Source of the DNA: Halorubrum aethiopicum
Lineage (GTDB): Archaea; Halobacteriota; Halobacteria; Halobacteriales; Haloferacaceae
Length of the DNA: 64,000 bases
Reading direction: 5' to 3'
Assembly (NCBI RefSeq): GCF_001542905.1
Contig: NZ_LOAJ01000001.1
Coordinates: forward strand, 2,170,001 to 2,234,000
Shown here: in pieces, positions 1 through 64,000 of the stretch
How the letters are laid out: every line of letters starts with the position of its first letter
How positions within the stretch are numbered: the stretch's first letter is position 1
Notes under the pieces: model-generated
What the model was told of the DNA's origin: nothing
What the model saw: the letters and a program-made list of their open reading frames with translations, nothing else
Databases searched by the model: none
Program-made: the position numbers and the translations under genes

Positions 1-707
1 GAGCGGGCGATCCCGAACCGGCCCTCCACGACCCGAGACGACGTCTTCGTATCGCGGAATATGATTTATCCGTTCGGGCTCGGACGCCGACGAACCGTGG
101 TCACACACCGCCACGTTCGGTCTACAGTTCCGAACGTCGAAAACGGGAGGTTCCGCCCATCCGACGGACGCCGTGGCGCGCCGCGTTCGGACCGTCGCCG
201 CCGGACGAGACCCGGACCAACCCGGATCGAACGGTATCCCGCAGCGCGAACCGTCGTTTCGATCGACGGGATGTTTTCCGCGCATCGACCGCGCAGCGGT
301 ACCAGGACGCCGCGCTACGCGCGCTTACGACGCCGTCGTTATTTCGGGGCCTCATCGTTTCCTTCGAACGCGGGGAGCGTGGCACGTCCGTCCTCGGTGT
401 CTGGGGTAGGGAGACGATCGAACCGGTTCGAGGCGGCCGCCGCCGATCGACGTCTCGGAGTCCGGGCGGATCGAAGCGGCGCGGAGTTCGTGTATCCCGC
501 CGATCGGCCAACGACCAAAGCGAGATATCTCAATGTCTGTGCCCATCGGCGATCGTAAACTTATCCGGATTCGTAGGGCGATATAATGCTTATCTAGAAT
601 TGTAGGACCCTAATTGCGGCCAAATGCGGTTCCGGAATCCAGTATAAGGTCACTTATCCGTAACTCTGGGATAGATTCAAGGAGGCGCGGTGAGACGGAC
701 GGCACGA
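1..707. other. Non-coding stretch at window start
   Basis: No convincing gene is visible. The open frames here are arginine- and proline-rich with no domain-like pattern, typical of random high-GC frames. The last 150 bases are clearly more AT-rich and contain three copies of a CTTATC core, near 553, 590 and 652, ahead of the gene at 708. This part probably holds the promoter and any operator of the recombinase operon. Confidence 0.6.
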
Positions 708-1088
708 ATGAGCGACGACCGCCGATCGGTGAAGACGTACGTGCCGGCCGATCAGAAGACGCGCTGGCAACGACACGCCGAGGAGCTCGGAATGTCACAG
801 AGCGAGTTCGTCAGAACGATGGTACAGGCCGGCAGACGGGGGTTCACGCTTCCGGAGGAGAGTAGCCCCGAGGAGAGTCGATCTGAAGGGTCCGACCCCG
901 GGGGTCACGACCTCGAGAGGCGGATCGAATCGGCTATCGCCGACGGTCACTCCTCGTGGGACGACCTCGTGGACGCGGTGTTCGCCGACTTCGAGGATCG
1001 ACTCGAAGAGGAGTTGGACTCGTTACAGGAACGCGACCGCGTCCGATACAGCGGGCGCGACGGAGGGTACACGCTCGTCGATGAGTAG
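708..1088 (+). CDS. Small DUF5805-like protein, partner of the recombinase
   Basis: A 126-residue acidic protein. Residues 6-45 (SVKTYVPADQK, then SQSEFVRTMVQAG) look like a ribbon-helix-helix-type DNA-binding half, and residues 75-126 form a helix-rich tail that could be a small winged helix. It resembles haloarchaeal DUF5805 proteins, which I recall as commonly encoded beside tyrosine recombinases. An alternative GTG start at 690 sits 4 bases after a GGAGG, but the family-like N-terminus begins at the ATG at 708. The 3' end overlaps the recombinase start by 8 bases, so translation is probably coupled. Its likely role is an accessory or directionality factor for the recombinase, or a regulator of it. 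That is inferred from the pairing alone. Confidence 0.75.
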   Translation: MSDDRRSVKTYVPADQKTRWQRHAEELGMSQSEFVRTMVQAGRRGFTLPEESSPEESRSEGSDPGGHDLERRIESAIADGHSSWDDLVDAVFADFEDRLEEELDSLQERDRVRYSGRDGGYTLVDE

Positions 1089-2115
1089 CACGGAGACGGC
1101 CGAGGACGTCGAGGATCCGGTGGGATACTTCATCGAGGACCTGCGGTACCACGGGAAGACGGGGAGAACGAGAGAGTCCTACGAGCGCGTTCTGAGGCGA
1201 TTCGAGACGTTTCTCGACGACGGGACCGTTCCCTCGACGGCGACGCATCGCGACTGTATGGCGTTCGTCCACTCGCTTCGAGGCGACGTCACGGAGAGCA
1301 CGGTCGCGACGTACGCGGCGTACCTCCACCGCTTTTACGGGTACATGACCGAGGTCGGCGTCTTCGACGGGAACCCGATGACGCTCGTGATGGAGGAGAT
1401 GGACGAGACGATAGACAAGGACCCCGCTCGCCGGGACGTCTCGATCCCGCGGATGCGGTCGTTCGTGGCCGGGATCACCCATCCGCTCCACCGCGCGCTC
1501 GTCTGTACGCTGTTGAAGACGGGCATGCGGGTGGGAGAGCTGTGTAACCTCGACCTCCGGGACCTGGCGATATCGGATCCCGAACTCGAGGCGGCGTACT
1601 CGATGGGCACGCGTCCGGCGCTCGCGGATCGGCCGAACTCGCTGTACGTGACCCCCCACGCGACGGTCGGCGAGGAGCTGAACGGGGAGGTCCGGACCGC
1701 CTCCAACAAGCGCAAACGCGAGACGGTGATACCCGTCGACGACGAGCTCCGAGCGGTTCTGAAACGCTGGCTCGCGATACGACCCGACGCCCCCTCCCCG
1801 GCCGAACCCCTCTTCGTCGGCACGTCGGAGGGCTGGGGCGAGCGGCTCGATCCGCAGGCCGTACGACACGTCGTCGAGCGGTACGCGCGCGAGGCGGGCT
1901 GGTACCGGACCGGCGGCGGGGCCGGCGAGAACGTCACGCCGCACTACTTCAGACACTTCTTCACGACGCATCTCCGGGATCGAACCGGCGATCGGGGCGT
2001 CGTGAAGTACCTCCGTGGCGACGTCGCCGACGACGTGATAGACACCTACACGCACAACTGGGGCGATCGGGTTCGAGAGATCTACGAGACGAACGTGTAC
2101 CGGCTGTTCGGCTGA
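1081..2115 (+). CDS. Tyrosine recombinase / site-specific integrase (XerC/D-like)
   Basis: A 344-residue DNA breaking-rejoining enzyme. The N-terminal SAM-like core-binding domain spans about residues 10-110 and the catalytic domain about 120-344. Visible catalytic residues are Arg150 in TGMRVGEL, the Lys210-Lys212 region before the beta-hairpin, His288 and Arg291 in HYFRH, and the nucleophile Tyr323 in DTYTH. The usual LGH before the tyrosine is replaced by LRGD, so the second His/Trp position appears to be Asp314. It overlaps the upstream small gene. Both an integrative element and a resident XerA-like dimer-resolution function are possible. No att repeat or element cargo was recognised next to it, so the role is open. 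Confidence 0.9.
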   Translation: MSSTETAEDVEDPVGYFIEDLRYHGKTGRTRESYERVLRRFETFLDDGTVPSTATHRDCMAFVHSLRGDVTESTVATYAAYLHRFYGYMTEVGVFDGNPMTLVMEEMDETIDKDPARRDVSIPRMRSFVAGITHPLHRALVCTLLKTGMRVGELCNLDLRDLAISDPELEAAYSMGTRPALADRPNSLYVTPHATVGEELNGEVRTASNKRKRETVIPVDDELRAVLKRWLAIRPDAPSPAEPLFVGTSEGWGERLDPQAVRHVVERYAREAGWYRTGGGAGENVTPHYFRHFFTTHLRDRTGDRGVVKYLRGDVADDVIDTYTHNWGDRVREIYETNVYRLFG

Positions 2116-2340
2116 GAGAGCCGGATCTCGCGCGGCGATCCCCATTTGGGTCGTACTCGAGACGACGAAATTCTGTCGCGCCGCGATCGCATAAACTCTA
2201 TGTCGCAATATAGAGTTTCGCCCCCGCACGGTCGGCGGTCGGAACGGTTCGAGGCGGTCTCACCAAACGCCGTTCCGGCGGCCTTTGTGGTCGTCCCAAC
2301 GGAACCGATAACATCCCGTGCGCTCGATACGAAGACGACT

Positions 2341-3705
2341 ATGGCCCGGGAACGAGCCGCGACCGGCACGGACGACTCGGGACCGCTGGACGCGTTTCGA
2401 CGGTTCTTCGCGCTCGAACGGGACGTGTTGGTGTTGTCGCTCGCGATGTTCGCGTTCAGCCTCGGCTTCCAGATGACCAATCGGTTCCTCCCGGAGTACA
2501 TGGTCGCGCTGGGGGCGTCCGGGTTCGTCGTGGGGCTCTTCGGGACCGTCGGGAACGTCGTCTCGGCGGTGTTCCCGTACCCCGGCGGCGCGATCTCGGA
2601 CCGGATCGGGTCGCGGTACGCGCTCACGCTGTTCGGACTGGTATCGACGCTCGGGTTCGTCGTCTGGTTGGTCGCGCCGTCTCTGGGTACGGTCACCGTC
2701 GGCGGCGTCGCGATCCAGCCGTGGATCTGGATCTTCGTCGGCCTGCTGTTCGCGCAGGCCTGGAAGTCGTTCGGGCTCGGTGCCACGTTCGCGGTCGTGA
2801 AACAGGCGACCGACCCGTCGCGACTGGCGGCGGGCTTCGCCAGCACCGAGACGTTCCGCCGGACCGCGTTCCTCGTCGGGCCGGTTCTCGCGGCCGTGCT
2901 GATCGGCTTTCACCCGGCGTTCACGGTGAGCTTCCGGTACGTCCTCGCCGTCGCGGTCGTCTTCGGGGTCGTGGGAACCGTGGCCCAACACGTCCTCTAC
3001 GACGCCGGCGAGGACTCCATCGGCGACTCCTTCGAGGGGATCGATCGGATCAGACGGGACGTACGCGACATGCCCGAGCCGCTCCGACCGCTGCTGGTCG
3101 GCGACACGCTCGTGCGGTTCGCGAACGGGATGGTGTACGTCTTCTTCGTGTTGGTGATCACACAGTTCTACGAGGTCGGCCTCGAGACCACCGTCTCCCT
3201 GGCCGGGAGCTCCTACGGCGTCGACCTCTCCCCGGCGGCGTTCTTCGGCTACCTGCTCGGCGTCGAGATGCTGGTCGCGCTCCTCTCGATGGCACCCGCC
3301 GCCAAGGCCGCGGAACGGGTCGGGCTCAAGCCGGTCGTCGGGCTGGGGTTCGCGGTGTACGCCCTCTTCCCGGTCGTGCTCATCGCCGGCCCGGAGGTGC
3401 TCGCGTCGGCGATGCCGCTCTCCTGGGCGATGGTCCTCGTCTTCGCGTTCTCCGGGCTCCGCTTCGCGGGCCTCCCCTCCCACAAGGCGTTGATCGTCGG
3501 ACCCGCGGAGCGGGGAACGGGCGGTCGCGTCACCGGGACGTACTACCTGTTGCGGAACACGGTCGTGATCCCGAGCGCCGCGCTCGGCGGCTACCTCTGG
3601 GAGTTCGCCAGCCCCGAGGTCGCGTTCGCGATCGCGGCGGCGATCGGCGTCGTCGGCACCGGCTACTTCCTCGTCTTCGGCGAGGAGTTCGAGGCGTACC
3701 GCTGA
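2341..3705 (+). CDS. MFS transporter
   Basis: A 454-residue integral membrane protein with about 12 hydrophobic segments, of major facilitator type. The first segments (LSLAMFAFSLGFQM) and the loop ISDRIGSRYALTL after TM2 match the MFS loop 2-3 motif GxxxDRxGRR. The frame is open upstream to 2146, but the ATG at 2341 begins a normal cytoplasmic tail (MARERAATG), and earlier sequence is not protein-like. A CGATAACATCC stretch about 30 bases before the start is AT-enriched and may be the promoter. The substrate is unknown. It stands alone between the recombinase and the SRAP gene. Confidence 0.85.
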   Translation: MARERAATGTDDSGPLDAFRRFFALERDVLVLSLAMFAFSLGFQMTNRFLPEYMVALGASGFVVGLFGTVGNVVSAVFPYPGGAISDRIGSRYALTLFGLVSTLGFVVWLVAPSLGTVTVGGVAIQPWIWIFVGLLFAQAWKSFGLGATFAVVKQATDPSRLAAGFASTETFRRTAFLVGPVLAAVLIGFHPAFTVSFRYVLAVAVVFGVVGTVAQHVLYDAGEDSIGDSFEGIDRIRRDVRDMPEPLRPLLVGDTLVRFANGMVYVFFVLVITQFYEVGLETTVSLAGSSYGVDLSPAAFFGYLLGVEMLVALLSMAPAAKAAERVGLKPVVGLGFAVYALFPVVLIAGPEVLASAMPLSWAMVLVFAFSGLRFAGLPSHKALIVGPAERGTGGRVTGTYYLLRNTVVIPSAALGGYLWEFASPEVAFAIAAAIGVVGTGYFLVFGEEFEAYR

Positions 3706-3744
3706 TCGAACTCGCCACACCCGTCTCGCCGCACCCGCCGACCG

Positions 3745-3752
3745 TTTAAGTC
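3745..3752 (+). promoter_or_regulatory. Box A-like promoter of the SRAP gene
   Basis: GTTTAAGT lies about 25 bases before the ATG at 3775 in an otherwise GC-rich gap, as expected for a haloarchaeal TATA element driving a leaderless transcript. Confidence 0.5.
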
Positions 3753-3774
3753 CGCGCGAGTCGAACGGGAACCG

Positions 3775-4506
3775 ATGTGTGGCCGCTACACCCTGTTCAC
3801 GCCCGCGTCGGAGCTCGAGTCCCGCTTCGGCGTGGCGTTCGGGGACGGCTTCGAGCCCAGCTACAACTGCGCGCCCGGCGAGGACCTCCCGGTCGTGACG
3901 GCCGAGGATCCGGACGGGGCCACCCGCATGACGTGGGGACTGACGCCGTCGTGGGCCGACGAGTCGTTCGACCTGATCAACGCCCGAGCGGAGACGGTTC
4001 GGGAGAAACGGAGCTTCGCGGACGCCTACGAGTCCCGCCGGTGTCTCGTTCCCGCGGACGGGTTCTACGAGTGGGTCGACGAGGGCGGCGAGGCCGGAAC
4101 GCGGCCGTACCGCGTCGCCTTCGAGGACGACCGACCGTTCGCGATGGCCGGGCTGTACGAGCGGTGGACGCCGCCGAAGCCGGAGACGACACAGACCGGG
4201 CTCGGCGCGTTCGGCGGCGGGGCGGACGCGGACGGCGAGGGGCGTGACGAGGACGACCGCGTCCGCGAGACGTTCACGATCGTGACGACCGAGCCGAACG
4301 ACCTGGTCGCCGACCTCCACCACCGAATGGCGGTGATCCTCGCGCCGGACGAGGAGGAGCGCTGGCTCCGCGGCGACCCCGAGGACGCGGCGGCGCTCAT
4401 GGATCCCTTCCCGGCCGCTGAGATGGAGGCGTATCCGGTCTCGACGCGGGTGAACGCGGCCGGAACCGACGGCCCGGAGCTGATCGAACCGGTCGGCACC
4501 GACTGA
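3775..4506 (+). CDS. SRAP domain protein (YedK/HMCES-like abasic-site DNA-protein crosslinker)
   Basis: A 243-residue member of the SOS-response-associated peptidase family, which shields abasic sites in single-stranded DNA through a thiazolidine crosslink. The catalytic Cys2 directly follows the initiator Met (MCGRYTLF) and must be exposed by Met removal, which fixes the start. Other family signatures are SYNCAPGE (Asn31), WGLTPSW (54-60), INARAET (68-74), DGFYEW with Glu99, and HRM at 183-185. A low-complexity acidic loop at about 140-162 (GGGADADGEG) is a lineage-specific insertion. It is monocistronic, and the 3' gap carries a 9-base tandem repeat. Confidence 0.95.
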   Translation: MCGRYTLFTPASELESRFGVAFGDGFEPSYNCAPGEDLPVVTAEDPDGATRMTWGLTPSWADESFDLINARAETVREKRSFADAYESRRCLVPADGFYEWVDEGGEAGTRPYRVAFEDDRPFAMAGLYERWTPPKPETTQTGLGAFGGGADADGEGRDEDDRVRETFTIVTTEPNDLVADLHHRMAVILAPDEEERWLRGDPEDAAALMDPFPAAEMEAYPVSTRVNAAGTDGPELIEPVGTD

Positions 4507-4520
4507 GTTCGGGCGGTTCG

Positions 4521-4558
4521 ACCGACGAAACCGACGAAACCGACGAAACCGACGAAAC
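4521..4558. repeat. 9-base tandem repeat (ACCGACGAA), about 4 units
   Basis: Four almost perfect units of ACCGACGAA lie just after the SRAP stop codon at 4504-4506, in the gap before the DUF4349 lipoprotein. This probably arose by slippage. I see no hairpin or coding role. Confidence 0.9.
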
Positions 4559-4667
4559 GGCTCCCGACGGGACGGTCGCCGGCGAGGCCGGACGCGTCGG
4601 ATTCGAGGGACAAGCGATCGTTTGTGTCTTGCGAGCTTTTACCGCGGTCGCGACACGTCTCACGCAC

Positions 4668-5603
4668 ATGGACGCGAGACGACTGCTGCTCGTCGTGACC
4701 GTCGCGGGGCTCGTGGCGCTCGCCGGCTGTTCCGGTGCCGGCGGCGGAGCCGGAGGGGGTGCGGACGCCGGCGGCGACGTACCCGAATCGCGGCCCCTCG
4801 AGGGCGACGGAGCCGGGGGGTCGAACGGGGGCGAGGACGGCGGAGGCGGTGCGGCCGAGGACGCCTACACCGTCACCGAAAACGGCGAGACGGTCGCGGC
4901 GGTGGCGGAGCGGCAACTGATCCGGACCGGCGACCTCCGGGTGACGGTCGACTCGTTCGAGGAGGCGGACGCCGAGGCCCGCTCGATAGTCGAGGAGTAC
5001 GGCGGGTTCGTGAGCGACTCGACGCGCGAGACGCACGAGCGGGGCGACGAGAACTACACCGTCGGCTCGCTCACGGTCCGCGTCCCGAGCGAGGACTTCG
5101 ACGCCGCCATGGCCGACCTCGAGGCGCTCGGAACGGTCGAGCGGTCGACGACGGAGAGCCGGGACGTCACGGACCGGATCGCGGATCTCGAGGCGCGCTT
5201 GGAGAACCGGCGGGCCGAGCGCGACCGCCTCAGAGAACTCTACGAGGAGGCGAACACGACCGAGGACGTGCTGGCGGTCCAGTCGGAGCTCGCGGACGTT
5301 CAAGCGGAGATCGAGCGGATGGAGACGCGACTGGCCTCCCTCGAGGAGCGCGTCGCGCTGTCGACGATCCGGGTCGAACTCCGCGAGGAGCCGCCCGCCC
5401 CCTCCGCCGTCTCGACGGCGTGGTACGACACCGGCGTCGTCACCGCCTTCCTCGAGTCCGTCCGCGGCCTCGGAACGGTCCTCCGGGCGATGGTCGTCGG
5501 TGCCGCCTACGCCGCGCCGTACGTCCTCGCGGCCGGCCTCCCGCTCGTCGGCGTCGGCTTCGCGGTTCGTCGCCGGCTGTCGCGATCGAACGATGAGGAG
5601 TGA
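4668..5603 (+). CDS. DUF4349-domain lipoprotein
   Basis: A 311-residue predicted lipoprotein. The signal peptide ends in the lipobox LAGC with Cys21, followed by a Gly/Asp-rich linker to about residue 65. The body has an alpha/beta region, then a long coiled coil at about 165-235 (repeating ADLEARLENRRAERDRL type), then a hydrophobic C-terminal helix pair at about 265-300 and a basic tail. This layout (periplasm-like domain, coiled coil, TM) matches DUF4349 proteins of unknown role at the cell envelope. The start at 4668 is chosen because earlier codons disrupt the signal peptide. A GCTTTTACC stretch at 4635 is a plausible box A. Confidence 0.85.
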   Translation: MDARRLLLVVTVAGLVALAGCSGAGGGAGGGADAGGDVPESRPLEGDGAGGSNGGEDGGGGAAEDAYTVTENGETVAAVAERQLIRTGDLRVTVDSFEEADAEARSIVEEYGGFVSDSTRETHERGDENYTVGSLTVRVPSEDFDAAMADLEALGTVERSTTESRDVTDRIADLEARLENRRAERDRLRELYEEANTTEDVLAVQSELADVQAEIERMETRLASLEERVALSTIRVELREEPPAPSAVSTAWYDTGVVTAFLESVRGLGTVLRAMVVGAAYAAPYVLAAGLPLVGVGFAVRRRLSRSNDEE

Positions 5604-5659
5604 CGTCCGCGTGATTCGGGCGGCGGCTCCGCCGCCGCCGACGATCGACGGCGACTCGG

Positions 5660-6514
5660 CTACGACCCGTCGACCACGCGGATCTCGATCCCGTCCGGAT
5701 CGGTGACCGCGAACGCGCTTTCCGCGGTCGATCCCACGACTTCCTCCCCGAGCCGCCCCCGGAGTTCGCGGCGGGCCTCGTCGCCGGGGACGACGACCTC
5801 GAACCAGTCGAGTCCGCGGCCGGCGGCCGGCTCCGTGCGTCCGTTCCACGTGTTCGCGCCGACGTGGTGGTGGTAGCCGCCGGCGGCGACGAACCGCGCG
5901 TCGGGGTAGCTCGCCCGGCGGTCGAAACCGAATGTCGCTATATAGAATCGCTCGAACGCCTCGAGCGAGGCGACCTCGAGGTGGACGTGTCCGATGTCGG
6001 TGTCGGGCGGTGCCCGGTCCTCGCCGGTCGCGGCCGCGGCGACGCCCTCGGCGTCGAGCGGTTCGGTGGTCATGTGGACGCCGCCGTCCGGGGTCCCGGT
6101 CCACGACTCGCGGGGCCGGTCGCGGTACACCTCCACCCCGTTGCCCTCCGGGTCGGCGAGGTACAGCGCCTCGCTCACGTCGTGGTCGGACGCGCCGTCC
6201 AGTTCCCACCGCTCCCGGATCCGTTTCAACGCGTCGCCGAGCGCGGCGCGAGAGGGCACCCGGAACGCGGTGTGGAACAGGCCAGCGTTCGCTCGCCCGC
6301 GTTCGGGCGCGTCGGGATCGGCGGTCAGTTCGAGAAGCGGCGTCCCGCCCGCGCCGAGCGTCGCGGTCGTCCCGTCCCGAGCGAGCACGGCGAGCCCGAT
6401 CACGTCCCGGTAGAAGGCGGTCGTCGCGTCGAGGTCGCCGACGCGGAGCGCGACCCGACCGATACGCGTCTCCGCGGGGAGCGGCCGGTCGTCGACGCCC
6501 GGTGATGTGTCCAT
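5660..6514 (-). CDS. VOC family protein, catechol-2,3-dioxygenase-like (two glyoxalase domains)
   Basis: A 284-residue protein with two vicinal-oxygen-chelate modules, at about 17-125 (IGRVALRVGDL, then AFYRDVIGL) and about 155-280 (DIGHVHLEVASL). The C-terminal module carries GYHHHVGANTW, matching the CatE/YfiE-type extradiol dioxygenase-like group. His residues at the starts of the second-domain strands and Glu in the last strand could bind Fe(II) or Mn(II). The natural substrate cannot be read from sequence, and a glyoxalase-like or lactoylglutathione-type reaction is the alternative. The start codon is the ATG at 6514. It is convergent with the DUF4349 gene and lies downstream of a repeat-containing gap. 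Confidence 0.85.
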   Translation of the reverse strand: MDTSPGVDDRPLPAETRIGRVALRVGDLDATTAFYRDVIGLAVLARDGTTATLGAGGTPLLELTADPDAPERGRANAGLFHTAFRVPSRAALGDALKRIRERWELDGASDHDVSEALYLADPEGNGVEVYRDRPRESWTGTPDGGVHMTTEPLDAEGVAAAATGEDRAPPDTDIGHVHLEVASLEAFERFYIATFGFDRRASYPDARFVAAGGYHHHVGANTWNGRTEPAAGRGLDWFEVVVPGDEARRELRGRLGEEVVGSTAESAFAVTDPDGIEIRVVDGS

Positions 6515-6568
6515 GCGGGTAGAACGGGCGGCACGGGAATCAGAATGTCGATGGGATCGGAACTCGGT

Positions 6569-6638
6569 CGGTATCGGTCACGGGACCGGCGTCGAGAACG
6601 AGACCGGTATCGGTCACGGAACCGGTATCGGGAACGAG
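6569..6638. repeat. Two imperfect 36-base tandem repeats
   Basis: Units beginning CGGTATCGGTCACGG at 6569 and 6605 repeat with a 36-base period in the gap between two minus-strand genes. Each contains inner CCGGTATCGG-type half repeats. It may lie in the leader of the VOC gene. Confidence 0.8.
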
Positions 6639-6660
6639 GTTCGAGCCGCCGATCGCTCGG

Positions 6661-8133
6661 TCAGGGCGCGACGACGTCGACGACGGTCTCGTCGTCCACG
6701 ACGACGTTGTACGCGCCCTCGTCGTCGTTCCAGAGCACGAGCCCGTTCTCGACGAAGACGACCGCGCCGTAGTCGGCCCCCCGGAGCCCGTCGTTGAGGA
6801 CCGTCTCGCGCGTGCAGACGAGGTAGTGGTCGATACGCTGGGAGCCGTCGCCGACGCGGTACACCGCGTTCTCGCCGTCGCTCAGGTCGTGGCTGAGCTT
6901 CACCGCGAGGAGGTTCACGCGGTCGGTAACGTGCTCCTCCGAGTCGGCCATCCGCGCGCAGCGGTCGGCGCTCGCGCGGGCGTCGACCCGCCGTTCACCG
7001 TCGGTCCGCAGGATCGAGTAGGCGAACTGGACGTCGACGTTGTGGAACTCGCCGGGCTCGTCGGTCGCCTCGCGGGCGGCCGCCTCGTCGAGCCGGCGCT
7101 GGAACGGCGGCACCGCGAGGTCGGCCCGGACGTCGAAGGACCACCCGCGGTCGCTCGGGGACGCGTCGGGCCAGAGCCGGAGTTCGGGCGCGTACACCTC
7201 GACCCCGCTCTCGGGAGTCGCCACCGCGCGCTCGGCCTCGCGGAGCCCGATCGCCGTCTCGCGGTCCGCCGGCGCGAGCGCGACGAGGCTCCCGTCGGCC
7301 GCGAGCGCGTCGGTGGCGGCCTCGAGGACGGCGACCGGATCCTCGAGTTCGGAGAGGACGTTTCCGAAGACCACCAGATCGAAGGGCTCCGCGAGCGGAT
7401 CCGACGGATCGGACGGATCGGAACGGTCGGACTGGCTGGACGAGTCGTCGAGGCCGAACAGCGCCTCGGCGGTCGTCCGGTGGACCGTCGACCGGAAGTT
7501 CCGATCGGTCTCCTCGAGCAGCCGGTCGAGGACGTCGGCGGCGGCGCTGGGCTCGACGGCGTGGTACTCCACGACCGCGTCCTCGGGGAGGTAGTCGTGG
7601 AGGCCGAGCGCCGGACCGCCGACGCCCGCGCCGACGTCGAGGACGCGGAGCGTCCGGTCGAGCAGGCCGTTCTCGGCGAGGTCGTCGAGGACGTAACCGA
7701 TCGCCGCGTAGTAGCCGGGGAGGTGATAGATCGCGTAGCCGAGCGCGGCGATCCGGTCGTACTCGACGTCGTTGCCGTAGAGGTAGTCGGCCTTGAGTCG
7801 GCGGATCGTCTCTCTGAGCTCGTCGCCGGAGTCGCCGACGTGCCAGTTCGCGCCGAACTCCGCGACGAGGAGGTCCTCTAAGGCGAACGCGTACGCCTCG
7901 GGCAACGCCTCCGGAGCCCACCCCGGCGGGCGGACCGGATCGTCGTCGACGGGGACGAAGCTGCCGTCCTCGCGCTCGCGGAGCCGGAGGTCGAACGCCT
8001 CCTCGCGGAGCGTCTCGCGGACGACGGCGGGGTGTGGCGTCCCCTCGATGTACTCCGATATCTCCTCGGGGTCGATGGGGCGGACCTGGCGCAGGTAGTT
8101 GGCGGTGTCGCGGACCGCCGCTCTGTCGATCAT
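6661..8133 (-). CDS. Rsm22-like class I methyltransferase (ribosomal small-subunit family)
   Basis: A 490-residue protein. A helical N-terminal region (1-150) precedes a Rossmann-type SAM-binding domain with motif I LDVGAGVGGPAL at about residues 170-181 and an acidic motif II strand (YHAVEPS). After it come a region with Cys/His residues and a beta-rich C-terminus. This resembles the Rsm22 family of small ribosomal subunit-associated methyltransferase-like proteins, some of which bind Fe-S. The annotated start is the ATG at 8133, 4 bases after the stop of the upstream TyrA-like gene. An in-frame start at 8172 would overlap that gene by 35 bases and is less likely. The two genes probably share a transcript. 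Confidence 0.75.
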   Translation of the reverse strand: MIDRAAVRDTANYLRQVRPIDPEEISEYIEGTPHPAVVRETLREEAFDLRLREREDGSFVPVDDDPVRPPGWAPEALPEAYAFALEDLLVAEFGANWHVGDSGDELRETIRRLKADYLYGNDVEYDRIAALGYAIYHLPGYYAAIGYVLDDLAENGLLDRTLRVLDVGAGVGGPALGLHDYLPEDAVVEYHAVEPSAAADVLDRLLEETDRNFRSTVHRTTAEALFGLDDSSSQSDRSDPSDPSDPLAEPFDLVVFGNVLSELEDPVAVLEAATDALAADGSLVALAPADRETAIGLREAERAVATPESGVEVYAPELRLWPDASPSDRGWSFDVRADLAVPPFQRRLDEAAAREATDEPGEFHNVDVQFAYSILRTDGERRVDARASADRCARMADSEEHVTDRVNLLAVKLSHDLSDGENAVYRVGDGSQRIDHYLVCTRETVLNDGLRGADYGAVVFVENGLVLWNDDEGAYNVVVDDETVVDVVAP

Positions 8134-8137
8134 GGGT

Positions 8138-8911
8138 TCACTCGTGTCGTTCGCGGGGGTCGCGCTCGCCACGGGCGCGCTCGTAGAGTTCGGCGAACCG
8201 CTCCGGGTCGGCGTCGGCTATCTCGCGGGCCGCTTCGGCGACGTCGTCGGCCCCGTCGAAGGCCCGCTGGATCTCGGCGTACACCGCGGGCGCGCCCTCG
8301 GTGACGGTGTCGGCCACGTCGTCGAGCGCCGCGGAGACGGGGGTGTGGAACTCCTCGCGAACCTCCTCGCCGGCGAGCCGCCACGCGAGCACCGCGGCGT
8401 GTGCGCCCGCCTGGACCGTCTCCATCGCGCGGTCGTGTTCGGCCGCGGTCGTCTCGAAGACCTCGTTGCCGCCGGCCTCGATCGCCGCGGAGACCCCCTC
8501 GATCACGGGTCCGAGTTCGTCGACGACGGCGGCGACGTTGCCGGGGACCCGCGGCGGCGCGAACAGCGGGTGGTAGCTCGCGCGCTCGAGGTCGGGGGCG
8601 TGATCGCGCATCGCCGCGATCGAATCGGTCATCTCGCCGGAGACGTCGAGGATCGCCCGGTCGGCCCGCGGCGCGTACGCCGCGACCGCGTCGGGCACCG
8701 CCGACATCGGGACGGAGAGACAGACCGCGTCGTGGGTCGTCTCCGCGCCGACCGGGACGGCCTCGGCGTCGCGCGCGGCGGCGGCGTCGGCGGCGACCGC
8801 GGGGTCGCGGTCGGTGAAGGTCACGCTCGCGTCGACCGGCGAAGCCTCGGCTGTGAGGGTGTCCGCCACCCAGCGGCCGATCTCCCCCGCGCCGACGACG
8901 AGCACGTCCAT
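8138..8911 (-). CDS. Prephenate/arogenate dehydrogenase-family protein (TyrA-like)
   Basis: A 257-residue NAD(P)-binding protein. The dinucleotide motif GAGEIG is at residues 7-12, and a strand ending in an acidic residue (FTDRD) follows. The middle carries LDVSGEMTDS and YHPLFAP, typical of TyrA-like enzymes, which oxidatively decarboxylate prephenate toward tyrosine. The C-terminal half is helical, like the dimerisation domain. It is slightly shorter than bacterial TyrA and lacks chorismate mutase and ACT domains. The Rsm22-like gene follows after a 4-base gap. Confidence 0.8.
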   Translation of the reverse strand: MDVLVVGAGEIGRWVADTLTAEASPVDASVTFTDRDPAVAADAAAARDAEAVPVGAETTHDAVCLSVPMSAVPDAVAAYAPRADRAILDVSGEMTDSIAAMRDHAPDLERASYHPLFAPPRVPGNVAAVVDELGPVIEGVSAAIEAGGNEVFETTAAEHDRAMETVQAGAHAAVLAWRLAGEEVREEFHTPVSAALDDVADTVTEGAPAVYAEIQRAFDGADDVAEAAREIADADPERFAELYERARGERDPRERHE

Positions 8912-8990
8912 TCGTCGTTCGACCCGAGGGCGCGCCAGCGGTAAAAAGGCTCGACTCGTCCGCCCCGCCGGACCGCGCCGACCACGCGAC

Positions 8991-10268
8991 TCAGTCGCCG
9001 GTCGGAGCGGCGGGATCCACCCGGGGGGCGACCGCGCGCACCGCCGGGAAGAGCGCCAGCGCGATAGCCAGTTCGAGGCCGCCCACGACGAGGAAGGCGG
9101 TCCGGTAGCCGAACGCGCCGGTCGCGCCCCCGCCGACGAGAAAGCCCGTCAGGAACCCGAGCGAGCCGAAGACGTTGAACGCCCCCATCGCCGCCCCGCG
9201 GGCGGCCGGGTCGACGAGGTCGGTGACGAGCGCCATCGTCGCCGGGGCCATGAGCGCGCCGCAGACGCCGACGAGCACCATCAGCCCGGCCGCGACCGGG
9301 TAGACGGGCGCGACGCCGACGCCGACCGTGACGACGCCGTACGCGATCGACCCGACCACGACCGGGACGAACCGGCCGACGCGGTCCGACAGCGTTCCGA
9401 ACGGGGACTGTAGCAGCGCGAACGGGACGAAGAAGAGCGCGAGCGTCGCGCCGGCGCCGGTCGCCGAGAGCCCGAAGGTGGCCGGGTCCTGGAAGTAGTA
9501 CACCCCGACGAGCGCGAAGAAGCCGGCCGTCAGGCGGTCGACGAAGCCGAACGCGAAGGGGACGAGGAGACCGGGGGTCTCGCGGGCGCGGGCGAGCACC
9601 TCCCGGAATCCCGGGTCGCCGTCCGTGGCGTCGGGGTCAGTGTCGGCGTCGGCCGCCTCGTCGTCGCCGGCGGCTCCCGTGTTCGTGACCCGCTCCCCCG
9701 CCGTCCGGTCGTCGACGGTCGCCGCCAGCAGCCCCGCGCCGGCGAGGACGACCGCGCCCGCGTACACGGGGTAGAACGCGCCGAGGTCGGCGAGCGCCCC
9801 GCCGACGACGGAGCCGACCGCGGCTCCGAGCCCGATCGCGAGGCCGGCTGCCCCCATGTTGCGGCCGTTGCCGCCGCCCAGGTCCATCAGCATCGTGATC
9901 GCGAGCGAGAACGCGCCGATCGTGAGCGACCCGCCGACGACGCGGACGAGGAGGGCCGCCGGGAAGCCGAGGCCGAGCCGCGGGACCGCGGCGAGCGCGG
10001 CGTAGGCGGCGGCCCCGCCGAGCGCGCCGGCCACGACGAGCGGCACGCGCCGGCCGAGCGCGTCGCTCGCGGCCCCCCAGACCACGGCGAACGTCACGAA
10101 CGCCGCGAACTCGGCGACGAGGAACCACATCCCCGCGTCGATTCCCGCCGGCGCGCCGAGTTCGACCACGAGGTCGGGGACGCCGGGATAGAGGAGGACC
10201 TGCGAGATCAGCACCGCGAGCACGACGGCGACGAGCCGTCGCCGGTCCCCGCGGTCGTCGTCCGTCAT
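8991..10268 (-). CDS. MFS transporter
   Basis: A 425-residue membrane protein with about 12 hydrophobic segments. The loop between TM2 and TM3 reads ASDALGRRVPLV and the equivalent loop in the second half LSDRVGRFVPVVVG, both matching the MFS motif. A central acidic loop at about 190-215 (DEAADADTDPD) separates the halves. The short leader before the ATG contains CCCCTTATAAAA on the + strand (10271-10279 region), which reads as TTTTATAAGG on the coding strand and is a strong box A. The substrate is unknown. Confidence 0.88.
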   Translation of the reverse strand: MTDDDRGDRRRLVAVVLAVLISQVLLYPGVPDLVVELGAPAGIDAGMWFLVAEFAAFVTFAVVWGAASDALGRRVPLVVAGALGGAAAYAALAAVPRLGLGFPAALLVRVVGGSLTIGAFSLAITMLMDLGGGNGRNMGAAGLAIGLGAAVGSVVGGALADLGAFYPVYAGAVVLAGAGLLAATVDDRTAGERVTNTGAAGDDEAADADTDPDATDGDPGFREVLARARETPGLLVPFAFGFVDRLTAGFFALVGVYYFQDPATFGLSATGAGATLALFFVPFALLQSPFGTLSDRVGRFVPVVVGSIAYGVVTVGVGVAPVYPVAAGLMVLVGVCGALMAPATMALVTDLVDPAARGAAMGAFNVFGSLGFLTGFLVGGGATGAFGYRTAFLVVGGLELAIALALFPAVRAVAPRVDPAAPTGD

Positions 10269-10364
10269 CCCCTTATAAAACGGGTCGGACGCCCAAAAGG
10301 CCGACGTTCGGGTGTCGTCGTCGGGTCGGCGATCGCGGATGCCGACGGACCGACGTTCGACGCT

Positions 10365-11039
10365 TCAGAGCGCCGACTCGATCGCGTCGATGATCGTCGA
10401 CGACTCGTAGCCGTCGACGGCCTCGCCGTTCACGAATATCGTCGGCGTGCCGGTGAGCCCCATCGACTCGCCCTCCTCGCGGTCGCTCATCGACGCCTCC
10501 TCGTACGTCGAGAACTGGGCGTCGGCGATGGCGGCACAGGGGTCCGCCCCCGCCGTCTCCGCGGCGGCTCCGAGCGCCTCCCCGCTATACTCGCCCTGCG
10601 ACTCGTAGGCCGCCGTGGAGAACGCGAAGAACGCCTCGTCGCCGGCGCGGTCGCCGACGCCGCGGGCCGCGCTGGCGACGGGGACCGCCCACGTCTCGTT
10701 CACCGGGATCGGGAAGTCCCAGTGCTCGTACCGGATCTCGCCGGAGGCGACGAACTCCTCGCGGACGGCCGGGAAGTGCTCGAGCTTGTAGGTCGCACAG
10801 TGGGGACAGGTGAAGTCCTCGAAGGCCTGGACGACCACGTCGGCCTCGGGGTCGCCGAGGGTCGGCCGGTACCCGAGGTCCGGGTCGCTCGGCTCCGTGA
10901 GGTCACAGTCGTACTCGCCGGTGTCGAGCGTGTTTCCGCCGTCCTCGCCGCCTCCGCCGTTCCCGCCCGCACAGCCGGCCAGTCCGAGCGCGCCGCCGGC
11001 CGCGACGCCGGAGAGCAGCGCCCGCCGCGTGTGTTCCAT
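10365..11039 (-). CDS. DsbA-family thiol oxidoreductase, lipoprotein
   Basis: A 224-residue thioredoxin-fold protein. An RR-containing signal peptide ends in the lipobox LAGC with Cys23. The redox motif CPHC is at residues 78-81 after FEDFT, an inserted helical domain follows, and the cis-Pro loop GTPTIFVNGE is near residue 195. It resembles BdbD/DsbA-like enzymes that oxidise or isomerise protein disulfides outside the cell. The open frame continues upstream, but the ATG at 11039 is the one that gives a signal peptide. It is divergent from the methyltransferase at 11094, and the two share a 54-base promoter gap. Confidence 0.9.
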   Translation of the reverse strand: MEHTRRALLSGVAAGGALGLAGCAGGNGGGGEDGGNTLDTGEYDCDLTEPSDPDLGYRPTLGDPEADVVVQAFEDFTCPHCATYKLEHFPAVREEFVASGEIRYEHWDFPIPVNETWAVPVASAARGVGDRAGDEAFFAFSTAAYESQGEYSGEALGAAAETAGADPCAAIADAQFSTYEEASMSDREEGESMGLTGTPTIFVNGEAVDGYESSTIIDAIESAL

Positions 11040-11061
11040 GTCGTCGGCTCGGGGTGGGACG

Positions 11062-11070
11062 CACTTAACC
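11062..11070 (+). promoter_or_regulatory. Box A-like element before the methyltransferase
   Basis: CACTTAACC lies about 25-30 bases before the GTG at 11094 in the short divergent gap, consistent with a leaderless haloarchaeal promoter. Confidence 0.45.
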
Positions 11071-11093
11071 ACACCGAGAGCCTCCATCCGGCC

Positions 11094-12167
11094 GTGACCC
11101 GACCGTCGACGTACGCACACGCCCGCTACCTGGAGGCCAAACGCAGCGTCGACGACCGCGCGCTCCACCGCCCGACGCTCGACCGGCTGCGGGCGGCGCT
11201 CGCGGACCGGTCCACTCCCCTCCGCGTCGTCGAGGTCGGCTGCGGCACCGGGACGATGCTCCGGCGGCTCCTCGAGTGGGGGGTTCTCCCCGACGAGGTC
11301 GTCTACCGCGGGTACGACCTCCGGGAGGGGACGCTCGACCGCGCCGTCGACGAACTCGGGAGGTGGGCCGACGACGCGGGGTACGCCGTCGATCTCGACG
11401 ACGAGACCGGCGACGATCCGGAGACGACGCGAGGGGTCCGCCTCGACGGTCCCGGCGGGTCGTCCGTGACCGCGACGTTCGCCGCGGCGGACGCGGTCGA
11501 GGTCGCCCGCCGGACCGACGCCGAGTACGACCTGCTCGTCGGCTGCGCGTTCCTCGACCTCGTCGACCTCGACCGAGCGCTCGACCCCCTCCTCGGGTTC
11601 GTCCCCGGCGGGCTCGCGTACTTCCCGATCACCTTCGACGGGGAGACCTTCCTCGCCCCCGCACTCGGGGACGGGGAGAGGGAGAGGGAAAGGGAGGGGG
11701 AGGAGGTCGACGAGGCGACCGAACGCGCCGTCCTCGACGTCTACCACGCGACCATGGACGCGCCGGACCGTCCGGGCGGGAGCCGGACCGGGCGGGAGCT
11801 GTTCGCGGCGCTGCCGGCCGCCGGCGGGGAGGTCGTCGCCGCCGGCGGCTCGGACTGGCTCGTGACGCCGCCGTACCCGGCCGACGAGGCGTACTTCCTC
11901 CACCACCTCGTCGACGGGGTCGAGGGGGCGGTCCGGGAGGCGCTCGCGAAGCATGACCGTGAACGCGTCGGCGACGAACGCGTCGACGACGAACGAGTCG
12001 GCGACGAACGCGTCGACGGCGACGCCGACCGGGCCGGCAGGCGGCTCTCACCCGAACGGGTCTCGGCGTGGGCCGACGCGAGACACCGCGCGGTCGCGGA
12101 CGGCCGGCTGACCTTCGGCGCGCACAATCTCGACGTGCTCGCGCGCGTCGAATCGAACGACCGATAA
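11094..12167 (+). CDS. SAM-dependent methyltransferase, substrate unknown
   Basis: A 357-residue protein with SAM motif I VEVGCGTGTML at about 46-56, an acidic loop (YRGYDLREGTLD) and a strand-terminal DLLVGCAFLDLVDLD. The long upstream open frame is antisense to the DsbA gene, so the GTG at 11094 is taken as the start (MTRPSTYAHARYLEAKRSVD). Near the C-terminus an in-frame 15-base tandem repeat (about 11960-12020) encodes ERVGD/ERVDD-type pentads, making a variable charged linker. The fold suggests small-molecule or lipid methylation, but the substrate cannot be named. Confidence 0.8.
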   Translation: MTRPSTYAHARYLEAKRSVDDRALHRPTLDRLRAALADRSTPLRVVEVGCGTGTMLRRLLEWGVLPDEVVYRGYDLREGTLDRAVDELGRWADDAGYAVDLDDETGDDPETTRGVRLDGPGGSSVTATFAAADAVEVARRTDAEYDLLVGCAFLDLVDLDRALDPLLGFVPGGLAYFPITFDGETFLAPALGDGEREREREGEEVDEATERAVLDVYHATMDAPDRPGGSRTGRELFAALPAAGGEVVAAGGSDWLVTPPYPADEAYFLHHLVDGVEGAVREALAKHDRERVGDERVDDERVGDERVDGDADRAGRRLSPERVSAWADARHRAVADGRLTFGAHNLDVLARVESNDR

Positions 12168-12252
12168 CGGGACTCGAAACGGGAGATCGACGGGGTCGTC
12201 TCGGTGAGACCCCGCCCCGAACGCTTTTGCCGGCGTGAGTCGACGCTGAGGT

Positions 12253-12549
12253 ATGAGCGACTGGGACCTCGACCTCCGCGACGCCGAAGAGCAGATGGAC
12301 GAGGCATTCGCCGACGCCGGCGACGTCGTCCTCGGCGTTCTCGACGGGACGACCGACCCGGAGACGTGGATCCGCACCGTCGACTACGGCAACACCCTCG
12401 TGTTGTCCGTGGAGGGAGACCTCAACGAGCTGGCGGCCGGCTTCGCCCGCGAGATCAAGGACATGGGCGGCGAGCTGATGCACTTCCGCGGGTTCCTGAT
12501 CGTCTCGCCCCCCGGAACGGGGATCGACACCGACCGGCTGAACCGATAG
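12253..12549 (+). CDS. DUF5779-like small protein
   Basis: A 98-residue acidic soluble protein. It has a helical start (DWDLDLRDAEEQMDEAF) and three short beta stretches (VVLGVLDG, TLVLSVEGD, FLIVSPPG). I place it with the haloarchaeal DUF5779 family, function unknown. It may relate to the DUF1028/PH0730-like alpha-beta proteins, but this is uncertain. GCTTTTGCC about 28 bases upstream is a box A candidate. It is convergent with the RNA-binding protein gene. Confidence 0.7.
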   Translation: MSDWDLDLRDAEEQMDEAFADAGDVVLGVLDGTTDPETWIRTVDYGNTLVLSVEGDLNELAAGFAREIKDMGGELMHFRGFLIVSPPGTGIDTDRLNR

Positions 12550-12568
12550 CGCTCGCCTCGGGGTCGCG

Positions 12569-13006
12569 CTACGACGCGTCCGCGAGCCGGGAGAGCGTCT
12601 CGCGGGCGTTCTCGACGGCGGCCTCCTTCTTCGCCGGATACGCCTCGACCTTCGCCCGGACGGTGATGCCGGGGCCGAGTTCTATCTCGCCGCGGAAGGC
12701 GGCCTGTTTGTCAAGCCGCATGAACAGCGCGCAGTTGTCGTCGACCCGCTGGTCGAGCTCCGCGAGCACGCGGTCGAGGTCGTCGAGTTCGGCGATCCGG
12801 TCGAGGACGTGGCGCATCCCGTCGGCGCGCTCGATCCGCGCGGAGAGGACGACGATCCGGTCACCGTGGTGGCCCACGTTCTCGACGCGGTCGAGTTCGG
12901 CGCCCTCGGGCAACAGCGAGCGGAGCGCCTCCTCGACGCGCTTCTCGTCCTCGGTCGCGTACGAGAACGCCCGGAGGTCGACGTAGTGGAACGGGACTGC
13001 GGGCAC
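12569..13006 (-). CDS. RNA-binding protein of the PF01877/COG1325 type (exosome-associated dsRBD-like)
   Basis: A 145-residue protein. The core VVLSARIERADGMRHVL, then DQRVDDNCALFMRLDKQ, matches the archaeal COG1325 RNA-binding proteins with a double-stranded RNA-binding-like fold that were predicted to work with the exosome. The GTG at 13006 (MPAVPFHYVDL) is the best start, because the longer open frame to 13546 runs through the next gene antisense or out of frame. It follows the small gene 13021-13209 by 14 bases on the same strand and is probably cotranscribed with it. Confidence 0.75.
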   Translation of the reverse strand: MPAVPFHYVDLRAFSYATEDEKRVEEALRSLLPEGAELDRVENVGHHGDRIVVLSARIERADGMRHVLDRIAELDDLDRVLAELDQRVDDNCALFMRLDKQAAFRGEIELGPGITVRAKVEAYPAKKEAAVENARETLSRLADAS

Positions 13007-13020
13007 GGGCGGAAAAGGAG

Positions 13021-13209
13021 TTACTCCTCGCTTTCGACGGCGTCGAGCGAGTCCTCGGGGACGCCCGTCTCTTGGCCGTCCTCGAAGCTCACGGTGTAGG
13101 TCGCGTCGCCGAACATCGTCTCCATCACCTGCGTGATCCGCCCGGTCTCGCCGTCGTACTCGCTGTGTTTGTCGTGGAGGACGACCTCGTCTTCCTTCTC
13201 GAAGCTCAT
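13021..13209 (-). CDS. Small acidic SH3/KOW-like protein (62 aa)
   Basis: A 62-residue protein with alternating strands (DEVVLHD, ETGRITQV, TYTVSFEDGQE) that suggest a small SH3-like barrel, similar in length and pattern to DUF1918-type domains. The ATG at 13209 is preceded by an AAGCG/TTTAAAAG box A-like stretch on the coding strand (GCTTTTAAGCG seen as complement near 13230). It lies first in a probable two-gene unit with the RNA-binding protein. The function is unknown. A nucleic-acid or ribosome-associated role would fit the neighbour but is only inferred. Confidence 0.7.
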   Translation of the reverse strand: MSFEKEDEVVLHDKHSEYDGETGRITQVMETMFGDATYTVSFEDGQETGVPEDSLDAVESEE

Positions 13210-13353
13210 GTCTCCCGGTTCCGCCGGGACGCTTAAAAGCGCGCGGATCCGGCTCGAGCGGCAGTTCGGCGGACCGGCGGTTCGGCAGTTCGGCGGACTG
13301 GCGGGCCGGTGGACGGCCACCGCGGCGGAGCGGCGGAGCAGCGGAACGAGTCC

Positions 13354-13935
13354 TCACCGAAGCAGGTACAGCGTGGCCGCGAGCGTCACCGCGAGGACGG
13401 CGCCGACGGCGAGGAAGACGAGCACGCTGTCGATCGCGAACGCGGCGGCGACCCCGAGCGCGACCGCGAGAAACGAGACGAGGAGCGCAGGCACGCCGCC
13501 CCGCTCCACGGCCCGCTCGAGGCCGGCGACGAGCCGGGTCGGCCACGGCGGTGGCGGGCTGTGCTCCGGCGGCTTCGAGAGCCGCTCGTCGACGACCACC
13601 TCGTCGGGGGCCACCTCCGGCGGCGGCTCGATCCGCACGTCGACGTACGCGGTGTTCGAGCCGTACCCCGTCACGACCTTCAGCTTCCCGCGGACGGGTT
13701 CGTCGACCTCGGCGATCGAGACGTGGACGCGGTTGACGGCGTCGTCCTCGACGTAGTGGTTCACGTCGGCGATCGAGGCCACCCGATCGAGATCGTCGTC
13801 GAGGTGGAGGTGGACGTGCGTCGATCGGCCGCGGTTCGCGAGCTCGATCGAGAACGGGGCGGTCGTGGCGAACCGGTCGGGGGCGCTGATCGAGTGGACT
13901 TCGTCCCCGTTCAGTTCGACGGCGAGGGTCGACAC
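13354..13935 (-). CDS. Haloarchaeal membrane-anchored beta-domain protein
   Basis: A 193-residue protein without a signal peptide. Residues 1-110 form a beta-rich domain (FSIELANRG, HVHLHLDDD, KLKVVTGYGS). A proline-rich linker follows at about 118-130, then two hydrophobic helices at about 147-168 and 172-192 finish the chain. The start is GTG at 13935, and a run of seven T on the coding strand about 28 bases upstream is likely the box A. I recall similar conserved hypothetical proteins in haloarchaea (DUF7524-like), but no activity. Confidence 0.7.
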   Translation of the reverse strand: MSTLAVELNGDEVHSISAPDRFATTAPFSIELANRGRSTHVHLHLDDDLDRVASIADVNHYVEDDAVNRVHVSIAEVDEPVRGKLKVVTGYGSNTAYVDVRIEPPPEVAPDEVVVDERLSKPPEHSPPPPWPTRLVAGLERAVERGGVPALLVSFLAVALGVAAAFAIDSVLVFLAVGAVLAVTLAATLYLLR

Positions 13936-14040
13936 GCGTGGTACCTCACGCCGCGGTCAAAAAAAGATTCAGTATGATCCGGGTCGGATCGGGCCGATGC
14001 GAACGCATTAGCCGCGGGGGGTCCTACCTCGAGGAGACAC

Positions 14041-14940
14041 ATGTACGACGACCTCCTGCTGCCGTTCGACGGGAGCGACGGAGCCGCCAACGTCCTCGGA
14101 CACGCCGCCGACATCGCGAGCGTGACCGACGCGACGGTTCACGTCCTGTTCGTCGCCGACACCACTCGCGACAGCGTCACGGTGATCGAGGGCCGGACCG
14201 TCGATGTGCTCGAGCGAGAGGGAAAGCGCGTCGTCTCGGAGGCGACCGAGGCGCTCGAGGCCGCGGGCGTCGACCACGACGCCGCGGTCCGCCAGGGCAA
14301 TCCCGCGCCGACCATCGTCGACCACGCCGAACGGGAGGGACACGACCTGATCGTGATGCCGACGCGCGGTCGCGAGGGGCTCTCGCGACACCTCCTCGGG
14401 AGCGTGGCGGAGAAGGTGGTCCGGCACTCGACGGTCCCGGTGCTCACGACCCGGATGCGCCCGGACGAGCGGCGCGCGTTCCCGTACGAGCGGATCTTGA
14501 TCCCGACGGACGGGAGCGCCGGCGCAGCGGTCGGGGCCGAACACGGCCTCGCGCTCGCGGCCGCGCTCGACGCGACCGTCCACGGGCTGGCGGTCGTCGA
14601 CGACGAGGGGTTCGACCCGCTCTCGGGACTCCTCGACGACGGCGGGGACGACGAGGACGCCCCCGTCAGCGCCGTGGACGGGAAGGCCGCCGCGAGCGAC
14701 GCCCTCGACGACCTGGCCGACGCGGCCGAGCGTCACGGGGTCGCGGAGTTCGGTCGGCACGTCGAGCGCGGGGACCCCGTCGAGACGATCGTCGACGCCG
14801 TCTCGGAACTCGACGCTCACGCGGTCGTGATGGGTGCGACGGGGGACCACGGCGACGAGCGGGTCCTGCTCGGGAGCGTCGCGGAGCGGACGGTCCGCAC
14901 CGCCCCCGTCCCGGTGATCACGGTTCGAGACGGTGCGTGA
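14041..14940 (+). CDS. Tandem universal stress protein (two UspA domains)
   Basis: A 299-residue protein with two UspA-type alpha/beta domains, at about 1-137 and about 148-297. Each begins with the strand leading to Asp (LLPFDGS and ILIPTDGS). Each also has a glycine-rich nucleotide-binding motif, GREGLSRHLLGSVAE in the first and GDHGDERVLLGSVAE in the second. Both resemble the ATP-binding G-2x-G-9x-G(S/T) pattern, so nucleotide binding is likely in both halves. Dispersed element copy A follows closely. Confidence 0.93.
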   Translation: MYDDLLLPFDGSDGAANVLGHAADIASVTDATVHVLFVADTTRDSVTVIEGRTVDVLEREGKRVVSEATEALEAAGVDHDAAVRQGNPAPTIVDHAEREGHDLIVMPTRGREGLSRHLLGSVAEKVVRHSTVPVLTTRMRPDERRAFPYERILIPTDGSAGAAVGAEHGLALAAALDATVHGLAVVDDEGFDPLSGLLDDGGDDEDAPVSAVDGKAAASDALDDLADAAERHGVAEFGRHVERGDPVETIVDAVSELDAHAVVMGATGDHGDERVLLGSVAERTVRTAPVPVITVRDGA

Positions 14941-14994
14941 GCGGGCAGCACCGCCTCGTCGAGCAGGGTTTCTCGAGTGGATCGGTAGTATAGC

Positions 14995-15315
14995 CGAAGC
15001 AACGAGCGATCGCCGGAGCGGTGGCGCGCCGGTGAGTGCCGCGGAGCGGCACGAACCGCCCGCGAGGGACGCCACGAGCGCTTGAAAAGCGCGAGTGGCG
15101 AGGCTGGGGAGGCGTGAGGTGCGGGGCGGTACGGTTGGGTGGGACTCAAAGGGGCAGTCGCGAGGGCGACGGCGGCCGCAGTAAGCAGCGTGGCGCTACG
15201 CGCCACGGGCAGCCGGCGGCGGAGCCGCCGGCGACACCGCAGGAGCGAACGAAGTGAGTGACGAGGAGCACAGCAAGGCCCCCGAGCCGTCGCGACTGGG
15301 GCTTTGGAGATGTTC
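14995..15315 (+). ncRNA. Dispersed structured element, copy A (candidate ncRNA)
   Basis: This shares conserved blocks with copies at 37460 and 49602: GTGGCGCGCC (15021-15030), CGCGAGGGACGC, GGCTGGGGAGGCGTGAGG, ACTCAAAGGGGCAG and ACTGGGGCTTTGGA. Between the blocks are hairpins. Stem 1 is GTGCCGC/GCGGCAC (15036-15052, loop GGA). Stem 2 (15071-15099) is GCCAC, then GA, then GCGCTT with loop GAA and the exact complements, giving a GA/GA internal loop. A long-range helix pairs AGTCGCGA (15156-15163) with TCGCGACT (15290-15297). Extra GC hairpins lie at 15188-15233. Similarity to copy B continues past the core to about 15385. Short open frames inside it differ between copies and are not genes. Strand follows the order of blocks; transcription is inferred, not seen. 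Confidence 0.6.
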
Positions 15316-15488
15316 ATCGTCCCAGCAACGATCCCGTTCTCATCACCCCGATCTCTACTGAAAGACCCGTCCTACAAGCCCTCGAGTTCTACCGAATAAC
15401 CCATCAAACCGATACGAGAAACGCGCATTCTCACGTGTGTCCCGGCTCGCTCGCGGAGTGCTTACCGGTCCGACGCGTCCCCTCGCGT
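15316..15488. other. Gap with downstream extension of element copy A
   Basis: No gene is visible. Bases 15323-15385 share short matches (AGCAACG, CATCA.CCCGATC, ACCCG, AAGC.CT.TCGAG) with 37752-37816 after copy B, so the repeated unit may extend into this gap. The remainder holds no feature I can support. Confidence 0.5.
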
Positions 15489-16013
15489 TCATTCCCCGTC
15501 GAGTTCGGCCACGATCCGCTCGCGGATCGGGCCCGCGTCGACCGGGGCCCAGGCCTCGACGTCGTAGGTCACGTCCGCGAGGACCTCCAGCCGCTCCGCG
15601 TTCTCCTCGGTTATCGCGGCCACCGCGTCGCTCGAGAGGCGGTCGATGACCGCCGCGGAGAGGGTCTCCCTGTCGACCGCCCGCTCCGGCACGTCGAGGA
15701 TGTGGGGGAGGTCCTCGGCGTTCGCCGGCAGCGATGGGAACGCGGCCGGACCGACCGCGAGCGGCTCGGCCTCCTCCCCGATCCCGTCCCCCTCGGTCGA
15801 GAGCGCCTCCCGCGGCGCGGGGACCAGCGCGTACTCCGCGACCGCGACGTCGATGGCGGCGTCGATCGCCGCCGCGTCCGCCTCGGCCCGCCGCTTGAAC
15901 GCGAGCTCCGAGACCGCCCGCGAGAGCTCCTCGCGGGTGAGCCACTCGAAGAGGTCGACCACGCCGGCGAGGTCGTCGCGGGCGGCGACGCTCGGGCCGG
16001 CCTCCCCGCTCAC
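15489..16013 (-). CDS. Conserved haloarchaeal helical protein, translationally coupled to the glycosyltransferase
   Basis: A 174-residue acidic, helix-rich protein (EWLTREELSRAVSELAFKRR and similar). It resembles a haloarchaeal hypothetical family (DUF7109-like). The GTG start overlaps the TGA of the upstream gene as GTGA, so expression is coupled and a functional link to the glycosyltransferase is plausible. The longer open frame to 16895 is out of frame with a real gene and is rejected. No catalytic motif is visible, and an adaptor or regulator role is only inference. Confidence 0.75.
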   Translation of the reverse strand: MSGEAGPSVAARDDLAGVVDLFEWLTREELSRAVSELAFKRRAEADAAAIDAAIDVAVAEYALVPAPREALSTEGDGIGEEAEPLAVGPAAFPSLPANAEDLPHILDVPERAVDRETLSAAVIDRLSSDAVAAITEENAERLEVLADVTYDVEAWAPVDAGPIRERIVAELDGE

Positions 16014-17227
16014 CGGTCGCCACCCCCGGTCGGGGACCGGTCGCGATGGAGGGACGCCTCGGGGTCCGGATCGGGAGTCGCGTGCGAGGCCGATCCCGAC
16101 GCCGACTCCGCTTCCGACGCCGACGCCGACGCCGATCCCGCGACCGCCTCCAGGTCGGCCGCGGCCGCCTCGGCGACCGCCGCGGGCGAGACCGGGGCGT
16201 CCGACCACGCGGGGAGCCGGGTGTCCGGACCTGGTTCGGCGACGGCGTCGGCGTACGTCGCCACCTGTGCGCGCTCGTCGTCGCGGTCGTACGCGAGCCC
16301 GTTGAACGCGGCGTCGGTCGCGTACCGGCGGACCAGTTCCTCCGCGGCCTCGCGGTATCGCCCCGGGAGCGTGTCGTACGCGACGTCGACGCCCGCGTCG
16401 TCGACGGCGCGGAGCGTCGCCGCGCCGACCGCCCGGCTCATGTCGGCGAGGCCGGTCGGGCCCTCGACGGAGCGGTGGTCGTGTTCGTACCGCCCGAGGT
16501 CGACCTGCGCGCTCCCCGCGAAGCCGGCGTGCGAGAACGCCTCCCCGAGCGTGCCGATCTCGAGCCCCCAGCCGCGCTGGATCCGGAGGTCCGAGACGAG
16601 GTCGGCCGTCGCCGCGAACTCGCCGGCGAGCGCGTAGCGGAACGACTCGAGGTACTCCACGACGTCCGCGTCGTGCGCCTCGGCGAGCGCGCGGACGAGC
16701 GGCCGGAAGAAGAGGCGGAACAGCCGCCCGTACAGCGCGCCGTCCTCGACGCGGGCGTAGTAGCCCTTCGCGAAGTCGTGGCCGTGGGCGATCGGGAAGA
16801 GGAGCCGGTTCACGAACGACGGCGAGTACGTCGTCGTGTCGGCGTCGTGGACGACGACGAACTCCTCGCGCAGCGCCCGGCCGAGCCCGAGCCACACGTC
16901 CCGGCCCTTGCCGCGGTCGCCGTCGAGGTCGTGTTCGGCGAGCAGGTCGGCGAGCCGCGGCCCGTCACACCACAGCGCCTCCACGTCGAGGTCGAAGCCG
17001 TCGAGCCAGGCCGCGAACGGCCCCGCCCGGTCCGCCGTGGCCCGCAGCGGGACGATCACCCGCGCGGGGTCGACGCGCTCGAGGGAGGCGAGCACTCGTT
17101 CGGCCGCGAGCGTCCCGTACTCGCGTTCCGTCATCGGCACCACGACGGCCGCGCGCCCGGTCGGCGCGTCCGGGCGGTGGTCCGTCAGCGCGTGGAGCGT
17201 GGTCACGCGCTCTTGTACGTACTCCAT
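16010..17227 (-). CDS. Family 2/81-type glycosyltransferase, glucosyl-3-phosphoglycerate synthase-like
   Basis: A 405-residue GT-A-fold enzyme. The sugar-nucleotide region VVVPMTERE at about 30 is followed by the metal-binding DAD motif in VVVHDADTTT near residue 125. The acceptor-side motif GWGLEIGTLGEAF lies near 225. This pattern resembles GpgS, which makes glucosyl-3-phosphoglycerate for the solute glucosylglycerate, but another GT-A glycosyl transfer cannot be excluded. The C-terminus from about 360 is a low-complexity Ala/Ser/Glu run built from a short DNA repeat and is probably dispensable. The ATG at 17227 gives a normal N-terminus. The next gene overlaps its stop. Confidence 0.8.
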   Translation of the reverse strand: MEYVQERVTTLHALTDHRPDAPTGRAAVVVPMTEREYGTLAAERVLASLERVDPARVIVPLRATADRAGPFAAWLDGFDLDVEALWCDGPRLADLLAEHDLDGDRGKGRDVWLGLGRALREEFVVVHDADTTTYSPSFVNRLLFPIAHGHDFAKGYYARVEDGALYGRLFRLFFRPLVRALAEAHDADVVEYLESFRYALAGEFAATADLVSDLRIQRGWGLEIGTLGEAFSHAGFAGSAQVDLGRYEHDHRSVEGPTGLADMSRAVGAATLRAVDDAGVDVAYDTLPGRYREAAEELVRRYATDAAFNGLAYDRDDERAQVATYADAVAEPGPDTRLPAWSDAPVSPAAVAEAAAADLEAVAGSASASASEAESASGSASHATPDPDPEASLHRDRSPTGGGDR

Positions 17228-17334
17228 TACCCGATCACAGGGGAACGAGCCCCTAAATACGCACGATACCCCGGATCCGCGAGCGCGACGCGTTCGACTT
17301 GGCGAGGCGTCGCGTTCTCCGGTGGGAGGCCGAC

Positions 17335-18507
17335 TCAGGCGTGTGCGGCCCCGCCGGGGATCCGCCCGAACGCGTTCAAGACGGCGTAGACGGCCACGAG
17401 GACGGCGAGTCCGGCGGCGGAGGTGAGGAAGACGGCGTCGTAGCTCGCGCCGGCCTCGACGGCCTCGCCGACGACCCACGAGCCGGCGGCCTGCGTCGTC
17501 ATCATGCCGGCGGAGTAGACGGCGTACGCCGACGCCCGCGACTCGTCGGGCAGCGAGCCGAGCAGGTACGTGTCGCCGGCGGGAAACAGCATGTGGACGG
17601 AGAAGCCGACGAGCACGCTGGCGAGGACGACCGCGACGAACCCCGACGCGAGGACCGCGAGCACGACGCTGACGAGGAAGGCCGCCACGATCCCGAGGAT
17701 GTACGGGACGTTCGGGAGCCGGTCGGCGATCTCGCCGGAGACGATGAAGGCGGGGACGCCGGCCGCGAAGATCACGGTGAGGAGGTTGCGGGCGGTCGCC
17801 GGCGGGAGCCCCTTGTCGATCATGTACAGCTCGTAGAAGTTGAACAGCCCCTGCCAGACGAACGCCGTCACCCCGACGAGCACGACGCCGGCCACGATGA
17901 TCCGCCACTCCGAGCGCGCGCCGCCGAAGAAGTCCGTGTCGCTGCGGCCCGCCTCCGGGAGGTCGGTCCGGCGGGCCAAGGCGACGACGAGGACGGTCGT
18001 GAGCGCGGCCGCGACCGCGAGCCCGTAGAACGCGTACCGCCAGTCGTACCACAGCGTGACCGTGACGACCGGCGCGGCGATGACCGCCGACAGCTGGCTC
18101 GCCATCCCGTGGATCCCCATGACGCGGCCGACGCGCTGGGGGAACAGCTCCGCGACGAACGGGTTGGCGGCGACGAAGTAGACGCCGGAGGCGCTCCCGA
18201 CGACGAACGCGGCGAGCATCAGCGCGGGGACGCCGGGCGCGAGCGCGACGCCGAGCGCGCCGACCGTGAGCATCGCGCCCGAGACGACCACGACGCTGAC
18301 CCGCGAGGTGCGGGTGAGCGCCCAGCCGGTCGGGATCCGGGGGGAGGCGGAGCCGAGCCACGCCAGCGTGACGACGAGGCCGGCCGTCCCCTCGCGGATC
18401 GTGAACTCGTCGATGAACTCGCCGACGAGCGGCGCGAACACCACCCGCGCGAAGTTCGCGAGGAAGACCATCGCACACAGCGAGCCGAACAGCCGGTTCC
18501 GAGACAC
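17335..18507 (-). CDS. MFS transporter
   Basis: A 390-residue membrane protein with about 12 hydrophobic segments. After TM2 the loop reads GSASPRIPTGWALTRTSR, in place of the commoner GxxxDRxGRR. An ISGEIADRLPNVPYI-like loop lies between the halves (IVSGEIADRL). The GTG at 18507 (MSRNRLFGSLCAMVFLANF) is preferred because the extension to 18597 is Arg-rich and not conserved-looking. The substrate is unknown. It shares direction with the glycosyltransferase after a 107-base gap. Confidence 0.85.
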   Translation of the reverse strand: MSRNRLFGSLCAMVFLANFARVVFAPLVGEFIDEFTIREGTAGLVVTLAWLGSASPRIPTGWALTRTSRVSVVVVSGAMLTVGALGVALAPGVPALMLAAFVVGSASGVYFVAANPFVAELFPQRVGRVMGIHGMASQLSAVIAAPVVTVTLWYDWRYAFYGLAVAAALTTVLVVALARRTDLPEAGRSDTDFFGGARSEWRIIVAGVVLVGVTAFVWQGLFNFYELYMIDKGLPPATARNLLTVIFAAGVPAFIVSGEIADRLPNVPYILGIVAAFLVSVVLAVLASGFVAVVLASVLVGFSVHMLFPAGDTYLLGSLPDESRASAYAVYSAGMMTTQAAGSWVVGEAVEAGASYDAVFLTSAAGLAVLVAVYAVLNAFGRIPGGAAHA

Positions 18508-18654
18508 GATGGGCGTTTCCGGCCACCGGGTACAAACGTTGCGGAACCGGCCGCTCGCGCCCGATCCGGTCGCGGCCCGCGTTCGCGATCCGGCCACGTC
18601 GCCGCCGCGGCGGAACCCCTCGGTCGTCTGACGCCCGTCGTCCGACGTGCGGGG

Positions 18655-18662
18655 TTTTTATA
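18655..18662 (+). promoter_or_regulatory. Box A promoter of the small zinc finger gene
   Basis: TTTTTATA lies about 27 bases before the ATG at 18687 in a GC-rich context. This spacing gives a leaderless or nearly leaderless transcript. Confidence 0.65.
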
Positions 18663-18686
18663 CCCACCGGCGACGAACGTTGACAC

Positions 18687-18857
18687 ATGAAATCCACGCG
18701 CAAGGCGCTACGGGACGGTGACCTGTTCAAGGACACCTACGAACGGCTCAACTGCGCGACGTGCGAGAAGGTGCTCAAAAAGCAGAACGACCCCGACGAG
18801 GTGTTCGCGGTCCGCATCTGTCCGGAGTGCGGCGCCGAGTTCAAGGAGCTCCGGTAG
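18687..18857 (+). CDS. HVO_0758-type small zinc finger protein (56 aa)
   Basis: A 56-residue protein with two CxxC knuckles, CATC near residue 23 and CPEC near residue 45, predicted to coordinate one zinc. The flanks MKSTRKAL and FKELR are typical of the HVO_0758 family, one of many small haloarchaeal zinc-finger proteins whose roles are mostly unknown. A strong box A just upstream supports expression. It is convergent with the aldo-keto reductase. Confidence 0.85.
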   Translation: MKSTRKALRDGDLFKDTYERLNCATCEKVLKKQNDPDEVFAVRICPECGAEFKELR

Positions 18858-18907
18858 TCGCCGCACGCCGCGACTGCCTCGCCCTCTCCGTCTCTCCTTC
18901 TCGTCAC

Positions 18908-20014
18908 CTACGCGAAGACCGCGTCGAACGCCGACGCGCCGAGCGGGTCGAACGTTCCCGCGGCGACGTTCTCCCGCAGGTGGTCGGGATCCGTCGTCCC
19001 GACGAGCGAGCAGGTCACGCCCGGCGCGCTGCGCGCGAAGTTGAGCGCGCGCTGGGCCGGCGTGTCCCCCGAGAGCCGCGCGTCGACGCCCGCGGGGATC
19101 GACCCCTCCGCGGTCAACTCGCCCTGCCCGACGCTCGCGCTCGTGACCACCGAGAGCCCGGCCTCGTGGGCGAACTCGAGCGTCGAGATCGGCTCGCCGT
19201 CCGGATCGTCGGGTGGGCGCTGGTTCGCCCGCGTGAACGCGTCGGCCATGTGGACGGTGAAGGGGAGCTGTACCGCCGCGAGGCCGTGGTCGTCGTCGGG
19301 GCCGACCGCCTCGCCGGCGGCCGCCGCGCGGGAGAGGACCTCGCGCAACGAGAGGTACCGATCCGCGCCCTCGGGGACGCGGAACGCGTCCCACGTCGCG
19401 ACCCCGTACGCCCCGACGTCGCCCGCGGCCCGCCGGCGCTCGAGCGTCTCGAAGGCGGCCTCCAGCGCGTCGTACACGGCCTCCCGCGACCGCGATTCGA
19501 GCTGCGTCTCCGGGTTGTGGACGTAGTAGCAGTCGACCCGATCGAGGCCGAGCCGGTCGAGCGAGCGGTCGAGCGACCACTCCAGGTAGCCCGGCGCGAG
19601 CGAGTGTGCGCCGACGAGGTCGGCCGGGTCGACGATACCCGGCTCGAGGTATCGATCCCTGAGGTACGCGGCGGGGTCGTCGGGGCGCTCGCCGTCGAAC
19701 GGGAGGAACCCGCCCTTCGTCGCCACCACGACCGCCTCGCGGTCGATCGCGGCGTCCCGAACCGCCTCGCCGACGACCCGCTCTGACCGCCCGCAGCGGT
19801 AGTTGACGGCGGTGTCGACGTGGTTCACGCCCGACTCGATCCCGAGCCGGAGCGTCTCCCGGAGGGCGTCGTCGACGGCGGCGGTCGGCTCGCCGAGGTA
19901 CGTCCCCAGCCCGACGCTGGAGGCCACGCCCGGTCCGAACCGCCTGAAGTAGGTCCGCCCGAAGGCGTCGCCGAACGCGTCGCGGTAGCCCCAGAGGGCG
20001 TCTCGGGTGGCCAT
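18908..20014 (-). CDS. Aldo/keto reductase
   Basis: A 368-residue TIM-barrel oxidoreductase using NADP(H). The catalytic tetrad is visible as Asp in HVDTAVNY (about 64), Tyr in the same motif (about 69), Lys in VATKGGF (about 98) and His in YYVHNPE (about 158). The ATG at 20014 gives MATRDALWGYRDAFGDAF. The longer frame to 20110 is not needed. It resembles a haloarchaeal AKR group without assigned substrate. A GCATAAAACGTG box A candidate lies 25 bases upstream on the coding strand. Confidence 0.9.
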   Translation of the reverse strand: MATRDALWGYRDAFGDAFGRTYFRRFGPGVASSVGLGTYLGEPTAAVDDALRETLRLGIESGVNHVDTAVNYRCGRSERVVGEAVRDAAIDREAVVVATKGGFLPFDGERPDDPAAYLRDRYLEPGIVDPADLVGAHSLAPGYLEWSLDRSLDRLGLDRVDCYYVHNPETQLESRSREAVYDALEAAFETLERRRAAGDVGAYGVATWDAFRVPEGADRYLSLREVLSRAAAAGEAVGPDDDHGLAAVQLPFTVHMADAFTRANQRPPDDPDGEPISTLEFAHEAGLSVVTSASVGQGELTAEGSIPAGVDARLSGDTPAQRALNFARSAPGVTCSLVGTTDPDHLRENVAAGTFDPLGASAFDAVFA

Positions 20015-20235
20015 GGTCGTCCGGATCGACGGACGTGACGCATAAAACGTGTCCGTATCGTCGCGGACCACCGTCGCCGGCCACCGGCAGCGACTCCGAA
20101 CGACGACCACTGACGACGGCCACCGCCGACGGCCGCCGACGACGGACGCGGTATCGCGGCCCCCGCTTCCAGCGTCCGACGCCCGTACGACGCCGTCACA
20201 ACGGTTTTACGTCCTCCCGGAGTCGTGACAGGGCG

Positions 20236-21069
20236 ATGGCGTCACTCACCGATCACCTGGCCGATCTCGTCGAGGACGCCGACGCGGTGCTCCTCTTTTC
20301 TCCGACCGCCTCGTTTCACGACCGGTTCGTCGCCGACGAGGGGGGCGATCGGAGCGGCGACCGGGCCGAGATCGTCGTCGTCGCGCCCGACAACGACGTC
20401 GACGCGGACCCGTTCGTAGAGCTGCCGATCCCCTTCCGGGACGTGCACGACCGGATCCGGTTCGGGATCGAGGGGGCGATGGAGGCCGACCTCGTGGCCG
20501 AGGGCGACGAGGTCGTCTGCGTCGTCTCCGTCTTCGAGGGCGAGTCCGACGCGGTGATCCGCGTCACCGTCGACGAGACCGTCCACACCGGCATCTACGA
20601 CCTCTTCGTCGAGTCGCGAGCCGATCCGGGCGTCATCCGCGACGTCCTCGAGGTCGCCATCGAGCTCGGCAAGAAGGGCCAGAAGGGGAAGCCCGTCGGC
20701 GCGCTGTTCGTCGTCGGCGACGCCGGGAAGGTGATGAACAAGTCCCGGTCGCTGTCGTACAACCCCTTCGAGAAGTCGCACGTCCACGTCGGCGACCCCA
20801 TCGTGAACGTCATGCTCAAGGAGTTCTCCCGGCTCGACGGCGCGTTCGTGATCTCCGACTCGGGGAAGATCGTCTCCGCGTACCGCTACCTCGAGCCCGC
20901 CGCCGAGGGCGTCGACATCCCGAAGGGGCTCGGGGCCCGCCACATGGCCGGCGGCGCGATCACCCAGGACACCAACGCGACCGCGATCGTCCTCTCGGAG
21001 TCCGACGGCCTCGTCCGAGCGTTCAAGGGCGGGCAACTGGTTCTGGAGATCGACCCGGAGGAGTACTGA
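20236..21069 (+). CDS. dacZ: Archaeal diadenylate cyclase DacZ
   Basis: A 277-residue enzyme that condenses two ATP to cyclic di-AMP. Residues 1-110 form an N-terminal domain with a pyruvate-kinase-like feel, and the DAC domain occupies about 115-277. The catalytic motifs are present: DGAFVISD near 202-209 and GARHMAGG near 231-238, equivalent to DGA and RHR in DisA. In Haloferax volcanii the DacZ level is important for growth and osmotic balance (established knowledge). The ATG at 20236 is chosen, as the frame upstream to 20035 crosses the AKR promoter. The stop overlaps the start of the mechanosensitive-channel gene by one base, a tight operon. Confidence 0.93.
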   Translation: MASLTDHLADLVEDADAVLLFSPTASFHDRFVADEGGDRSGDRAEIVVVAPDNDVDADPFVELPIPFRDVHDRIRFGIEGAMEADLVAEGDEVVCVVSVFEGESDAVIRVTVDETVHTGIYDLFVESRADPGVIRDVLEVAIELGKKGQKGKPVGALFVVGDAGKVMNKSRSLSYNPFEKSHVHVGDPIVNVMLKEFSRLDGAFVISDSGKIVSAYRYLEPAAEGVDIPKGLGARHMAGGAITQDTNATAIVLSESDGLVRAFKGGQLVLEIDPEEY

Positions 21070-21881
21070 TGACGGCGGCGGAACCCACGCTCTCCGCGAG
21101 TCCCGCTCGGACCGCGGGGGAACTGCTCGCCGTCGTCCCCGACCGCGTCTGGCTCGCGCTGGTCGTGCTCGCGATCGGGCTCGTGCTGGCGTTCCTCGTC
21201 GGCGTGATCAACCGGCGGCTGCTGATCCGGGCGGGCGTCCCCGAGGCGATAGAGGGGACGACCTTCGAGCGCACCGCCCGCGAGTTCGACACCTCGACCG
21301 TCCGGATCGTCGCGAAGCTGTCGACGTACTTCATCGTCGCCGTCACCGTCCTCGTCGCGTTCACGGTCGCGGAGGTGCGCTACGTCGACCTGTTCTGGTC
21401 GGACGTGGCCGCGTTCGTCCCTCGGCTGTTCGTCGCCGTCCTCGTGTTGATCGTCGGCGTCGTGCTCGGCGATAAGGCCGAGCTGCTCGTCGCCGAGCGG
21501 CTCCGGGGGATCAAGCTCCCGGAGGTGGGCGTGCTCCCGACGCTCGTGAAGTACAGCGTCGTCTACGTCGCCGCGCTCATCGCGCTCGGGCAGGTCGGCG
21601 TCCAGACGCTCGCGCTCGTGGTGTTGCTCGCGGCGTACTCGTTCGCCGTCGTCCTGTTGACCGCGCTGGCGACGAAGGACCTCCTCGCGGCGGGCGCGGC
21701 CGGGGTCTTCCTGCTCCTCCGGCAGCCGTACGGTATCGGCGACGAGGTGCGCGTCGCCGGCCAACGCGGGATCGTCCAGGAGGTCGACCTGTTCGTGACC
21801 CACGTCGAGACCGACGACGGCGAGCACGTCCTCCCGAACCACGCGGTCTTCCGCGACGGGATCGTGTTGATCCGCGAGTGA
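21069..21881 (+). CDS. Small-conductance mechanosensitive channel (MscS family)
   Basis: A 270-residue membrane protein with hydrophobic segments at about 25-45, 85-105, 115-135 and 165-210, the last being the pore-lining region. The chain ends in the MscS beta domain: PYGIGDEV, then GIVQEVDLFVTHVETDDGEHVLPNHAVF. The large cytoplasmic vestibule domain is missing, so this is a minimal MscS form. The gene overlaps dacZ as TGATG, indicating coupled translation. Because c-di-AMP controls ion and osmolyte transport in other prokaryotes, a shared osmotic role is a reasonable inference. Confidence 0.88.
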   Translation: MTAAEPTLSASPARTAGELLAVVPDRVWLALVVLAIGLVLAFLVGVINRRLLIRAGVPEAIEGTTFERTAREFDTSTVRIVAKLSTYFIVAVTVLVAFTVAEVRYVDLFWSDVAAFVPRLFVAVLVLIVGVVLGDKAELLVAERLRGIKLPEVGVLPTLVKYSVVYVAALIALGQVGVQTLALVVLLAAYSFAVVLLTALATKDLLAAGAAGVFLLLRQPYGIGDEVRVAGQRGIVQEVDLFVTHVETDDGEHVLPNHAVFRDGIVLIRE

Positions 21882-21971
21882 GCCGCGCCGGGGTCGGTCT
21901 CGGGGTCACCCGTTCCCACGCCGTGGGACCAGCTGTCACCCTATATCAGCGACGGACCCCGATGTCGAGAC

Positions 21972-22637
21972 ATGACCCGGGATACCGCGAGCGTCGCCTG
22001 CGGCAGATGGGACGGGAGCGAGTGCGAGGGGACGGTCCACTGTCCCCCGCGCTGTCCGCGGTTCGTCGACAAGGAGGGCGAGCGCTGGACGGTCCGGCCC
22101 GCGATCGACGAGGACGCCCCGTTCCTCGTGGAGATGTACGAGCGGTTCGACCGCGCCGACCGGGCGCAGGGGCTCCCGCCCGTGAGCCGCGCACGCCGCG
22201 TCGAGTGGGTCGAGTCGATGCTGGCGGAGGGGAGCAACGTCGTCGCCGAGCGCGACGGCGAGGTGCTCGGTCACGCGATGTACACGCCGACCGACGCCGC
22301 GGTCCCCGAACTCGCCGTCTTCGTTCACCCCGACGCGCAGGACCGCGGGGTGGGGACGGAGCTGTGTCGGCACGTGATCGCCGACGCCGCCGCGGCCGGC
22401 CGCGAGGGGATCGAACTCCACGTCGAGACCGGCAACCGCGTCGCCCGCAGCGTCTACCGGACGGTCGGGTTCGAGATCGCGGAGCGCCGCGGCGACCTCC
22501 GGATGCGTCTCGACCTCGACGACCCGGTCGCGACCGCGGTCCGCTGGCCGCCGCTCGCCCGTGAGGGACCCGCCGAACCGCCGGTCGTCCTCTCGCCGGG
22601 CGACGCCGGCCCGGGGCGGTCGCCGGCGGACGACTGA
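21972..22637 (+). CDS. GNAT N-acetyltransferase with Cys-rich N-terminus
   Basis: A 221-residue protein. Residues 8-30 hold four cysteines (CGRW, ECEG, HCPPRC) that may bind zinc. The GNAT fold follows at about 40-180, with the acetyl-CoA loop PDAQDRGVGTEL near 117-128 and the late strand/helix NRVARSVYRTVGFEI. The acceptor (protein or small molecule) cannot be read. It lies 90 bases after the channel gene in the same direction, and CCCTATATCAG about 30 bases upstream is a good box A. Confidence 0.88.
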   Translation: MTRDTASVACGRWDGSECEGTVHCPPRCPRFVDKEGERWTVRPAIDEDAPFLVEMYERFDRADRAQGLPPVSRARRVEWVESMLAEGSNVVAERDGEVLGHAMYTPTDAAVPELAVFVHPDAQDRGVGTELCRHVIADAAAAGREGIELHVETGNRVARSVYRTVGFEIAERRGDLRMRLDLDDPVATAVRWPPLAREGPAEPPVVLSPGDAGPGRSPADD

Positions 22638-22723
22638 CGACGGACGGGCTCCCCGGCCGCGGTCGGCGTCGCCCCGCCGGCACCGCAACCGTTAGGCCTC
22701 GGCGACCCCACGATATCGTAACC

Positions 22724-25189
22724 GTGGGCGACGCCATCGAGTGGCTTCGGAGCCGGCCCTACTACGAGGGACAGATCGCCGAGCACCGCCGACTGCCAGC
22801 CCGCGAGCCCGAGTACCGCGATGTCGACCTCGAGCCGCGGCTCGCGGACGCGCTCGCCGACCGGGGCGTCGACCGGCTCTACCGCCACCAGGCCGAGGCG
22901 ATCGAGGCGGTCCGCGACGGCGACGACGTCGTCCTCGCGACCGAGACCGCGAGCGGGAAGTCGCTCGCGTACACCGTTCCCGCCTTCGAGGCCGCGATGG
23001 ACCGCGGCGGGCGGACCCTGTACGTCGGCCCGCAGAACGCGCTGATCGCCGACCAGGAGGAGTCGCTGTCGGACCTCGCTCGCGGGCTCGGCTTCGGCAG
23101 CCGGGTGTCGGTCGCGTCGTACACCGGGCGGCTCTCGCAGGGCGAAAAGCGGGAGGTTCGCGACCGCCGACCCACCGTCCTCCTGTCGAACCCGGACATG
23201 CTCCACTACGCGCTGCTCCCGTACGCCGGGCGGCTCTGGGAGTGGTTCTTCTCCTCGCTCGAGTACGTCGTGATCGACGAGGTCCACACCTACCGCGGCG
23301 TCTTCGGAACGGGAGTCGCGCTCGCGATGCGCCGGCTCGCGCGGGCCTGTGAGCGGTTCGGGGCGGACCCGACGTTCGTCTGCTGTTCGGCGACGATCGG
23401 CAACCCCGTCGAGCACGCGGCGACGGTCACGGGCCGCGACCCGTCGGGGATCGCGCTCGTCGACGAGGACGCCTCGGGGCGTGGCCCGCGCGACTGGGTG
23501 TTGTGGAACCCGCCGGAGTACGACGACGACTGGGCGGAGCGCGGCAGCGGCCGCCGCAAGTCGAGTCACACCGAGAGCAAGCGGCTGTTCGTCGACCTGG
23601 TCGCGAGCGGCCGCCAGACGCTGGCGTTCACGCGGGCACGCCAGACCGCGGAGCAGTACGCCACCGACAGCGCGAGCGACCTCCGGGAGCGCGGCGAGCG
23701 CGACCTCGCCGGGAAGGTCGGCGCGTACCAGGCGGCGCTGAAGGACGACCGCCGCCGCGAGATCGAGGCCGACCTCCACGCGGGCGACCTCCGGGGGGTC
23801 TGGTCGACGAACGCGCTCGAGCTCGGCGTGGACGTGGGCGGACTGGACGCCGTGGTCCTCGACGGCTACCCCGGCACGCGGATGGCCGCCCACCAGCGGG
23901 CCGGACGCGCCGGGCGAGGGTCCGACCCCGCCCTCGTCGTGATGGTCGGCGGCGAGGACCAGCTGGACCAGTACCTGATGACCCACCCGGCGGACTTCTT
24001 CGAGGCCCCGCCGGAGGACGCGATCTGCGACCCCGAGAACGACCGTCTCCTGCCGCGACACGTGGCGTGTGCCGCCGACGAGTCCTGGCTCTCGCCCGCC
24101 GACGAGGCGCACTTCGGCGGGTCGTTTCCGGGCGTCGTCGCCGACCTCACGGCGGAGGGAACGCTGGCCCGCCGCGAGACAGCGGACGGGATGCGCTGGA
24201 CGTACGCGGGCTCGGAGAGCCCCCAGCACGCGATGAGCCTCCGGACCGCCGAGGAGCACGAGGTCGAACTGATCGACGCCGCCGACGGTGAGTCGATCGC
24301 CACGCTCGGCTTCGCCGACGCGCTCCGGGACGCCCATCCGGGGGCGATCTACCACCAGCAGGGACGTACCTACGAGGTCGCCGACCTCGACCTCGACCGG
24401 AACGTCGCGGAGCTCCGGTCGTCGTGGGCGGACTACTACACGCAGCCGCTCACCGAGAAGTCGATCGCCGTCGAGGAGGACCTCGAGGAGCGGGCGCTGT
24501 CCGCGCGCCCGGACGTGCCGGTCCGCTTCGCCGACGTGACCGTCACCGAGCGGGTCACCGGGTTCGTCCGGAAGGACGCCGCGACCGGCGAGTCGCTCGG
24601 CGAGTCCGCGCTCGACCTGCCCGAGACGACGCTCCGGACGCGGGCGCTGTACTTCCCGGTGCCCGAGGACCTTGAGTCGGCGATGCGGACGATCGGGGCG
24701 GCCGCCGGAGGCGACGACGAGGGGGGCGACGCGACGCCGGACGGCGACGACGCCGCAGCCGCCACCGTCGACGACGCGCCCCCCGGCGGCGAGCACGCGT
24801 TCAACGGCGGGATCCACGCGGCCGAACACGGGCTCATCTCGCTTTTCCCGTTCCACCTGCTGTGTGACCGCGGCGACGTCGGCGGGATATCGACCCCGTA
24901 CCACCCCCACACCGAGGCCCCGGCGGTGTTCGTCTACGACGGCTACCCCGGCGGCGTCGGGCTCACCCGCCGCGGACACGCCCGGATCGAGGAGCTGATG
25001 GAGCGGACCGCCCGGCTGATCGACGGCTGCGACTGCGCGGACGGCTGTCCGTCCTGCGTCCAGTCGCCCCACTGCGGCAACGCCAACGAGCCGCTCGCGA
25101 AGGCCCCGGCGGTTCGTCTGCTGGAGTCGCTGACGGGCGCGAGGGAGGCCGACGAGGGAGACGTGGGTGGGATCGAACCGGCGGAGTGA
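22724..25189 (+). CDS. DEAD/DEAH-box helicase with DUF1998 zinc-binding C-terminus (MrfA-like)
   Basis: An 821-residue superfamily 2 helicase. Visible motifs are Q-like YRHQAEAI (53-60), motif I TETASGKS (73-80), motif II DEVH (about 186), motif III SATIGNP, and motif VI HQRAGRAGRG. The C-terminus has the MZB/DUF1998 region with four cysteines (CDCADGCPSC, about 768-777, and HCGN). Bacillus MrfA, with the same layout, unwinds DNA in mitomycin lesion repair (established knowledge). A GTG at 22724 starts the protein. The low-complexity acidic insert at about 665-690 is lineage-specific. A 14-base tandem repeat array follows the gene. Confidence 0.9.
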   Translation: MGDAIEWLRSRPYYEGQIAEHRRLPAREPEYRDVDLEPRLADALADRGVDRLYRHQAEAIEAVRDGDDVVLATETASGKSLAYTVPAFEAAMDRGGRTLYVGPQNALIADQEESLSDLARGLGFGSRVSVASYTGRLSQGEKREVRDRRPTVLLSNPDMLHYALLPYAGRLWEWFFSSLEYVVIDEVHTYRGVFGTGVALAMRRLARACERFGADPTFVCCSATIGNPVEHAATVTGRDPSGIALVDEDASGRGPRDWVLWNPPEYDDDWAERGSGRRKSSHTESKRLFVDLVASGRQTLAFTRARQTAEQYATDSASDLRERGERDLAGKVGAYQAALKDDRRREIEADLHAGDLRGVWSTNALELGVDVGGLDAVVLDGYPGTRMAAHQRAGRAGRGSDPALVVMVGGEDQLDQYLMTHPADFFEAPPEDAICDPENDRLLPRHVACAADESWLSPADEAHFGGSFPGVVADLTAEGTLARRETADGMRWTYAGSESPQHAMSLRTAEEHEVELIDAADGESIATLGFADALRDAHPGAIYHQQGRTYEVADLDLDRNVAELRSSWADYYTQPLTEKSIAVEEDLEERALSARPDVPVRFADVTVTERVTGFVRKDAATGESLGESALDLPETTLRTRALYFPVPEDLESAMRTIGAAAGGDDEGGDATPDGDDAAAATVDDAPPGGEHAFNGGIHAAEHGLISLFPFHLLCDRGDVGGISTPYHPHTEAPAVFVYDGYPGGVGLTRRGHARIEELMERTARLIDGCDCADGCPSCVQSPHCGNANEPLAKAPAVRLLESLTGAREADEGDVGGIEPAE

Positions 25190-25208
25190 GCCGCGGAGCG
25201 TTCGTCGA

Positions 25209-25287
25209 CCGCTCCCATCCGGCCGCTCTCATCTAGCCACTCCTGTCCGACCACTCTCATCCGGCCACCCTCATCCAACCACTCCGC
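25209..25287. repeat. 14-base tandem repeat array, about 5.6 units
   Basis: Five consecutive 14-base units starting at 25209 (CCGCTCCCATCCGG, CCGCTCTCATCTAG, CCACTCCTGTCCGA, CCACTCTCATCCGG, CCACCCTCATCCAA) plus a partial sixth fill the gap between the helicase stop and the SDR promoter. Units have diverged by 2-5 bases, so the array is not brand new. Confidence 0.9.
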
Positions 25288-25338
25288 GGCGGCGTCGCGA
25301 CGCAGGCTTTTGTGCCCCGGGATGGAGGTGAACACGCC

Positions 25339-26130
25339 ATGGACCTGGAGATCGACGGCGACGCGGCGCTGGTGACGGCATCGAGCAGCGGCCTGGGACG
25401 GGCCTCGGCGAAGGCGCTCGCCCGCGAGGGCGCGGACGTGCTCGTCAACGGCCGCGACCCCGAGCGTCTGGCGCGGGCGGTCGAGGAGATCGAGTCGGTC
25501 GCGACGGGAGACGTCGTCGGCGAAACGGCCGACATCACCGAGCGGGAGGAACTCGAGGGACTCGTCGCGCGGGCCGTCGACGAGTTCGGCCGCCTCGACC
25601 ACCTCGTCACGAGCGCCGGCGGGCCGCCGCCGTTTCGACCCCTGGAGACGGACGACGGGGAGTGGTACCGCACGTACGACCTGCTGGTGATGAGCGTCGT
25701 CCGGGCCGTCCGGGCGGCGGCCCCGCACCTCCGCGCCGACGGCGGCGGCACGATCGTGAACATCACCTCCAGGACGGTGAAGGAGGCCGCGCCGAGCAAC
25801 GTCCTCTCGAGTTCCGTCCGCATGGCCGTCGTCGGCCTCGAGAAGACCCTCTCGACGGAGCTGGCACCGGAGGTGCGGGCGAACGCGGTCCTCCCCGGTT
25901 CACACGAGACGCCGCGGATCGAGGAGCTGATCGAGTACGCCGTCGAGCGCGGCGAGATCGAGAGCTACGAGGCCGGCGTCGAGGCGCGGACGGAGGGCGT
26001 TCCGCTCGGCCGTCTGGGCGACCCGAGGGAACTCGGCGACCTCGTGGCGTACCTCTCCTCGCCCCGGTCGGGCTTCGTTAACGGGCAGGCCGTGACGATC
26101 GACGGCGGCGCGGGCTCCTCGACGCTGTAG
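25339..26130 (+). CDS. SDR-family oxidoreductase lacking the usual Tyr-x3-Lys
   Basis: A 263-residue Rossmann-fold protein. The cofactor loop reads TASSSGLGRASA (13-24) and the NAG equivalent is TSAGGPPP (about 88). The strand before the active site ends NITSRT. Where classical SDRs have YxxxK, this protein has a serine run (LSSSVRMAV, about 155-163), so Tyr and Lys are replaced. That pattern is seen in a divergent classical subgroup resembling 3-oxoacyl-ACP reductase-like proteins. A C-terminal GFVNGQAVTIDGG is standard. The ATG at 25339 follows a GGAGGTGAA ribosome site. Tandem repeats flank the gene on both sides. Confidence 0.87.
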   Translation: MDLEIDGDAALVTASSSGLGRASAKALAREGADVLVNGRDPERLARAVEEIESVATGDVVGETADITEREELEGLVARAVDEFGRLDHLVTSAGGPPPFRPLETDDGEWYRTYDLLVMSVVRAVRAAAPHLRADGGGTIVNITSRTVKEAAPSNVLSSSVRMAVVGLEKTLSTELAPEVRANAVLPGSHETPRIEELIEYAVERGEIESYEAGVEARTEGVPLGRLGDPRELGDLVAYLSSPRSGFVNGQAVTIDGGAGSSTL

Positions 26131-26138
26131 GACCGACG

Positions 26139-26193
26139 GGAGCGCGATAGGAGCGCGATGGGAGTGCGATTAGAGTGCGATATGAGCGCGGGT
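26139..26193. repeat. 11-base tandem repeat array, 5 units
   Basis: Five units of GGAGCGCGATA type (26139, 26150, 26161, 26172, 26183) lie between the SDR stop and the convergent membrane-protein gene. Each unit differs by one to three bases from the next. Confidence 0.9.
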
Positions 26194-26196
26194 CGA

Positions 26197-27084
26197 TCAC
26201 GCCTCGGCGGCGGCGCGTTCCAGCGCAGCGGGGTCGACGTCGGCCTCGAAGAGCCGCGCGCCGCAGGCCTCACAGGTCGCCGCGAGCACGTCGTACTGTC
26301 GACAGCAGGACTCCACGACGGTCGTGTCGAGCGTCACGGTCCCGTCGCACGTCGGACACGTCTCGAGGAACAGTCGGAGGTTCCCGAGCAGTTCGCTGCG
26401 CCGGGCCGTCGAGAGGTCGGCCCAGCCGTCCCACCGCTCGCCGAGCACCGCTGCGGCGGCCAGATCGGCGAGGAACGCCTGTCGGGACTCCCAGCGACCC
26501 GCGGGTTCGTCGTCGATGGACGCGACGTAGGCGTGCCCGTGGTCCGTCAGGGCGACCGACGCCGCGTCGAGGTCCGCCTCCGCGTCGAGTCCCAGGAACG
26601 CCGCGAGCGCGTCCTCGTCCCCGTCGGCGTCGGCGAGGCTCCGAGCCTCCCGCCGCCACGCGTCGTGGAACCGCTCCTCGAGGACGAAGTCGTCGATCGC
26701 CGGGTCCTCGAGCAGGACGCCGGCCTCGACGAGGGCGGTCGCGGGATCGAACGGTTCCGATTCCGTCGAACCGTCGGCCGCGTCGGCGGTCGCCCCGCTC
26801 GCGACGCCGGCCCGCTCCGGGCCCTTGTCGAACAGCGCGAGCACCCGGTCGGGGAGGTAGCGCTTCGTCAGCGCGGGCGTGCCGGGAACGAGGTAGCCGC
26901 GGACCCCGATCGTCGCGACCGCGACGGCGAGGACGGCGACCGCCCAGGCGACCGAGACGGTCGCGACCGCGACCGCGAGGACGGCGGCGATGACGAGGTT
27001 GACGATCGTACACGGGAGACAGCGGTTCGACCCGGTGTACCGCGGGTTCCGAAGCCAGACGGGAAGCCGAGATAACGCGTCCAT
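26197..27084 (-). CDS. Haloarchaeal membrane protein with C-terminal zinc-knuckle region
   Basis: A 295-residue protein. An N-terminal region with CLPC precedes two hydrophobic segments at about 25-45 and 48-65. A long acidic helical domain follows (about 85-215). Near the C-terminus two knuckles, CPTC (about 247) and CEAC (about 273), with CC between them, should form a zinc ribbon. The ATG at 27084 fits. I do not recognise a characterised homologue. A membrane-anchored assembly or quality-control role would suit a zinc ribbon but is speculation. Confidence 0.7.
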   Translation of the reverse strand: MDALSRLPVWLRNPRYTGSNRCLPCTIVNLVIAAVLAVAVATVSVAWAVAVLAVAVATIGVRGYLVPGTPALTKRYLPDRVLALFDKGPERAGVASGATADAADGSTESEPFDPATALVEAGVLLEDPAIDDFVLEERFHDAWRREARSLADADGDEDALAAFLGLDAEADLDAASVALTDHGHAYVASIDDEPAGRWESRQAFLADLAAAAVLGERWDGWADLSTARRSELLGNLRLFLETCPTCDGTVTLDTTVVESCCRQYDVLAATCEACGARLFEADVDPAALERAAAEA

Positions 27085-27155
27085 GCCCCACAAAGGCGAC
27101 GACGGGACATAGGTATGACACCCCTACCGACGCGGATCCGACCGCTTGAACGATC

Positions 27156-27203
27156 TCCCGGGTCGTTCCCAACGGGGCTTCCCGGGTCGTTCCCAACGGG
27201 GCT
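27156..27203. repeat. 24-base perfect tandem duplication
   Basis: Two adjacent units beginning TCCCGGGTCGTTCCC (27156-27179 and 27180-27203) lie upstream of the membrane-protein gene at 26197-27084, in the gap before the DUF7344-like gene. Confidence 0.9.
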
Positions 27204-27244
27204 CGGGGGAGCCGCCGCCGTCGGCGACCTTCGGCGGCCGATCC

Positions 27245-27300
27245 GCGACTAATCGGTGATTGATCGGCGATTAATCGCCGATTAATCGGAAGATCGTCGG
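27245..27300. repeat. AT-rich array of CGATTAATCGG-like units
   Basis: In a GC-rich gap this stretch repeats ATCGGTGATTGATCGG and CGATTAATCG-type palindromic units with roughly 10-12-base spacing. It could be a protein-binding site or slippage product. It lies downstream of the DUF7344-like gene stop at 27382. Confidence 0.6.
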
Positions 27301-27381
27301 AGATTCGTCGCGGATTCGTCGTCAACTGATCCGGGATCGGGTCGGATGCGAACGCGGAAAGACCGCGGTCGCGGAAACGAC

Positions 27382-27915
27382 TCACCCGAAGAGCGCGTTG
27401 AGGTACACCCACCGATCGGCCCACAGCTGGTAGCCGAGCGAGGCCGCGAACGCGGCCAGGAAGACGCTGACCCAAAGGACCGGATCGAGCGCCGAGATCG
27501 CCGGGACGCCGATCAGCGCGGCGAGGACGACGAAAAGCGAGAGCGTGCCGAGCAGGCTGTAGTACTCGCTCCAGGTGATCCCGTAGGGCGTCACGACCTC
27601 CATGTACACGTCGACGGAGCGGGCGTCCTCGGCGAGCCGGATCGTCTTCCGGTCCGACTCGTACTCGACGATCCCGCGCCTGTCGAGCTTCGGGAGGTGC
27701 GTCTGGTGAAGCGAGTTGTAGACGCTGTTGCGGACGTTCTTCGGTGGGGGTGATTCGCCGGTCTCGTGTTCGGCGATGGTCTCCGCGAGCTCTCGCAGGG
27801 TGGTCGTTCCGACGGTGTCCTGGAGGTGTTTGATCGTTTGACACCTGCGCTCGTTGCGCAGCAGGTCGTGGATCTCCGTTTCGGGAAGCCCCCCGTATCG
27901 ATCGGTTATCGCCAT
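27382..27915 (-). CDS. DUF7344-like membrane winged-helix protein 1
   Basis: A 177-residue protein. Residues 10-100 form a winged-helix domain (LLRNERRCQTIKHLQ recognition area, QTHLPKLDRRGIVEY wing start). Two membrane segments follow at about 119-139 and 145-163, introduced by the signature TWSEYYSLLG. Four such proteins occur within 9 kb and frame the three SipW-type secreted proteins. The topology suggests a membrane-bound one-component transcription regulator with a cytoplasmic DNA-binding head. The sensed signal is unknown. The start at 27915 gives MAITDRYGG. Confidence 0.8.
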   Translation of the reverse strand: MAITDRYGGLPETEIHDLLRNERRCQTIKHLQDTVGTTTLRELAETIAEHETGESPPPKNVRNSVYNSLHQTHLPKLDRRGIVEYESDRKTIRLAEDARSVDVYMEVVTPYGITWSEYYSLLGTLSLFVVLAALIGVPAISALDPVLWVSVFLAAFAASLGYQLWADRWVYLNALFG

Positions 27916-28419
27916 GTGTCGTGATCCGGCCCGTGTTTGGAACGGGTCACCGATACCCACACGTCCCCCTCATGTAAGTACGAGTGACCTACCAACGAGC
28001 CGGCTCGTTACAGGGTCACCACGAAAAACGACAGGCAACGCGTATCGGGTTCACCCGGAATACACCGGCTGCGGGCGCGGTTTTCGGTCTCGGTCGGCTA
28101 CCTCCCGCCGGGGCGTAATCGACCGTTAGGGCCGAGCGTCGCGAGTAGCGTGTGCGTACTCGGAGCAGAGCTTCGCCGCAACCCCGTCGCCATCGGTGGA
28201 TCTCTTCCGGGCGACTCGAGGTACCGGTCCGACGGATCGGGTCAGTCGAACCGGAGAGTCAAACGGCCGTTTCACTCTAAAAAACGACACGTTGTCGAAG
28301 AGAATCCGACGTTAGAGCGTTCAACGGCGACGTTTCACGAGAAATGGTGTGATTGGCTAAGGGGGTGGGTATCGTGGCCGTCTACCACGCCCGGCGAACC
28401 AGTCGGGAGTCGATCCACG
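27916..28419. other. Divergent regulatory gap before the SipW-type cluster
   Basis: No gene is visible in this 504-base gap between divergent genes. Around 28275 an AT-rich TCTAAAAAACGAC could be a box A, and CGACA-CG-TTGTCG-like inverted half sites near 28284-28296 could be an operator. The frame open from 28150 has no protein-like sequence before the ATG at 28420, and the leader between a 28275 promoter and that ATG would be unusually long (over 100 bases) for a haloarchaeon. Confidence 0.5.
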
Positions 28420-29766
28420 ATGTCAGACGAAAGATTCGAACTGTCACGGCGGAACGCACTGATCGGGCTCGGAACCGTGGGGGCCGCCTCCGCGGGAGCC
28501 GGGCTGGGAACGAGCGCGTACTTCAGCGACGAGGAGAGCTTCGAGGACAACACGCTGGAAGCCGGCGAGCTGGACCTGTTCGTCGACTACTGGACGTCCG
28601 CGAACACGGAAGCGATCGACGGGGGAACGACCGGAAGCGCCCAGAACGACGGCGGCGTGTCGGCGCAGTACGTCCTCAACGACGTCAAGCCCGGCGACTC
28701 GGGCAAGCTGGTGTTCTGTCCGAAGATCGTCGACAACCCCGCGTGGCTGTGGGCGGGGAGCACCGGTTTCACCCAGTACGAGAACGGCCTGACCGAGCCC
28801 GAGGAGGACGTCGACGACACGGGCGGCGACCCCGGCGCGGGCAACGGCGAACTCGCGGACAACATCCAAGTGACCGTCGCGTACTGTGAGCCGTCCGACG
28901 ACCTCGACGGCGAGCCCGAGGATCCGGGTGACTTCGAGTCGTTCCGCGAACTCAACAACCCGGAGGACTACACGCTCGCGGACCTCCTCCTGGAGCTTCA
29001 GACGGGGTATCTGTTGGACGGGTTGGTGGAGGACGACGACGAGTGGGTACCGACGGACGACGGCGCGTATCCGGCCAGTCCCGACTCGGAGACGCAGACG
29101 GGACCGTGTCTCTGTATCGACTGGAACGTGCCGACCGCCGTCGGCAACGTGATCCAGTCCGATTCGGTCGAGTTCGACATCGGGTTCACGGCCCAACAGT
29201 CCCGGCACAACGACGATCCGGACAACCCGTACGTCGATGCGACCGCCGCTGCGGATTACCACAACCCCAGCGGACACGGTAACCCGACCGACGGAACCCT
29301 CGTCGCGAACGTTAGCTGGAGCGACGATCTGGTTGCTCTCAGATTCGAGTTCCAGGACGACGACGACGGCGTCGACTTCGCCGACACGTCGGACTACCCG
29401 AGCACGAATCTCCCCGTGATGATCGATGCCGACGAGAACGGATACACGGACTTCCAACTCGTCTGGAACACGAATTCGCCAAACAACGTCGATCCGCTCG
29501 CTAGCGCGCCGTTCGCGAAGCGAGAACACGACAACAACGACGGCTCACCCGGCGCTTTCGTGGAACTCCCGGCCGACTGGAGCGCCGTCAAAAGCGGCGA
29601 CAGCATAACGTGGGGAATCCCGAGGAGCGAACTCGGCGGTTCGTTCAAGCTATCCACCTGGGGAAGCACCGGAGGAGAAGGCCCGGTCGTCGAGATATCG
29701 ACGGATTCGGACAATACTCCGAACTTCACGGAGAGTACCGAGTACGTCGACGTCAGTGAATCGTAG
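28420..29766 (+). CDS. SipW-type signal peptide secreted protein 1
   Basis: A 448-residue secreted acidic protein. The N-terminus has a twin-arginine-like SRRNAL at 9-14, a short hydrophobic core, and TSAYFSDEE at 31-39, the haloarchaeal SipW-dependent-type signal. The conserved scaffold follows: VKPGDSGKLVF, CDNPAWL, an acidic stretch with TEPEEDVDDTGG, and the C-terminal module SDSVEFDIGFTAQQSRHNDDP. Beyond this it alone has an extra beta-sandwich-like domain of about 150 residues (from about 275, with DGVDFADTSDYP, MIDADENGYTDF). It is probably a cell-surface or fibre-forming protein related to TasA/camelysin; the cargo relationship is known only from the signal type. Confidence 0.85.
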   Translation: MSDERFELSRRNALIGLGTVGAASAGAGLGTSAYFSDEESFEDNTLEAGELDLFVDYWTSANTEAIDGGTTGSAQNDGGVSAQYVLNDVKPGDSGKLVFCPKIVDNPAWLWAGSTGFTQYENGLTEPEEDVDDTGGDPGAGNGELADNIQVTVAYCEPSDDLDGEPEDPGDFESFRELNNPEDYTLADLLLELQTGYLLDGLVEDDDEWVPTDDGAYPASPDSETQTGPCLCIDWNVPTAVGNVIQSDSVEFDIGFTAQQSRHNDDPDNPYVDATAAADYHNPSGHGNPTDGTLVANVSWSDDLVALRFEFQDDDDGVDFADTSDYPSTNLPVMIDADENGYTDFQLVWNTNSPNNVDPLASAPFAKREHDNNDGSPGAFVELPADWSAVKSGDSITWGIPRSELGGSFKLSTWGSTGGEGPVVEISTDSDNTPNFTESTEYVDVSES

Positions 29767-29889
29767 AGTCGAACGATAACCCACTCGGACCACGGGTCTC
29801 CGGCGATCCCGGAGGCTCGTGACGCGGCCTCGCCGCGGCGCGGCGGTTCGACTCCGCCGGTGGGTTTCCCCCTCGGGGGGTGAACGCAA
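29767..29889 (+). promoter_or_regulatory. Hairpin-rich leader element, copy 1
   Basis: This gap between secreted-protein genes 1 and 2 contains three hairpins: CTCCGG/CCGGAG (29798-29814), CGGCGG/CCGCCG with loop TTCGACT (29841-29859), and CCCCC/GGGGG (29868-29879) just before the ATG. The second and third, 31 bases at 29841-29871, are identical in copy 2 at 31475-31505. The G-rich side of the last hairpin is the only candidate ribosome site, so its pairing could control translation. Confidence 0.6.
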
Positions 29890-31404
29890 ATGAGCGACAA
29901 CAACGGATTCAAGATATCGCGGCGGAAGGCGCTCGCCGGGCTCGGCGGCATCGGCGTCGCGAGCGCGGGAGCCGGGCTGGGAACGAGCGCCTACTTCAGC
30001 GACGAGGAATCGTTCGAGGGCAACTCGCTCACCGCGGGCGAGCTCGACCTCAAACTCGATTACAAGGCCACCTACGCCGGCGGGCCGGGACGGCTCGACG
30101 AGATCGACGGCTGGTACAGCGACGACGGTCCTGGCGAGCCGTTCGACGTCGAGGAGATCGAGGACGGGACCTACCTGATCGGAGAGGTGCCGAACCAGAC
30201 GGATGACATGTGGGAAAACGAAGTCCAGAACACGAACCTCTGTGCGCCGGATCTGGGACTCGTCAACGGCGACGAGATCCCGGTTTTCACGCTCGAAGAC
30301 GTCAAACCCGGCGACTCCGGCGAGGTCACCGTCAGCCTCCACGTCTGTGACAACCCCGCGTGGATGTACATGAACGGGGCACTGACGGCGAACGACGAGA
30401 ACGGGCAGACGGAGCCCGAAGCCGATGTCGACGAGAGCGGCGGCGATCCCGGCGACGGTGACGGAGAGCTCGCGGACGCGATCCAGACCACGCTCTGGTA
30501 CGACGAGAACTGTAACAACGTGCTCGACGGAGGCGATGACGACACACAGTCGGAAGAAGTGTGTGTTCAACTCGTGATCGACACGTCCGGATCGATGGGT
30601 GGTACTCGGATCGAGAACGCAAAGGACGGAGCACAACAACTGGCCCAGACTATTCTTGACGCCAACTCCGACAACCAGGTGGGCGTCTCACAGTTCGACA
30701 ACAGTGGAAGTGTCGTACAGTCACTTACTGACGTGTACGACGACCAGCCCGGCGATCCGACGGCAGGAAACGGAGTCGGTCCCGCGATCGAGAACCTGAC
30801 CGCTGGCGGCGGCACCAACGCGCAAGGAGGCGTGGACGCCGCACAGGGTGATCTCGAGGACTGTCCTGAGGACGTGCGCCGGATCATGGTTGTCTTCGGC
30901 GACGGGGACATCAACACCGATGGACAGGCAGCAAAGGATGCCGGAACTGAGATTTTCGCCATCGGCGTCGGCGGGGCGAGCGAAAGCGATCTCAACGATC
31001 TCGCTAGCGATCCGGACGAAGATCATGTCTTCCTCGGTGCTGACGACGAAGCGATCCAGCAGCTGTTCGCCCAAGTGGGACAGACGATCACCGGCGGCGA
31101 GGAGGTCATCTTGGAAGGCACTCTCGCCGACGCCATGGACGCCTTGGAGGACGGGATCGCCCTCGACGGGAACCGTTCCACGGAGGAGCGCGAACCCTTC
31201 GCGGGCGCGATGACCCACTGTCTCGGCTTCGAGTGGGAGGTTCCGGCGGACGTCGGTAACGAGATCCAGAGCGACTCGGTCGCCTTCGACCTCGGGTTCT
31301 ACGCGCTCCAGAGCCGGCACAACGACGACCCGCCGGCGGAGCCGTTCAACGGGACCTACCAGGACGACAACGGGCTTCCGTCCAACGGGACCGCGTCCGA
31401 CTGA
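29890..31404 (+). CDS. SipW-type secreted protein 2 with inserted von Willebrand A domain
   Basis: A 504-residue secreted protein with the same N-terminal signal (SRRKAL at 10-15, AYFSDEE at 34-40) and the same scaffold (VKPGDSGEV, CDNPAWM, LWYDENCNN). A von Willebrand A domain of about 160 residues (226-385) is inserted after the LWYDENC loop. Its MIDAS DTSGSMGG is at 231-238, with TNAQGG and VVFGDGD also present. After it the scaffold resumes with ILEGTLADAMDAL and SDSVAFDLGFYALQSRHNDDP. The inserted DNA looks less GC-rich at third positions than its flanks. A metal-dependent adhesion role at the cell surface is likely from the domain. Confidence 0.87.
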   Translation: MSDNNGFKISRRKALAGLGGIGVASAGAGLGTSAYFSDEESFEGNSLTAGELDLKLDYKATYAGGPGRLDEIDGWYSDDGPGEPFDVEEIEDGTYLIGEVPNQTDDMWENEVQNTNLCAPDLGLVNGDEIPVFTLEDVKPGDSGEVTVSLHVCDNPAWMYMNGALTANDENGQTEPEADVDESGGDPGDGDGELADAIQTTLWYDENCNNVLDGGDDDTQSEEVCVQLVIDTSGSMGGTRIENAKDGAQQLAQTILDANSDNQVGVSQFDNSGSVVQSLTDVYDDQPGDPTAGNGVGPAIENLTAGGGTNAQGGVDAAQGDLEDCPEDVRRIMVVFGDGDINTDGQAAKDAGTEIFAIGVGGASESDLNDLASDPDEDHVFLGADDEAIQQLFAQVGQTITGGEEVILEGTLADAMDALEDGIALDGNRSTEEREPFAGAMTHCLGFEWEVPADVGNEIQSDSVAFDLGFYALQSRHNDDPPAEPFNGTYQDDNGLPSNGTASD

Positions 31405-31523
31405 AACGTCCACGCGAGTTTCGGGTCTCCGGTTCCGCCGGACCCCGAAGCGCGGCCTCGACCCACACGGTGTACGGCGGTTCGACTCCGCCGGTGGGTT
31501 TCCCCCGAGGGGGATGAGGATAA
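31405..31523 (+). promoter_or_regulatory. Hairpin-rich leader element, copy 2
   Basis: The second copy of the leader lies between secreted-protein genes 2 and 3. Its first hairpin (31420-31449) has a different sequence from copy 1 but pairs well: TTCGGG/CCCGAA outside and TCCGG/CCGGA inside. The T-arm-like hairpin (31475-31493) is identical to copy 1, and CCCCC/GGGGG precedes the ATG. The shared CGGGTCTCCGG and GCGGCCTCG words show that the whole gap was duplicated together with the gene. Confidence 0.6.
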
Positions 31524-33134
31524 ATGAGCAACCACGACAAATTCGAACTCTCGCGTCGGAAGGCGCTCGCGACTCTCGGTGCGGTCGGCGTCGCGAGTGC
31601 GGGAGCCGGGCTGGGAACGAGTGCCTACTTCAGCGACGAGGAATCGTTCGAGGGCAACGCACTGAGCGCGGGAGAGCTGGACCTGAAGGTCGACTGGCAG
31701 CAGACCTACAACGGACCGATCCCGGGTAGCGACGGCGGAGTCGGCGAACACCCCGTGAACGCCTACCCCGACACCGCGGTCGGGAACGGGACGTACGGCG
31801 ACGGGCTCCAGGACCTCGGCGACGTCAGATACTCCGGCGCGGGCGACGCGGAGCCGGTGTTCGACGCGGCCGAGATCCCCGCCTGCTGTGACTGCGACGA
31901 CGACGAGTACTACGTCACGTACGGCGGCGAGTCGTACTGTATCAGCGCAATCTCCGGAAACGAAAGCGTAGAAGAGTTCTACGATTACGACGCGGGAGAG
32001 TGGTCGTCGCTTAACGACGACATTCAGCGAAGGAACACGACCGTTCTCTTCTTGTATGAAGACGATGAGGGTGACCTTCACTTGTTCGTCATAAACAATG
32101 AACTCGACAACGATAGAAGCTCCGAGGACGGCTTCGTCGCCTCGATTTCGGTCGAAGGTGCCGAGGGAAGCCAATGGCTAAACGCGGATTGGATCGGACA
32201 GGACGAACCTGGAACCGACATCGACGCGTATCAGGATGCGGACGGAAACAGCATCGCAACGGCCGACTGGGCTTGGCAGAATCGGAAGACCGACGGCGGC
32301 GTCCTCGGCACGTTGGGTGAAGAGTTCGCTCTTCGGGTTACCCCGGCACTGAACGATGCGGCAACGTACGACGGGGACTCCGTCTTCGAAAACCAGACCG
32401 ACATCGAACGGTTGGTCGTCCTTGATGGGGACGTTTCCACCGAAGTGGTTCTCGAGGCCAGCGTCGGAAGCGAGGGAGACCTGGATCCGCTCCTCATCCA
32501 CAGCTCCTGCGGCATCGACAGCGGCGCGGAACTCGACACGCCGACCGTCTTCCGCAGCCAGAACTACCCCGATCAGGAACATCTCGTCGAACTCGACGAC
32601 GTCAAACCGGGCGACACGGGCGAGATCACCTTCTCGCTACACCTCTGTGACAACCCTGGCTACATCTGGTTCGAGGCCGGCAACTTCTCGCAGGGCGGCG
32701 GGACGCTGACCGAACCGGAAGGAGTGGCGATGAACGAGTCGAATCCGAGTTCCGTCGAGGAGAGCGACGACATGGGAGACCTCGCCGATCACGTCGAGGT
32801 GACGCTCTGGTACGACGAGGACTGTAGCAACACGTACGACGAGGGCGAGACGGAGATATTCCAGGGGACGCTCGCCGGGCTGATGGAGGACCTCGGCGTC
32901 GTGGCGGGTGCCGACGAGGAGGCCGACGACTTCACCGGCCGGCTCCTGCTGGATGCCGATCCCGACGACCAAAACGGCGTCGAGTGTTTCCCCGCACAGG
33001 AGGGCTTCTGTATCGGCTTCGAGTGGGAGGTCCCGACGACCGTCGGCAACGCGATCCAGGGCGACTCCGTCGAGTTCGACCTCGGATTCTACACCGAGCA
33101 GTGCCGCCACAACGAGGATCCCGGATCAGCCTGA
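31524..33134 (+). CDS. SipW-type secreted protein 3 with a central insertion
   Basis: A 536-residue secreted protein. The signal region is nearly identical to protein 2 (SRRKAL, TSAYFSDEE). The scaffold elements VKPGDTGEI, CDNPGYIWF, LWYDEDCSN and SDSVEFDLGF-type endings are present. Between about residues 118 and 330 it carries an insertion absent from its paralogs, starting CCDCDDDEYY and ending near HSSCGIDSG, with no recognised fold. The insertion codes with a lower G+C than its flanks. The framing cysteines may close a disulfide around the insert. Confidence 0.85.
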   Translation: MSNHDKFELSRRKALATLGAVGVASAGAGLGTSAYFSDEESFEGNALSAGELDLKVDWQQTYNGPIPGSDGGVGEHPVNAYPDTAVGNGTYGDGLQDLGDVRYSGAGDAEPVFDAAEIPACCDCDDDEYYVTYGGESYCISAISGNESVEEFYDYDAGEWSSLNDDIQRRNTTVLFLYEDDEGDLHLFVINNELDNDRSSEDGFVASISVEGAEGSQWLNADWIGQDEPGTDIDAYQDADGNSIATADWAWQNRKTDGGVLGTLGEEFALRVTPALNDAATYDGDSVFENQTDIERLVVLDGDVSTEVVLEASVGSEGDLDPLLIHSSCGIDSGAELDTPTVFRSQNYPDQEHLVELDDVKPGDTGEITFSLHLCDNPGYIWFEAGNFSQGGGTLTEPEGVAMNESNPSSVEESDDMGDLADHVEVTLWYDEDCSNTYDEGETEIFQGTLAGLMEDLGVVAGADEEADDFTGRLLLDADPDDQNGVECFPAQEGFCIGFEWEVPTTVGNAIQGDSVEFDLGFYTEQCRHNEDPGSA

Positions 33135-33220
33135 CCGGCCGTGACCTCGGCCCGCCCGGTATTCGACTTCCCGGCGTAGAGAGGGAGCAGGACGGCTTCG
33201 AGGACAGGTGAAGACAAGCG

Positions 33221-33391
33221 ATGAAACCGAACGACCCATCGGACGGTCCGCGCCGCGCCGGGATCGGTCGCCTTCGCGTCGACGGCGGCCGGATCGGCGG
33301 CTACCGGCTCGTGACGAAACGGAACGTGCTGCGGCTTCTGATCCTCCTTTTGATCCTGATCCCCCTCGTCGATTACCTCTGGAACCTCTGA
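33221..33391 (+). CDS. 56-residue single-span membrane peptide
   Basis: A short reading frame with an ATG at 33221 and stop at 33389-33391. Residues 1-35 are basic and polar (MKPNDPSDGPRRAG and similar), and residues 36-55 are a hydrophobic helix rich in Leu/Ile (RLLILLLILIPLVDY). It follows secreted gene 3 by 86 bases in the same direction and may be cotranscribed. Position and size suggest an accessory membrane anchor or small regulator for the secreted proteins. I recognise no family. Coding potential is supported by codon choice only. Confidence 0.55.
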   Translation: MKPNDPSDGPRRAGIGRLRVDGGRIGGYRLVTKRNVLRLLILLLILIPLVDYLWNL

Positions 33392-33440
33392 GGTCCGGAT
33401 CCGGACGTTCGGGTCGGCGTGACTCCAGTGCGGATCGGCG

Positions 33441-34013
33441 TCACTCCTCCTCGAGGTCGGCTCCCAGGCGGTTCCGGTTCGCCGCCCGGACGTAGGCCGC
33501 GGACGAGAGCAGGAACGCGAGGACGATGAGCCCCAGGAGGACGGCCACGGGGGCAGAGCCGAACGGGGGGACGCCGAGCGCCTTCACCCCGAGGAGAGCG
33601 ACGCCGACGAGCGAGAGTCCGAGGAAGTAGTAGCTCCAGGGGATCCGGCTCTCGGGGACGGGCTCGAGGTAGAACTCCACCCGGCGGGCCTTGTTCGTGA
33701 GGGCGACGCGTCCCGTCCCGTGGTCGTATCGGATCACGCCGCACTCCTCCAGCATGGGGAGGTGCGTCTGTATCAGTCCGGAGTAGACGCGTTTGCGCTG
33801 CGCCGCGGTGAGTTCCGCGGGTGAAACGTCGTTCTCGCGGGCGGCCACGTACTCGACGAGGTCGTCGAACGCGACCGGACGATCCGCGTTCGCCTTCAGG
33901 TACCTGAGCACGTGTCGTCGCCGCTCGTTGCGGAGGATCTCGAAGACCGTCTCGCGGGGGACCGACTCCTTCGCGGCCGCGGATCGAAGCGTCCGGCGGA
34001 GCGGTGAGCGCAA
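33441..34013 (-). CDS. DUF7344-like membrane winged-helix protein 2
   Basis: A 190-residue paralog of the other three in this locus. The winged helix lies at about 20-112 (ILRNERRRHVLRYL at 26-39, QTHLPMLEECG at 82-92). Two membrane spans follow at about 127-147 and 155-173 after PWSYYFLGL. The tail is acidic. It is the second of two adjacent minus-strand copies separated by 10 bases from the one upstream, so these two are cotranscribed and probably form a hetero-oligomer or arose by local duplication. Confidence 0.82.
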   Translation of the reverse strand: MRSPLRRTLRSAAAKESVPRETVFEILRNERRRHVLRYLKANADRPVAFDDLVEYVAARENDVSPAELTAAQRKRVYSGLIQTHLPMLEECGVIRYDHGTGRVALTNKARRVEFYLEPVPESRIPWSYYFLGLSLVGVALLGVKALGVPPFGSAPVAVLLGLIVLAFLLSSAAYVRAANRNRLGADLEEE

Positions 34014-34023
34014 TGTCGATCAC

Positions 34024-34632
34024 TCAGGTTCTCCCGAAGGGTCGTCGCTGAAGGACGTTTCGGCGGGTGCGATACACGTGAACGCTCGAGGAGACGAGAA
34101 ACGCCGCGACGACGATCGCCGCGGTGGAGAAGGAGACGACTCCGAAGACCGTTCCGACGAGTACCGCACCGAGAAGGAGCAGGACCGCGAGGAGCGAGAG
34201 CCCGAGGTAGTACTGCGCCCAGGAGATCTCGTTTTCGGGGACGTAATCGAGATAGAGCTCGACGTCGGCCATGCCGTCGGTCGGCCGGAGCTCCCCGCGT
34301 CGACTGTCGTACTCGATCACGCCGGTCTCGTCGAGCTTCGGGAGGTGCGTCTGTCGGAGCGCCGTGTACACCCGCTTCCGGTCCGCGTACTCGACGTCGA
34401 CGACCCGCTTGTCGTTCTCCCAGGCGGCGATCGTCTCGACCATGTCCCCGAGGTGGAGCCGATCCTCCGGCGACTCCCGGAGATACTTGAGCACGTAGCG
34501 CCGCCGCTCGTTACAGAGGACGTCGAAGATCTCGTCGCGCGTCAGACGCTCCGATCCGGTCGTCCCCGCCGAGCCGGCGTCTGAGGGGTCCGCCGTCTCC
34601 TCGGGCGTCGTGAGATCGGTGCGTCCCCCCAT
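34024..34632 (-). CDS. DUF7344-like membrane winged-helix protein 3
   Basis: A 202-residue paralog. A low-complexity N-terminal 30 residues precede the winged helix (VLCNERRRYVLKYL, QTHLPKLDETG), then SWAQYYLGLS and two hydrophobic spans to about residue 185. The ATG at 34632 is preferred over the GTG one codon earlier. It is the first gene of the two-gene minus-strand unit. Its promoter region (34640-34700) is the most AT-rich segment nearby, containing CTAATTAATTTCAC and ATTATATCAT. Confidence 0.82.
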   Translation of the reverse strand: MGGRTDLTTPEETADPSDAGSAGTTGSERLTRDEIFDVLCNERRRYVLKYLRESPEDRLHLGDMVETIAAWENDKRVVDVEYADRKRVYTALRQTHLPKLDETGVIEYDSRRGELRPTDGMADVELYLDYVPENEISWAQYYLGLSLLAVLLLLGAVLVGTVFGVVSFSTAAIVVAAFLVSSSVHVYRTRRNVLQRRPFGRT

Positions 34633-35067
34633 CACCCTGGGACGTACAGAAAGGGGTCACTAAAATCTAATTAATTTCACATTATATCATCGATAAATCG
34701 GACGACCGGACGCCGGTCGGAGCGAGCGCGACGCGAGAGCCGTCTTTTTCGGCCGTATACATGTCTCAAATGCCGATAGAGTAGAACGGATCGGCGGCGA
34801 AAGACCCGATTCAAACTCATTAATGTAAGAATGAAGAGATATAGGAACTGTTAATATGTGACGAGGTGTCTGACAGCGTGACGACACCGCGGCGGATCCG
34901 CGGTTGCCCGCACTCGGCCGGTACCCCACGGAGGCGGAGACATCCGGTAAACCGCCTCCTCGCGCGGAAGTCGGCCGCCGCTCGCGACCGTTCGGTCGTT
35001 CGATCTCCGAACTGCGGCCGAACCGGGCCGATCGGAACCGACGGGCGAACCGGAGACGAGTACCCAA
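34633..35067. promoter_or_regulatory. AT-rich divergent control region
   Basis: A 435-base gap between divergent DUF7344-like genes. Two AT-rich patches, at about 34661-34696 (AAATCTAATTAATTTC) and 34818-34860 (ATTAATGTAAGAATG, then TTAATATGTG), could be promoters for the left and right genes. The second lies about 210 bases from the ATG at 35068, so that gene would have a long leader or another unseen start. ATTAAT occurs in both patches and could be a shared binding word. No protein-like frame is present. Confidence 0.5.
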
Positions 35068-35814
35068 ATGGATCAGATATCATCGGAACGAGACGACGTA
35101 TCGGACGGCGATCCCCACGAGTCGATGGGTCCCGTGGCGGCCGAAGACGGGGCCGTGGGTGAGGAGGAAGGCGTGGGCGAGGGCGAAGGTGTGGGCAAGG
35201 ACGAGGTCATGGACGGAGGGAGAGTGGCCCACGACGTGGATGGAGTCGACGAGGACCCGGCCGACGAGGGCACGGTCGACGGAGAGGCGGCCGGCGACGG
35301 CGGCGATCCGGATCACATCCCGACCGACGAGGTGTTCGCGCTGTTGAGCAACGGTCGGCGCAGACACGTGCTTCGGTTCCTCCGGCGGAACGACGGCGAG
35401 ATCAAGCTCCGGGAACTGGCGACCGCCATCGCCGCCGAGGAGAACGGCGTCGAGCCGGTCGAGGTGACGTACACCCAGCGGAAGCGGCTCTACACGTCGC
35501 TGTACCAGTCGCACCTGCCGCGGATGGAACGCAGCGGCGTGATCGAGTACGACCGGAACTCGGGACTGGTGACGCTCGCGGCGGCGGCGGAAGACTTCGA
35601 CGCGTACCTGGAGGTCGTCGGCGAGAACGAGTTCACCTGGTCCGAGTTCTATCTCGGATTGACGGGGCTCTTCGCCGCGCTCACCCTCGCGTACGCCACC
35701 GGAACGCCCCCCTTCGCCGCGTTCGGTCCGGCGGTCGTGATGACCGCGATGACTCTCCTGCTTCTCGTCGCCGCGGTCGCGCACGTCCGGTACACGCGCG
35801 GCCGGCAGCTCTGA
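35068..35814 (+). CDS. DUF7344-like membrane winged-helix protein 4 with long acidic N-terminus
   Basis: A 248-residue paralog. The first 85 residues are a Gly/Glu/Asp-rich tail built of short repeats (EEEGVGEGEGVGKDE), absent from the other three. The winged helix follows (ALLSNGRRRHVLRFL, about 91-105; QSHLPRMERSG, about 149-159), then TWSEFYLGL and two hydrophobic spans to about 242. The start is uncertain because a start inside the acidic tail is also possible, but no internal ATG matches the paralogs. The stop codon region is tandemly duplicated at 35812-35836. Confidence 0.78.
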   Translation: MDQISSERDDVSDGDPHESMGPVAAEDGAVGEEEGVGEGEGVGKDEVMDGGRVAHDVDGVDEDPADEGTVDGEAAGDGGDPDHIPTDEVFALLSNGRRRHVLRFLRRNDGEIKLRELATAIAAEENGVEPVEVTYTQRKRLYTSLYQSHLPRMERSGVIEYDRNSGLVTLAAAAEDFDAYLEVVGENEFTWSEFYLGLTGLFAALTLAYATGTPPFAAFGPAVVMTAMTLLLLVAAVAHVRYTRGRQL

Positions 35815-35900
35815 GCGACGCGGCTGAGCGACGCGGGGGGACGGTGTGACCGGCCACGGCGCGACGGTGGTTTCACGGTCCCGGCCGCCGTGGGATCCCC

Positions 35901-37373
35901 ATGGAACTGTTCTGGCACCGACGGGACCTCCGCGTCGACGACAACGTCGGGCTCGCGGCCGCGACCGACCGGGACGCGGTCGCGCCCGTCTTCGTCCTCG
36001 ATCCCGACGTGCTCGCACACGCGAGCGACGTCCGGGTCCGACGCCTGCTCGACGGGCTGGAGGCGCTTCGGGACGCCTATCGCGACCGCGGGAGCGACCT
36101 CCTCGTCGCCCGCGGCGACCCCGCCGCGGTCCTGCCGGCGGTCGCCGACGGCCTCGACGCCGATCGGGTGGTGTGGAACCGGGATTACTCGGGGCTGGCG
36201 CGCGAGCGCGACGCGGCGGTCCGGCGCGCGCTCGCGGACGCCGGGATCGCTCGCGAGGCCCATCACGACAGGGTGTTACACGATCCCGACTCGATCCGGA
36301 CGAACGCGGGCGACCCGTACTCCGTCTACTCCTACTACCGGAAGAAGTGGCGGGACCGCGGGAAGGACGCGCCGGCATCGACGCCCGAGGAGACGGACCT
36401 CGTCGGCGAGGGCGAACTCGCGGCGGGAGCGACGGGCGTCCTCGAAGCGAACGACGCGAGCGTCGCCGTTGGCGACTTTCCCTCCCTCGCCGACCTCGGG
36501 TTCGCGGAGCCCGACGCCGCGGTCGGCCCGGCCGGAACCGAGGCGGCCCGCGAGCGGCTCGAAGGGTTCCTCGTCGAGGACGTGTTCGCCTACGAGGACG
36601 ACCGGGACCACCCGGCCCGCGAGGGGACCTCCCGGCTCTCGGCGTTCCTGAAGTACGGCGAGATCGGGATCCGGGAGGTGTACGCCGCCACCGAGGAGGC
36701 GATGGCGGCCGCGGCGGACCGGCCCGAGGACGACGCCGAGGGAAGCGTCGAGGAGTTCCGGGCGCAGCTCGCGTGGGGCGAGTTCTACACCCAGGTGTTG
36801 TTTCACAACCCCTCGGTCGTCACGGAGAACTACAAGGCGTACGAGGAGGGGATCGACTGGCGGGACGACCCCGAGGAGATCGCGGCCTGGAAGCGCGGCG
36901 AGACGGGGTACCCGATCGTCGACGCGGGGATGCGCCAGCTCCGCGAGGAGGCGTACATGCACAACCGCGTCCGGATGATCGTGGCCTCCTTCCTGACGAA
37001 GGACCTGCTGGCCGACTGGCGACACGGCTACGACCACTTCCGCGAGCGCCTCGCCGACCACGACACCGCGAACGACAACGGCGGGTGGCAGTGGGCGGCC
37101 TCGACCGGGACGGACGCGCAGCCGTACTTCCGGATCTTCAACCCGATGACGCAGGGGGAACGCTACGACCCGGACGCCGAGTACATCGCGAGATACGTCC
37201 CCGAACTCCGCGGCGTCGCAAGCGAGATCGTCCACGGCTGGCACGAGTGCTCCCCGACTCAGCGGGCGAACGCGGCACCGGAGTACCCGGATCCGATCGT
37301 CGACCACTCGGCGCGCCGCGAGGAGGCGCTCGCGATGTACAAGCGCGCCCGCGGCGAGGATCCGGACGAGTAA
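35901..37373 (+). CDS. Deoxyribodipyrimidine photolyase (class I cryptochrome/photolyase family)
   Basis: A 490-residue light-driven DNA repair enzyme that splits cyclobutane pyrimidine dimers. The N-terminal alpha/beta antenna domain starts FWHRRDLRVDDN. The C-terminal FAD domain contains the classical SRLSAFLKYGEI, WGEFYTQVL, NPSVV, YPIVDAGMRQL, MHNRVRMIVASFL and DNGGWQWAAS motifs that line the flavin and lesion pocket. Length and motifs match functional photolyases, so repair activity is expected. Solar UV exposure of hypersaline habitats makes this gene typical. It is monocistronic, and dispersed element copy B follows 86 bases after its stop. Confidence 0.95.
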   Translation: MELFWHRRDLRVDDNVGLAAATDRDAVAPVFVLDPDVLAHASDVRVRRLLDGLEALRDAYRDRGSDLLVARGDPAAVLPAVADGLDADRVVWNRDYSGLARERDAAVRRALADAGIAREAHHDRVLHDPDSIRTNAGDPYSVYSYYRKKWRDRGKDAPASTPEETDLVGEGELAAGATGVLEANDASVAVGDFPSLADLGFAEPDAAVGPAGTEAARERLEGFLVEDVFAYEDDRDHPAREGTSRLSAFLKYGEIGIREVYAATEEAMAAAADRPEDDAEGSVEEFRAQLAWGEFYTQVLFHNPSVVTENYKAYEEGIDWRDDPEEIAAWKRGETGYPIVDAGMRQLREEAYMHNRVRMIVASFLTKDLLADWRHGYDHFRERLADHDTANDNGGWQWAASTGTDAQPYFRIFNPMTQGERYDPDAEYIARYVPELRGVASEIVHGWHECSPTQRANAAPEYPDPIVDHSARREEALAMYKRARGEDPDE

Positions 37374-37914
37374 GCCGGCCGAATACCGAGAATAGGATCG
37401 GAGACGCCGTCGAGAGCTTTCGAGGGCGATATGTTTGTCACCCCCGTGATCGGTACAGACGAAGCAACGAGTGATTGCGGTGGCGCGCCTGCGAGCGCCC
37501 GGCAGGGCGCGAGCAGCACGCGAGGGACGCGACGACCGAAGCGGAGCGGAGGGAGTCGCGAGGCTGGGGAGGCGTGAGGTACGGGACGGTTGCGGTGGGG
37601 GCGGGATTCAAAGGGGCAGTCGCGAGGACGAAGCACGGCGCAGTAAGGACCGCAAGGAGTGAGCGGAGCGAACGACTGAGGACCGCAGCAAGCCGCGCGA
37701 GTTCTCGCGACTGGGGCTTTGGAGGTGTTCTCCGTGATCGTGGTCATCCACAAGCAACGTCCACATTTTCATCAGCCCGATCACTCACGAAACACCCGAT
37801 CTATAAGCACTATCGAGTGACCAACCGATCCGGACGGAAACGCCGACCGGAGAGCCGGGCGAGTGGGGGCCTCCCGTCGCGGGAGTTTATCACATCCGAG
37901 CGACAGTCGTAGCC
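37374..37914. other. Gap holding element copy B and its extension
   Basis: No gene is visible. The first 85 bases precede element copy B (37460-37730). Bases 37752-37816 match the extension after copy A. The last 60 bases before 37915 contain a GTTTATCACATCC stretch about 25 bases upstream, a good box A for the trans-sulfuration gene. Confidence 0.6.
37460..37730 (+). ncRNA. Dispersed structured element, copy B (candidate ncRNA)
   Basis: Same block order as copies A and C: CGAAGCAACGAG, GTGGCGCGCC (37480-37489), CGCGAGGGACGC, GGCTGGGGAGGCGTGAGG, ATTCAAAGGGGCAG, ACTGGGGCTTTGGA. Stem 1 is GCGCCC/GGGCGC (37495-37510). Stem 2 (37529-37559) has GCGAC/GTCGC outside, a GA/GA internal loop, CC/GG, and a GC hairpin inside. 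A hairpin at 37659-37673 again has GA/GA between GT/AC and GC/GC. The long-range helix AGTCGCGA (37618-37625) pairs with TCGCGACT (37705-37712). Strand is assigned by block order. No expression data. Confidence 0.6.
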
Positions 37915-39117
37915 ATGACCGACGAGCGAGCGGGCGAGGAAAACCCCGACTCGGATCGCGACCGGAGCTTCGAGACGCGGGAGGTCCACGCGAGCGCGCG
38001 GACCGACCAGTACGGCGCGCTCGCCACGCCGATCTACGCCAACTCGACGTACGAGTACGACACGATGGACGGCCCGCGCGGCGGCCACCGCTACTCGCGG
38101 ATCTCGGGGCCGACGCGGGGGGAACTCGAGGCGGCGTTCGCCGACCTCGAGAACGCGAGCCACGCGAGCGCGTTCGCCAGCGGCATGGCCGCCATCGACG
38201 CGGTGTGTTCGCTTCTGACCGGCGGCGACCACGTCGTCGTGGGCGAGAGCGTCTACGCCGAGACCCACGAGCTGTTGACTCGGGTGTACGCTCGCTACGG
38301 GATCGAGACGACGGTCGTCGACTCGAGGGACCCCGACGCGATCGCCGACGCAATGCGCGAGGAGACCGCGATGGTGTACGCCGAGACGCCGACGAACCCG
38401 ACGCTCCGGGTCGTCGACCTCGAGGCGACCGCCGCCGTCGTCGACGACCACCCCGGAGATCCCCTGCTCGTCGTCGACAACACGTTCGCGTCGCCGTACC
38501 TCCAGCGGCCGCTCGAGTTCGGGGCCAACCTCGTCGTCGAGTCGCTCACGAAGTACGTCGGCGGCCACTCCGACCTCGTCGCCGGCGCGGTCGCCACCCG
38601 CGATCCCGACCTCGCCGAGGAGATCGGCTACTACCAGTACCTCCGCGGCGGCACGCCCGGCCCCTTCGCGTGCTTTCTGGCGCTCCGCGGGATCAAGACG
38701 CTCTCGGCACGGATGGAGCGACACTGCCGGAACGCGACCGCGGTCGCGGCGCTCTGTGACGGCCACGACGCCGTCGAGCGGGTGTACTATCCGGGGCTCG
38801 AGTCGCATCCGAACCACGCGGTCGCCCGCGAGCAGATGGCCGACTTCGGCGGCATGGTGAGCGTCGACCTGGCGGGCGGCCGGGAGGCGGCCGCCGCCTT
38901 CGCCGCCGACCTCGACGTGTTCGTCCTCGCGGAGAGCCTCGGCGGGGTCGAGAGCCTCGCCGAGCACCCGGCGACGATGACCCACCAGGACTTCTCGCGG
39001 GAGGAGTTGGAGCGGGCGGGGATCCCGCCGGGGCTCGTCCGGCTCAGCGTCGGCACCGAGGCCCGAGACGACCTGCTGCGGGACGTGGAGGCGTCGCTCG
39101 ACGGACTCGCGACGTGA
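37915..39117 (+). CDS. Trans-sulfuration PLP enzyme (cystathionine gamma-synthase/lyase family)
   Basis: A 400-residue fold-type I PLP enzyme. The N-terminal clamp TREVHAS, the YSRISGPTR motif, FASGMAAIDAV and the Schiff-base lysine in ESLTKYVGGHSD (about 213) are present, as are the phosphate-contact residues and the C-terminal SVGTEARDDLL. Members cleave or form cystathionine in methionine/cysteine metabolism; gamma-synthase, gamma-lyase or beta-lyase cannot be separated from sequence alone. It is monocistronic after element copy B. The ATG at 37915 fits a box A about 25 bases upstream. Confidence 0.93.
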   Translation: MTDERAGEENPDSDRDRSFETREVHASARTDQYGALATPIYANSTYEYDTMDGPRGGHRYSRISGPTRGELEAAFADLENASHASAFASGMAAIDAVCSLLTGGDHVVVGESVYAETHELLTRVYARYGIETTVVDSRDPDAIADAMREETAMVYAETPTNPTLRVVDLEATAAVVDDHPGDPLLVVDNTFASPYLQRPLEFGANLVVESLTKYVGGHSDLVAGAVATRDPDLAEEIGYYQYLRGGTPGPFACFLALRGIKTLSARMERHCRNATAVAALCDGHDAVERVYYPGLESHPNHAVAREQMADFGGMVSVDLAGGREAAAAFAADLDVFVLAESLGGVESLAEHPATMTHQDFSREELERAGIPPGLVRLSVGTEARDDLLRDVEASLDGLAT

Positions 39118-39148
39118 ACCGCCGCGGGCCGCGAGACGCGTCCGCCGC

Positions 39149-39745
39149 CTACAACGCCTCGAGCGTGCCCCGGTCGACCGCCTCCGCGTCCATCGGCTCA
39201 CCGCCGTACTCGGCGACGAACGACTCGACGTCCGACCCCTCGCTGAAGGGGATCAGCTCCGGCCCCATCGACCCGATCACGTCGCTGCCGGCGACCACCG
39301 TGAGTTCGGTCGTCCGCGCGAACGCCGACGACTCGACGTGCGAGGAGAACATGACGTCTTCGCCCTCCTCGAAGACCTCCTGATCGACGGTCGAGTAGTC
39401 GGTGAGGAAGGTCGCGAGCGGGTCGCGGCCGCCGTCCTCGGCGTCGAAGCGGTAGGTGTAGGTACAGACGCTGCTACAGAACTGCGCCGGCCTGCCGCCC
39501 TCGGGCTCGTCGTCCGCGAAGTGGACCTGCCCGACCGGGCCGGGGTGGTCTCGGACGATCATTCCACACTGGTCACAGGCCCGTTCGCCGTCGAGCGAGA
39601 CCGGCGAGATCGACGCCTCGCCGTCCCCGTCCGAACCGCCGCCGAGACAGCCGGCGAGCGCCAGCGGAACCCCGCTCGCGACCGCGCCCACCACCCGCCG
39701 CCGTGACCGGGGATCCGACGCCGCCGATCCGTCGTGCGTGTTCAT
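39149..39745 (-). CDS. nosL: NosL-type copper chaperone lipoprotein
   Basis: A 198-residue lipoprotein. An RR-containing signal peptide ends in LALAGC (Cys about 33). The copper-binding motif CDQCGMIV lies near 60-67 and a second CSSVC near 92-96. NosL proteins deliver Cu(I) for nitrous oxide reductase maturation (established knowledge). It is divergent from nosD with a 106-base gap. No nosZ catalytic gene is in the window, so in this organism it may act at a distant nosZ or another copper enzyme. Confidence 0.9.
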   Translation of the reverse strand: MNTHDGSAASDPRSRRRVVGAVASGVPLALAGCLGGGSDGDGEASISPVSLDGERACDQCGMIVRDHPGPVGQVHFADDEPEGGRPAQFCSSVCTYTYRFDAEDGGRDPLATFLTDYSTVDQEVFEEGEDVMFSSHVESSAFARTTELTVVAGSDVIGSMGPELIPFSEGSDVESFVAEYGGEPMDAEAVDRGTLEAL

Positions 39746-39823
39746 CGCCCGATCCTTCGAATTCGGCCGCCTTAGCCCCTCGGAACGGATCCGCGAGTTC
39801 GTTCGAGGAACGAACCAGATCGG

Positions 39824-39831
39824 CTATACCC
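39824..39831 (+). promoter_or_regulatory. Box A-like element before nosD
   Basis: GGCTATACC lies about 25 bases before the GTG at 39852 in the divergent nosL-nosD gap, supporting that start codon. Confidence 0.55.
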
Positions 39832-39851
39832 CGGCGGATCGAACCGTCGAC

Positions 39852-41987
39852 GTGGCGAACCTCGACCCCTACGGCGAGCGGTTCGGACGGGCCCTCCTCG
39901 CGGTCGCGGTCCTCGCGGTCGTCGTCGGGGTCGCGACCGCCGGCGCGTACGCGGCGGACCCCTCGACGGCGACGCCCGACCCCGTCGCCTACGACGACGT
40001 CGTCGAGCTCGGACTCTCCTCGGAGACCGACGAGCTGATGGCCGGGTCGGCACGGATCCCCCGCGTCCAGGTCTTCTACTCGCAGCTCCAGTACGTGGTC
40101 GGCTACAACGGGGTCGAGTCGTTCGTGGCGACGCTCGACGACGGGCGGACCGAACGCCAGTTCGGCTACCCGCTCGCCGTCCACGTCGAGACGTTCGACG
40201 GCGGGAACCCCGGCGTGACCGACGGGGGGCTCTTCGAGGCCGAGCGAGCGACGGAGTGGGTCCCCGCCGACGAGGCCGCCTACGTCGTGGAGAGCGCGGC
40301 CCACAGCCCGGCGGGCGAGACGGTCGTTCCCTTCGCGGAGCGGCCGAACGCCGAGCGGTTCGCGGCCGATCACGGCGGACGCGTCCTCGAGTGGAGAGCC
40401 GTCCGGGACCGGTCGTTCGACGTCGACTCGGCGGCGACCGTCCGGTCGATGGCCCCGGCGCGCTGGGCCGAGGCCGACGAGCGGATCGCGGACGCGACGG
40501 CGTCGGGAGACGACCGCGCCGGCGGCACCGACGGCGCCGGCGAGGACGCCCGCGAGATCGTCGTCGGCGAGGACGCGCCGACGATCGACGCGGCGGTGGC
40601 GGCCGCGCCGCCGAACGGGACCGTCGTCGTCCCGCCGGGCACCTACGAGGAGACGGTCACGGTGAACGAGTCGGTGACGATCGCGGGCGAGAACGCGCGC
40701 GTCCGCGGCGACGGAAACGGCTCGGTGATCGCGGTCCGCGCGCCGGACGTGACCCTCTCCGGGCTCTCGATCGACGGCGTGGGGAACCGGACGCGCGACC
40801 CCGAGGCCGCGCGCGAGGCCGCCGAGGAGGACGGGACCTGGGACACCAACATCCAGCTCGGGTACGGCCACGGCGACGCGGGGGTCCTCGCCGTCGACGC
40901 GCCCGGCCTCCTCGTCGACGACGTGGCGGTCGAGACGAACGCGAGCGGCGTGCTCCTCCGGGACGGCTCCAACGCGGTGATCCGGAACCTCCGCGTCGAC
41001 GGCAGCGACGACTGGCGCGACGGGTTCATGGGCGTCACCGGGATGGAATCGCGGGTCACCGTGACCGACAGCCGATTCGAGGGCGGCCGCGACGGGGTCT
41101 ACCTCCACCGCGCCGACGGCTCCGTGATCCGGAACTCGACGTTCGTCGGCAATCGGTACGGCACCCACCTCATGTACACCGGCGACGCCCTGATCGCCGA
41201 CAACGCCTTCCGGAACGCCAAGTTCGGGGGGATCACGGTGATGACCCGGCCGTCCGGGAACGCGATCGTCGGCAACGACGTCCGCGACTCCGGCGCGGGG
41301 ATCCAGGCGTCCGGCACCCGGTCGTACGTCGGCTACAACACGCTCGCGGACAACGGGCTCGGCTTCTCGACCAGTTCGCGCGGGTCGCTGTACGAGCGCA
41401 ACGTCGCCGTCGGAAACGAGGTCGGCGCGCACGCGACCACGGTGGTCCCCTCGAGCCGGGTCGTCGCGAACGACTTCGTCGGCAACGACCGCCACGCGGA
41501 GGCCGGTCCCGGCGCGTTGCGTGTCTGGGCCGACGGCGACTGCGGGAACTACTGGGAGGGCGCGAACGTCGGGCTCCACGAGCCCGGCGAGCGGGCGTAC
41601 CGGCCGACAGCCCCGGTCGACGCCGCGCTCCACCGGGAAACCGCCGCGGCGGCGGTTCGGGAGTCGCCCGCGGCCGCCCTCCTCGACCGCCTCTACGGGA
41701 CCGTCCCCGGCGCGCGGTCCGGGAGCATCGTCGACCCCTCCCCGGCCCCGGAGCCGTACGCGCCCGACCGGGTCGCGGCCGCGGCGGATCCCGACTCGGG
41801 ACCGATCCACCCGGACTGGCGGCGCGAACTCGGCGGGGGGTCACGAACCGAGGAAACCGGGGCCAACGCGACGACCGCAGCCACCGACGCGATGAACACA
41901 CACGATCGGAACGCGACGAACGGGACCGTGAGTCGAGTGGCCACCGCGGGGCTGCGACGCCCCGCCGACGAGGGGGGTCGTCGGTGA
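39852..41987 (+). CDS. nosD: NosD, periplasmic-type copper-site maturation protein
   Basis: A 711-residue extracytoplasmic protein. A hydrophobic signal segment lies at about 12-35 (ALLAVAVLAVVVGVA). A NosL-like region with Val/Asp-rich strands follows, and from about residue 235 a right-handed parallel beta-helix of CASH repeats (many NxxG and SxxV turns such as NRYGTHLMYTGDALIADN). The C-terminus is Asp/Pro-rich. The frame is open upstream to 39738, overlapping nosL, but the GTG at 39852 with its box A is the likelier start. Its end overlaps nosF as GTGA, so the operon is nosD-nosF-nosY. Confidence 0.92.
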   Translation: MANLDPYGERFGRALLAVAVLAVVVGVATAGAYAADPSTATPDPVAYDDVVELGLSSETDELMAGSARIPRVQVFYSQLQYVVGYNGVESFVATLDDGRTERQFGYPLAVHVETFDGGNPGVTDGGLFEAERATEWVPADEAAYVVESAAHSPAGETVVPFAERPNAERFAADHGGRVLEWRAVRDRSFDVDSAATVRSMAPARWAEADERIADATASGDDRAGGTDGAGEDAREIVVGEDAPTIDAAVAAAPPNGTVVVPPGTYEETVTVNESVTIAGENARVRGDGNGSVIAVRAPDVTLSGLSIDGVGNRTRDPEAAREAAEEDGTWDTNIQLGYGHGDAGVLAVDAPGLLVDDVAVETNASGVLLRDGSNAVIRNLRVDGSDDWRDGFMGVTGMESRVTVTDSRFEGGRDGVYLHRADGSVIRNSTFVGNRYGTHLMYTGDALIADNAFRNAKFGGITVMTRPSGNAIVGNDVRDSGAGIQASGTRSYVGYNTLADNGLGFSTSSRGSLYERNVAVGNEVGAHATTVVPSSRVVANDFVGNDRHAEAGPGALRVWADGDCGNYWEGANVGLHEPGERAYRPTAPVDAALHRETAAAAVRESPAAALLDRLYGTVPGARSGSIVDPSPAPEPYAPDRVAAAADPDSGPIHPDWRRELGGGSRTEETGANATTAATDAMNTHDRNATNGTVSRVATAGLRRPADEGGRR

Positions 41988-42772
41988 GCGACGAACCGCT
42001 CGCGGAGCTGTCGGCCGTCACCCGGACCTACGGCGGCGTCGCGGTCCTCGAGGACATCTCGCTCGCCGTCGAACCCGGCGTGACCGCGGTGATCGGGCCG
42101 AACGGGTCGGGGAAGTCGACGCTGCTCGGCGTCCTGGTCGGAGCGATCGAGCCGACCGACGGGCGCGCGCGGTACGTCGGGCCGGACGCCGACGGGCCGA
42201 TCGGGTACCTCCCGCAGCGGGTTCCGTTCCGCGAGGAGTTCACGGCGCGCGAGACGCTCGCGTTCTACGCCCGTCTCGCGGGCGACGATCCCGACGAGGC
42301 GCTCGAACGGGTCGGCCTCTCCGACGCGGCCGACCGGCGGGTCGGCGCGCTCTCCGGCGGCATGCGCCGGCTGCTCGGGATCGCTCAGGCCACCGTGGGC
42401 GACCCGCCGCTCGTCGTGCTCGACGAGCCGACGAGCGGGCTCGATCCGGGGATGCGCGAGCGGGCGTTCCGAACCGCGGTCGACGCGTCCGGAGCCGACA
42501 CCGCCGTCGTGGTGAGCTCGCACGACCTCGACCTCGTGGACGGACACGCGGACCGGATCGTGGTCCTCGATCGCGGGCGGGTCGCCGCGGCGGGCCCCCG
42601 AGACCGGCTCTGCTCGGACCACGGCGTCGACGACGTCGCCGGGCTCTACCGGGCGGTCGTCGCCGGCGACGCGGCCGGATCCGACGATGCCGACGACGCC
42701 GACGCCGGATCGGAGGACGCCGACCGCGACGAGCCGAGCGCGGTCCACGTGACGGGGGTGTCGGAGCGATGA
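41984..42772 (+). CDS. nosF: NosF, ABC ATPase
   Basis: A 262-residue ABC ATPase. Walker A is GPNGSGKST (about 37-45), the Q-loop region has YLPQRV, the signature is LSGGM, Walker B is LVVLDEP, and the switch His is in SSHDLDLVDGH. With NosY it forms the ABC complex that NosD docks on to mature the CuZ site of N2O reductase (established knowledge). The C-terminal 35 residues are acidic low complexity. It starts at GTG overlapping the nosD stop and overlaps nosY by 4 bases (ATGA). Confidence 0.93.
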   Translation: MSDEPLAELSAVTRTYGGVAVLEDISLAVEPGVTAVIGPNGSGKSTLLGVLVGAIEPTDGRARYVGPDADGPIGYLPQRVPFREEFTARETLAFYARLAGDDPDEALERVGLSDAADRRVGALSGGMRRLLGIAQATVGDPPLVVLDEPTSGLDPGMRERAFRTAVDASGADTAVVVSSHDLDLVDGHADRIVVLDRGRVAAAGPRDRLCSDHGVDDVAGLYRAVVAGDAAGSDDADDADAGSEDADRDEPSAVHVTGVSER

Positions 42773-43668
42773 GAGGGATCGGAGGGACGGGCGACCCCGC
42801 GGGGACGCGACGCCGCATCGGGGCGGTCGCCACGGTGTTCCGCCGCGAGCTGGCGACCGTCCTCCGGACGCCCGGATACGGCGTCCTCGCGGTCGGCCTC
42901 CTCGTCCTCCTCGGAGGCACCCTGGCCGTCGGCGGCGGGGGAGACACCGGGTTCGTGCCCGCGGTCGTCGACCTGCTCCTCGTGACGGAGGTCGCGGTGC
43001 CGCTCGTCGCGTTCGTGGTCGGATACCGCGCGCTGCTCGCCGACGCGGAGAGCGGCGAGTTCGCGGTGATCCGGACGTATCCCGTGAGCGTCGCCGGCTA
43101 CGTCGTCGGGGTCGCTCTCGCGCGAGCGCTCGCGTTCCTGGCGGTCGTCGTCGTCCCGTACGCGCTGATCGGCGCGGTCGTCTGGGCGACCGCCGCCCCC
43201 GACACGGGGATCTTCGCGACCCACTCCGGCGTCGACTCCCCGCTCCTGTACCTCCGTTTCCTCGGGCTGATCGTCCCGTTCGGCGCGGCGTACCTCTCCG
43301 CCGCCGTCGCCGTCTCGGCGGTGGCCTCGAGCCGGCGCGGCGCGGTCGCGATCGCGGTCGTCGCGCTCGTCGCCGGCGTCCTCGGCGGCGACCTCGCGAT
43401 CCTGCGGTCGCTGGCGAGCGGGGCCTCCCCGTCGGCGATCCCCGGACTGCTCGCGTCCACCCCGAACGGGGCGTTCCGCGGGCTCGTCTTCGAGACGGTG
43501 ATCGGCGTCGCGTTCGCCCCGGCGGGCGGGTTCGTCGCGGTCGGGCGGGCGGTCGGATCCCTCCTCCTCTGGACCGTCGGCGGCCTCCTCCTCTCGACCG
43601 CGGCGCTCGCGTACGGCGACCGGCTGGACGTCCCCCTCGAGGGCGTTCGGGCGCGGTTCGTCGAGTGA
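42769..43668 (+). CDS. nosY: NosY, ABC permease
   Basis: A 299-residue membrane protein with six hydrophobic segments, the first near 32-52 (YGVLAVGLLVLLGG). It fits the ABC-2 type permease of the nosDFY system. It overlaps nosF by ATGA. The stop codon region is part of an 18-base direct repeat (43660-43704), so two further in-register TGA copies follow it. Confidence 0.9.
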   Translation: MRGIGGTGDPAGTRRRIGAVATVFRRELATVLRTPGYGVLAVGLLVLLGGTLAVGGGGDTGFVPAVVDLLLVTEVAVPLVAFVVGYRALLADAESGEFAVIRTYPVSVAGYVVGVALARALAFLAVVVVPYALIGAVVWATAAPDTGIFATHSGVDSPLLYLRFLGLIVPFGAAYLSAAVAVSAVASSRRGAVAIAVVALVAGVLGGDLAILRSLASGASPSAIPGLLASTPNGAFRGLVFETVIGVAFAPAGGFVAVGRAVGSLLLWTVGGLLLSTAALAYGDRLDVPLEGVRARFVE

Positions 43669-43704
43669 CGCGGACCCGTCGAGTGACGCGGACCCGTCGA
43701 GTGA
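43660..43704. repeat. 18-base tandem repeat covering the nosY stop codon
   Basis: Units beginning GTCGAGTGACGCGG start at 43660 and 43678, and a partial third at 43696. The first contains the nosY stop codon. Confidence 0.9.
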
Positions 43705-43754
43705 GCCGCGCCGGATCGTCGGACGGGCCGGGCCGGGTCCCCGGCGGCGACCGG

Positions 43755-44096
43755 TCACCCCGACGCGTTCGGGACCGATCCCGGCGCGTACGCGTACACC
43801 GCGTAGAGCACGGTCGCGGCGGTCAGGAAGTCGAGGCTGTGCGCGAGGAAGTGGTGGACCGGCATCGGCACGTAGCCGAGGACGGTCCCCGCGCCGACGA
43901 CGGAGCGCGCCAACAGCGCCCCCACGGCGACGCTGATGAGCAGGTGCCGGCGGCTCCGGCGGCGGCCGTACGCGACGAGGCTCACGAGGAAGAGAAGGCC
44001 GGTCCCGATCCCCGCCACGACGACGACGGCCAGTATCGGGAGCGACCCCTCGACGCCCCGACCGGCGACCGAGAGGGCTGCTGTCGGCGGACGCAT
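43755..44096 (-). CDS. Small haloarchaeal membrane protein (113 aa)
   Basis: A 113-residue protein with three hydrophobic helices at about 20-42, 50-70 and 82-103, and a conserved-looking PVHHFLAHSLDF segment whose His residues could bind metal or heme. A strong coding-strand box A TTTATAA lies at 44121-44127. It is convergent with nosY, and similar small proteins occur near copper genes in haloarchaea (DUF7471-like in my memory, uncertain). A role in copper or electron transport is only inference. Confidence 0.65.
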   Translation of the reverse strand: MRPPTAALSVAGRGVEGSLPILAVVVVAGIGTGLLFLVSLVAYGRRRSRRHLLISVAVGALLARSVVGAGTVLGYVPMPVHHFLAHSLDFLTAATVLYAVYAYAPGSVPNASG

Positions 44097-44234
44097 GTGG
44101 TCGGGTTGGGCGCGATCGGTTATAAAGAGCGAGGCGAATACCCGCGGCGTTAGGCGCGGGAGGACGTCACGAACTGATCCGTTACGATGCCCGCCGGAAG
44201 ACGTCTTCTCGGCGGAGCGGGACGGGTGTCTCGC

Positions 44235-45035
44235 TTACAGCTCGACGACATCGCCGCGCTCGGCGACGCGGAACCCGGCCGACTCCAGCCGCTCGCGTGC
44301 GTCCGAGGTCGGATCGAGAAGCGGGTTCGTGTGGTTCAGATGAGTGAACAGGACCTCGGTGTCGACGCCGTCGAGGACCTCCATCGAGGACCGGACCGTC
44401 GGATGGGGGACGTCGTCCACGCGGTCGATCTCGTCTCGACTCCAGAAGGTCCCGTCGACGAGGGCCACGTCGACGTCCCGGATCAGGGACTCGGAATGAG
44501 CCGTCAGCGCGTCGACGTCGCTCACGTACAGGAGCGACCGGTTCGGCCCGTCGATCCGATACGCGAGCGTCCCGGTCGGGAGCGACTCGCGGTGCTCGAC
44601 GCGGATCGGCGTGACCGAGGTCCCCTCGAGGGCGACGGGATCGCCGTCCGTGACCGACCGTACCTCCACGTTCCGGTCCGTCACGAGCGACCGCAGCGGC
44701 TCGTTGTTCCGGATCACGTCCCCGAGTCCGGGCGTGGCGTACACCGGCAGTTCGTCCGCGTCGACCGACTCGCGTCCGAAGTACGACAGTCCGGTGAGAT
44801 GCCCGAGGTGGGCGTGCGTCAGGAACACGCCGTCGGGGACGTCGACCGTCTGGAACCGAACGTCCGGCGTCGCATCGAACAGATACCGGCCGGCGTCCTC
44901 CACATTCAGGCGGACGGCGCTCGCGTACCGCGCCCGTCGGGGATCGGCGCGCGCGGCCGCGCAGTTCCCACACCGGCAGCCGAGATGGGGAACTCCGGCG
45001 TCCTGGGCGGTGCCGAGGACTTCGACGAGACTCAC
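44235..45035 (-). CDS. MBL-fold hydrolase, PqqB-like
   Basis: A 266-residue metallo-beta-lactamase-fold protein. It opens with VLGTAQDAGVPHLG and the zinc-site GCRCGNC (about 19-25) typical of the PqqB/MBL-phosphodiesterase-like group. The metal motif reads THAHLGHLTG instead of HxHxDH, so Asp is replaced by Gly as in some PqqB-like proteins. Later ligands include DVDALT and LFTHLNHTN. The substrate is unknown, and no other PQQ genes are in the window. The ATG at 45035 fits. Confidence 0.82.
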   Translation of the reverse strand: MSLVEVLGTAQDAGVPHLGCRCGNCAAARADPRRARYASAVRLNVEDAGRYLFDATPDVRFQTVDVPDGVFLTHAHLGHLTGLSYFGRESVDADELPVYATPGLGDVIRNNEPLRSLVTDRNVEVRSVTDGDPVALEGTSVTPIRVEHRESLPTGTLAYRIDGPNRSLLYVSDVDALTAHSESLIRDVDVALVDGTFWSRDEIDRVDDVPHPTVRSSMEVLDGVDTEVLFTHLNHTNPLLDPTSDARERLESAGFRVAERGDVVEL

Positions 45036-45131
45036 GGTGCTCGTATCGAGCGGGACGCTTCATCAAGATGGCGACGGCTTTCGGCCCGACGTCTCACGCG
45101 CCCCCGGAAACCCCGGCCGGAGACGACGGCG

Positions 45132-45563
45132 CTACTCGATCGTCTCCCGGCCGACGACCGTCTCCATCCGTAGCTCGTACAGGGAGAACTCGACGTTCTG
45201 GACCGTTTCGTCGAAGAGGCGGAACGGCGGGAACCACTCGTTGAGCGTCGCCTCGTCGGCGTCGCCCTCCCATTCCCGGATCGGACCGCGAACGTGGATG
45301 CTCCACGACTCGCTCGTCGAGGCCTCGTGACACACGAACGTGGCTCGGTCGGTCGTCTCCAGAAACCGTCGCTTCTCGCTCTCGTCGTCGTGGTCGCTCA
45401 CTCGGAGGAGAAACCGGTCGCCGTCGTAGTGGTAACTCAGCGGGATCGCGTACGCGTCGTTCCCGTCCGCCAGTCCCAGAACGCCGTGTTCGCCCGCCCG
45501 CAGGCGGTCGTCGACGTCGGACTCGGTCATCCCGCCGGTGTACACGTATTCGACGCGGTCCAT
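45132..45563 (-). CDS. Pyridoxamine 5'-phosphate oxidase-like FMN-binding protein
   Basis: A 143-residue split-barrel protein. AYAIPLSYHYDGDRFLLR and WSIHVRGPIREWE are typical of the PNPOx-like FMN- or F420-binding fold. Haloarchaeal members are usually annotated only as pyridoxamine-oxidase-family flavoproteins. The ATG at 45563 is preferred to the longer frame (45662). It has a paralog at 47096-47575. Confidence 0.82.
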   Translation of the reverse strand: MDRVEYVYTGGMTESDVDDRLRAGEHGVLGLADGNDAYAIPLSYHYDGDRFLLRVSDHDDESEKRRFLETTDRATFVCHEASTSESWSIHVRGPIREWEGDADEATLNEWFPPFRLFDETVQNVEFSLYELRMETVVGRETIE

Positions 45564-45719
45564 GTGTAACGGAACGCGACGGCCCCTCAAATAGGCTCGC
45601 CGACACGTCCCCGTGCCGACTCGCTCCAAACGGACGCGTTCGCGTCGTCGAACCTCTCCCAACGAGGGGGAACGGACGGGCGGTTTTTACGCGGGGATCC
45701 GAAAGCTCCGGCGACGACC

Positions 45720-46223
45720 ATGTCGGACACCAGATCCCGGATCCGGAGCCACGTCCGGGAGACGCCGGGCGTCCACTTCAACCGCGTGAGCCGGGAGCTC
45801 GACGTCGCGACCGGGCAGGCGCAGTACCACCTCCGGCGGCTCGTCCGCGACGACGAGCTCGCCGTCGAGCGCGTCGCCGGCCGCGCCCACTACTTCGATC
45901 CGACGTTCGACCCGTGGGAGCGCCGGACGATCGCGTTCCTCCGCCGGGAGACCGCACGGGCGATCCTCCTCCGACTCCACGCCGAGGGGTCGACCCGCCC
46001 GTCGGCGCTCGCGGACGACCTCGACCTCGCGCGGAGCACCGTCTCCTGGCACGTCTCGAACCTCGTCGACGCCGGGATAATCGAGAAGTCCGCGGACCGG
46101 CCGATGACGGTCTCGCTGGCGCGACCCGAGCGGACCGCCGAGCTGCTCGACGCCGTCTCCCCGTCGCTGCCCGACCGGATCGTCGACCGGTTCGTCCGCA
46201 CCGTCGACAGCCTCCTCGAGTGA
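45720..46223 (+). CDS. Two-domain winged-helix transcriptional regulator
   Basis: A 167-residue DNA-binding protein. Two winged helices are visible: VHFNRVSRELDVATGQAQYHL at 19-40 and STRPSALADDLDLARSTVSWHV at about 90-110. This tandem arrangement is seen in haloarchaeal MarR/ArsR-like regulators. GGTTTTTACG about 30 bases upstream is the promoter. It precedes the SCO gene by 90 bases on the same strand and may control copper or redox genes here. This role is inferred from position. Confidence 0.85.
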   Translation: MSDTRSRIRSHVRETPGVHFNRVSRELDVATGQAQYHLRRLVRDDELAVERVAGRAHYFDPTFDPWERRTIAFLRRETARAILLRLHAEGSTRPSALADDLDLARSTVSWHVSNLVDAGIIEKSADRPMTVSLARPERTAELLDAVSPSLPDRIVDRFVRTVDSLLE

Positions 46224-46312
46224 GGCGGGTCCCGGCGTCGACGCCGGCGACCGCCGGGTCGTTCGACGCCCGCACCAGACCGGTTATGGCCTCGTCGTCC
46301 GTCGGATCGGCC

Positions 46313-47002
46313 ATGAGACGCCGAGCGCTGCTCGGAGGGATCGGCGCGGCCGCGACGACGACCGTCGCGGGCTGTACGACGCGGCTGTCGAGCGGCGGAT
46401 CCGAGGGGGTCGTCCTCGATCCGCAGGAGGACCAGATCGCCGACGCCGAGGACCTGTCGTACCCGGCCTACGGCCAGCCGCTGCCAGACTTCGCGCTTCG
46501 CGCGCCGCTCGCCGACGAGACGATCGACGCCGGAGACCTCGATCGGACCGCGGTCGTCACGGCGGTCTTCACCTCGTGTCCCGCGGAGTGCGGGGTCCTG
46601 ATTCACCGTCTCGTCGGGGTTCAACGGCGGGTCGCCGAGGCGGGGCTGACCGACGAGGTCGTCTTCCTGCCGATCACGTTCGACCCCGAGCGCGACGACG
46701 AGCGGGCGCTCCGCGAGAACGCCGAGTCGCTCGGGGTCGACCTGGCGGCCGGCAACTGGCACTACCTGCGGCCGGCCTCGCCCGCGGAGGCGAAGACGGT
46801 GGTCGAGGACCGACTGGGGATCGGCTTCGAGCGGACGACGGAGAGCGACCGGCTCGAGGGGTACGACTTCACGCACGCCGTGGTGACGCTGCTCGTCAAC
46901 CCGGACGGGATCGTCGAGCGGGCCTACCGCGGCGAACGCGTCGACCGGGACCGCGTCGCCGACGACGTCGCCGCGGTGGTCGACGCGTTCTCGACCGACT
47001 GA
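46313..47002 (+). CDS. SCO family copper chaperone / thiol protein
   Basis: A 229-residue lipoprotein with an RRR Tat-like N-terminus and lipobox VAGC (Cys about 21). The Sco/thioredoxin-fold domain has the Cu-binding CPAEC motif at about 88-92 and the conserved His in DFTHAVV (about 187). Sco proteins insert copper into the CuA site of cytochrome oxidase or reduce it (established knowledge). The ATG at 46313 gives the signal peptide directly; an in-frame ATG at 46286 is an alternative. It lies near nosLDFY, which also have CuA/CuZ partners. Confidence 0.9.
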   Translation: MRRRALLGGIGAAATTTVAGCTTRLSSGGSEGVVLDPQEDQIADAEDLSYPAYGQPLPDFALRAPLADETIDAGDLDRTAVVTAVFTSCPAECGVLIHRLVGVQRRVAEAGLTDEVVFLPITFDPERDDERALRENAESLGVDLAAGNWHYLRPASPAEAKTVVEDRLGIGFERTTESDRLEGYDFTHAVVTLLVNPDGIVERAYRGERVDRDRVADDVAAVVDAFSTD

Positions 47003-47095
47003 GCGGGGAGGCGGTCCGTCGGCTCGCCGCGATCGCGTTCCCACGATCTCGGGGTCGTCTCGTGGTTTAATGTCGCCGAGACGCAATTATGGAAC

Positions 47096-47575
47096 ATGTC
47101 CACGGACGAGCTTCTGGAGTCGAGCGCGACGAGGATGGCCGACGACCGGATCCGGGCGTTTCTGACCGAGCAGGGCGTCGGAACGCTCGCGCTCCCGGAC
47201 GAGGACGTCCCCTACCTCGTGCCGATGTCGTTCGGGTACGACGGGGAGTCCGCGCTCTACTTCGCGTTCCTGCTTTTCGGTTCCGAGAGCCGGAAGGAGG
47301 CGCTGAGCGAGCGGGCCGGCTCGGCGGCGTTCCTGGTGTACGAGGCGCGATCGCCCCACGAGTGGCGGAGCGTGAGCCTCCGCGGGCGGATCGAGGCGAT
47401 CGACGAGGACGACGACGAGGACGAGGAAGGCGGATGGGCGGACCTCCGGGAGGCGATGGAGAACGCCTGGCACCCGGACCTCTTCAGTTCCGCCGAGCCG
47501 ATGCGGGGCGTCCACGGCTACCGGTTCCGGATCGACGAGTGGACCGGGATCCGGCAGGGCGGACCCTCGGAGTGA
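47096..47575 (+). CDS. Pyridoxamine 5'-phosphate oxidase-like FMN-binding protein
   Basis: A 159-residue split-barrel flavoprotein with VPYLVPMSFGYDGE and WRSVSLRGRIEAI, paralogous to the gene at 45132-45563. A short acidic insert (DDDEDEEGG, about 105-115) is in the middle. GTGGTTTAATG, about 30 bases before the ATG at 47096, is the box A. The substrate and cofactor (FMN or F420) are undetermined. Confidence 0.85.
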   Translation: MSTDELLESSATRMADDRIRAFLTEQGVGTLALPDEDVPYLVPMSFGYDGESALYFAFLLFGSESRKEALSERAGSAAFLVYEARSPHEWRSVSLRGRIEAIDEDDDEDEEGGWADLREAMENAWHPDLFSSAEPMRGVHGYRFRIDEWTGIRQGGPSE

Positions 47576-47721
47576 CCGCCGCGTCGCGTCCGGCGTCCTC
47601 GCCCGCGTCGGCCGTCCCCCGTCTCCTCCGGCTCTCCGCCGGGTGAGGAGGATCCGTCGAGAGGGAGGAACGGGCCTGCCGGAGGGGGAACGCACATGGT
47701 CGGCGGTCCCCTCTCGCCCGT

Positions 47722-48366
47722 ATGAACGTCGACGTGCTGCTGTACGACGGGTTCGACGAGCTCGACGGGATCGGCCCGTACGAGGTGTTCGACTACGCGA
47801 TCGACTACGCCGCGGAGGAGGACGGCGGCGGGGTCGACGAAACCGGTCGCGTCCGCTACGTCACCCTCGAGGAGCGCGAGACGGTGACCGCGAGCCACGG
47901 GACCCGCGTCGGGGTCGACGGCGTCCTCCCCGCGCCCGGCGACGCCGACGCGCCCGATCTGCTCGTCGTTCCGGGCGGCGGATGGAACGCGCGCGACGAG
48001 ACCGCGAGCGCGTGGGCGGAGGCGAACCGCGGGGCGATCCCGGCCGCGCTCGCCGACCACCACGAGGCGGGCACCCGGATCGCGAGCGTCTGTACCGGGT
48101 CGATGCTGCTCGCGGAGTCGGGGGTCACGGACGGCCGCCGGGCGGTCACGCACGCCGGCGCGGTGGACGAGCTCCGCGAGTCGGGCGCGAACGTGGTCGA
48201 CGCGCGCGTCGTCGACGACGGCGACCTCCTGACCGCGGGCGGAGTCACCTCGGGGCTCGACCTGGCGCTGTACGTCGTCGAACTGGAGTTCGGCGAGGAG
48301 ATGGCCGACCGGGTCGCGACCGTGATCGAGTACGAGCGGCGCTACGAGGTGGCGGGTCGGGAGTGA
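47722..48366 (+). CDS. DJ-1/PfpI family protein
   Basis: A 214-residue protein. It begins with the strand VLLYDGFDELD, and the nucleophile elbow is at SVCTGSMLLAESG with Cys about 124. The LVVPGGG strand-turn (about 85) is typical of the family. Members act as isocyanide hydratase-like, protease-like, or glutamine amidotransferase-like enzymes or as AraC N-domains; no DNA-binding domain is present here, so an enzymatic role is likely. The substrate is unknown. Confidence 0.9.
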   Translation: MNVDVLLYDGFDELDGIGPYEVFDYAIDYAAEEDGGGVDETGRVRYVTLEERETVTASHGTRVGVDGVLPAPGDADAPDLLVVPGGGWNARDETASAWAEANRGAIPAALADHHEAGTRIASVCTGSMLLAESGVTDGRRAVTHAGAVDELRESGANVVDARVVDDGDLLTAGGVTSGLDLALYVVELEFGEEMADRVATVIEYERRYEVAGRE

Positions 48367-48382
48367 GGTAACGGAGCGGAGA

Positions 48383-48814
48383 TCAGCCGTCGACGTGTGA
48401 CACGGTTTCGCCGGAGCCGTCGACCGTGATCACCGTACAGTCGAGCTGGTCGCGGAGGTAGGAGTCGATGTCGGGATCGGAGAGGAGCTTCTGGACCATG
48501 CGCCGCCAGCGACCCGCCTGCTTCGACCCGATGACGACGACGTCGGCGTCCTCGGCGACGATCTCCTCGAGGATCGTCTCCTCGACGAGGAAGCCGCGCC
48601 GGATCACGAACCGGGCGCGGTCGACCCGACCGACCCGTCGCTCGACGGCGCGTTTGAGGTCGCTTCGCGAGACGCCGCCGCTGTTCTGATACAGGTCGAC
48701 GTGGAGGACGGTGAGTGCGGCGTCGCGCTCCTCGGCGACGCGAACCCCCTCCCGGAGCGTCGCCTCCGAGTGGTCCGTCAGGGGATACCGAACGGGCACC
48801 ACGACCAGAGTCAT
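48383..48814 (-). CDS. Universal stress protein (single domain)
   Basis: A 143-residue UspA-fold protein. It starts TLVVVPVRYPLTDHS and has DADVVVIGSKQAG and a variant phosphate loop (GRWRRMVQKLLSD) in place of the G-2x-G-9x-G(S/T) motif, so ATP binding is doubtful. The ATG at 48814 is chosen over the longer basic N-terminus to 48901. It is convergent with the DJ-1 gene. Confidence 0.85.
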   Translation of the reverse strand: MTLVVVPVRYPLTDHSEATLREGVRVAEERDAALTVLHVDLYQNSGGVSRSDLKRAVERRVGRVDRARFVIRRGFLVEETILEEIVAEDADVVVIGSKQAGRWRRMVQKLLSDPDIDSYLRDQLDCTVITVDGSGETVSHVDG

Positions 48815-49051
48815 GTCGCCACGAACGCGTTCGTCACGTAAATACGCTGTCGATACGCGGGGCGTTCGGGGGGCTTTCACGCGCGTTCGCGGTCGTTTCA
48901 AGTTCCGAAAACGAAGACGATGTCAATAAGTTCTTGTACGCCAGGGACGAACATTCGGGAAACCGACGATCGGCCGGGAGAACGCGTCGCAAGCGCGGTA
49001 TCGATTACCACGCGATCGGGCGACTCCCGCCGATCGACGGCGGACCCAATC

Positions 49052-49537
49052 ATGTACGTACCAAATCCCTTCGACTCGGACGACCGCGCGGTGAGCCCCG
49101 TCATCGGGGTCATCCTGATGGTCGCTATCACGGTCATTCTCGCCGCGGTGATCGGCACGTTCGTGCTCGGTCTCGGCGATACGCTGGGAGACAATCAGCC
49201 GACGACGCAGTTAGACGTGAGTATTGAAGGTGAAGACGGAGACGGTGACCGTGATCTGGTCATCGAGCACGGTGGCGGTGATCCGATCGATTCGGGAACC
49301 CTTGATATCATTGTGACCGATGAGGACGATAACGAAGTATCGACATCGGGCGAATTCTCGGAGCGGTTTAGTGTTGGGGACGTAGAAACCGGGGACTTTG
49401 ATGTAGATGACACCGGTAATGGTGAAAACCTCCGAATTCGCATCATTCACCAACCAAGTGAATCGATCCTCGTCGACCGGACGATCGAAGTGGATGGTAT
49501 CGACGGGGTCGAAAACGACGACATCACGTTCAACTAA
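49052..49537 (+). CDS. Type IV pilin-like protein (class III signal peptide)
   Basis: A 161-residue archaeal pilin or adhesion pilin. The type IV pilin N-terminus DDRAVSPVIGVILMV (about 9-24) is cut by prepilin peptidase just before the hydrophobic helix (17-42), as in haloarchaeal DUF1628/Pilin_N proteins. The rest is an acidic beta-rich head. The first half of the gene uses typical GC-rich codons while the head (49200-49500) is distinctly more AT-rich, which is unusual locally. It has no pilin partners in the window. Element copy C follows 64 bases after. Confidence 0.88.
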   Translation: MYVPNPFDSDDRAVSPVIGVILMVAITVILAAVIGTFVLGLGDTLGDNQPTTQLDVSIEGEDGDGDRDLVIEHGGGDPIDSGTLDIIVTDEDDNEVSTSGEFSERFSVGDVETGDFDVDDTGNGENLRIRIIHQPSESILVDRTIEVDGIDGVENDDITFN

Positions 49538-49950
49538 TTATTCTCTTTCGGCGGCGGACTATTTCTGTCTGTGATCGAGGGTGTTCCTTTGCTATCGCGG
49601 TGAACACGTCCAAAGCCCCAGCCGCGACGACTCGATACGCTCGCTGCGCTCTTCGGTCGCTCACTTCGTTCGCTCCCTGCGGTGCTTGCGTCGCGCGTCT
49701 TCGTCCTCGCGGCTGCCCCTTTGAGTCCCATCCCGCACAGCACCGCAACCGCACCTCACGCCTCCCCAGCCTCGCGGCTCGCGGTTTCACCGCTCGCCGC
49801 GTCCCTCGCGGGCGGTTCGCGCCCTCCGGGCGCTCACCGGCGCGCCACAGCGCGAACTACCAGCTCTTCTCTCGGTGGTTCAGTCCATCCGGATCCGGCA
49901 GCCTCGGACGCGAGCCGTAGGTTTACCTGCGGCGGCCGGGAGGCGGTGAC
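49538..49950. other. Gap holding element copy C
   Basis: No gene is visible. The gap contains element copy C (49602-49860). Bases 49910-49926 (CCGTAGGTTTACC) include a box A about 30 bases before the peptidase ATG at 49951. Confidence 0.6.
49602..49860 (-). ncRNA. Dispersed structured element, copy C (candidate ncRNA)
   Basis: On the minus strand the order matches A and B: GTGGCGCGCC (49848-49839), CGCGAGGGACGC, GGCTGGGGAGGCGTGAGG, ACTCAAAGGGGCAG and GCTGGGGCTTTGGA. Stem 1 is GCGCCC/GGGCGC (49819-49833). Stem 2 (49774-49800) is GCGGC, GA, GCGGT, loop GAA, ACCGC, GA, GCCGC. The long-range helix reads AGCCGCGA/TCGCGGCT, where both bases of one pair differ from copies A and B, a compensatory change. 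It lacks the CGAAGCAACGAG upstream block. The orientation is opposite to that of A and B. Confidence 0.6.
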
Positions 49951-51186
49951 ATGGCTTCCGACGCGGAACTCGAGGCGATAGGCGAGGCGGTCGCGGACTT
50001 GGAAGACGAGGCGGTCGAGTTCCTCCGAGAGATGGTTCGCACGCCGAGCGTGAACCCGCCGGGGGATTACGCCGCGATCGTCGACCTGCTGGCGGCGCGG
50101 TACGAGGAGTACGGCTGGGACGTCGAGGTCGAGCACGCGCCCGAGGCGCTCGTGGAGGAACTCGACCTGCCGCACCCGCGGCCGAACGTCCTCGCGTACG
50201 TGACCCGCGGGACCGGCCCGACGCTCGCGCTCAACGCCCACATCGACACGGTCCCGGTCGAGGCGTCGAACTGGACCCACGACCCCTTCGGCGGCGCGGT
50301 CGAGGACGGCCGGCTGTACGGCCGGGGCGCGCGCGACTCGAAGGGCCGCATCGCCGCCTACACGCTGGCGGCTCGGGCGCTCGAGGCGAGCGGGCTGCTC
50401 CCCGAGGACGCCACGCTCGTGCTGGCGCTGACGGCCGACGAGGAGACGGGTGGGGAGGCCGGCGCGGGCCACGTCGTCGAGAGCGGTGCGCTCGAGGCCG
50501 ACTACGCGATCGTCGAGGGGAGCACCTACGCGGTCGAGTACGCCTCCTCTGGCGTGCTCACGCTCCGCGTCGACGTCGAGGGCGCGTCAGCGCACGCGGG
50601 TCTGGAACCCGAGGAGGGTGCGAACGCGGTGGTCGCGGCCGCGCGCCTCGTCGACGCGCTCGACGCCCACGGCGACGACCTCGCGGCCCGCGAGAGTTCG
50701 ATCCCCGGCGTCGGGAGCGCCACCTGTACGCCCGCGACGATCGAGGGCGGCGACGCGACCAACGTCGTCCCGCCGACCTGCTCGTTCACGGTCGACCGCC
50801 GGGTGCCGCCGGACCACGACGCCGCGGCCGCCGAGCGCGAGGTCCGCGAGGTCGTCGCCGACGCGGACCTCCCGGCGGGAACGTCGGCGACGGTGACGGC
50901 GCTGAGCCGGACGAAAGCGTTCCGGTCGGACCCCGAGGACCCTCACGTCCGCGCGGTCGCGGCGAACGCGGAGCGGGTGATCGGCGACGTGCCCGTGCGC
51001 GGCACCCGCGGCGGATCCGACGCCGGCCACTTCCACGCCGGCGGGACGAAGGCCGTCAAGTTCGGCCCCGGCGGCCGGGACTCGAACGTCCACGGCCCGG
51101 ACGAGAACCTCGCGCTCGACCAGCTCCGGGACGCGGCGGTCGTGGTCGCCGCGAGCGTCCGCGACGTCGGCCGCGAGGAGGCGTGA
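49951..51186 (+). CDS. M20-family metallopeptidase (ArgE/DapE/CPG2-like)
   Basis: A 411-residue zinc amidohydrolase. The metal-binding motif reads NAHIDTVPVEA (about 92), ARDSKG carries the bridging Asp (about 130), the catalytic pair is DEETGGE (about 170), and the terminal metal His is in GHFHAGG (about 352-358). A lid domain follows at about 180-300. The substrate (acetylornithine, succinyl-diaminopimelate, or a peptide) is not determined. The ATG at 49951 fits the box A. It is monocistronic. Confidence 0.93.
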   Translation: MASDAELEAIGEAVADLEDEAVEFLREMVRTPSVNPPGDYAAIVDLLAARYEEYGWDVEVEHAPEALVEELDLPHPRPNVLAYVTRGTGPTLALNAHIDTVPVEASNWTHDPFGGAVEDGRLYGRGARDSKGRIAAYTLAARALEASGLLPEDATLVLALTADEETGGEAGAGHVVESGALEADYAIVEGSTYAVEYASSGVLTLRVDVEGASAHAGLEPEEGANAVVAAARLVDALDAHGDDLAARESSIPGVGSATCTPATIEGGDATNVVPPTCSFTVDRRVPPDHDAAAAEREVREVVADADLPAGTSATVTALSRTKAFRSDPEDPHVRAVAANAERVIGDVPVRGTRGGSDAGHFHAGGTKAVKFGPGGRDSNVHGPDENLALDQLRDAAVVVAASVRDVGREEA

Positions 51187-51312
51187 CCGGTCGCGGCCGC
51201 GTCCGTCAGCGTCGCGGGTGATCGAGGCGGCGTTCGGAGACGGGTCGAGCGGCGCTGTGAGGCGAGGCGGCGCGCGTTTTCGCGGCAGCGAGCGGCGGCG
51301 CGAGGAACTCGA

Positions 51313-53823
51313 TCAGTCGGCCGGTTCGACGCCGGTGAACTCGAACCGTGCGCCGCCGGCAGAGCCCTCGGTCACCCGAACCTCCCACCCGTGTGCGTCC
51401 GCGATCTCCTTGACGATGCTGAGTCCGAACCCGGTCCCACCCTCGGCCGTGGAGTACCCCGGTCGAAACACGTCGTCGCGCCGGTCCTCGGGGATCCCGT
51501 CACCGTCGTCCTCGATGAAGAAGCCGTCCTCGAGGTCGCCGACGGTGACCGTCACCGTCGTCCCGGCGTGCTCGATCGCGTTCCGAACCAGGTTCTCTAC
51601 CAGCTGTTTGAGACGGGAGCCGTCGGCCGCGATCCGCCGTGAGGTCTCGTTCTCGAGGGACCCCTCGGCGGTGTCGAGGTCCTCCCAGCAGTCGGTCACG
51701 AAGGTCCCGAGATCCACCGTCTCCGTCGACCCGATCGTGTTCCCCTCCCGCGCCAGGGTGAGGAGTTCCTCGATGAGCGTCTCCATCCGTTCGTGTGCCT
51801 CCGCGATCCCGTCGAGGTGATCGCTTTCGCAGTCGTCCCGGGCGAGTTCGACGTGGCCTTCCGCGACGCTGAGCGGGTTTCGGAGGTCGTGACTGACCGT
51901 GGACGCGAACTGTTCCAACCGGCGTTCGCGCTCCTTTCGCTCGGTGATGTCCCGGCCGATGGTCAGGATCGCCGGCTCGCCGTCGTACGTGATCATCGTG
52001 GAACTGAGCTCGACGGGGATCTCCTCGCCCCGTTTGGTTCGGTGGACCGTCTCGAGGACCTGCGTTTCGTCCTCCGAGAGCTCGTCGATGAGCGTCGCGA
52101 TGTCGTCGTCGTCGAGGTGCGCGTCGATGTCCGAAGAGCCCATCGAGAGGAGCTCCTCTCTCGAGTAGCCGGTTCGCTCGACGGCCGTGTCGTTCACGGC
52201 GAGGAACCGCCCGTCGAGGTCGACGACCCACCCCGTGTCGTTCATGCCGTTGAACAGCTGCTCGTACTCCTCTCTCGCCCGTTCCAGGTCGTGCTCGTGT
52301 CGCTTCCGATCGGTGACGTCCTGGACCGCGCCGCGTAGCTGTACCACGTCGCCGTCGTCGAAGACCGGCTCGCCGAGTATGCGGAACCACCGGATCTCGT
52401 CGTCGCTTCGTTGGAACCGTGCCTCCACGTCGAAGGAGTCGCCGGCGGCGATCGCGTCCTCGATCGCCTGCTCGACTATCGGGCGGTCCGCGTCGACGTA
52501 GACGTCGAGCGCGTCCTCGAGCGGAGGTTCCTCCTCTCCCTCGATCCCGATCATCTCGAACAGGTGGTCGGACCAGTACACCTCGTTCGTCGTCGTGTCG
52601 ATCTGCCAGCCGCCGACGTCCGCGATCTGCTCCGTCTTGTCCAACAGGTCGCGAGCGAACTCGAGCTCTCGCTCACGCGCCTTCCGATCGGACAGGTCGC
52701 GGCCGATCCCGGCGAGTCCGAGGAAGTCGCCGTCCGGATCGACCAGCCGTTGGCCGGTGAGCTCGTAGGAGACTCGCCCCCGGTCCGCGGTGAGCACGTC
52801 GGCCTCGACCGTCGCGGTCCCCGTGTCGATCGTCGTCTCGATCGCCTCGGTTACCCGCTGGCGGTGGTCCTCGGCGAAGAACTCGAGCACGTCCCGATCG
52901 AGCAGCTCCTCGTCCGCGAACCCGGTTTCCCGCGCGAGTCGCTCGTTCCATCGCTGGAGGTCTCCGTCGGCGTCGAGCACGTAGAACAGGTCGTCGAGGG
53001 TGTCGAGCGCCTGTTCCGTGAACGCGCGCTCCCGTGCGAGCTGCCGTCGGCGTTCCACCCGGTCGGTGACGTCCTGGAACTTCGAGAACGTCGTCACCGC
53101 GTCGCCGTGGTCGTTCCTGACGACGCGGTGGTGCCACTCACAGACGAGGCGCTCGCCGCCCTTCGTGACCGTCTCGTACTCGCTGTCGTTGACGGCGGCG
53201 GTGGAATCCAGCTCCGAGAGGACCTTCGCGACGGCGTCCTGCTCGGACTCGGGGACGAGTCGTCGCCACGAACTGCCGACGAGTTCGGCTTCGTCGTAGC
53301 CGAGGATCTCCTCGCCGGTCTCGTTGATCCGGATGACCTCGAAGTCGTCGTTCCACTCGATGGCCCCGAGGGGGGAGCGTTCGAAGAACAGCGAGAGGCG
53401 TTTCTGACTGGTCTCGATCTCCCGCTTGGAGCGGTACTGCGAGACCGCGTTCGCGATCCGGTGTGCGAGCAGCGTGTACTGGCCGGATCCTCCCTCCTTC
53501 CGGAGGTAGTCCGTGACGCCGGCGGAGATCGCGTCGCTGGCGATCTCCTCGCTCCCCTTGGCCGTGAACAGGATGAACGGCATGTCCGAGTGCGTTTCGC
53601 GGACGTCGTGGAGGAACTGGAGCCCGTTCTTTCCGGGCATCTCGTAGTCGGAGACGACGCAGTCGAAGTCGGTCTCCTCGAGCCGTGTCAACCCCTCCTC
53701 GGCGCTTTCGGCCGTCCGAACGCGGATCCGGGAGTCCTCCCGGACGAGGAACTCGGAGACGACGTCCGTGAACCCGGAGGCGTCGTCGACGTGGAGAACG
53801 CGGATGGTTGGATCGGTTGACAT
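51313..53823 (-). CDS. Hybrid sensor histidine kinase with N-terminal receiver and four PAS domains
   Basis: An 836-residue cytoplasmic kinase. A receiver domain lies at about 8-120 with the phosphoacceptor Asp in VVSDYEMPG (about 59). Four PAS/PAC modules follow, at about 140-262, 265-388, 392-510 and 515-630. The kinase core has the H-box VSHDLRNPLS (His about 645), and the HATPase includes NLVRNAIEHAG, DDGDGIPE and GTGFGLSIV. There are no membrane spans, so the input is internal, such as redox state, light or ligand bound in PAS. Many haloarchaeal kinases share this receiver-PAS-kinase layout. No response regulator with a DNA-binding domain is adjacent. Confidence 0.92.
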   Translation of the reverse strand: MSTDPTIRVLHVDDASGFTDVVSEFLVREDSRIRVRTAESAEEGLTRLEETDFDCVVSDYEMPGKNGLQFLHDVRETHSDMPFILFTAKGSEEIASDAISAGVTDYLRKEGGSGQYTLLAHRIANAVSQYRSKREIETSQKRLSLFFERSPLGAIEWNDDFEVIRINETGEEILGYDEAELVGSSWRRLVPESEQDAVAKVLSELDSTAAVNDSEYETVTKGGERLVCEWHHRVVRNDHGDAVTTFSKFQDVTDRVERRRQLARERAFTEQALDTLDDLFYVLDADGDLQRWNERLARETGFADEELLDRDVLEFFAEDHRQRVTEAIETTIDTGTATVEADVLTADRGRVSYELTGQRLVDPDGDFLGLAGIGRDLSDRKARERELEFARDLLDKTEQIADVGGWQIDTTTNEVYWSDHLFEMIGIEGEEEPPLEDALDVYVDADRPIVEQAIEDAIAAGDSFDVEARFQRSDDEIRWFRILGEPVFDDGDVVQLRGAVQDVTDRKRHEHDLERAREEYEQLFNGMNDTGWVVDLDGRFLAVNDTAVERTGYSREELLSMGSSDIDAHLDDDDIATLIDELSEDETQVLETVHRTKRGEEIPVELSSTMITYDGEPAILTIGRDITERKERERRLEQFASTVSHDLRNPLSVAEGHVELARDDCESDHLDGIAEAHERMETLIEELLTLAREGNTIGSTETVDLGTFVTDCWEDLDTAEGSLENETSRRIAADGSRLKQLVENLVRNAIEHAGTTVTVTVGDLEDGFFIEDDGDGIPEDRRDDVFRPGYSTAEGGTGFGLSIVKEIADAHGWEVRVTEGSAGGARFEFTGVEPAD

Positions 53824-53885
53824 GAACGGGCGAGAGATCGGTCCGTCTAACTCCTGACGTAAGGCACCGTTTCACATACAAAAGG

Positions 53886-55808
53886 CTACTGGACGGTCCC
53901 CCGTCGCCGCTCGGTCACGTCGCGTCCCTCGGGTATCAGCAGCCGAACGTTCCCCCGGTCGTCGGTCACGGGCCGGATCGAGAAGTCGATGGTCGCCTCC
54001 CGGTCGGCACCGCTCACCACCAGGTCCCGCCTGATGAACTCCCCCTCCGCCGCCCGCTCGACGGCCTCGCGCGCCTGCTCCCGCGTCCGTTGTGACTGTT
54101 GAAACCACCCCGTCTCCCACATCTTCTCGCCGACTACGTCGTCGCGGTCGAGACCGCCGAACTCCAACGCGGTCTCGTTCGCCTCGATGAGCGTCCCGTC
54201 GGGCCGCATCAGCCCCGTGAACTGATACGTCTGGTTGAATATCTGCTCGTACACCCCGGAGTCGGCCTCCGTTCCCGTGATCGGCTCGACTATCATGAGG
54301 TGTTGACCCGGCACGATCTCGGGGACGGTCGTGTACTCCACGACGCGCTTCTCGCCGTCGTCGCCGACGAACTCGACCACGTTCTCCACGTTCTCGTCGT
54401 CCCCGTCCTTCGCTTCCTGAAAGGTGGCCCACGCGGCCTCGAAGTCGTAATCGTCGGGGAGGAAGTCCGCGACTTCTCGCCCGAGCAGCTCGTGACGGTC
54501 GTTCCCGTAGATCGTGGCGGCCCTCGGATTCAGGTCGACGATCCGCGCGTCGTCGTTGAAGATGATCATCGCCTCGCTCGCCTCGTCGAACGCCGCCTTG
54601 TACTGGTCGCGGGCCCTGGTGATCTCCGTGATACCGGTCTGTTCCGCCGACTCCGGCGTCTCGGGCAGCGTGATCGTGATCGCCGTTCCCCCGTCGGTGA
54701 CGGTCGACTCGACCGTGCCGTCGTGTCGAGAGACGATCCACCGGACCATCCACAGCCCCAGTCCGATGCCGTGAGTGAGCGGCGTCGTCTCTCCGGTCTC
54801 GATGGCGGTCTGTTCCATCTCCGGGAGCCCCGGTCCGTCGTCCCGTATCCGGATCTCGACGGCGTCCTCGACCGGTTCGACGGTGATCGAGATCGTCGGG
54901 TCCTCGCCGCCGTGCCGAACGGCGTTCTCGACCAACTCCTCGATCGCCCGCTCGAAGCTCGGGCGGATCGGTAACACGACCTCGTCGGGAGCGTGGACCG
55001 TGGCGGTAGCAGCCGGGTGCTCGGCCGTGACGGCGTCCGTGATCTCGTCGATCACCGGGACGACGTCGGTCAGCGTCGGCTGGGCGTCCTCCGTGAGGAT
55101 CTGTTCGAGGTCCCGCGCCCGTTCGCTCAGTTCCAAGAGCGTGTCGACCTCCCGAAGAACGATCTCGTGGTAGTCGGTGTCGCCCGCGTCCGTGCCCATC
55201 TCCTGGGTGTAGCCTCGGATCACGGTCAGACTGTTGCGGATGTTGTGTCGGAGGACCCGAGCGAGCGCGGCGGCCAGGTTCGTCTTGTCGGTGATCTCGG
55301 CGGTGTGCTGTTTCAGTTCGAGTTCCCGTTCGATCAGTCGAGCGACGAGTTCGGCGAAGAGCGTCTCGTTCGTCGAGAACTCCGCGCGCGGCTCGTCCGC
55401 GATGAAACAGACCGTGCCGTACGGTTCGTCGTCGAGATACACCGGCGTGCCCAGATAGCAGTGGTACCCGTGGGCGTCGAAGGCGGGATCGTCGTCCCAC
55501 TCCTGGTTCGGCGCGTCGTGGAGCGTGACCTGCGACTCGGTTTCGACGACCCGACGACAGTACGTCGTCTCCAGCGCCAGCTCGACGCCCTCGTGGAGCT
55601 TCGCGTCCGCCGGTTCGGTGCTGACGACGGCCTTCCAGTGATCCGAATCGGGATCGGTGCGAACGAGAAGGCCGCGATCGGCGTTCAGGACCTGAGCACC
55701 CAGGGCGAGAGCCCGGCGCGCTCGTTCCTCGAACGACCCCTCGCCGTCCATGACGTCGTACAGCCGCTCCCACGGTTCGCTCGCGTCGGACCCCTCCCCG
55801 GAATACAT
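53886..55808 (-). CDS. GAF-histidine kinase with C-terminal PAS domains (unusual order)
   Basis: A 640-residue sensor protein. A GAF domain lies at about 25-165 (ALGAQVLNADRGLLVRT, TYCRRVV, GTPVYLDDEPYGTV). The kinase core follows directly: H-box VLRHNIRNSL (His about 189) and HATPase about 290-395 (ELVENAVRHGG, IRDDGPG, GIGLGLWMV). After the kinase core come two PAS modules at about 405-510 and 520-635, so PAS domains lie downstream of catalysis rather than upstream. The ATG at 55808 is preferred over 55841. It ends 62 bases from the neighbouring kinase and shares its direction. The C-terminal PAS may receive rather than give signals, which is inference. Confidence 0.88.
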   Translation of the reverse strand: MYSGEGSDASEPWERLYDVMDGEGSFEERARRALALGAQVLNADRGLLVRTDPDSDHWKAVVSTEPADAKLHEGVELALETTYCRRVVETESQVTLHDAPNQEWDDDPAFDAHGYHCYLGTPVYLDDEPYGTVCFIADEPRAEFSTNETLFAELVARLIERELELKQHTAEITDKTNLAAALARVLRHNIRNSLTVIRGYTQEMGTDAGDTDYHEIVLREVDTLLELSERARDLEQILTEDAQPTLTDVVPVIDEITDAVTAEHPAATATVHAPDEVVLPIRPSFERAIEELVENAVRHGGEDPTISITVEPVEDAVEIRIRDDGPGLPEMEQTAIETGETTPLTHGIGLGLWMVRWIVSRHDGTVESTVTDGGTAITITLPETPESAEQTGITEITRARDQYKAAFDEASEAMIIFNDDARIVDLNPRAATIYGNDRHELLGREVADFLPDDYDFEAAWATFQEAKDGDDENVENVVEFVGDDGEKRVVEYTTVPEIVPGQHLMIVEPITGTEADSGVYEQIFNQTYQFTGLMRPDGTLIEANETALEFGGLDRDDVVGEKMWETGWFQQSQRTREQAREAVERAAEGEFIRRDLVVSGADREATIDFSIRPVTDDRGNVRLLIPEGRDVTERRRGTVQ

Positions 55809-55960
55809 GCGGTATACATGTACGTGAGGATAAATGTACACAAATATCTACCCCTTGGTTTCCACGACGTGACTCCTTCGCGTTGGTCGCGGCCGACGGT
55901 TCGTCGCGGCCGGTCGTCGCCCGCAAAGGTTTAACCCACGTCGTCGAGTCCCTGTGGAGC

Positions 55961-56561
55961 GTGCCGTTTCCCCGCGCCAAATCGCCGCGTCGACTCTACG
56001 ACGAGGTCCGCTCGTACGACCTAGTGGTCACCCCCGACGGGCCGCTCGCGAGCGCCCTGAACCGCCACCTCGACCGCCCGCACCTGGGCCCGTTCGCCAT
56101 CCCGCCGCGCCGAGAGCCGCGTCGTCCTGGCCGCCGGAGTCGACCCGAACGCGTTCCTCGAGTCGCTCCCCGTCGACGTCGAGGCGGTCGAGCCCGACGG
56201 CGACGACGAGGAGAACGTGAAGGCGCTGATCGACTCGCTGAACGGCGAGAAGCGGGCGGAGATCGACGCCTTCCTCCCGCTCTCGGTCGACGGCGAGCGG
56301 GTGACGATCGGCGGGGTCATCGACCTGCTCCACCTCACGCCCGACCGCGCCGAGATCGTCGACTACAAGACGGATCTCACGCGACACGCGGAGGCCGAGT
56401 ACGAGAAGCAGCTCAGCGTCTACTACCGCGTCGTCGAGGGGGTACATCCGGACAGAGAGGTCTCCGCGTCGATCTTCTACACCCGCGACGGCGAGCGGCG
56501 CGAGATCGAGTCCCTGGACGAGGACGAGCTTCGAGACCTGGTGCGCACCCATTGCGAATGA
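55961..56561 (+). pseudogene. Frameshifted remnant of a RecB-like nuclease-domain protein
   Basis: One frame starts at GTG 55961 (MPFPRAKSPRRLYDEVRSYD, then DGPLASALNRHLDRP, GPFAIPPRR) and stops making sense near 56110. In the next frame homology resumes (ESRVVLAAGVDPNAFLESLP) and continues to the stop at 56559-56561 with ITIGGVIDLLH, IVDYKTDLTRHAEAEY, KQLSVYY and SASIFYTRDG. The last part is a PD-(D/E)xK RecB-family nuclease core (Asp in GVIDLLH, DYKTD, Gln in KQLSVYY). In intact haloarchaeal relatives I recall a long middle between these ends, so this looks like an internal deletion plus frameshift. A TTTAACCC box A remains at 55929. Confidence 0.7.
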
Positions 56562-56623
56562 GTGGCCCGGGCGGGGCAGGGATCGCGACGAGCGTCGGGC
56601 CCCGCGTCGGTTCGTCACCGCAC

Positions 56624-56632
56624 GCTTATATC
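56624..56632 (+). promoter_or_regulatory. Box A-like promoter
   Basis: GCTTATATC lies about 26 bases before the ATG at 56655 in GC-rich sequence. Confidence 0.5.
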
Positions 56633-56654
56633 CGATGTCGCGGCCACCGGCCCC

Positions 56655-57176
56655 ATGTCGTCCGGGACGGACTCCGCGAGGCGGAGAAGACGGTGGAGAC
56701 GGGGTAGACGAGAGAGACGGGAGAAGCGATGGGGACGGGATAGGCGGTGGGGACGGGCTAGACGAGGGAGACGACTGGAACCGGGGGGACGAACGGACGG
56801 AGCCCGCGGCGGCCCTCGATCCGAAACGATCGCCGCGGGTGCGGATCGCCGTCCCGACGCCGGCCCGGAGCGAGGGGGGAGCTGCCCGACGGGAGACCCG
56901 AGGCGCTGGGCGCGGACCCTCTCGGCCATCGCCCCGGTCGGGGCGGTCGCGGTCGCCGGGATCGGTCTCGGATCGATCGGGCGGCGGCGCGTTCCACGGC
57001 TCGCCGCCCGGCTGGAGGGCGCTCCGATCGGCGTCGACGTCGACGCCGGCGTCCTCTCGGCGGTCGCCGACGGGACCTACGCGGCGTCGCTCCTCCTCGC
57101 CCTCCTCGTCGCGTGCGCGGTCGGGTGGCTCGTCCTGTCGACTGCGGCTCGGATCGCCGCGAGCGCGCCGCCGTAG
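56655..57176 (+). CDS. Arg-rich N-terminus membrane protein of unknown function
   Basis: A 173-residue predicted protein. The first 80 residues are an Arg-rich run encoded by degenerate short repeats (RRRWRRGRRERREKRWGRD). Two hydrophobic helices follow, at about 88-108 (ALSAIAPVGAVAVAGIGLG region) and about 142-165 (ASLLLALLVACAVGWLV). A box A 26 bases upstream supports a gene. The N-terminal repeat part is not protein-like and the true start may be later. No homologue is recognised. Confidence 0.5.
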   Translation: MSSGTDSARRRRRWRRGRRERREKRWGRDRRWGRARRGRRLEPGGRTDGARGGPRSETIAAGADRRPDAGPERGGSCPTGDPRRWARTLSAIAPVGAVAVAGIGLGSIGRRRVPRLAARLEGAPIGVDVDAGVLSAVADGTYAASLLLALLVACAVGWLVLSTAARIAASAPP

Positions 57177-57232
57177 CCCGAGCGCCCGGAACTCCCGGAA
57201 CGGCTTTGGATCCGGCGACGCTATCCTCGCGC

Positions 57233-57793
57233 ATGGTCGCGATGGAATCCGACTCCGAACTCGAGCGCGGCGACGCCGCACCGGACTTCGAGCTGCCAGG
57301 AACCGACGGCGAGACGCACGCCCTCGACTCCTTCGACGTCGACGCGCTGCTCGTGGTGTTCACCTGTAACCACTGCCCGTACGCGAAGGCGAAGTTCGGG
57401 CTGCTCAACGACCTCGCCGCCGAGTACGACGACCTGGCCGTGGTCGGGATCAACCCGAACGACGCGGCGGAGTACCCCGACGACTCCTTCGAGGCCATGC
57501 GCGAGCGGGTCGCGGACGGGACGGTCGCCTACGACGCGTACCTCCGGGACGAGACGGGCGAGGTCGCCGCGGCCTACGGCGCGGTGTGTACGCCCGACCC
57601 GTTCCTCTTCGGTCGCGAGGGCGGCGAGTGGCGGCTCGCGTACCACGGCCGGCTGGACGACGCGTTGAACCCCGACGACGAGCCGACCGAGTTCTACGTC
57701 CGCGACGCGGTCGACGCGGTCCTCGACGGCGAGGAGGTCCCGCACCCGGACCGGCCGTCGCGGGGCTGTTCGATCAAGTGGCCCGAGGAGTGA
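57233..57793 (+). CDS. Thioredoxin-family/peroxiredoxin-like protein
   Basis: A 186-residue thioredoxin-fold protein. ERGDAAPDFELPG at 11-23 is the AhpC/TSA-like opening. The redox motif is CNHCPYAK (Cys45, Cys48), the family's usual form in haloarchaeal thioredoxin-like proteins. The cis-Pro region CTPDPFLFG follows. The end GCSIKWPEE is conserved in this group. ATGs at 57233 and 57242 are both possible. Peroxide detoxification or disulfide transfer is likely. It is downstream of the unknown membrane protein. Confidence 0.9.
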   Translation: MVAMESDSELERGDAAPDFELPGTDGETHALDSFDVDALLVVFTCNHCPYAKAKFGLLNDLAAEYDDLAVVGINPNDAAEYPDDSFEAMRERVADGTVAYDAYLRDETGEVAAAYGAVCTPDPFLFGREGGEWRLAYHGRLDDALNPDDEPTEFYVRDAVDAVLDGEEVPHPDRPSRGCSIKWPEE

Positions 57794-57832
57794 GGCGGGA
57801 CGGGGAGAACGGGCGAGGTCCGGAGCGGCCGC

Positions 57833-58336
57833 TCAGGCCCGACGCCCCCGCAACGCGGACCGCCCGCCCATCAGCGCGATGACCGCGCCGATCCCGATCG
57901 CGAGGAACGGGGCGTTCGATCGCTGCTTCCTGAGGAACGCGTCGCCCGGCGAGTCGGGCGTCACGTACGCCGTGACCGTCTCGCCGGTCTCGTACTCCTC
58001 GATCGCCTCCCTCGCGGCCGACCGGGTGTCGTAGGACCGCTGAACCGACGCCGGATACACGCCGGTCGCGGTGTATCTCTCTCCGCGGTACGCGTACTCG
58101 TAGCGGACGAACGGGTAGTAGTCCACGTCCGGGCTCGAAGCCGAGCTCGTGGAGTCGAGATCGGTCTCGAGGACCACCGCCTCGACGGGTTCCGCGGTCT
58201 CGATCGCCTGCTGCTGCTGGAGGTAGTCGTATCCGCCGTAGCCGGCGAGCGCCAGCCCGACGACGAGGAACAACAGGCCGCCGCGGACGGGGTCGATCTC
58301 CCGCCCGGCGACGGTGATGTCGGTGTTGGAGGACAC
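57833..58336 (-). CDS. DUF3592-type membrane protein
   Basis: A 167-residue protein. One membrane helix lies at about 20-38 (GLLFLVVGLALAGYG) and a second at about 143-158 (APFLAIGIGAVIALMGG). Between them a beta-rich domain with YYPFVRYEYAYRGE and the VTPDSPGDAFL ending matches DUF3592. The GTG at 58336 is preceded by GGAGGAG, so this start is supported by a Shine-Dalgarno-like site. It is divergent from the next gene. The function is unknown. Confidence 0.82.
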   Translation of the reverse strand: MSSNTDITVAGREIDPVRGGLLFLVVGLALAGYGGYDYLQQQQAIETAEPVEAVVLETDLDSTSSASSPDVDYYPFVRYEYAYRGERYTATGVYPASVQRSYDTRSAAREAIEEYETGETVTAYVTPDSPGDAFLRKQRSNAPFLAIGIGAVIALMGGRSALRGRRA

Positions 58337-58424
58337 GGATGGCGCTCCTCCGTCTCGATCCAAAGGGCTGTCGGAACTTCGCCGCGGAGACGGGTTGAAA
58401 TGGCTCCCGCCCGAAGGATCCGCC

Positions 58425-59120
58425 ATGACGATGAAGGAGGAGGGCGAGCCGGATCTCTACGAGATCGATCGCTTCGACCGCGGCGTGGGATGGATCGCGT
58501 ATCCCGGCGAGACGATGGAGCGCGCGAGCCACGCGCTCGCGGTTCCGAACGAGGACGGCGACGACGACGTGTGGGTGATCGACCCGGTCGACGCGCCGGG
58601 AGTCGACGACCTGATCGCGGAGTTCGGCTCGGTCGCGGGGGTCGTCGTCGGCCTCGACCGACACGAACGCGACGCCGCGGCGCTCGCGACCCGCCACGAC
58701 GCGCCCGTCTACGTGCCCGAGTGGATGACGGACGTCGCCGGCGGGATCGACGCTCCGGTGCGCCGGTTCGACCGCCGGCTGGCCGACTCCGGCTTCGAGT
58801 CGATCCGGATCCGCGACTCCAAGCTACCGCCGTGGCAGGAGGTCGGCCTCTTCGACGGCGAGACCCTCGTCGTTCCCGAGTCGCTCGGGTCGTCGTCGTA
58901 CTTCCGGGGGGACCGCGAGCGGCTCGGCGTCCACCCGATGCTCCGGCTGACGCCGCCGCGGGCGGCCCTTTCCGGGCTCGACCCCGAGCGCGTCCTCGTC
59001 GGCCACGGCGTGGGCGTCCTCGAGGACGCCGGCGCGGCGGTCGAGAACGCCCTCGACGGGTCCCGGCGCAAGGCACCCGGCCTCTACGCGAGGACGCTCC
59101 GGTCCGCGCTCGGGATCTGA
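58425..59120 (+). CDS. Conserved haloarchaeal protein, degenerate MBL-fold-like
   Basis: A 231-residue protein. VWVIDPVDAPGVDDL, VAGVVVGLDRHERDA, LVVPESLGSSSYF and VLVGHGVGVLEDA follow the strand order of metallo-beta-lactamase-fold proteins. The metal ligands are mostly missing (LDRHERDA keeps one His and an Asp). An enzyme without metal or a binding role is possible. It ends 7 bases before the next gene, so they form an operon. The ATG at 58425 fits. Confidence 0.7.
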   Translation: MTMKEEGEPDLYEIDRFDRGVGWIAYPGETMERASHALAVPNEDGDDDVWVIDPVDAPGVDDLIAEFGSVAGVVVGLDRHERDAAALATRHDAPVYVPEWMTDVAGGIDAPVRRFDRRLADSGFESIRIRDSKLPPWQEVGLFDGETLVVPESLGSSSYFRGDRERLGVHPMLRLTPPRAALSGLDPERVLVGHGVGVLEDAGAAVENALDGSRRKAPGLYARTLRSALGI

Positions 59121-59127
59121 TCGGCCC

Positions 59128-59544
59128 GTGATCCACGTCACCCGCGACCTGCTGACGGTGCTTCTCGACCACGCCGCGGAGCGCGACCCGGCCGCGGTGA
59201 GCCTCCGGCTGTCGGCCACTCGGGCGGGGGAGTTCGACGCGGACCTCGGGGTGGATCCGGAGACGCCCGTGTTGACGCACTTCACGCTCGAGGGCGTCGG
59301 CGGGTCGGTGAACGCGGTGTTCGGGGTCGAACTCGGGACGCCCGCGGGCCGGGGCGGCGCGCGGTTCCTCTCGCATCCGACCGGCCGGCTCGAGCTCTCG
59401 AAGACCGACGACCTCGCGGCGGTCGTCCTCGTCGCGGTCCCGCCGTACGACGACGACCGCGTCGCCGCCTTCGACCGCGCCGGCGACGGGATCGAGCTGG
59501 TCGTCCTCGACGCGACCCCGCCCGCGGAGTCGGTGCCGGAGTGA
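59128..59544 (+). CDS. Conserved haloarchaeal small protein, function unknown
   Basis: A 138-residue soluble acidic protein, GTG start at 59128. It shows alternating strands (TPVLTHFTLEG, VNAVFGVELGTPAGRG, RLELSKTDDLAAVVLVAVPPY). I recall conserved haloarchaeal proteins of this pattern without a name. It is cotranscribed with the previous gene through a 7-base gap. Confidence 0.65.
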   Translation: MIHVTRDLLTVLLDHAAERDPAAVSLRLSATRAGEFDADLGVDPETPVLTHFTLEGVGGSVNAVFGVELGTPAGRGGARFLSHPTGRLELSKTDDLAAVVLVAVPPYDDDRVAAFDRAGDGIELVVLDATPPAESVPE

Positions 59545-59594
59545 GCGTCCCGCGAACCCGAGTTTAAAGGCGACCGAGCGGCTACGAGGAGTCG

Positions 59595-59921
59595 ATGGCA
59601 GCACGTCCACCAGGCGGCGACGGGTCCGCTGAACCGGAGGCGATCGAGTTCGGCATCGCCGCGCTCGACGCCCGGCTGGAGGAGTCGGGGATCTCGTTTC
59701 CCGCGACGAGCGACGAGATCGTCCGCGCGCTCGATCACCCGGATATCCCCTACGATTCGAAGGGGCGAACGATCGAGCTGGCGACGGCCCTGGAGAGGAC
59801 CCCCCAGTCGGAGTTCGAGAACGAAACGGAGCTGCTCGACGCGCTGTACCCGGTCTTCGACGAGGCGCGGCGCGGCGGTGGCGGGTTCCTCGACGGGCTC
59901 CGAAACGCGCTTCCGTTCTGA
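59595..59921 (+). CDS. DUF5789 family protein
   Basis: A 108-residue soluble protein with IEFGIAALDARLEE, SFPATSDEIVRAL, IPYDSKGRTIEL and FENETELLDALYPVF, the DUF5789 pattern found only in haloarchaea. It is helical and acidic. TTTAAAGG at about 59562 is the box A. The function is unknown. Confidence 0.88.
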   Translation: MAARPPGGDGSAEPEAIEFGIAALDARLEESGISFPATSDEIVRALDHPDIPYDSKGRTIELATALERTPQSEFENETELLDALYPVFDEARRGGGGFLDGLRNALPF

Positions 59922-59948
59922 GCCGCGGTCCGGGGACTCCGGGTCGGC

Positions 59949-60254
59949 CTAGGTCGCCTGTTGTTCCGGTTCGACGTCCGGCTCGTCGGTGCCGGTCTCG
60001 AGCCGCTCGATGACGTCGTTGATGAGCACCACGTCGCCGACCGCGCGGACCCAGCGGTAGGGGACGATGACGCCGGTGTTGCCGTCGACGCGCCCGGCGA
60101 ACAGTTCGCCGTTGAGTTCGGCCAGCGCCAGCCCGGTCACGGACTGCGTGTCGAGATCGAGGCGGACGTCCTCCACCTCGCCGACGAAGACACCGTTGTT
60201 CGAGTACACCTCTCTGCCGACCAGCGACGTGATCTCCTCGGGAGCAGCGTTCAT
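59949..60254 (-). CDS. PRC-barrel domain protein
   Basis: A 101-residue protein with the PRC-barrel pattern: EEITSLVGREVYSNNGVFVGEVEDV, then VTGLALAEL, then IVPYRWVRAVGDVVLIND. Haloarchaeal PRC-barrel proteins are small and linked to cell division (CdpB-type) or ribosome maturation (RimM-like); this one has no neighbour to decide. The ATG at 60254 is chosen; a GTG upstream could add five residues. Confidence 0.9.
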   Translation of the reverse strand: MNAAPEEITSLVGREVYSNNGVFVGEVEDVRLDLDTQSVTGLALAELNGELFAGRVDGNTGVIVPYRWVRAVGDVVLINDVIERLETGTDEPDVEPEQQAT

Positions 60255-60406
60255 GTCGGATACGGTCACGAGCGCGCCTATTAAGCGTTCGTTGTCGAAC
60301 GACGTCCGTCTGACGCGGGAGCCGCTCCGACCCGTCGGGGGACCCCGAACGAGATCGGCGAGACCCGGCTCACGCCGGGAGAGGAGAGAAGAGGAGAGTA
60401 TCCGCC

Positions 60407-61507
60407 TCACGCCGGGAGGATCCGCGTCACGCCCGCCGTCTCGGCGACGACCCACGCGATGAAGAGCAGGTACGCGACGAGCAGCGCGTAGGACTCGAGG
60501 GTCGTCAGGGCCAGATCCGTCCGGAGGATCCCGAAGAGCAGGACCGTCGCCAGCGTGAGGACCGCGAACATCGGCACGGCGGTCGAGAAGTTCACGGGGA
60601 CCGCCCCCACGATGAGCACGCCGACGGGGATGACCACGAGCAGGTCGAAGGTGTTCGACCCGAGGACGTTGCCGAGGCTCGTCGCGCTGTTGTCGTCGCG
60701 GGCGGACCGCACGCTGACGAGCGTGTCCGGGAGGCTCGTCGCGGCCGCGACGATCGTCATGCCGGCGAGGAACTCGGGGATCCCGAACGCGTGCCCGAGC
60801 GACTCGATGGCGGACACCAACGCCTCGACGCTGGCGAGGATGACGAGCAGGCCGGCCGCGAGCCTCCCCCACTCGCGGAGAACGGCGACGTCGGCTCCCG
60901 TCTCGGCCTCGTAGTCGCCGGTGTCCTGCCACTGGATGAAGATGTAGAGCCCGTAGACGAAGAGCGGAACCACCGCGAGCGGGCGCGTGATCGATCCCGT
61001 CAGACTGGCTCCCGCGGTTCCGGCCGCGGCGACCGTGTCGGCCGTTCCGCCGGCGTCCCCCGTCGCGAGCGCGATCGGCTCGTAGATGACCGCGAGCGCG
61101 AACGTGATGACGAGGACGGAGACCGCGAGCATGTAGAACTGCGCCTCCTTGTACACGATCGTCCGGCTCGAGTCGAGGTCGTCGTCGGTCGCGAGCCCCG
61201 AGAGCGCGGGGACGACGAGGACGTTGAAGATCGCGGAGCCGACGATCGCGCCGACCCCCATGTCGAAGACGCCGGCGAGCGCGGTGACGACGACGCTCGC
61301 GAGCTCCGGGAAGCTCGACCCGATCGCGACGACGACCGTTCCCTGGACGACCGGCGGGAGCCCGTAGTGCGTCGAGAGCCCCTCCGCGGCCTGCTCGAGC
61401 CACCCGCTTCCGACCCAGATCGCTCCGCTCGCGGCCACGACCACGAGGACGTTCACGGCCGCGGTGTCGGGAAGGACCCCTCCGAGGACCATCGTCTCCC
61501 GGAGCAT
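60407..61507 (-). CDS. Calcium/sodium exchanger (CaCA superfamily)
   Basis: A 366-residue integral membrane exchanger with about 10 hydrophobic helices. The two inverted alpha repeats are clear: AIGSSFPELASVVV near 62-75 and AAATSLPDTLVSV near 245-257. GSAIFNVLVV and GSNTFDLLVV complete the ion-binding sites. Glu in repeat 1 and Asp in repeat 2 are the likely cation ligands, so the pair is E/D, unlike the E/E of NCX_Mj. The ATG at 61507 is preferred. It is divergent from the FAD/Fe-S oxidoreductase. Cation exchange (Na/Ca, or K-dependent) is expected. Confidence 0.9.
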   Translation of the reverse strand: MLRETMVLGGVLPDTAAVNVLVVVAASGAIWVGSGWLEQAAEGLSTHYGLPPVVQGTVVVAIGSSFPELASVVVTALAGVFDMGVGAIVGSAIFNVLVVPALSGLATDDDLDSSRTIVYKEAQFYMLAVSVLVITFALAVIYEPIALATGDAGGTADTVAAAGTAGASLTGSITRPLAVVPLFVYGLYIFIQWQDTGDYEAETGADVAVLREWGRLAAGLLVILASVEALVSAIESLGHAFGIPEFLAGMTIVAAATSLPDTLVSVRSARDDNSATSLGNVLGSNTFDLLVVIPVGVLIVGAVPVNFSTAVPMFAVLTLATVLLFGILRTDLALTTLESYALLVAYLLFIAWVVAETAGVTRILPA

Positions 61508-61666
61508 CGGCGAGCGCGCGAATGAAACCACCGGTGTCGGCGGTTCGCTCGACCGGGCGACGGGACCCGGCGCCGGAGCGAGATCGGCCGAACCCGCCGG
61601 CGACGACCCGGGGACGAACCCGACGACCCCGAGGGACTTTTGTCGATCCGAGCGAGAGGGGGTCGC

Positions 61667-64000
61667 ATGGCAACACACTCGAGCGGGTCGGGGACCGACC
61701 CGCGGGAGGGGGGCGACTTCGAGTACACGGGCGGGGAGGTCGAGCGCCCCGACCTCGTCGACGCGCTCGACCGCCGCGTCGACGGGGACGTTCGGTTCGA
61801 CGACTACTCGCGCCGGCTGTACGCGACCGACGCCTCGGCGTACGAGGTGACGCCGATCGGCGTCGTCTTCCCGGAGTCGACCGCGGACGTGGCCGCGGTC
61901 CAGGAGTACTGTTTCGAGGAGGGGATTCCGGTGTTGCCGCGCGGCGGCGGCACCTCGCTCGCCGGCCAGACGGTGAACGAGGCGGTGGTCCTCGACTTCT
62001 CGAAGGCGATGGACTCGGTGATCGACGCCGACCCCGAGGCGGAGACCGCCCGCGTGGAGGCCGGCGCGTACGTCGGCGACCTCAACGCGGCCGTCGAGCC
62101 GCACGGCCTGAAGTTCGCGCCCGACCCCGCCTGGCGCGACAAGTCCGCGGTCGGCGGCGCGATCGGGAACAACTCCACCGGCTCGCACTCGCTGAAGTAC
62201 GGCAAGACCGACCACTACGTCGAGGAGCTCGAGGTCGTGCTCGCGGACGGGACCGTCGAGACCTTCGGCGCGGAGCGCGTCGACGACCTCCGGGAGTCCG
62301 CCGACCCCGAGAGCGACGACCTCCTCCCCCGGATCCACGCGGAGATCGTCCGGATCATCGACGAGGAGGCCGACGCCGTCGACGAGCGGTTCCCGGAGAT
62401 GAAACGCAACGTCTCCGGCTACAACCTCGACCGCCTGCTCGCGGAGCACCGCGGCGAGTACGGCGAGGAGGGCGTCGTCAACCTCGGCCGGCTCATGGCG
62501 GGCAGCGAAGGGACGCTCGCGACGGTGACGGAGGCGACCGTCTCGCTCGTCGAGATCCCGGAGACGAAGGCGGTGGCGCTCCTCACCTACGGCGACCTGC
62601 TGGACGCGATGGAGGACGTCGCGCCGATCCTCGAGCACGACCCCGCGGCCGTCGAGGTGATGGACGACGTGTTGCTCGAACTCGCGGCGGACACCCCGGA
62701 GTTCGCGGAGGTCGTCGGCATGCTTCCCGAGGGAACCGACTCCGTCCTCCTCGTCGAGTTCTACGCCGAGGACGACGAGGCGGGCCGGCGGAAGGTCGCG
62801 GATCTGGTCGCCGACCGCGTCGACGGCGCGGAGACCGTCGCCGAGCCGAGCCCCGGTGCCGCGGAGACGACCGCCCAGCCCCGCCGAGCGCTGGCGGCCA
62901 TGGAGGCGCACGACGCCGACGAGCGTGCTCGCTTCTGGAAGATGCGCAAGTCGGGGCTTCCGATCCTGCTGTCGCGGACCTCCGACGCCAAACACATCTC
63001 CTTCATCGAGGACTGCGCGATCCCGCCGGAACACCTCCCCGAGTACACGCGGGAGTTCCAGGAGATCCTCGAGGACACGGGCACGTTCGCGACGTTCTAC
63101 GCGCACGCCGGCCCGGGCGTGCTCCACGTCCGGCCGCTGATCGACACGAAGCAGGTCGACGAGGTGGAGACGATGGTCGAGATCGCCGACCGCGTGACCG
63201 ACGCCGTCGTCCGGCTCGGCGGGTCCGTCTCCGGCGAACACGGCGACGGCCACGCGCGGACCCAGTGGAACCGGAAGCTGTACGGCGACGACCTCTGGGA
63301 GGCGTTCCGCGAGTTGAAGACCGCCTTCGACCCCGACTGGCTCCTCAACCCCGGGAACGTCTGCGGGGACTTCGACATGAGCGAGAACCTCCGGTTCGAC
63401 CCCGACTACGAGTTCGACGCCGGCTTCGACGCCGCGATGCAGTGGGACAACGAGAACGGGATGCAGGGGATGGTCGAGCTCTGTCACGGCTGCGGCGGCT
63501 GCCGGGGGCCACAGGAGACGACCGGCGGCGTGATGTGTCCGACCTTCCGGGCCGCCGAGGAGGAGATCCAGTCGACTCGGGGACGGGCGAACATGCTCCG
63601 CGGCGCGATGAACGGGGAGCTGCCCGACGACCCGACCGAGGACGAGTTCGTGACCGAGGTGATGGACCTCTGTGTGGGCTGTAAGGGCTGTAAGGTGGAC
63701 TGTCCGAGCGGCGTCGACATGGCGAAGCTGAAAGCCGAGGTCGAACACGCCCACCACGAGGAGCACGGGGCGAGCCTCAGAACCCGGCTGCTCGGGAAGT
63801 TCGAGGACCTCGCGCCGCTGGGCTCCCGGTTCGCCCCGCTCTCGAACCTCCCCGGAAAAGTCCCCGGCGCGGGGCTCGTCCTCGAGAAGACGCTCGGCAT
63901 CGCGAGCGAGCGCGACCTCCCGACGTTCCGCTCGGAGAGCCTGATCGACTGGTTCGAGGCCCGCGGCGGCGCGGGCGTTTCCCCCGAAGCGGCCGACCGC
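61667..64000 (+). CDS. FAD-linked oxidase with C-terminal Fe-S domain (GlcD/DLD-GlpC-like fusion), 3' truncated
   Basis: The frame is open from ATG 61667 to the window edge (778 codons, no stop). The FAD-binding PCMH domain is at about 35-260 (PRGGGTSLAGQTVN at about 87 and GAIGNNSTGSHSLKYG), followed by the FAD-oxidase C-terminal domain (SGEHGDGHARTQW, about 525; LNPGNVCGD). After that are two ferredoxin-type clusters, CHGCGGC (about 606) with a later Cys, and CVGCKGCKVDC (about 669), and then a region that continues beyond the edge, likely a CCG/GlpC-type domain. It probably oxidises D-lactate or a 2-hydroxyacid into the quinone pool. The substrate is undetermined. Confidence 0.93.
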   Translation, partial: MATHSSGSGTDPREGGDFEYTGGEVERPDLVDALDRRVDGDVRFDDYSRRLYATDASAYEVTPIGVVFPESTADVAAVQEYCFEEGIPVLPRGGGTSLAGQTVNEAVVLDFSKAMDSVIDADPEAETARVEAGAYVGDLNAAVEPHGLKFAPDPAWRDKSAVGGAIGNNSTGSHSLKYGKTDHYVEELEVVLADGTVETFGAERVDDLRESADPESDDLLPRIHAEIVRIIDEEADAVDERFPEMKRNVSGYNLDRLLAEHRGEYGEEGVVNLGRLMAGSEGTLATVTEATVSLVEIPETKAVALLTYGDLLDAMEDVAPILEHDPAAVEVMDDVLLELAADTPEFAEVVGMLPEGTDSVLLVEFYAEDDEAGRRKVADLVADRVDGAETVAEPSPGAAETTAQPRRALAAMEAHDADERARFWKMRKSGLPILLSRTSDAKHISFIEDCAIPPEHLPEYTREFQEILEDTGTFATFYAHAGPGVLHVRPLIDTKQVDEVETMVEIADRVTDAVVRLGGSVSGEHGDGHARTQWNRKLYGDDLWEAFRELKTAFDPDWLLNPGNVCGDFDMSENLRFDPDYEFDAGFDAAMQWDNENGMQGMVELCHGCGGCRGPQETTGGVMCPTFRAAEEEIQSTRGRANMLRGAMNGELPDDPTEDEFVTEVMDLCVGCKGCKVDCPSGVDMAKLKAEVEHAHHEEHGASLRTRLLGKFEDLAPLGSRFAPLSNLPGKVPGAGLVLEKTLGIASERDLPTFRSESLIDWFEARGGAGVSPEAADR

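Follow-up and report, generated by a model that had tools for sequence, protein, structure and literature searches.

Do three similar intergenic segments in a 64,000-nt stretch of the Halorubrum aethiopicum genome (the window; contig NZ_LOAJ01000001.1, positions 2,170,001 to 2,234,000) represent a family of structured RNAs, or some other kind of repeat with a conserved fold? The original prediction, made from the sequence alone, had proposed that copies A, B and C share five linear blocks, that the stems linking these blocks differ in sequence but still pair, and that this is what selection on RNA (or single-stranded DNA) structure produces. We first confirmed that this observation is correct. 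All five blocks are present in the three copies, the outer pairs of stem 2 read GCCAC/GTGGC in A, GCGAC/GTCGC in B and GCGGC/GCCGC in C, the inner pairs also differ as described, and the long-range helix reads AGTCGCGA/TCGCGACT in A and B but AGCCGCGA/TCGCGGCT in C. The resemblance is far beyond chance, since BLAST with copy A gave 68 matches in the genome, with E values of 1e-166 for itself and 1e-94 for the next copy. In support of this, a covariance model of the core (R1, see below) scored the three copies at E 4e-10 to 2e-8, while the next hit in the window had an E value of 0.08. Moreover, the minimum free energy of copy A (14995-15345) was -183.6 kcal/mol, compared to a mean of -163.0 for shuffled sequences (z = -3.8). 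Two corrections were necessary, however: the repeat is longer than initially proposed, as deduced from an empty-site comparison at copy B, and the genome contains not three but 114 copies.

Next, we aligned the copies to establish the anatomy of the element. The core, of about 100 nt (~107 nt in the covariance model), opens with GGTGGCGCGyGC, which starts hairpin P1, and continues with the block GAGGGA, hairpin P2 and the 20-nt block GAGGyTGGGGAGGyGTGAGG. A G/T-rich spacer follows and then, in many copies, a long P3 domain that runs from GACTCAAAGGGGCAG to CTGGGGCTTTGGA, and GTTCACCGCG. P1, and P2 in many copies, contain a tandem G·A internal loop, and the hairpin loops are mostly of 3 nt. The tips of P2 often read GCGAAGC (51 of 170 distinct P2 sequences; for example, in locus L053, 6809-6915, minus strand), an unusually stable DNA mini-hairpin. 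Some copies carry extra double-hairpin cassettes inside their stems. Since stem lengths differ by amounts that are not multiples of three, the element is not coding. Note that in some Haloparvum and Halorussus loci (L051 at 7115-7330, plus strand, L141 and L089) the core is followed by another inverted-repeat element (CCCTATCGGCGC...GCGCCGATATGTCGCTGAG within GGCCGGTCGCG...), present in several copies, which could be a separate repeat family.

Table. Position of the copies and of their parts in the 64,000-nt window.
Position	Strand	Feature	Basis
15020-15308	+	Copy A, span containing the five linear blocks	sequence
15020-15119	+	Copy A core: P1 hairpin, GAGGGA block, P2 hairpin, GAGGCTGGGGAGGCGTGAGG block	R1 search, E 1.7e-8
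15023-15063	+	Copy A P1 hairpin with tandem G·A internal loop (GAG/CGA) and 3-nt loop	sequence, folds, covariation
15062-15069	+	Invariant GCGAGGGA between P1 and P2	GAGGGA 97-100% conserved in 103 sequences
15070-15100	+	Copy A P2 hairpin	folds, covariation
15100-15119	+	Invariant unpaired block GAGGCTGGGGAGGCGTGAGG	most positions 99-100% conserved
15120-15142	+	G/T-rich low-complexity spacer, variable between copies	
15143-15308	+	Copy A P3 domain, GACTCAAAGGGGCAG ... CTGGGGCTTTGGA, closed by CAGTCGCGA/TCGCGACTG (15155-15163 with 15290-15298); absent from some copies elsewhere	
15186-15237	+	Double-hairpin cassette inserted in P3 of copy A, absent from B and C	
15312-15394	+	3' flank shared with other copies of this genome (GTTCAyCGyCCAGCAACGATC...)	flank alignment; the match in L231 (a stretch of sister genome G011) ends at about 15394
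37379-37831 (approximate)	+	Copy B, whole insert including 5' and 3' flanks	empty sites in two sister species
37479-37722	+	Copy B, span containing the five linear blocks	sequence
37479-37579	+	Copy B core	R1 search, E 4.2e-10
37617-37713	+	Copy B P3 helix domain (CAGTCGCGA ... TCGCGACTG)	
49849-~49620	-	Copy C, span containing the five linear blocks	sequence
49754-49849	-	Copy C core	R1 search, E 1.7e-9
49602-49860	-	Copy C as originally delimited; P3 helix AGCCGCGA/TCGCGGCT	

To test whether the fold is conserved, we built R1 from ten equal-length copies, because initial MAFFT alignments misaligned the stems, and used it to align 103 copies from 99 loci. All 30 core pairs showed changes on both sides, 93.9% of the cells paired, and the covariation score was 0.436, compared to 0.113 for shuffled alignments and at most 0.046 when the partners were slid. 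This alignment was fitted to the structure, but the ten-sequence alignment, which was made without it, gave 12 of 30 pairs and 0 of 500 shuffles. The P3 helix was 94.7% paired against 72% after shuffling. The unpaired positions were the most conserved: GAGGGA was 97-100% conserved and the 20-nt block 98-100%, apart from two C/T positions (0.90 and 0.74), while the tandem G·A was conserved at 95-99% and the bulged C at 96%. Mismatches in the stems were G·T in 40 cases and A·C in 12 (p = 1e-4), which points to the plus strand as the one that folds. Note that stems and sequences are related by descent, so these counts are not independent events. As regards known families, no Rfam family matched the window at the gathering score, and the best hit at relaxed thresholds, on the analysed stretch L005, had an E value of 0.25.

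How did this covariation arise? When orthologous sites were compared between species, flanks at roughly 70-97% identity often surrounded elements whose P1, P2 or P3 hairpins were entirely different, while blocks and joints were kept. Point-by-point compensation is therefore not the main visible process; modules are exchanged, most simply by gene conversion among the many copies. Thus, the proposal that mutation on both sides is what selection on structure produces is too simple. Selection on a folded strand is nonetheless still required, because palindrome repair would remove the conserved G·A mismatches and the bulge, and because of the G·T over A·C bias.

We then analysed the distribution of the family. 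R1 found 114 copies in this genome, all of them on the 3.05-Mb main contig (C1), at random spacing. None was found on the 280 kb of contigs C2 and C3, where 9.6 would be expected (probability about 4e-5 if uniform). Five sister genomes carried 124, 128, 139, 147 and at least 150 copies, with at most 150 candidates scored per genome. BLAST with copy A gave matches in 39 of 39 genomes of the genus, identified by exact-pattern hits in named records as Halorubrum, with further copies in Haloparvum, Halorussus, Halosimplex and Halobellus. A wider search with a covariance model (R2), in which the copy numbers per genome are lower bounds, found the core in 129 of 391 genomes and 35 of 86 sampled genera of the class, including 46 of 46 genomes of the genus. 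In a phylum-wide sample, 13 of 247 genomes had a match, all of them in this order. By contrast, no viral contig contained the exact core pattern, no phage record matched, and just one plasmid record matched, weakly. These genome-wide statements rest on the searches and on the stretches examined around copies.

The copies are intergenic: of 219 scored with a simple codon-model gene caller, just one overlapped a predicted gene. Their neighbours were convergent in 45% of the cases (99 of 218; background 23%) and divergent in 12% (background 24%), while between tandem genes the orientation was random (40 sense versus 52 antisense, p = 0.25). No neighbour gene was recurrent, and the neighbours look like ordinary host genes. 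The site of copy B is empty in two sister species, which implies the approximate insert given in the Table, and a wider comparison gave about a dozen empty sites and some thirty occupied orthologous sites. In G014, another of the genomes compared, about 6.5 kb of other sequence (L228, 735-7240) occupies the site of copy B. In G011, one of the sister genomes, the gene upstream of copy A lies next to the gene downstream of copy B (L229, C5:8000-10500; L231, C3:35000-37500), while the segment between them is on another contig, suggesting a rearrangement with breakpoints at the elements, although an assembly error is not excluded.

We also searched for the ends of the element and for a mobiliser. 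In other species, a TTATAA box sits about 20 nt before GGCGCG, in roughly half of the copies, and, in 74 instances among 97 copies, 10-19 nt after the 3' CACCGC. In the genome studied here the TTTATAA/TTATAAA box is almost absent (1 of 59). A haloarchaeal TATA box is expected roughly 25 nt before the start site, which would put the start inside P1, so the 5' box is a poor promoter for a folded RNA, and the two-sided arrangement looks more like an end motif. In loci L060, L066 and L069 the 3' end, downstream of the P3 domain (TTATAA ... CTGGGGCTTTGGAGGTGTTCACCGC), is repeated in tandem with a period of about 58 nt. A closing helix between the 5' GCGGTG and the 3' CACCGC was rejected, since these apparent inverted ends do not covary (0.70 against 0.71 shuffled). 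No target-site duplication was detected, although the empty sites are diverged and the exact ends could not be fixed from them, and no parent transposon was identified. A search for Y1 transposases (PF01797) gave no match in this genome, and the four TnpB matches lie on other contigs or at C1 positions away from any copy.

Taken together, the original interpretation as a structured RNA family is partly supported: the fold and its conservation are confirmed, but that it works as RNA is an inference. We propose, with moderate confidence, that the three copies belong to a family of non-autonomous, non-coding, chromosome-resident dispersed repeats of about 250-450 nt, conserved across Halobacteria and strongly amplified in Halorubrum. 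What our analysis demonstrates is the conserved fold (P1, GAGGGA, P2, the 20-nt block, the spacer and an optional P3 domain), the intergenic placement, the gain or loss at individual sites and the replacement of whole hairpin modules at orthologous sites. The remainder is inferred from these data: that the selected form is the folded plus strand, more likely RNA than single-stranded DNA; that an unidentified trans-acting protein recognises it through the invariant purine-rich blocks and the tandem G·A pairs; and that copies multiply by rare insertion using that factor and are homogenised and reshuffled by ectopic gene conversion between conserved blocks, so that stems would change as cassettes while the fold is kept. 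Against this proposal, neither a mobiliser nor a target-site duplication was found in the searches described above, the loops are mostly of 3 nt rather than RNA-type tetraloops, and G·T pairs are just about 1% of the stem pairs, which fits DNA as well.

Among the alternatives, the best surviving one, although unlikely, is that of the original prediction, in which each copy would be an independent transcription unit producing a 260-320 nt RNA that binds a dedicated protein. The covarying fold, the G·T bias on the plus strand, the upstream TTATAA box of other species and the presence in every genome of the genus examined are in its favour. However, the position of this box, the similar box at the 3' end and its near absence from the present genome, as well as the empty sites and the cassette swaps, argue against it, and more than 100 copies in convergent gene gaps is unusual for RNA genes. 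Slightly less likely is that this is a REPIN- or MITE-like element whose hairpins fold as single-stranded DNA for transposition by a trans-acting transposase. The near-perfect palindromic stems with 3-nt loops (256 of them GNA), the GCGAAGC tips, the AT boxes at both ends and the more than 100 intergenic, chromosome-resident copies, with long persistence as reported for REPINs (PMC8049555), support this possibility. Against it, this genome has no Y1 transposase match, no target-site duplication was detected, the ends do not covary and the cores are far longer than REPs. A cis-acting 3'-UTR element, such as a terminator or an mRNA processing site, would explain the enrichment between convergent genes and the highly stable hairpins, but is very doubtful given the random orientation within tandem gene pairs and unpaired blocks that are much too conserved for a terminator. 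Finally, that quasi-palindrome repair or gene conversion keeps the hairpins perfect without selection on a fold, as the whole-hairpin replacements and the scarcity of stem mismatches could suggest, is very improbable, because palindrome repair would erase the tandem G·A mismatches and the bulged C, which persist while the stems around them vary, and because the G·T bias is strand-specific.

A more speculative possibility, compatible with the data but unlikely on present evidence, is a class-wide haloarchaeal RNA-based element, in which each copy would make a folded RNA whose two invariant blocks are read by a dedicated protein that both maintains the population of over 100 chromosomal copies and uses it for a host function, with the hairpins continually renewed by exchange between copies. 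Whatever its nature, every sampled Halorubrum genome carries many copies of one elaborate folded element (114 to at least 150 in the six genomes counted), whose core fold is conserved across the class and which is apparently undescribed, being absent from Rfam and from the papers we searched, which were open-licence papers only. The family offers a large natural alignment to study how hairpins evolve by module exchange, and a test of whether archaea keep long-lived repeat populations like the bacterial REPINs. It also warns that paired changes between paralogous copies are not by themselves proof of RNA function.

How does this family compare with known systems? Large structured RNAs tied to mobile elements, such as the IscB/TnpB omega RNA and HEARO, are also hundreds of nucleotides long, structured and multi-copy in some genomes; here, no Rfam family matched even at relaxed thresholds, no TnpB match lies near any copy and no neighbour protein recurs. 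The PATEs and small mobile repeats of Haloquadratum (PMC3119063) are likewise haloarchaeal, transposase-free, palindrome-bearing mobile repeats present in large numbers. PATE ends relate to IS605-type transposons, and in our case the evidence on this point is limited to the absence of copies at the TnpB positions. SMR-A elements are about 110 bp, have terminal inverted repeats and target other mobile elements, and in the present family the interior fold, not only the ends, is conserved. As occurs with the REP/REPIN-RAYT systems (PMC3116915, PMC8049555), the family forms a large intragenomic population of palindromic, extragenic, chromosomal repeats, but REPs are 20-40 bp (PMC3733652) and no Y1/RAYT gene was found in this genome. 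Since the defining mobiliser or end features were either not found or not resolved, we do not classify the family as REPIN, PATE or MITE. Functionally, we consider it closest to BOX or REP-type repeat populations. As occurs with the BOX elements of Streptococcus pneumoniae (PMC3049150), it is modular, dispersed, intergenic, predicted to fold strongly, over-represented between convergent genes and non-autonomous, a resemblance of kind for which we claim no homology; the present family is archaeal, shares no recognised sequence with BOX, and is distinguished by its long invariant purine-rich blocks, its tandem G·A motif, its class-wide distribution and the heavy exchange of its stem modules.

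Follow-up and report, generated by a model that had tools for sequence, protein, structure and literature searches.

The three copies found in the window (the whole stretch of 64,000 nucleotides that was analyzed) are members of an as yet unnamed family of RNA-like, folded elements. Halorubrum chromosomes carry between 16 and at least 150 members each, and the helices of the family have symmetric GA/GA internal loops. We consider it likely that these copies represent a dispersed structured-RNA element in which the GA-containing helices are architectural. The + strand of this intergenic element folds, probably as an RNA, over approximately 225 to 330 nt, in the order P1-P2, P3, G-rich core (conserved), GT-rich linker, and long P4 arm, the last with the closing helix CAAAG-GGG/GGG-CTTTG. 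At the GA/GA sites, tandem G.A steps, symmetric and most likely sheared, would let the helices run on without a break. Where such steps recur every two Watson-Crick pairs, in the P4 tip of Halorubrum and in P3 of other haloarchaea, they make up a GA ladder, which in most cases ends in a GNA triloop.

The preliminary description had placed GA on both sides of stem 2 (here P3) in copies A, B, and C, and these loops lay exactly where it had put them. The second hairpin to which it had attributed the same pattern (here the P4 tip) was likewise present in all three copies. Additionally, a third GA/GA loop, absent from that description, was found in P2 of every window copy. The coordinates are collected in Table 1.

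Table 1. Positions in the window of the three element copies and of their helices and conserved core
Feature	Copy	Positions	Strand	Remarks
Element	A	15020..15307	+	GGTGGCGCG to CTGGGGCTTTGG; nested two-hairpin insertion in P4
Element	B	37479..37722	+	
Element	C	49610..49849	-	
P2	A	15031..15057	+	GGT-GA-GTGCCGC-GGA-GCGGCAC-GA-ACC; GA/GA at 15034-15035/15053-15054; covariation
P2	B	37490..37515	+	TGC-GA-GCGCCC...GGGCGC-GA-GCA; GA/GA at 37493-37494/37511-37512; covariation
P2	C	49814..49838	-	GGT-GA-GCGCCC...GGGCGC-GA-ACC; GA/GA at 49835-49834/49818-49817; covariation
P3	A	15071..15099	+	GCCAC-GA(15076-15077)-GCGCTT-GAA-AAGCGC-GA(15093-15094)-GTGGC
P3	B	37529..37559	+	GA/GA at 37534-37535, 37553-37554
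P3	C	49774..49800	-	GA/GA at 49795-49794, 49780-49779
Conserved G-rich core	A	15099..15119	+	CGAGGCTGGGGAGGCGTGAGG
Conserved G-rich core	B	37559-37579		
Conserved G-rich core	C	49774-49754	-	
P4 tip	A	15245..15259	+	single complete GA/GA step, GC-GA-AC-GAA-GT-GA-GT
P4 tip	B	37655..37677	+	two-step GA ladder AGGAGTGAGCGGAGCGAACGACT; 37659-37673, GT-GA-GC-GGA-GC-GA-AC
P4 tip	C	49655..49677	-	two-step GA ladder GGGAGCGAACGAAGTGAGCGACC; GG-GA-GC-GA-AC-GAA-GT-GA-GC-GA-CC

The fold was supported by covariation. RNAalifold predicted 53 pairs in an alignment of 59 full-length copies (A1), 28 of them with two-sided changes. The pairs that it placed within the G-rich core were not counted as supported because their columns hardly vary, and 43 pairs were scored after these had been dropped. 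In this set, 97.1% of the cells were paired, 28 of the 43 pairs changed on both sides, and two-sided changed cells numbered 366, compared with 103.7 in shuffled alignments; kinship among the copies inflates such counts, and any swapping of whole hairpins between copies could mimic many independent compensatory events and inflate their apparent number. The covariation score was 0.412, against 0.154 in shuffles and at most 0.071 in slid controls, which keep the kinship and still stayed low, and none of 500 shuffles reached any of these measures. Thus, the copies show what is expected of a structured noncoding RNA, namely, covarying pairs on one strand. The GA/GA loops are a real, recurrent, and selected feature of this fold, and the pairs flanking them covary. 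The wobbles also identified the folded strand: G.U was far more frequent than A.C (94 versus 16; p = 1e-14), and the + strand is therefore the one that folds. Single-stranded DNA tolerates G.T wobbles too, so the RNA nature of this strand is likely, not proven. In a class-wide alignment (A3), the motifs GGCGCG, GCGAGGGA, GGYTGGGGAGG, and GGACTSAAAGGGGC were kept in most rows. The pair closing P4 was C-G in Halorubrum (ACTCAAAG/CTTTG) and G-C elsewhere (ACTGAAAG/CTTTC), a further compensatory change.

Several additional structural features were observed. Four conserved G-tracts (TGGGGAGG, GGGACT, AAAGGGG, and TGGGGC; e.g., window positions 15105-15154 and 15298-15301) could assemble as a G-quadruplex in a cytosol rich in potassium, and GGG stands opposite GGG in P4. 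The GT-rich linker of some copies (L240, L115, L127, and L132) holds an additional domain, TTCCCGC..GCGGGAG..GGAAGTCGCAGCCCGCGCAG..AGGACCGTCTTCC, that itself carries GA-stepped hairpins. Small two-hairpin modules are nested within the element, at junctions or in hairpin loops and in both orientations (window positions 15187-15235; also L009, L014, L018, L141, and L284). One example reads GCCGGC..GCCGGC-TGCCAGAG..CTCGCT, and another has a TGATGA linker; their own stems vary between copies and still pair.

The preference for GA/GA was strong. Over 156 copies, 419 of the 534 predicted 2x2 loops were GA/GA, compared with 48 of 283 in shuffles, a control that was used because the energy model itself favors GA/GA. 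The closing context was 5'-Y-GA-R-3' (pyrimidine 5', purine 3') at 292 of these 419 loops, a context that favors sheared tandem G.A pairs. In the source genome, 44 of 45 P2 stems and 42 of 44 P3 stems had GA/GA in a symmetric 2x2 loop with pairs on both sides, whereas among 129 P3 stems of other Halorubrum, 65 had GA/GA and 46 were uninterrupted helices of at least 7 bp; P2 and P3 stems were classed by a parser that errs at times in diverged copies. Additionally, P2 was fully paired, with no GA/GA, at one locus that is kept across species. No single GA site is indispensable, since P3 and P2 can both be fully paired in this way, and GA/GA is a strongly preferred yet replaceable step. GA/GA, whose invariance the preliminary description had proposed to check in a consensus, is nearly universal in P2 and P3 of the source genome but not in P3 of other Halorubrum. 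Free variation of the GA positions, which it had named as a refutation, was half borne out: GA/GA is strongly preferred, yet it can give way to full pairing in P3 and, at the one locus, in P2.

The preference is at its strongest in GA ladders, in which 2-bp rungs take turns with GA/GA, usually beneath a GNA loop. Counted at two or more steps, ladders occurred exactly twice in the window, in copies B and C, compared with 0.07 expected per shuffled window. They were present in 20 of 44 copies from the source genome and in 71 of 125 copies from other Halorubrum, but in none of 220 shuffled copies. In other haloarchaeal genera, a strict parser recognized P3 as a two- or three-step ladder in 17 of 45 copies, 13 of the 17 with a GNA loop. 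The rungs of these distant P3 ladders changed at one and the same position with pairing kept (GG/CC, CC/GG, GC/GC, AG/CT, CT/AG, AC/GT, and GT/AC), and overall the ladder length ranged from 0 to 3 steps.

The preliminary description had also suggested that the GA loops, like kink-turn-like modules, may be the binding site of a protein such as L7Ae. A kink-turn is defined by tandem G:A and A:G pairs and by a bulge of three nucleotides that, in one strand, immediately precedes the G:A pairs on their 5' side (PMC8191799). The tandem pairs, which are one part of this motif (PMC8191799), were present as a sequence pattern in the same 44 of 45 P2 stems and 42 of 44 P3 stems. The bulge was absent from P2, P3, and the ladders alike; the loops are symmetric 2x2 with bases paired directly on either side. 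Because the defining bulge is absent, a kink-turn or an L7Ae site is very improbable. An unconstrained kink-turn scan was discarded, as every bulge size scored when no register constraint was imposed. Compared with Kt-7-type kink-turns and L7Ae-bound RNAs, the element shares the tandem G.A pairs inside a helix and differs in that its symmetric loops recur every two base pairs and its helices are predicted to be straight rather than kinked. With tandem sheared G.A internal loops (5'-Y-GA-R-3') it has the 2x2 motif and mostly the closing context in common; however, here two or three loops are stacked with only two Watson-Crick pairs between them, under GNA caps and with covarying rungs. We know of no named RNA family that is built as a stacked GA ladder with GNA caps.

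The most likely role of the GA steps is architectural: they would provide stiff, purine-rich helices fit for a molar-salt cytosol and would show one groove surface at regular intervals, which plausibly docks a protein or another part of the RNA. Overlapping with this architectural reading is a more specific one, in which the steps are the binding site of a protein other than L7Ae: the ladder would be read by an RNA-binding protein of the haloarchaea, with the element as one half of a ribonucleoprotein. A regular, repeated, and strongly preferred noncanonical step with freely changing neighbors does resemble a recognition surface. However, single GA sites are replaceable by paired helix, the ladder can be as long as three steps or missing entirely, and no binding partner was identified, and we regard a dedicated protein site as possible but rather unlikely.

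The element was abundant and widespread. A BLAST search with copy A returned 71 matching pieces in the source genome, and a covariance model built on the 5' part (R1) gave 138 matches at E <=0.01, which merged into 129 loci. All of these loci were on the 3.05-Mb chromosome (69 on one strand and 60 on the other) at random spacing (coefficient of variation, 1.08), and R1 had no match on the two small contigs C2 and C3 (280 kb; approximately 13 expected, P of approximately 7e-6 if uniform). Copies were thin on the ground at approximately 1.5 to 2.2 Mb of this chromosome. The relatives were mostly Halorubrum, the genus of the window itself, and ten genomes of this genus each had between 16 and at least 150 matches; among the matches listed, all lay on one contig within each genome. 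A class-wide model (R2) matched 254 of 381 sampled Halobacteria genomes and 57 of 85 genera, and in a sample of the phylum, 23 of 246 genomes matched, all from the same order. A search of Rfam 15 at gathering and relaxed thresholds gave only chance matches for the element and a tRNA in one flank, and a literature search of open-licence papers yielded no paper on the element; its novelty is judged against these two sources. The main text of one paper mentions strain-specific noncoding RNAs in Halorubrum lacusprofundi without detail (PMC6011602).

Such dispersal raises the alternative that the element is mobile DNA, a nonautonomous transposon or REP-like repeat whose hairpins a transposase reads as folded single-stranded DNA, with GA/GA and GNA present for the great stability that they give to DNA hairpins. 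The gene context was examined for 159 copies with mapped flanks, with genes called by a simple home-made codon-usage script. All 159 were intergenic, and 66 of them lay between convergent genes, compared with 20% convergent pairs in the window (p = 3e-10); in co-directional gaps the two strands were equally represented (7 to 7 in the source genome and 26 to 26 elsewhere). The orthologous place of copy B was occupied in one relative (G170) and empty in three others (G008, G107, and G335), with approximately 5 to 40 bp between the matched flanks. That of copy C was occupied in G170 and G008; in these orthologues P2, P3, and the P4 tip had been swapped for other versions, mostly pairing and with the GA steps kept, and in the G008 orthologue hairpin modules had been inserted and P2 was shorter. 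In a low-copy genus, one copy was found antisense between two cobalamin-type genes, which by eye we take to be cbiF-like and cbiG-like, a position shared by five genomes (L217, L218, L222, L225, and L316), and therefore the element can persist for long; P2 was fully paired at this locus, while P3 and P4 differed strongly between species.

Mobility would account for the high copy number and random spacing, for the dispersal over 129 loci with empty orthologous sites for copy B, for the enrichment between convergent genes in either orientation, for the nested hairpin insertions, and for decayed copies that trail down to low scores. However, the conserved structure runs through the whole interior and is not limited to the ends. 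Plasmids, viruses, and small replicons are the usual gathering places of insertion elements, but the small replicons, the phage records, and the viral contigs searched contained no match, and the plasmids searched contained one weak match. Lagging-strand single-strand transposition predicts a local strand bias, which was not seen (63 of 129 neighbors were on the same strand). Several species have also retained the element at an identical position. A nonsystematic look revealed no transposase, and no target duplication was found, although the empty-site relatives, being approximately 83 to 90% identical over the flanking genes, do not allow element ends or target duplications to be fixed. Mobility can coexist with an RNA function, and we take it seriously as an explanation while holding it to be rather less than probable; the structured-RNA reading remains the one that we prefer.

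REP/BIME and MITE-like elements resemble the family in having many intergenic hairpin copies, mostly chromosomal, that are present or absent between species. The element differs from them in its size (225 to 330 nt), its conserved interior core, its multihelix fold under pairing selection, and the lack of a transposase link in the same nonsystematic look. Large structured RNAs of high copy number that go with mobile elements, HEARO among them, resemble the element in being large and RNA-like with many copies per genome, but the element has no Rfam family match and its neighboring genes vary by copy, with no constant nuclease gene adjoining. If the element is mobile, it would differ from known insertion elements by its interior fold and by being nearly absent from plasmids. 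An RNA-like family that is so abundant and supported by covariation across an archaeal class, yet outside Rfam, is unusual, and it can be put to the test directly in Halorubrum, which is cultivable. As a way of building helices in a potassium-rich cytosol, the GA ladder would be little known; it would be of use in RNA structural biology and in structure prediction, and searches for the family would have in it a compact signature. More speculatively, and with considerable doubt, the family could be an undescribed, haloarchaea-wide class of chromosome-borne structured RNA, with tens to more than 100 copies per genome in some genera, periodic GA-ladder helices, and G-tracts that may build a potassium-stabilized core. 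Such a class would have a role across the whole genome, as a ribonucleoprotein or an RNA machine, or else would be an RNA element that propagates itself.

The P4 3' arm, with approximately 30 nt, was repeated 0 to 4 times downstream of the element (e.g., L182, L187, L098, L091, and L236), and in Halorubrum the spacings of these units were nearly all multiples of three (48, 51, 54, 57, 66, and 69 nt), with ends that often read TTTATAA. Such spacings would suit a coding region in which the repeated unit specifies a short peptide repeat. On inspection, however, the unit keeps the letters GGG-GCT-TTG without synonymous drift and stops break the frame in several copies, and the peptide-repeat idea was rejected on these grounds; the lengths of the element, moreover, are free of any multiple-of-three constraint, and we give coding hardly any credence. 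The idea that the repeated 3' arm is CRISPR-like or belongs to a guide RNA was rejected, as the sequence between the repeats is largely conserved in Halorubrum.

Promoter-like boxes were found upstream of part of the copies (e.g., L060, L106, and L087), with TTATAAA approximately 17 nt and TATTTAAA approximately 48 nt before GGTGGCGCG, and in the source species a box, CAGTACAG, lay approximately 34 nt before GGTGGCGCG. These conserved boxes fit no single start site across copies, which counts against the RNA reading, and the TATA box at -17 was not accepted as the promoter, as the expected start site would land inside P1. Two genomes (G164 and G137) had tail-to-tail inverted pairs of copies approximately 300 to 400 bp apart (e.g., G164:C1:801027-801567 and G137:C2:54479-54945). 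In other families, a second, shorter repeat, GGACTGAAAGGGCGAG...CGAGGGCTTTCGAGG, occurred near copies of the element (L229, L235, and L237) and is perhaps a relative without the 5' domain.
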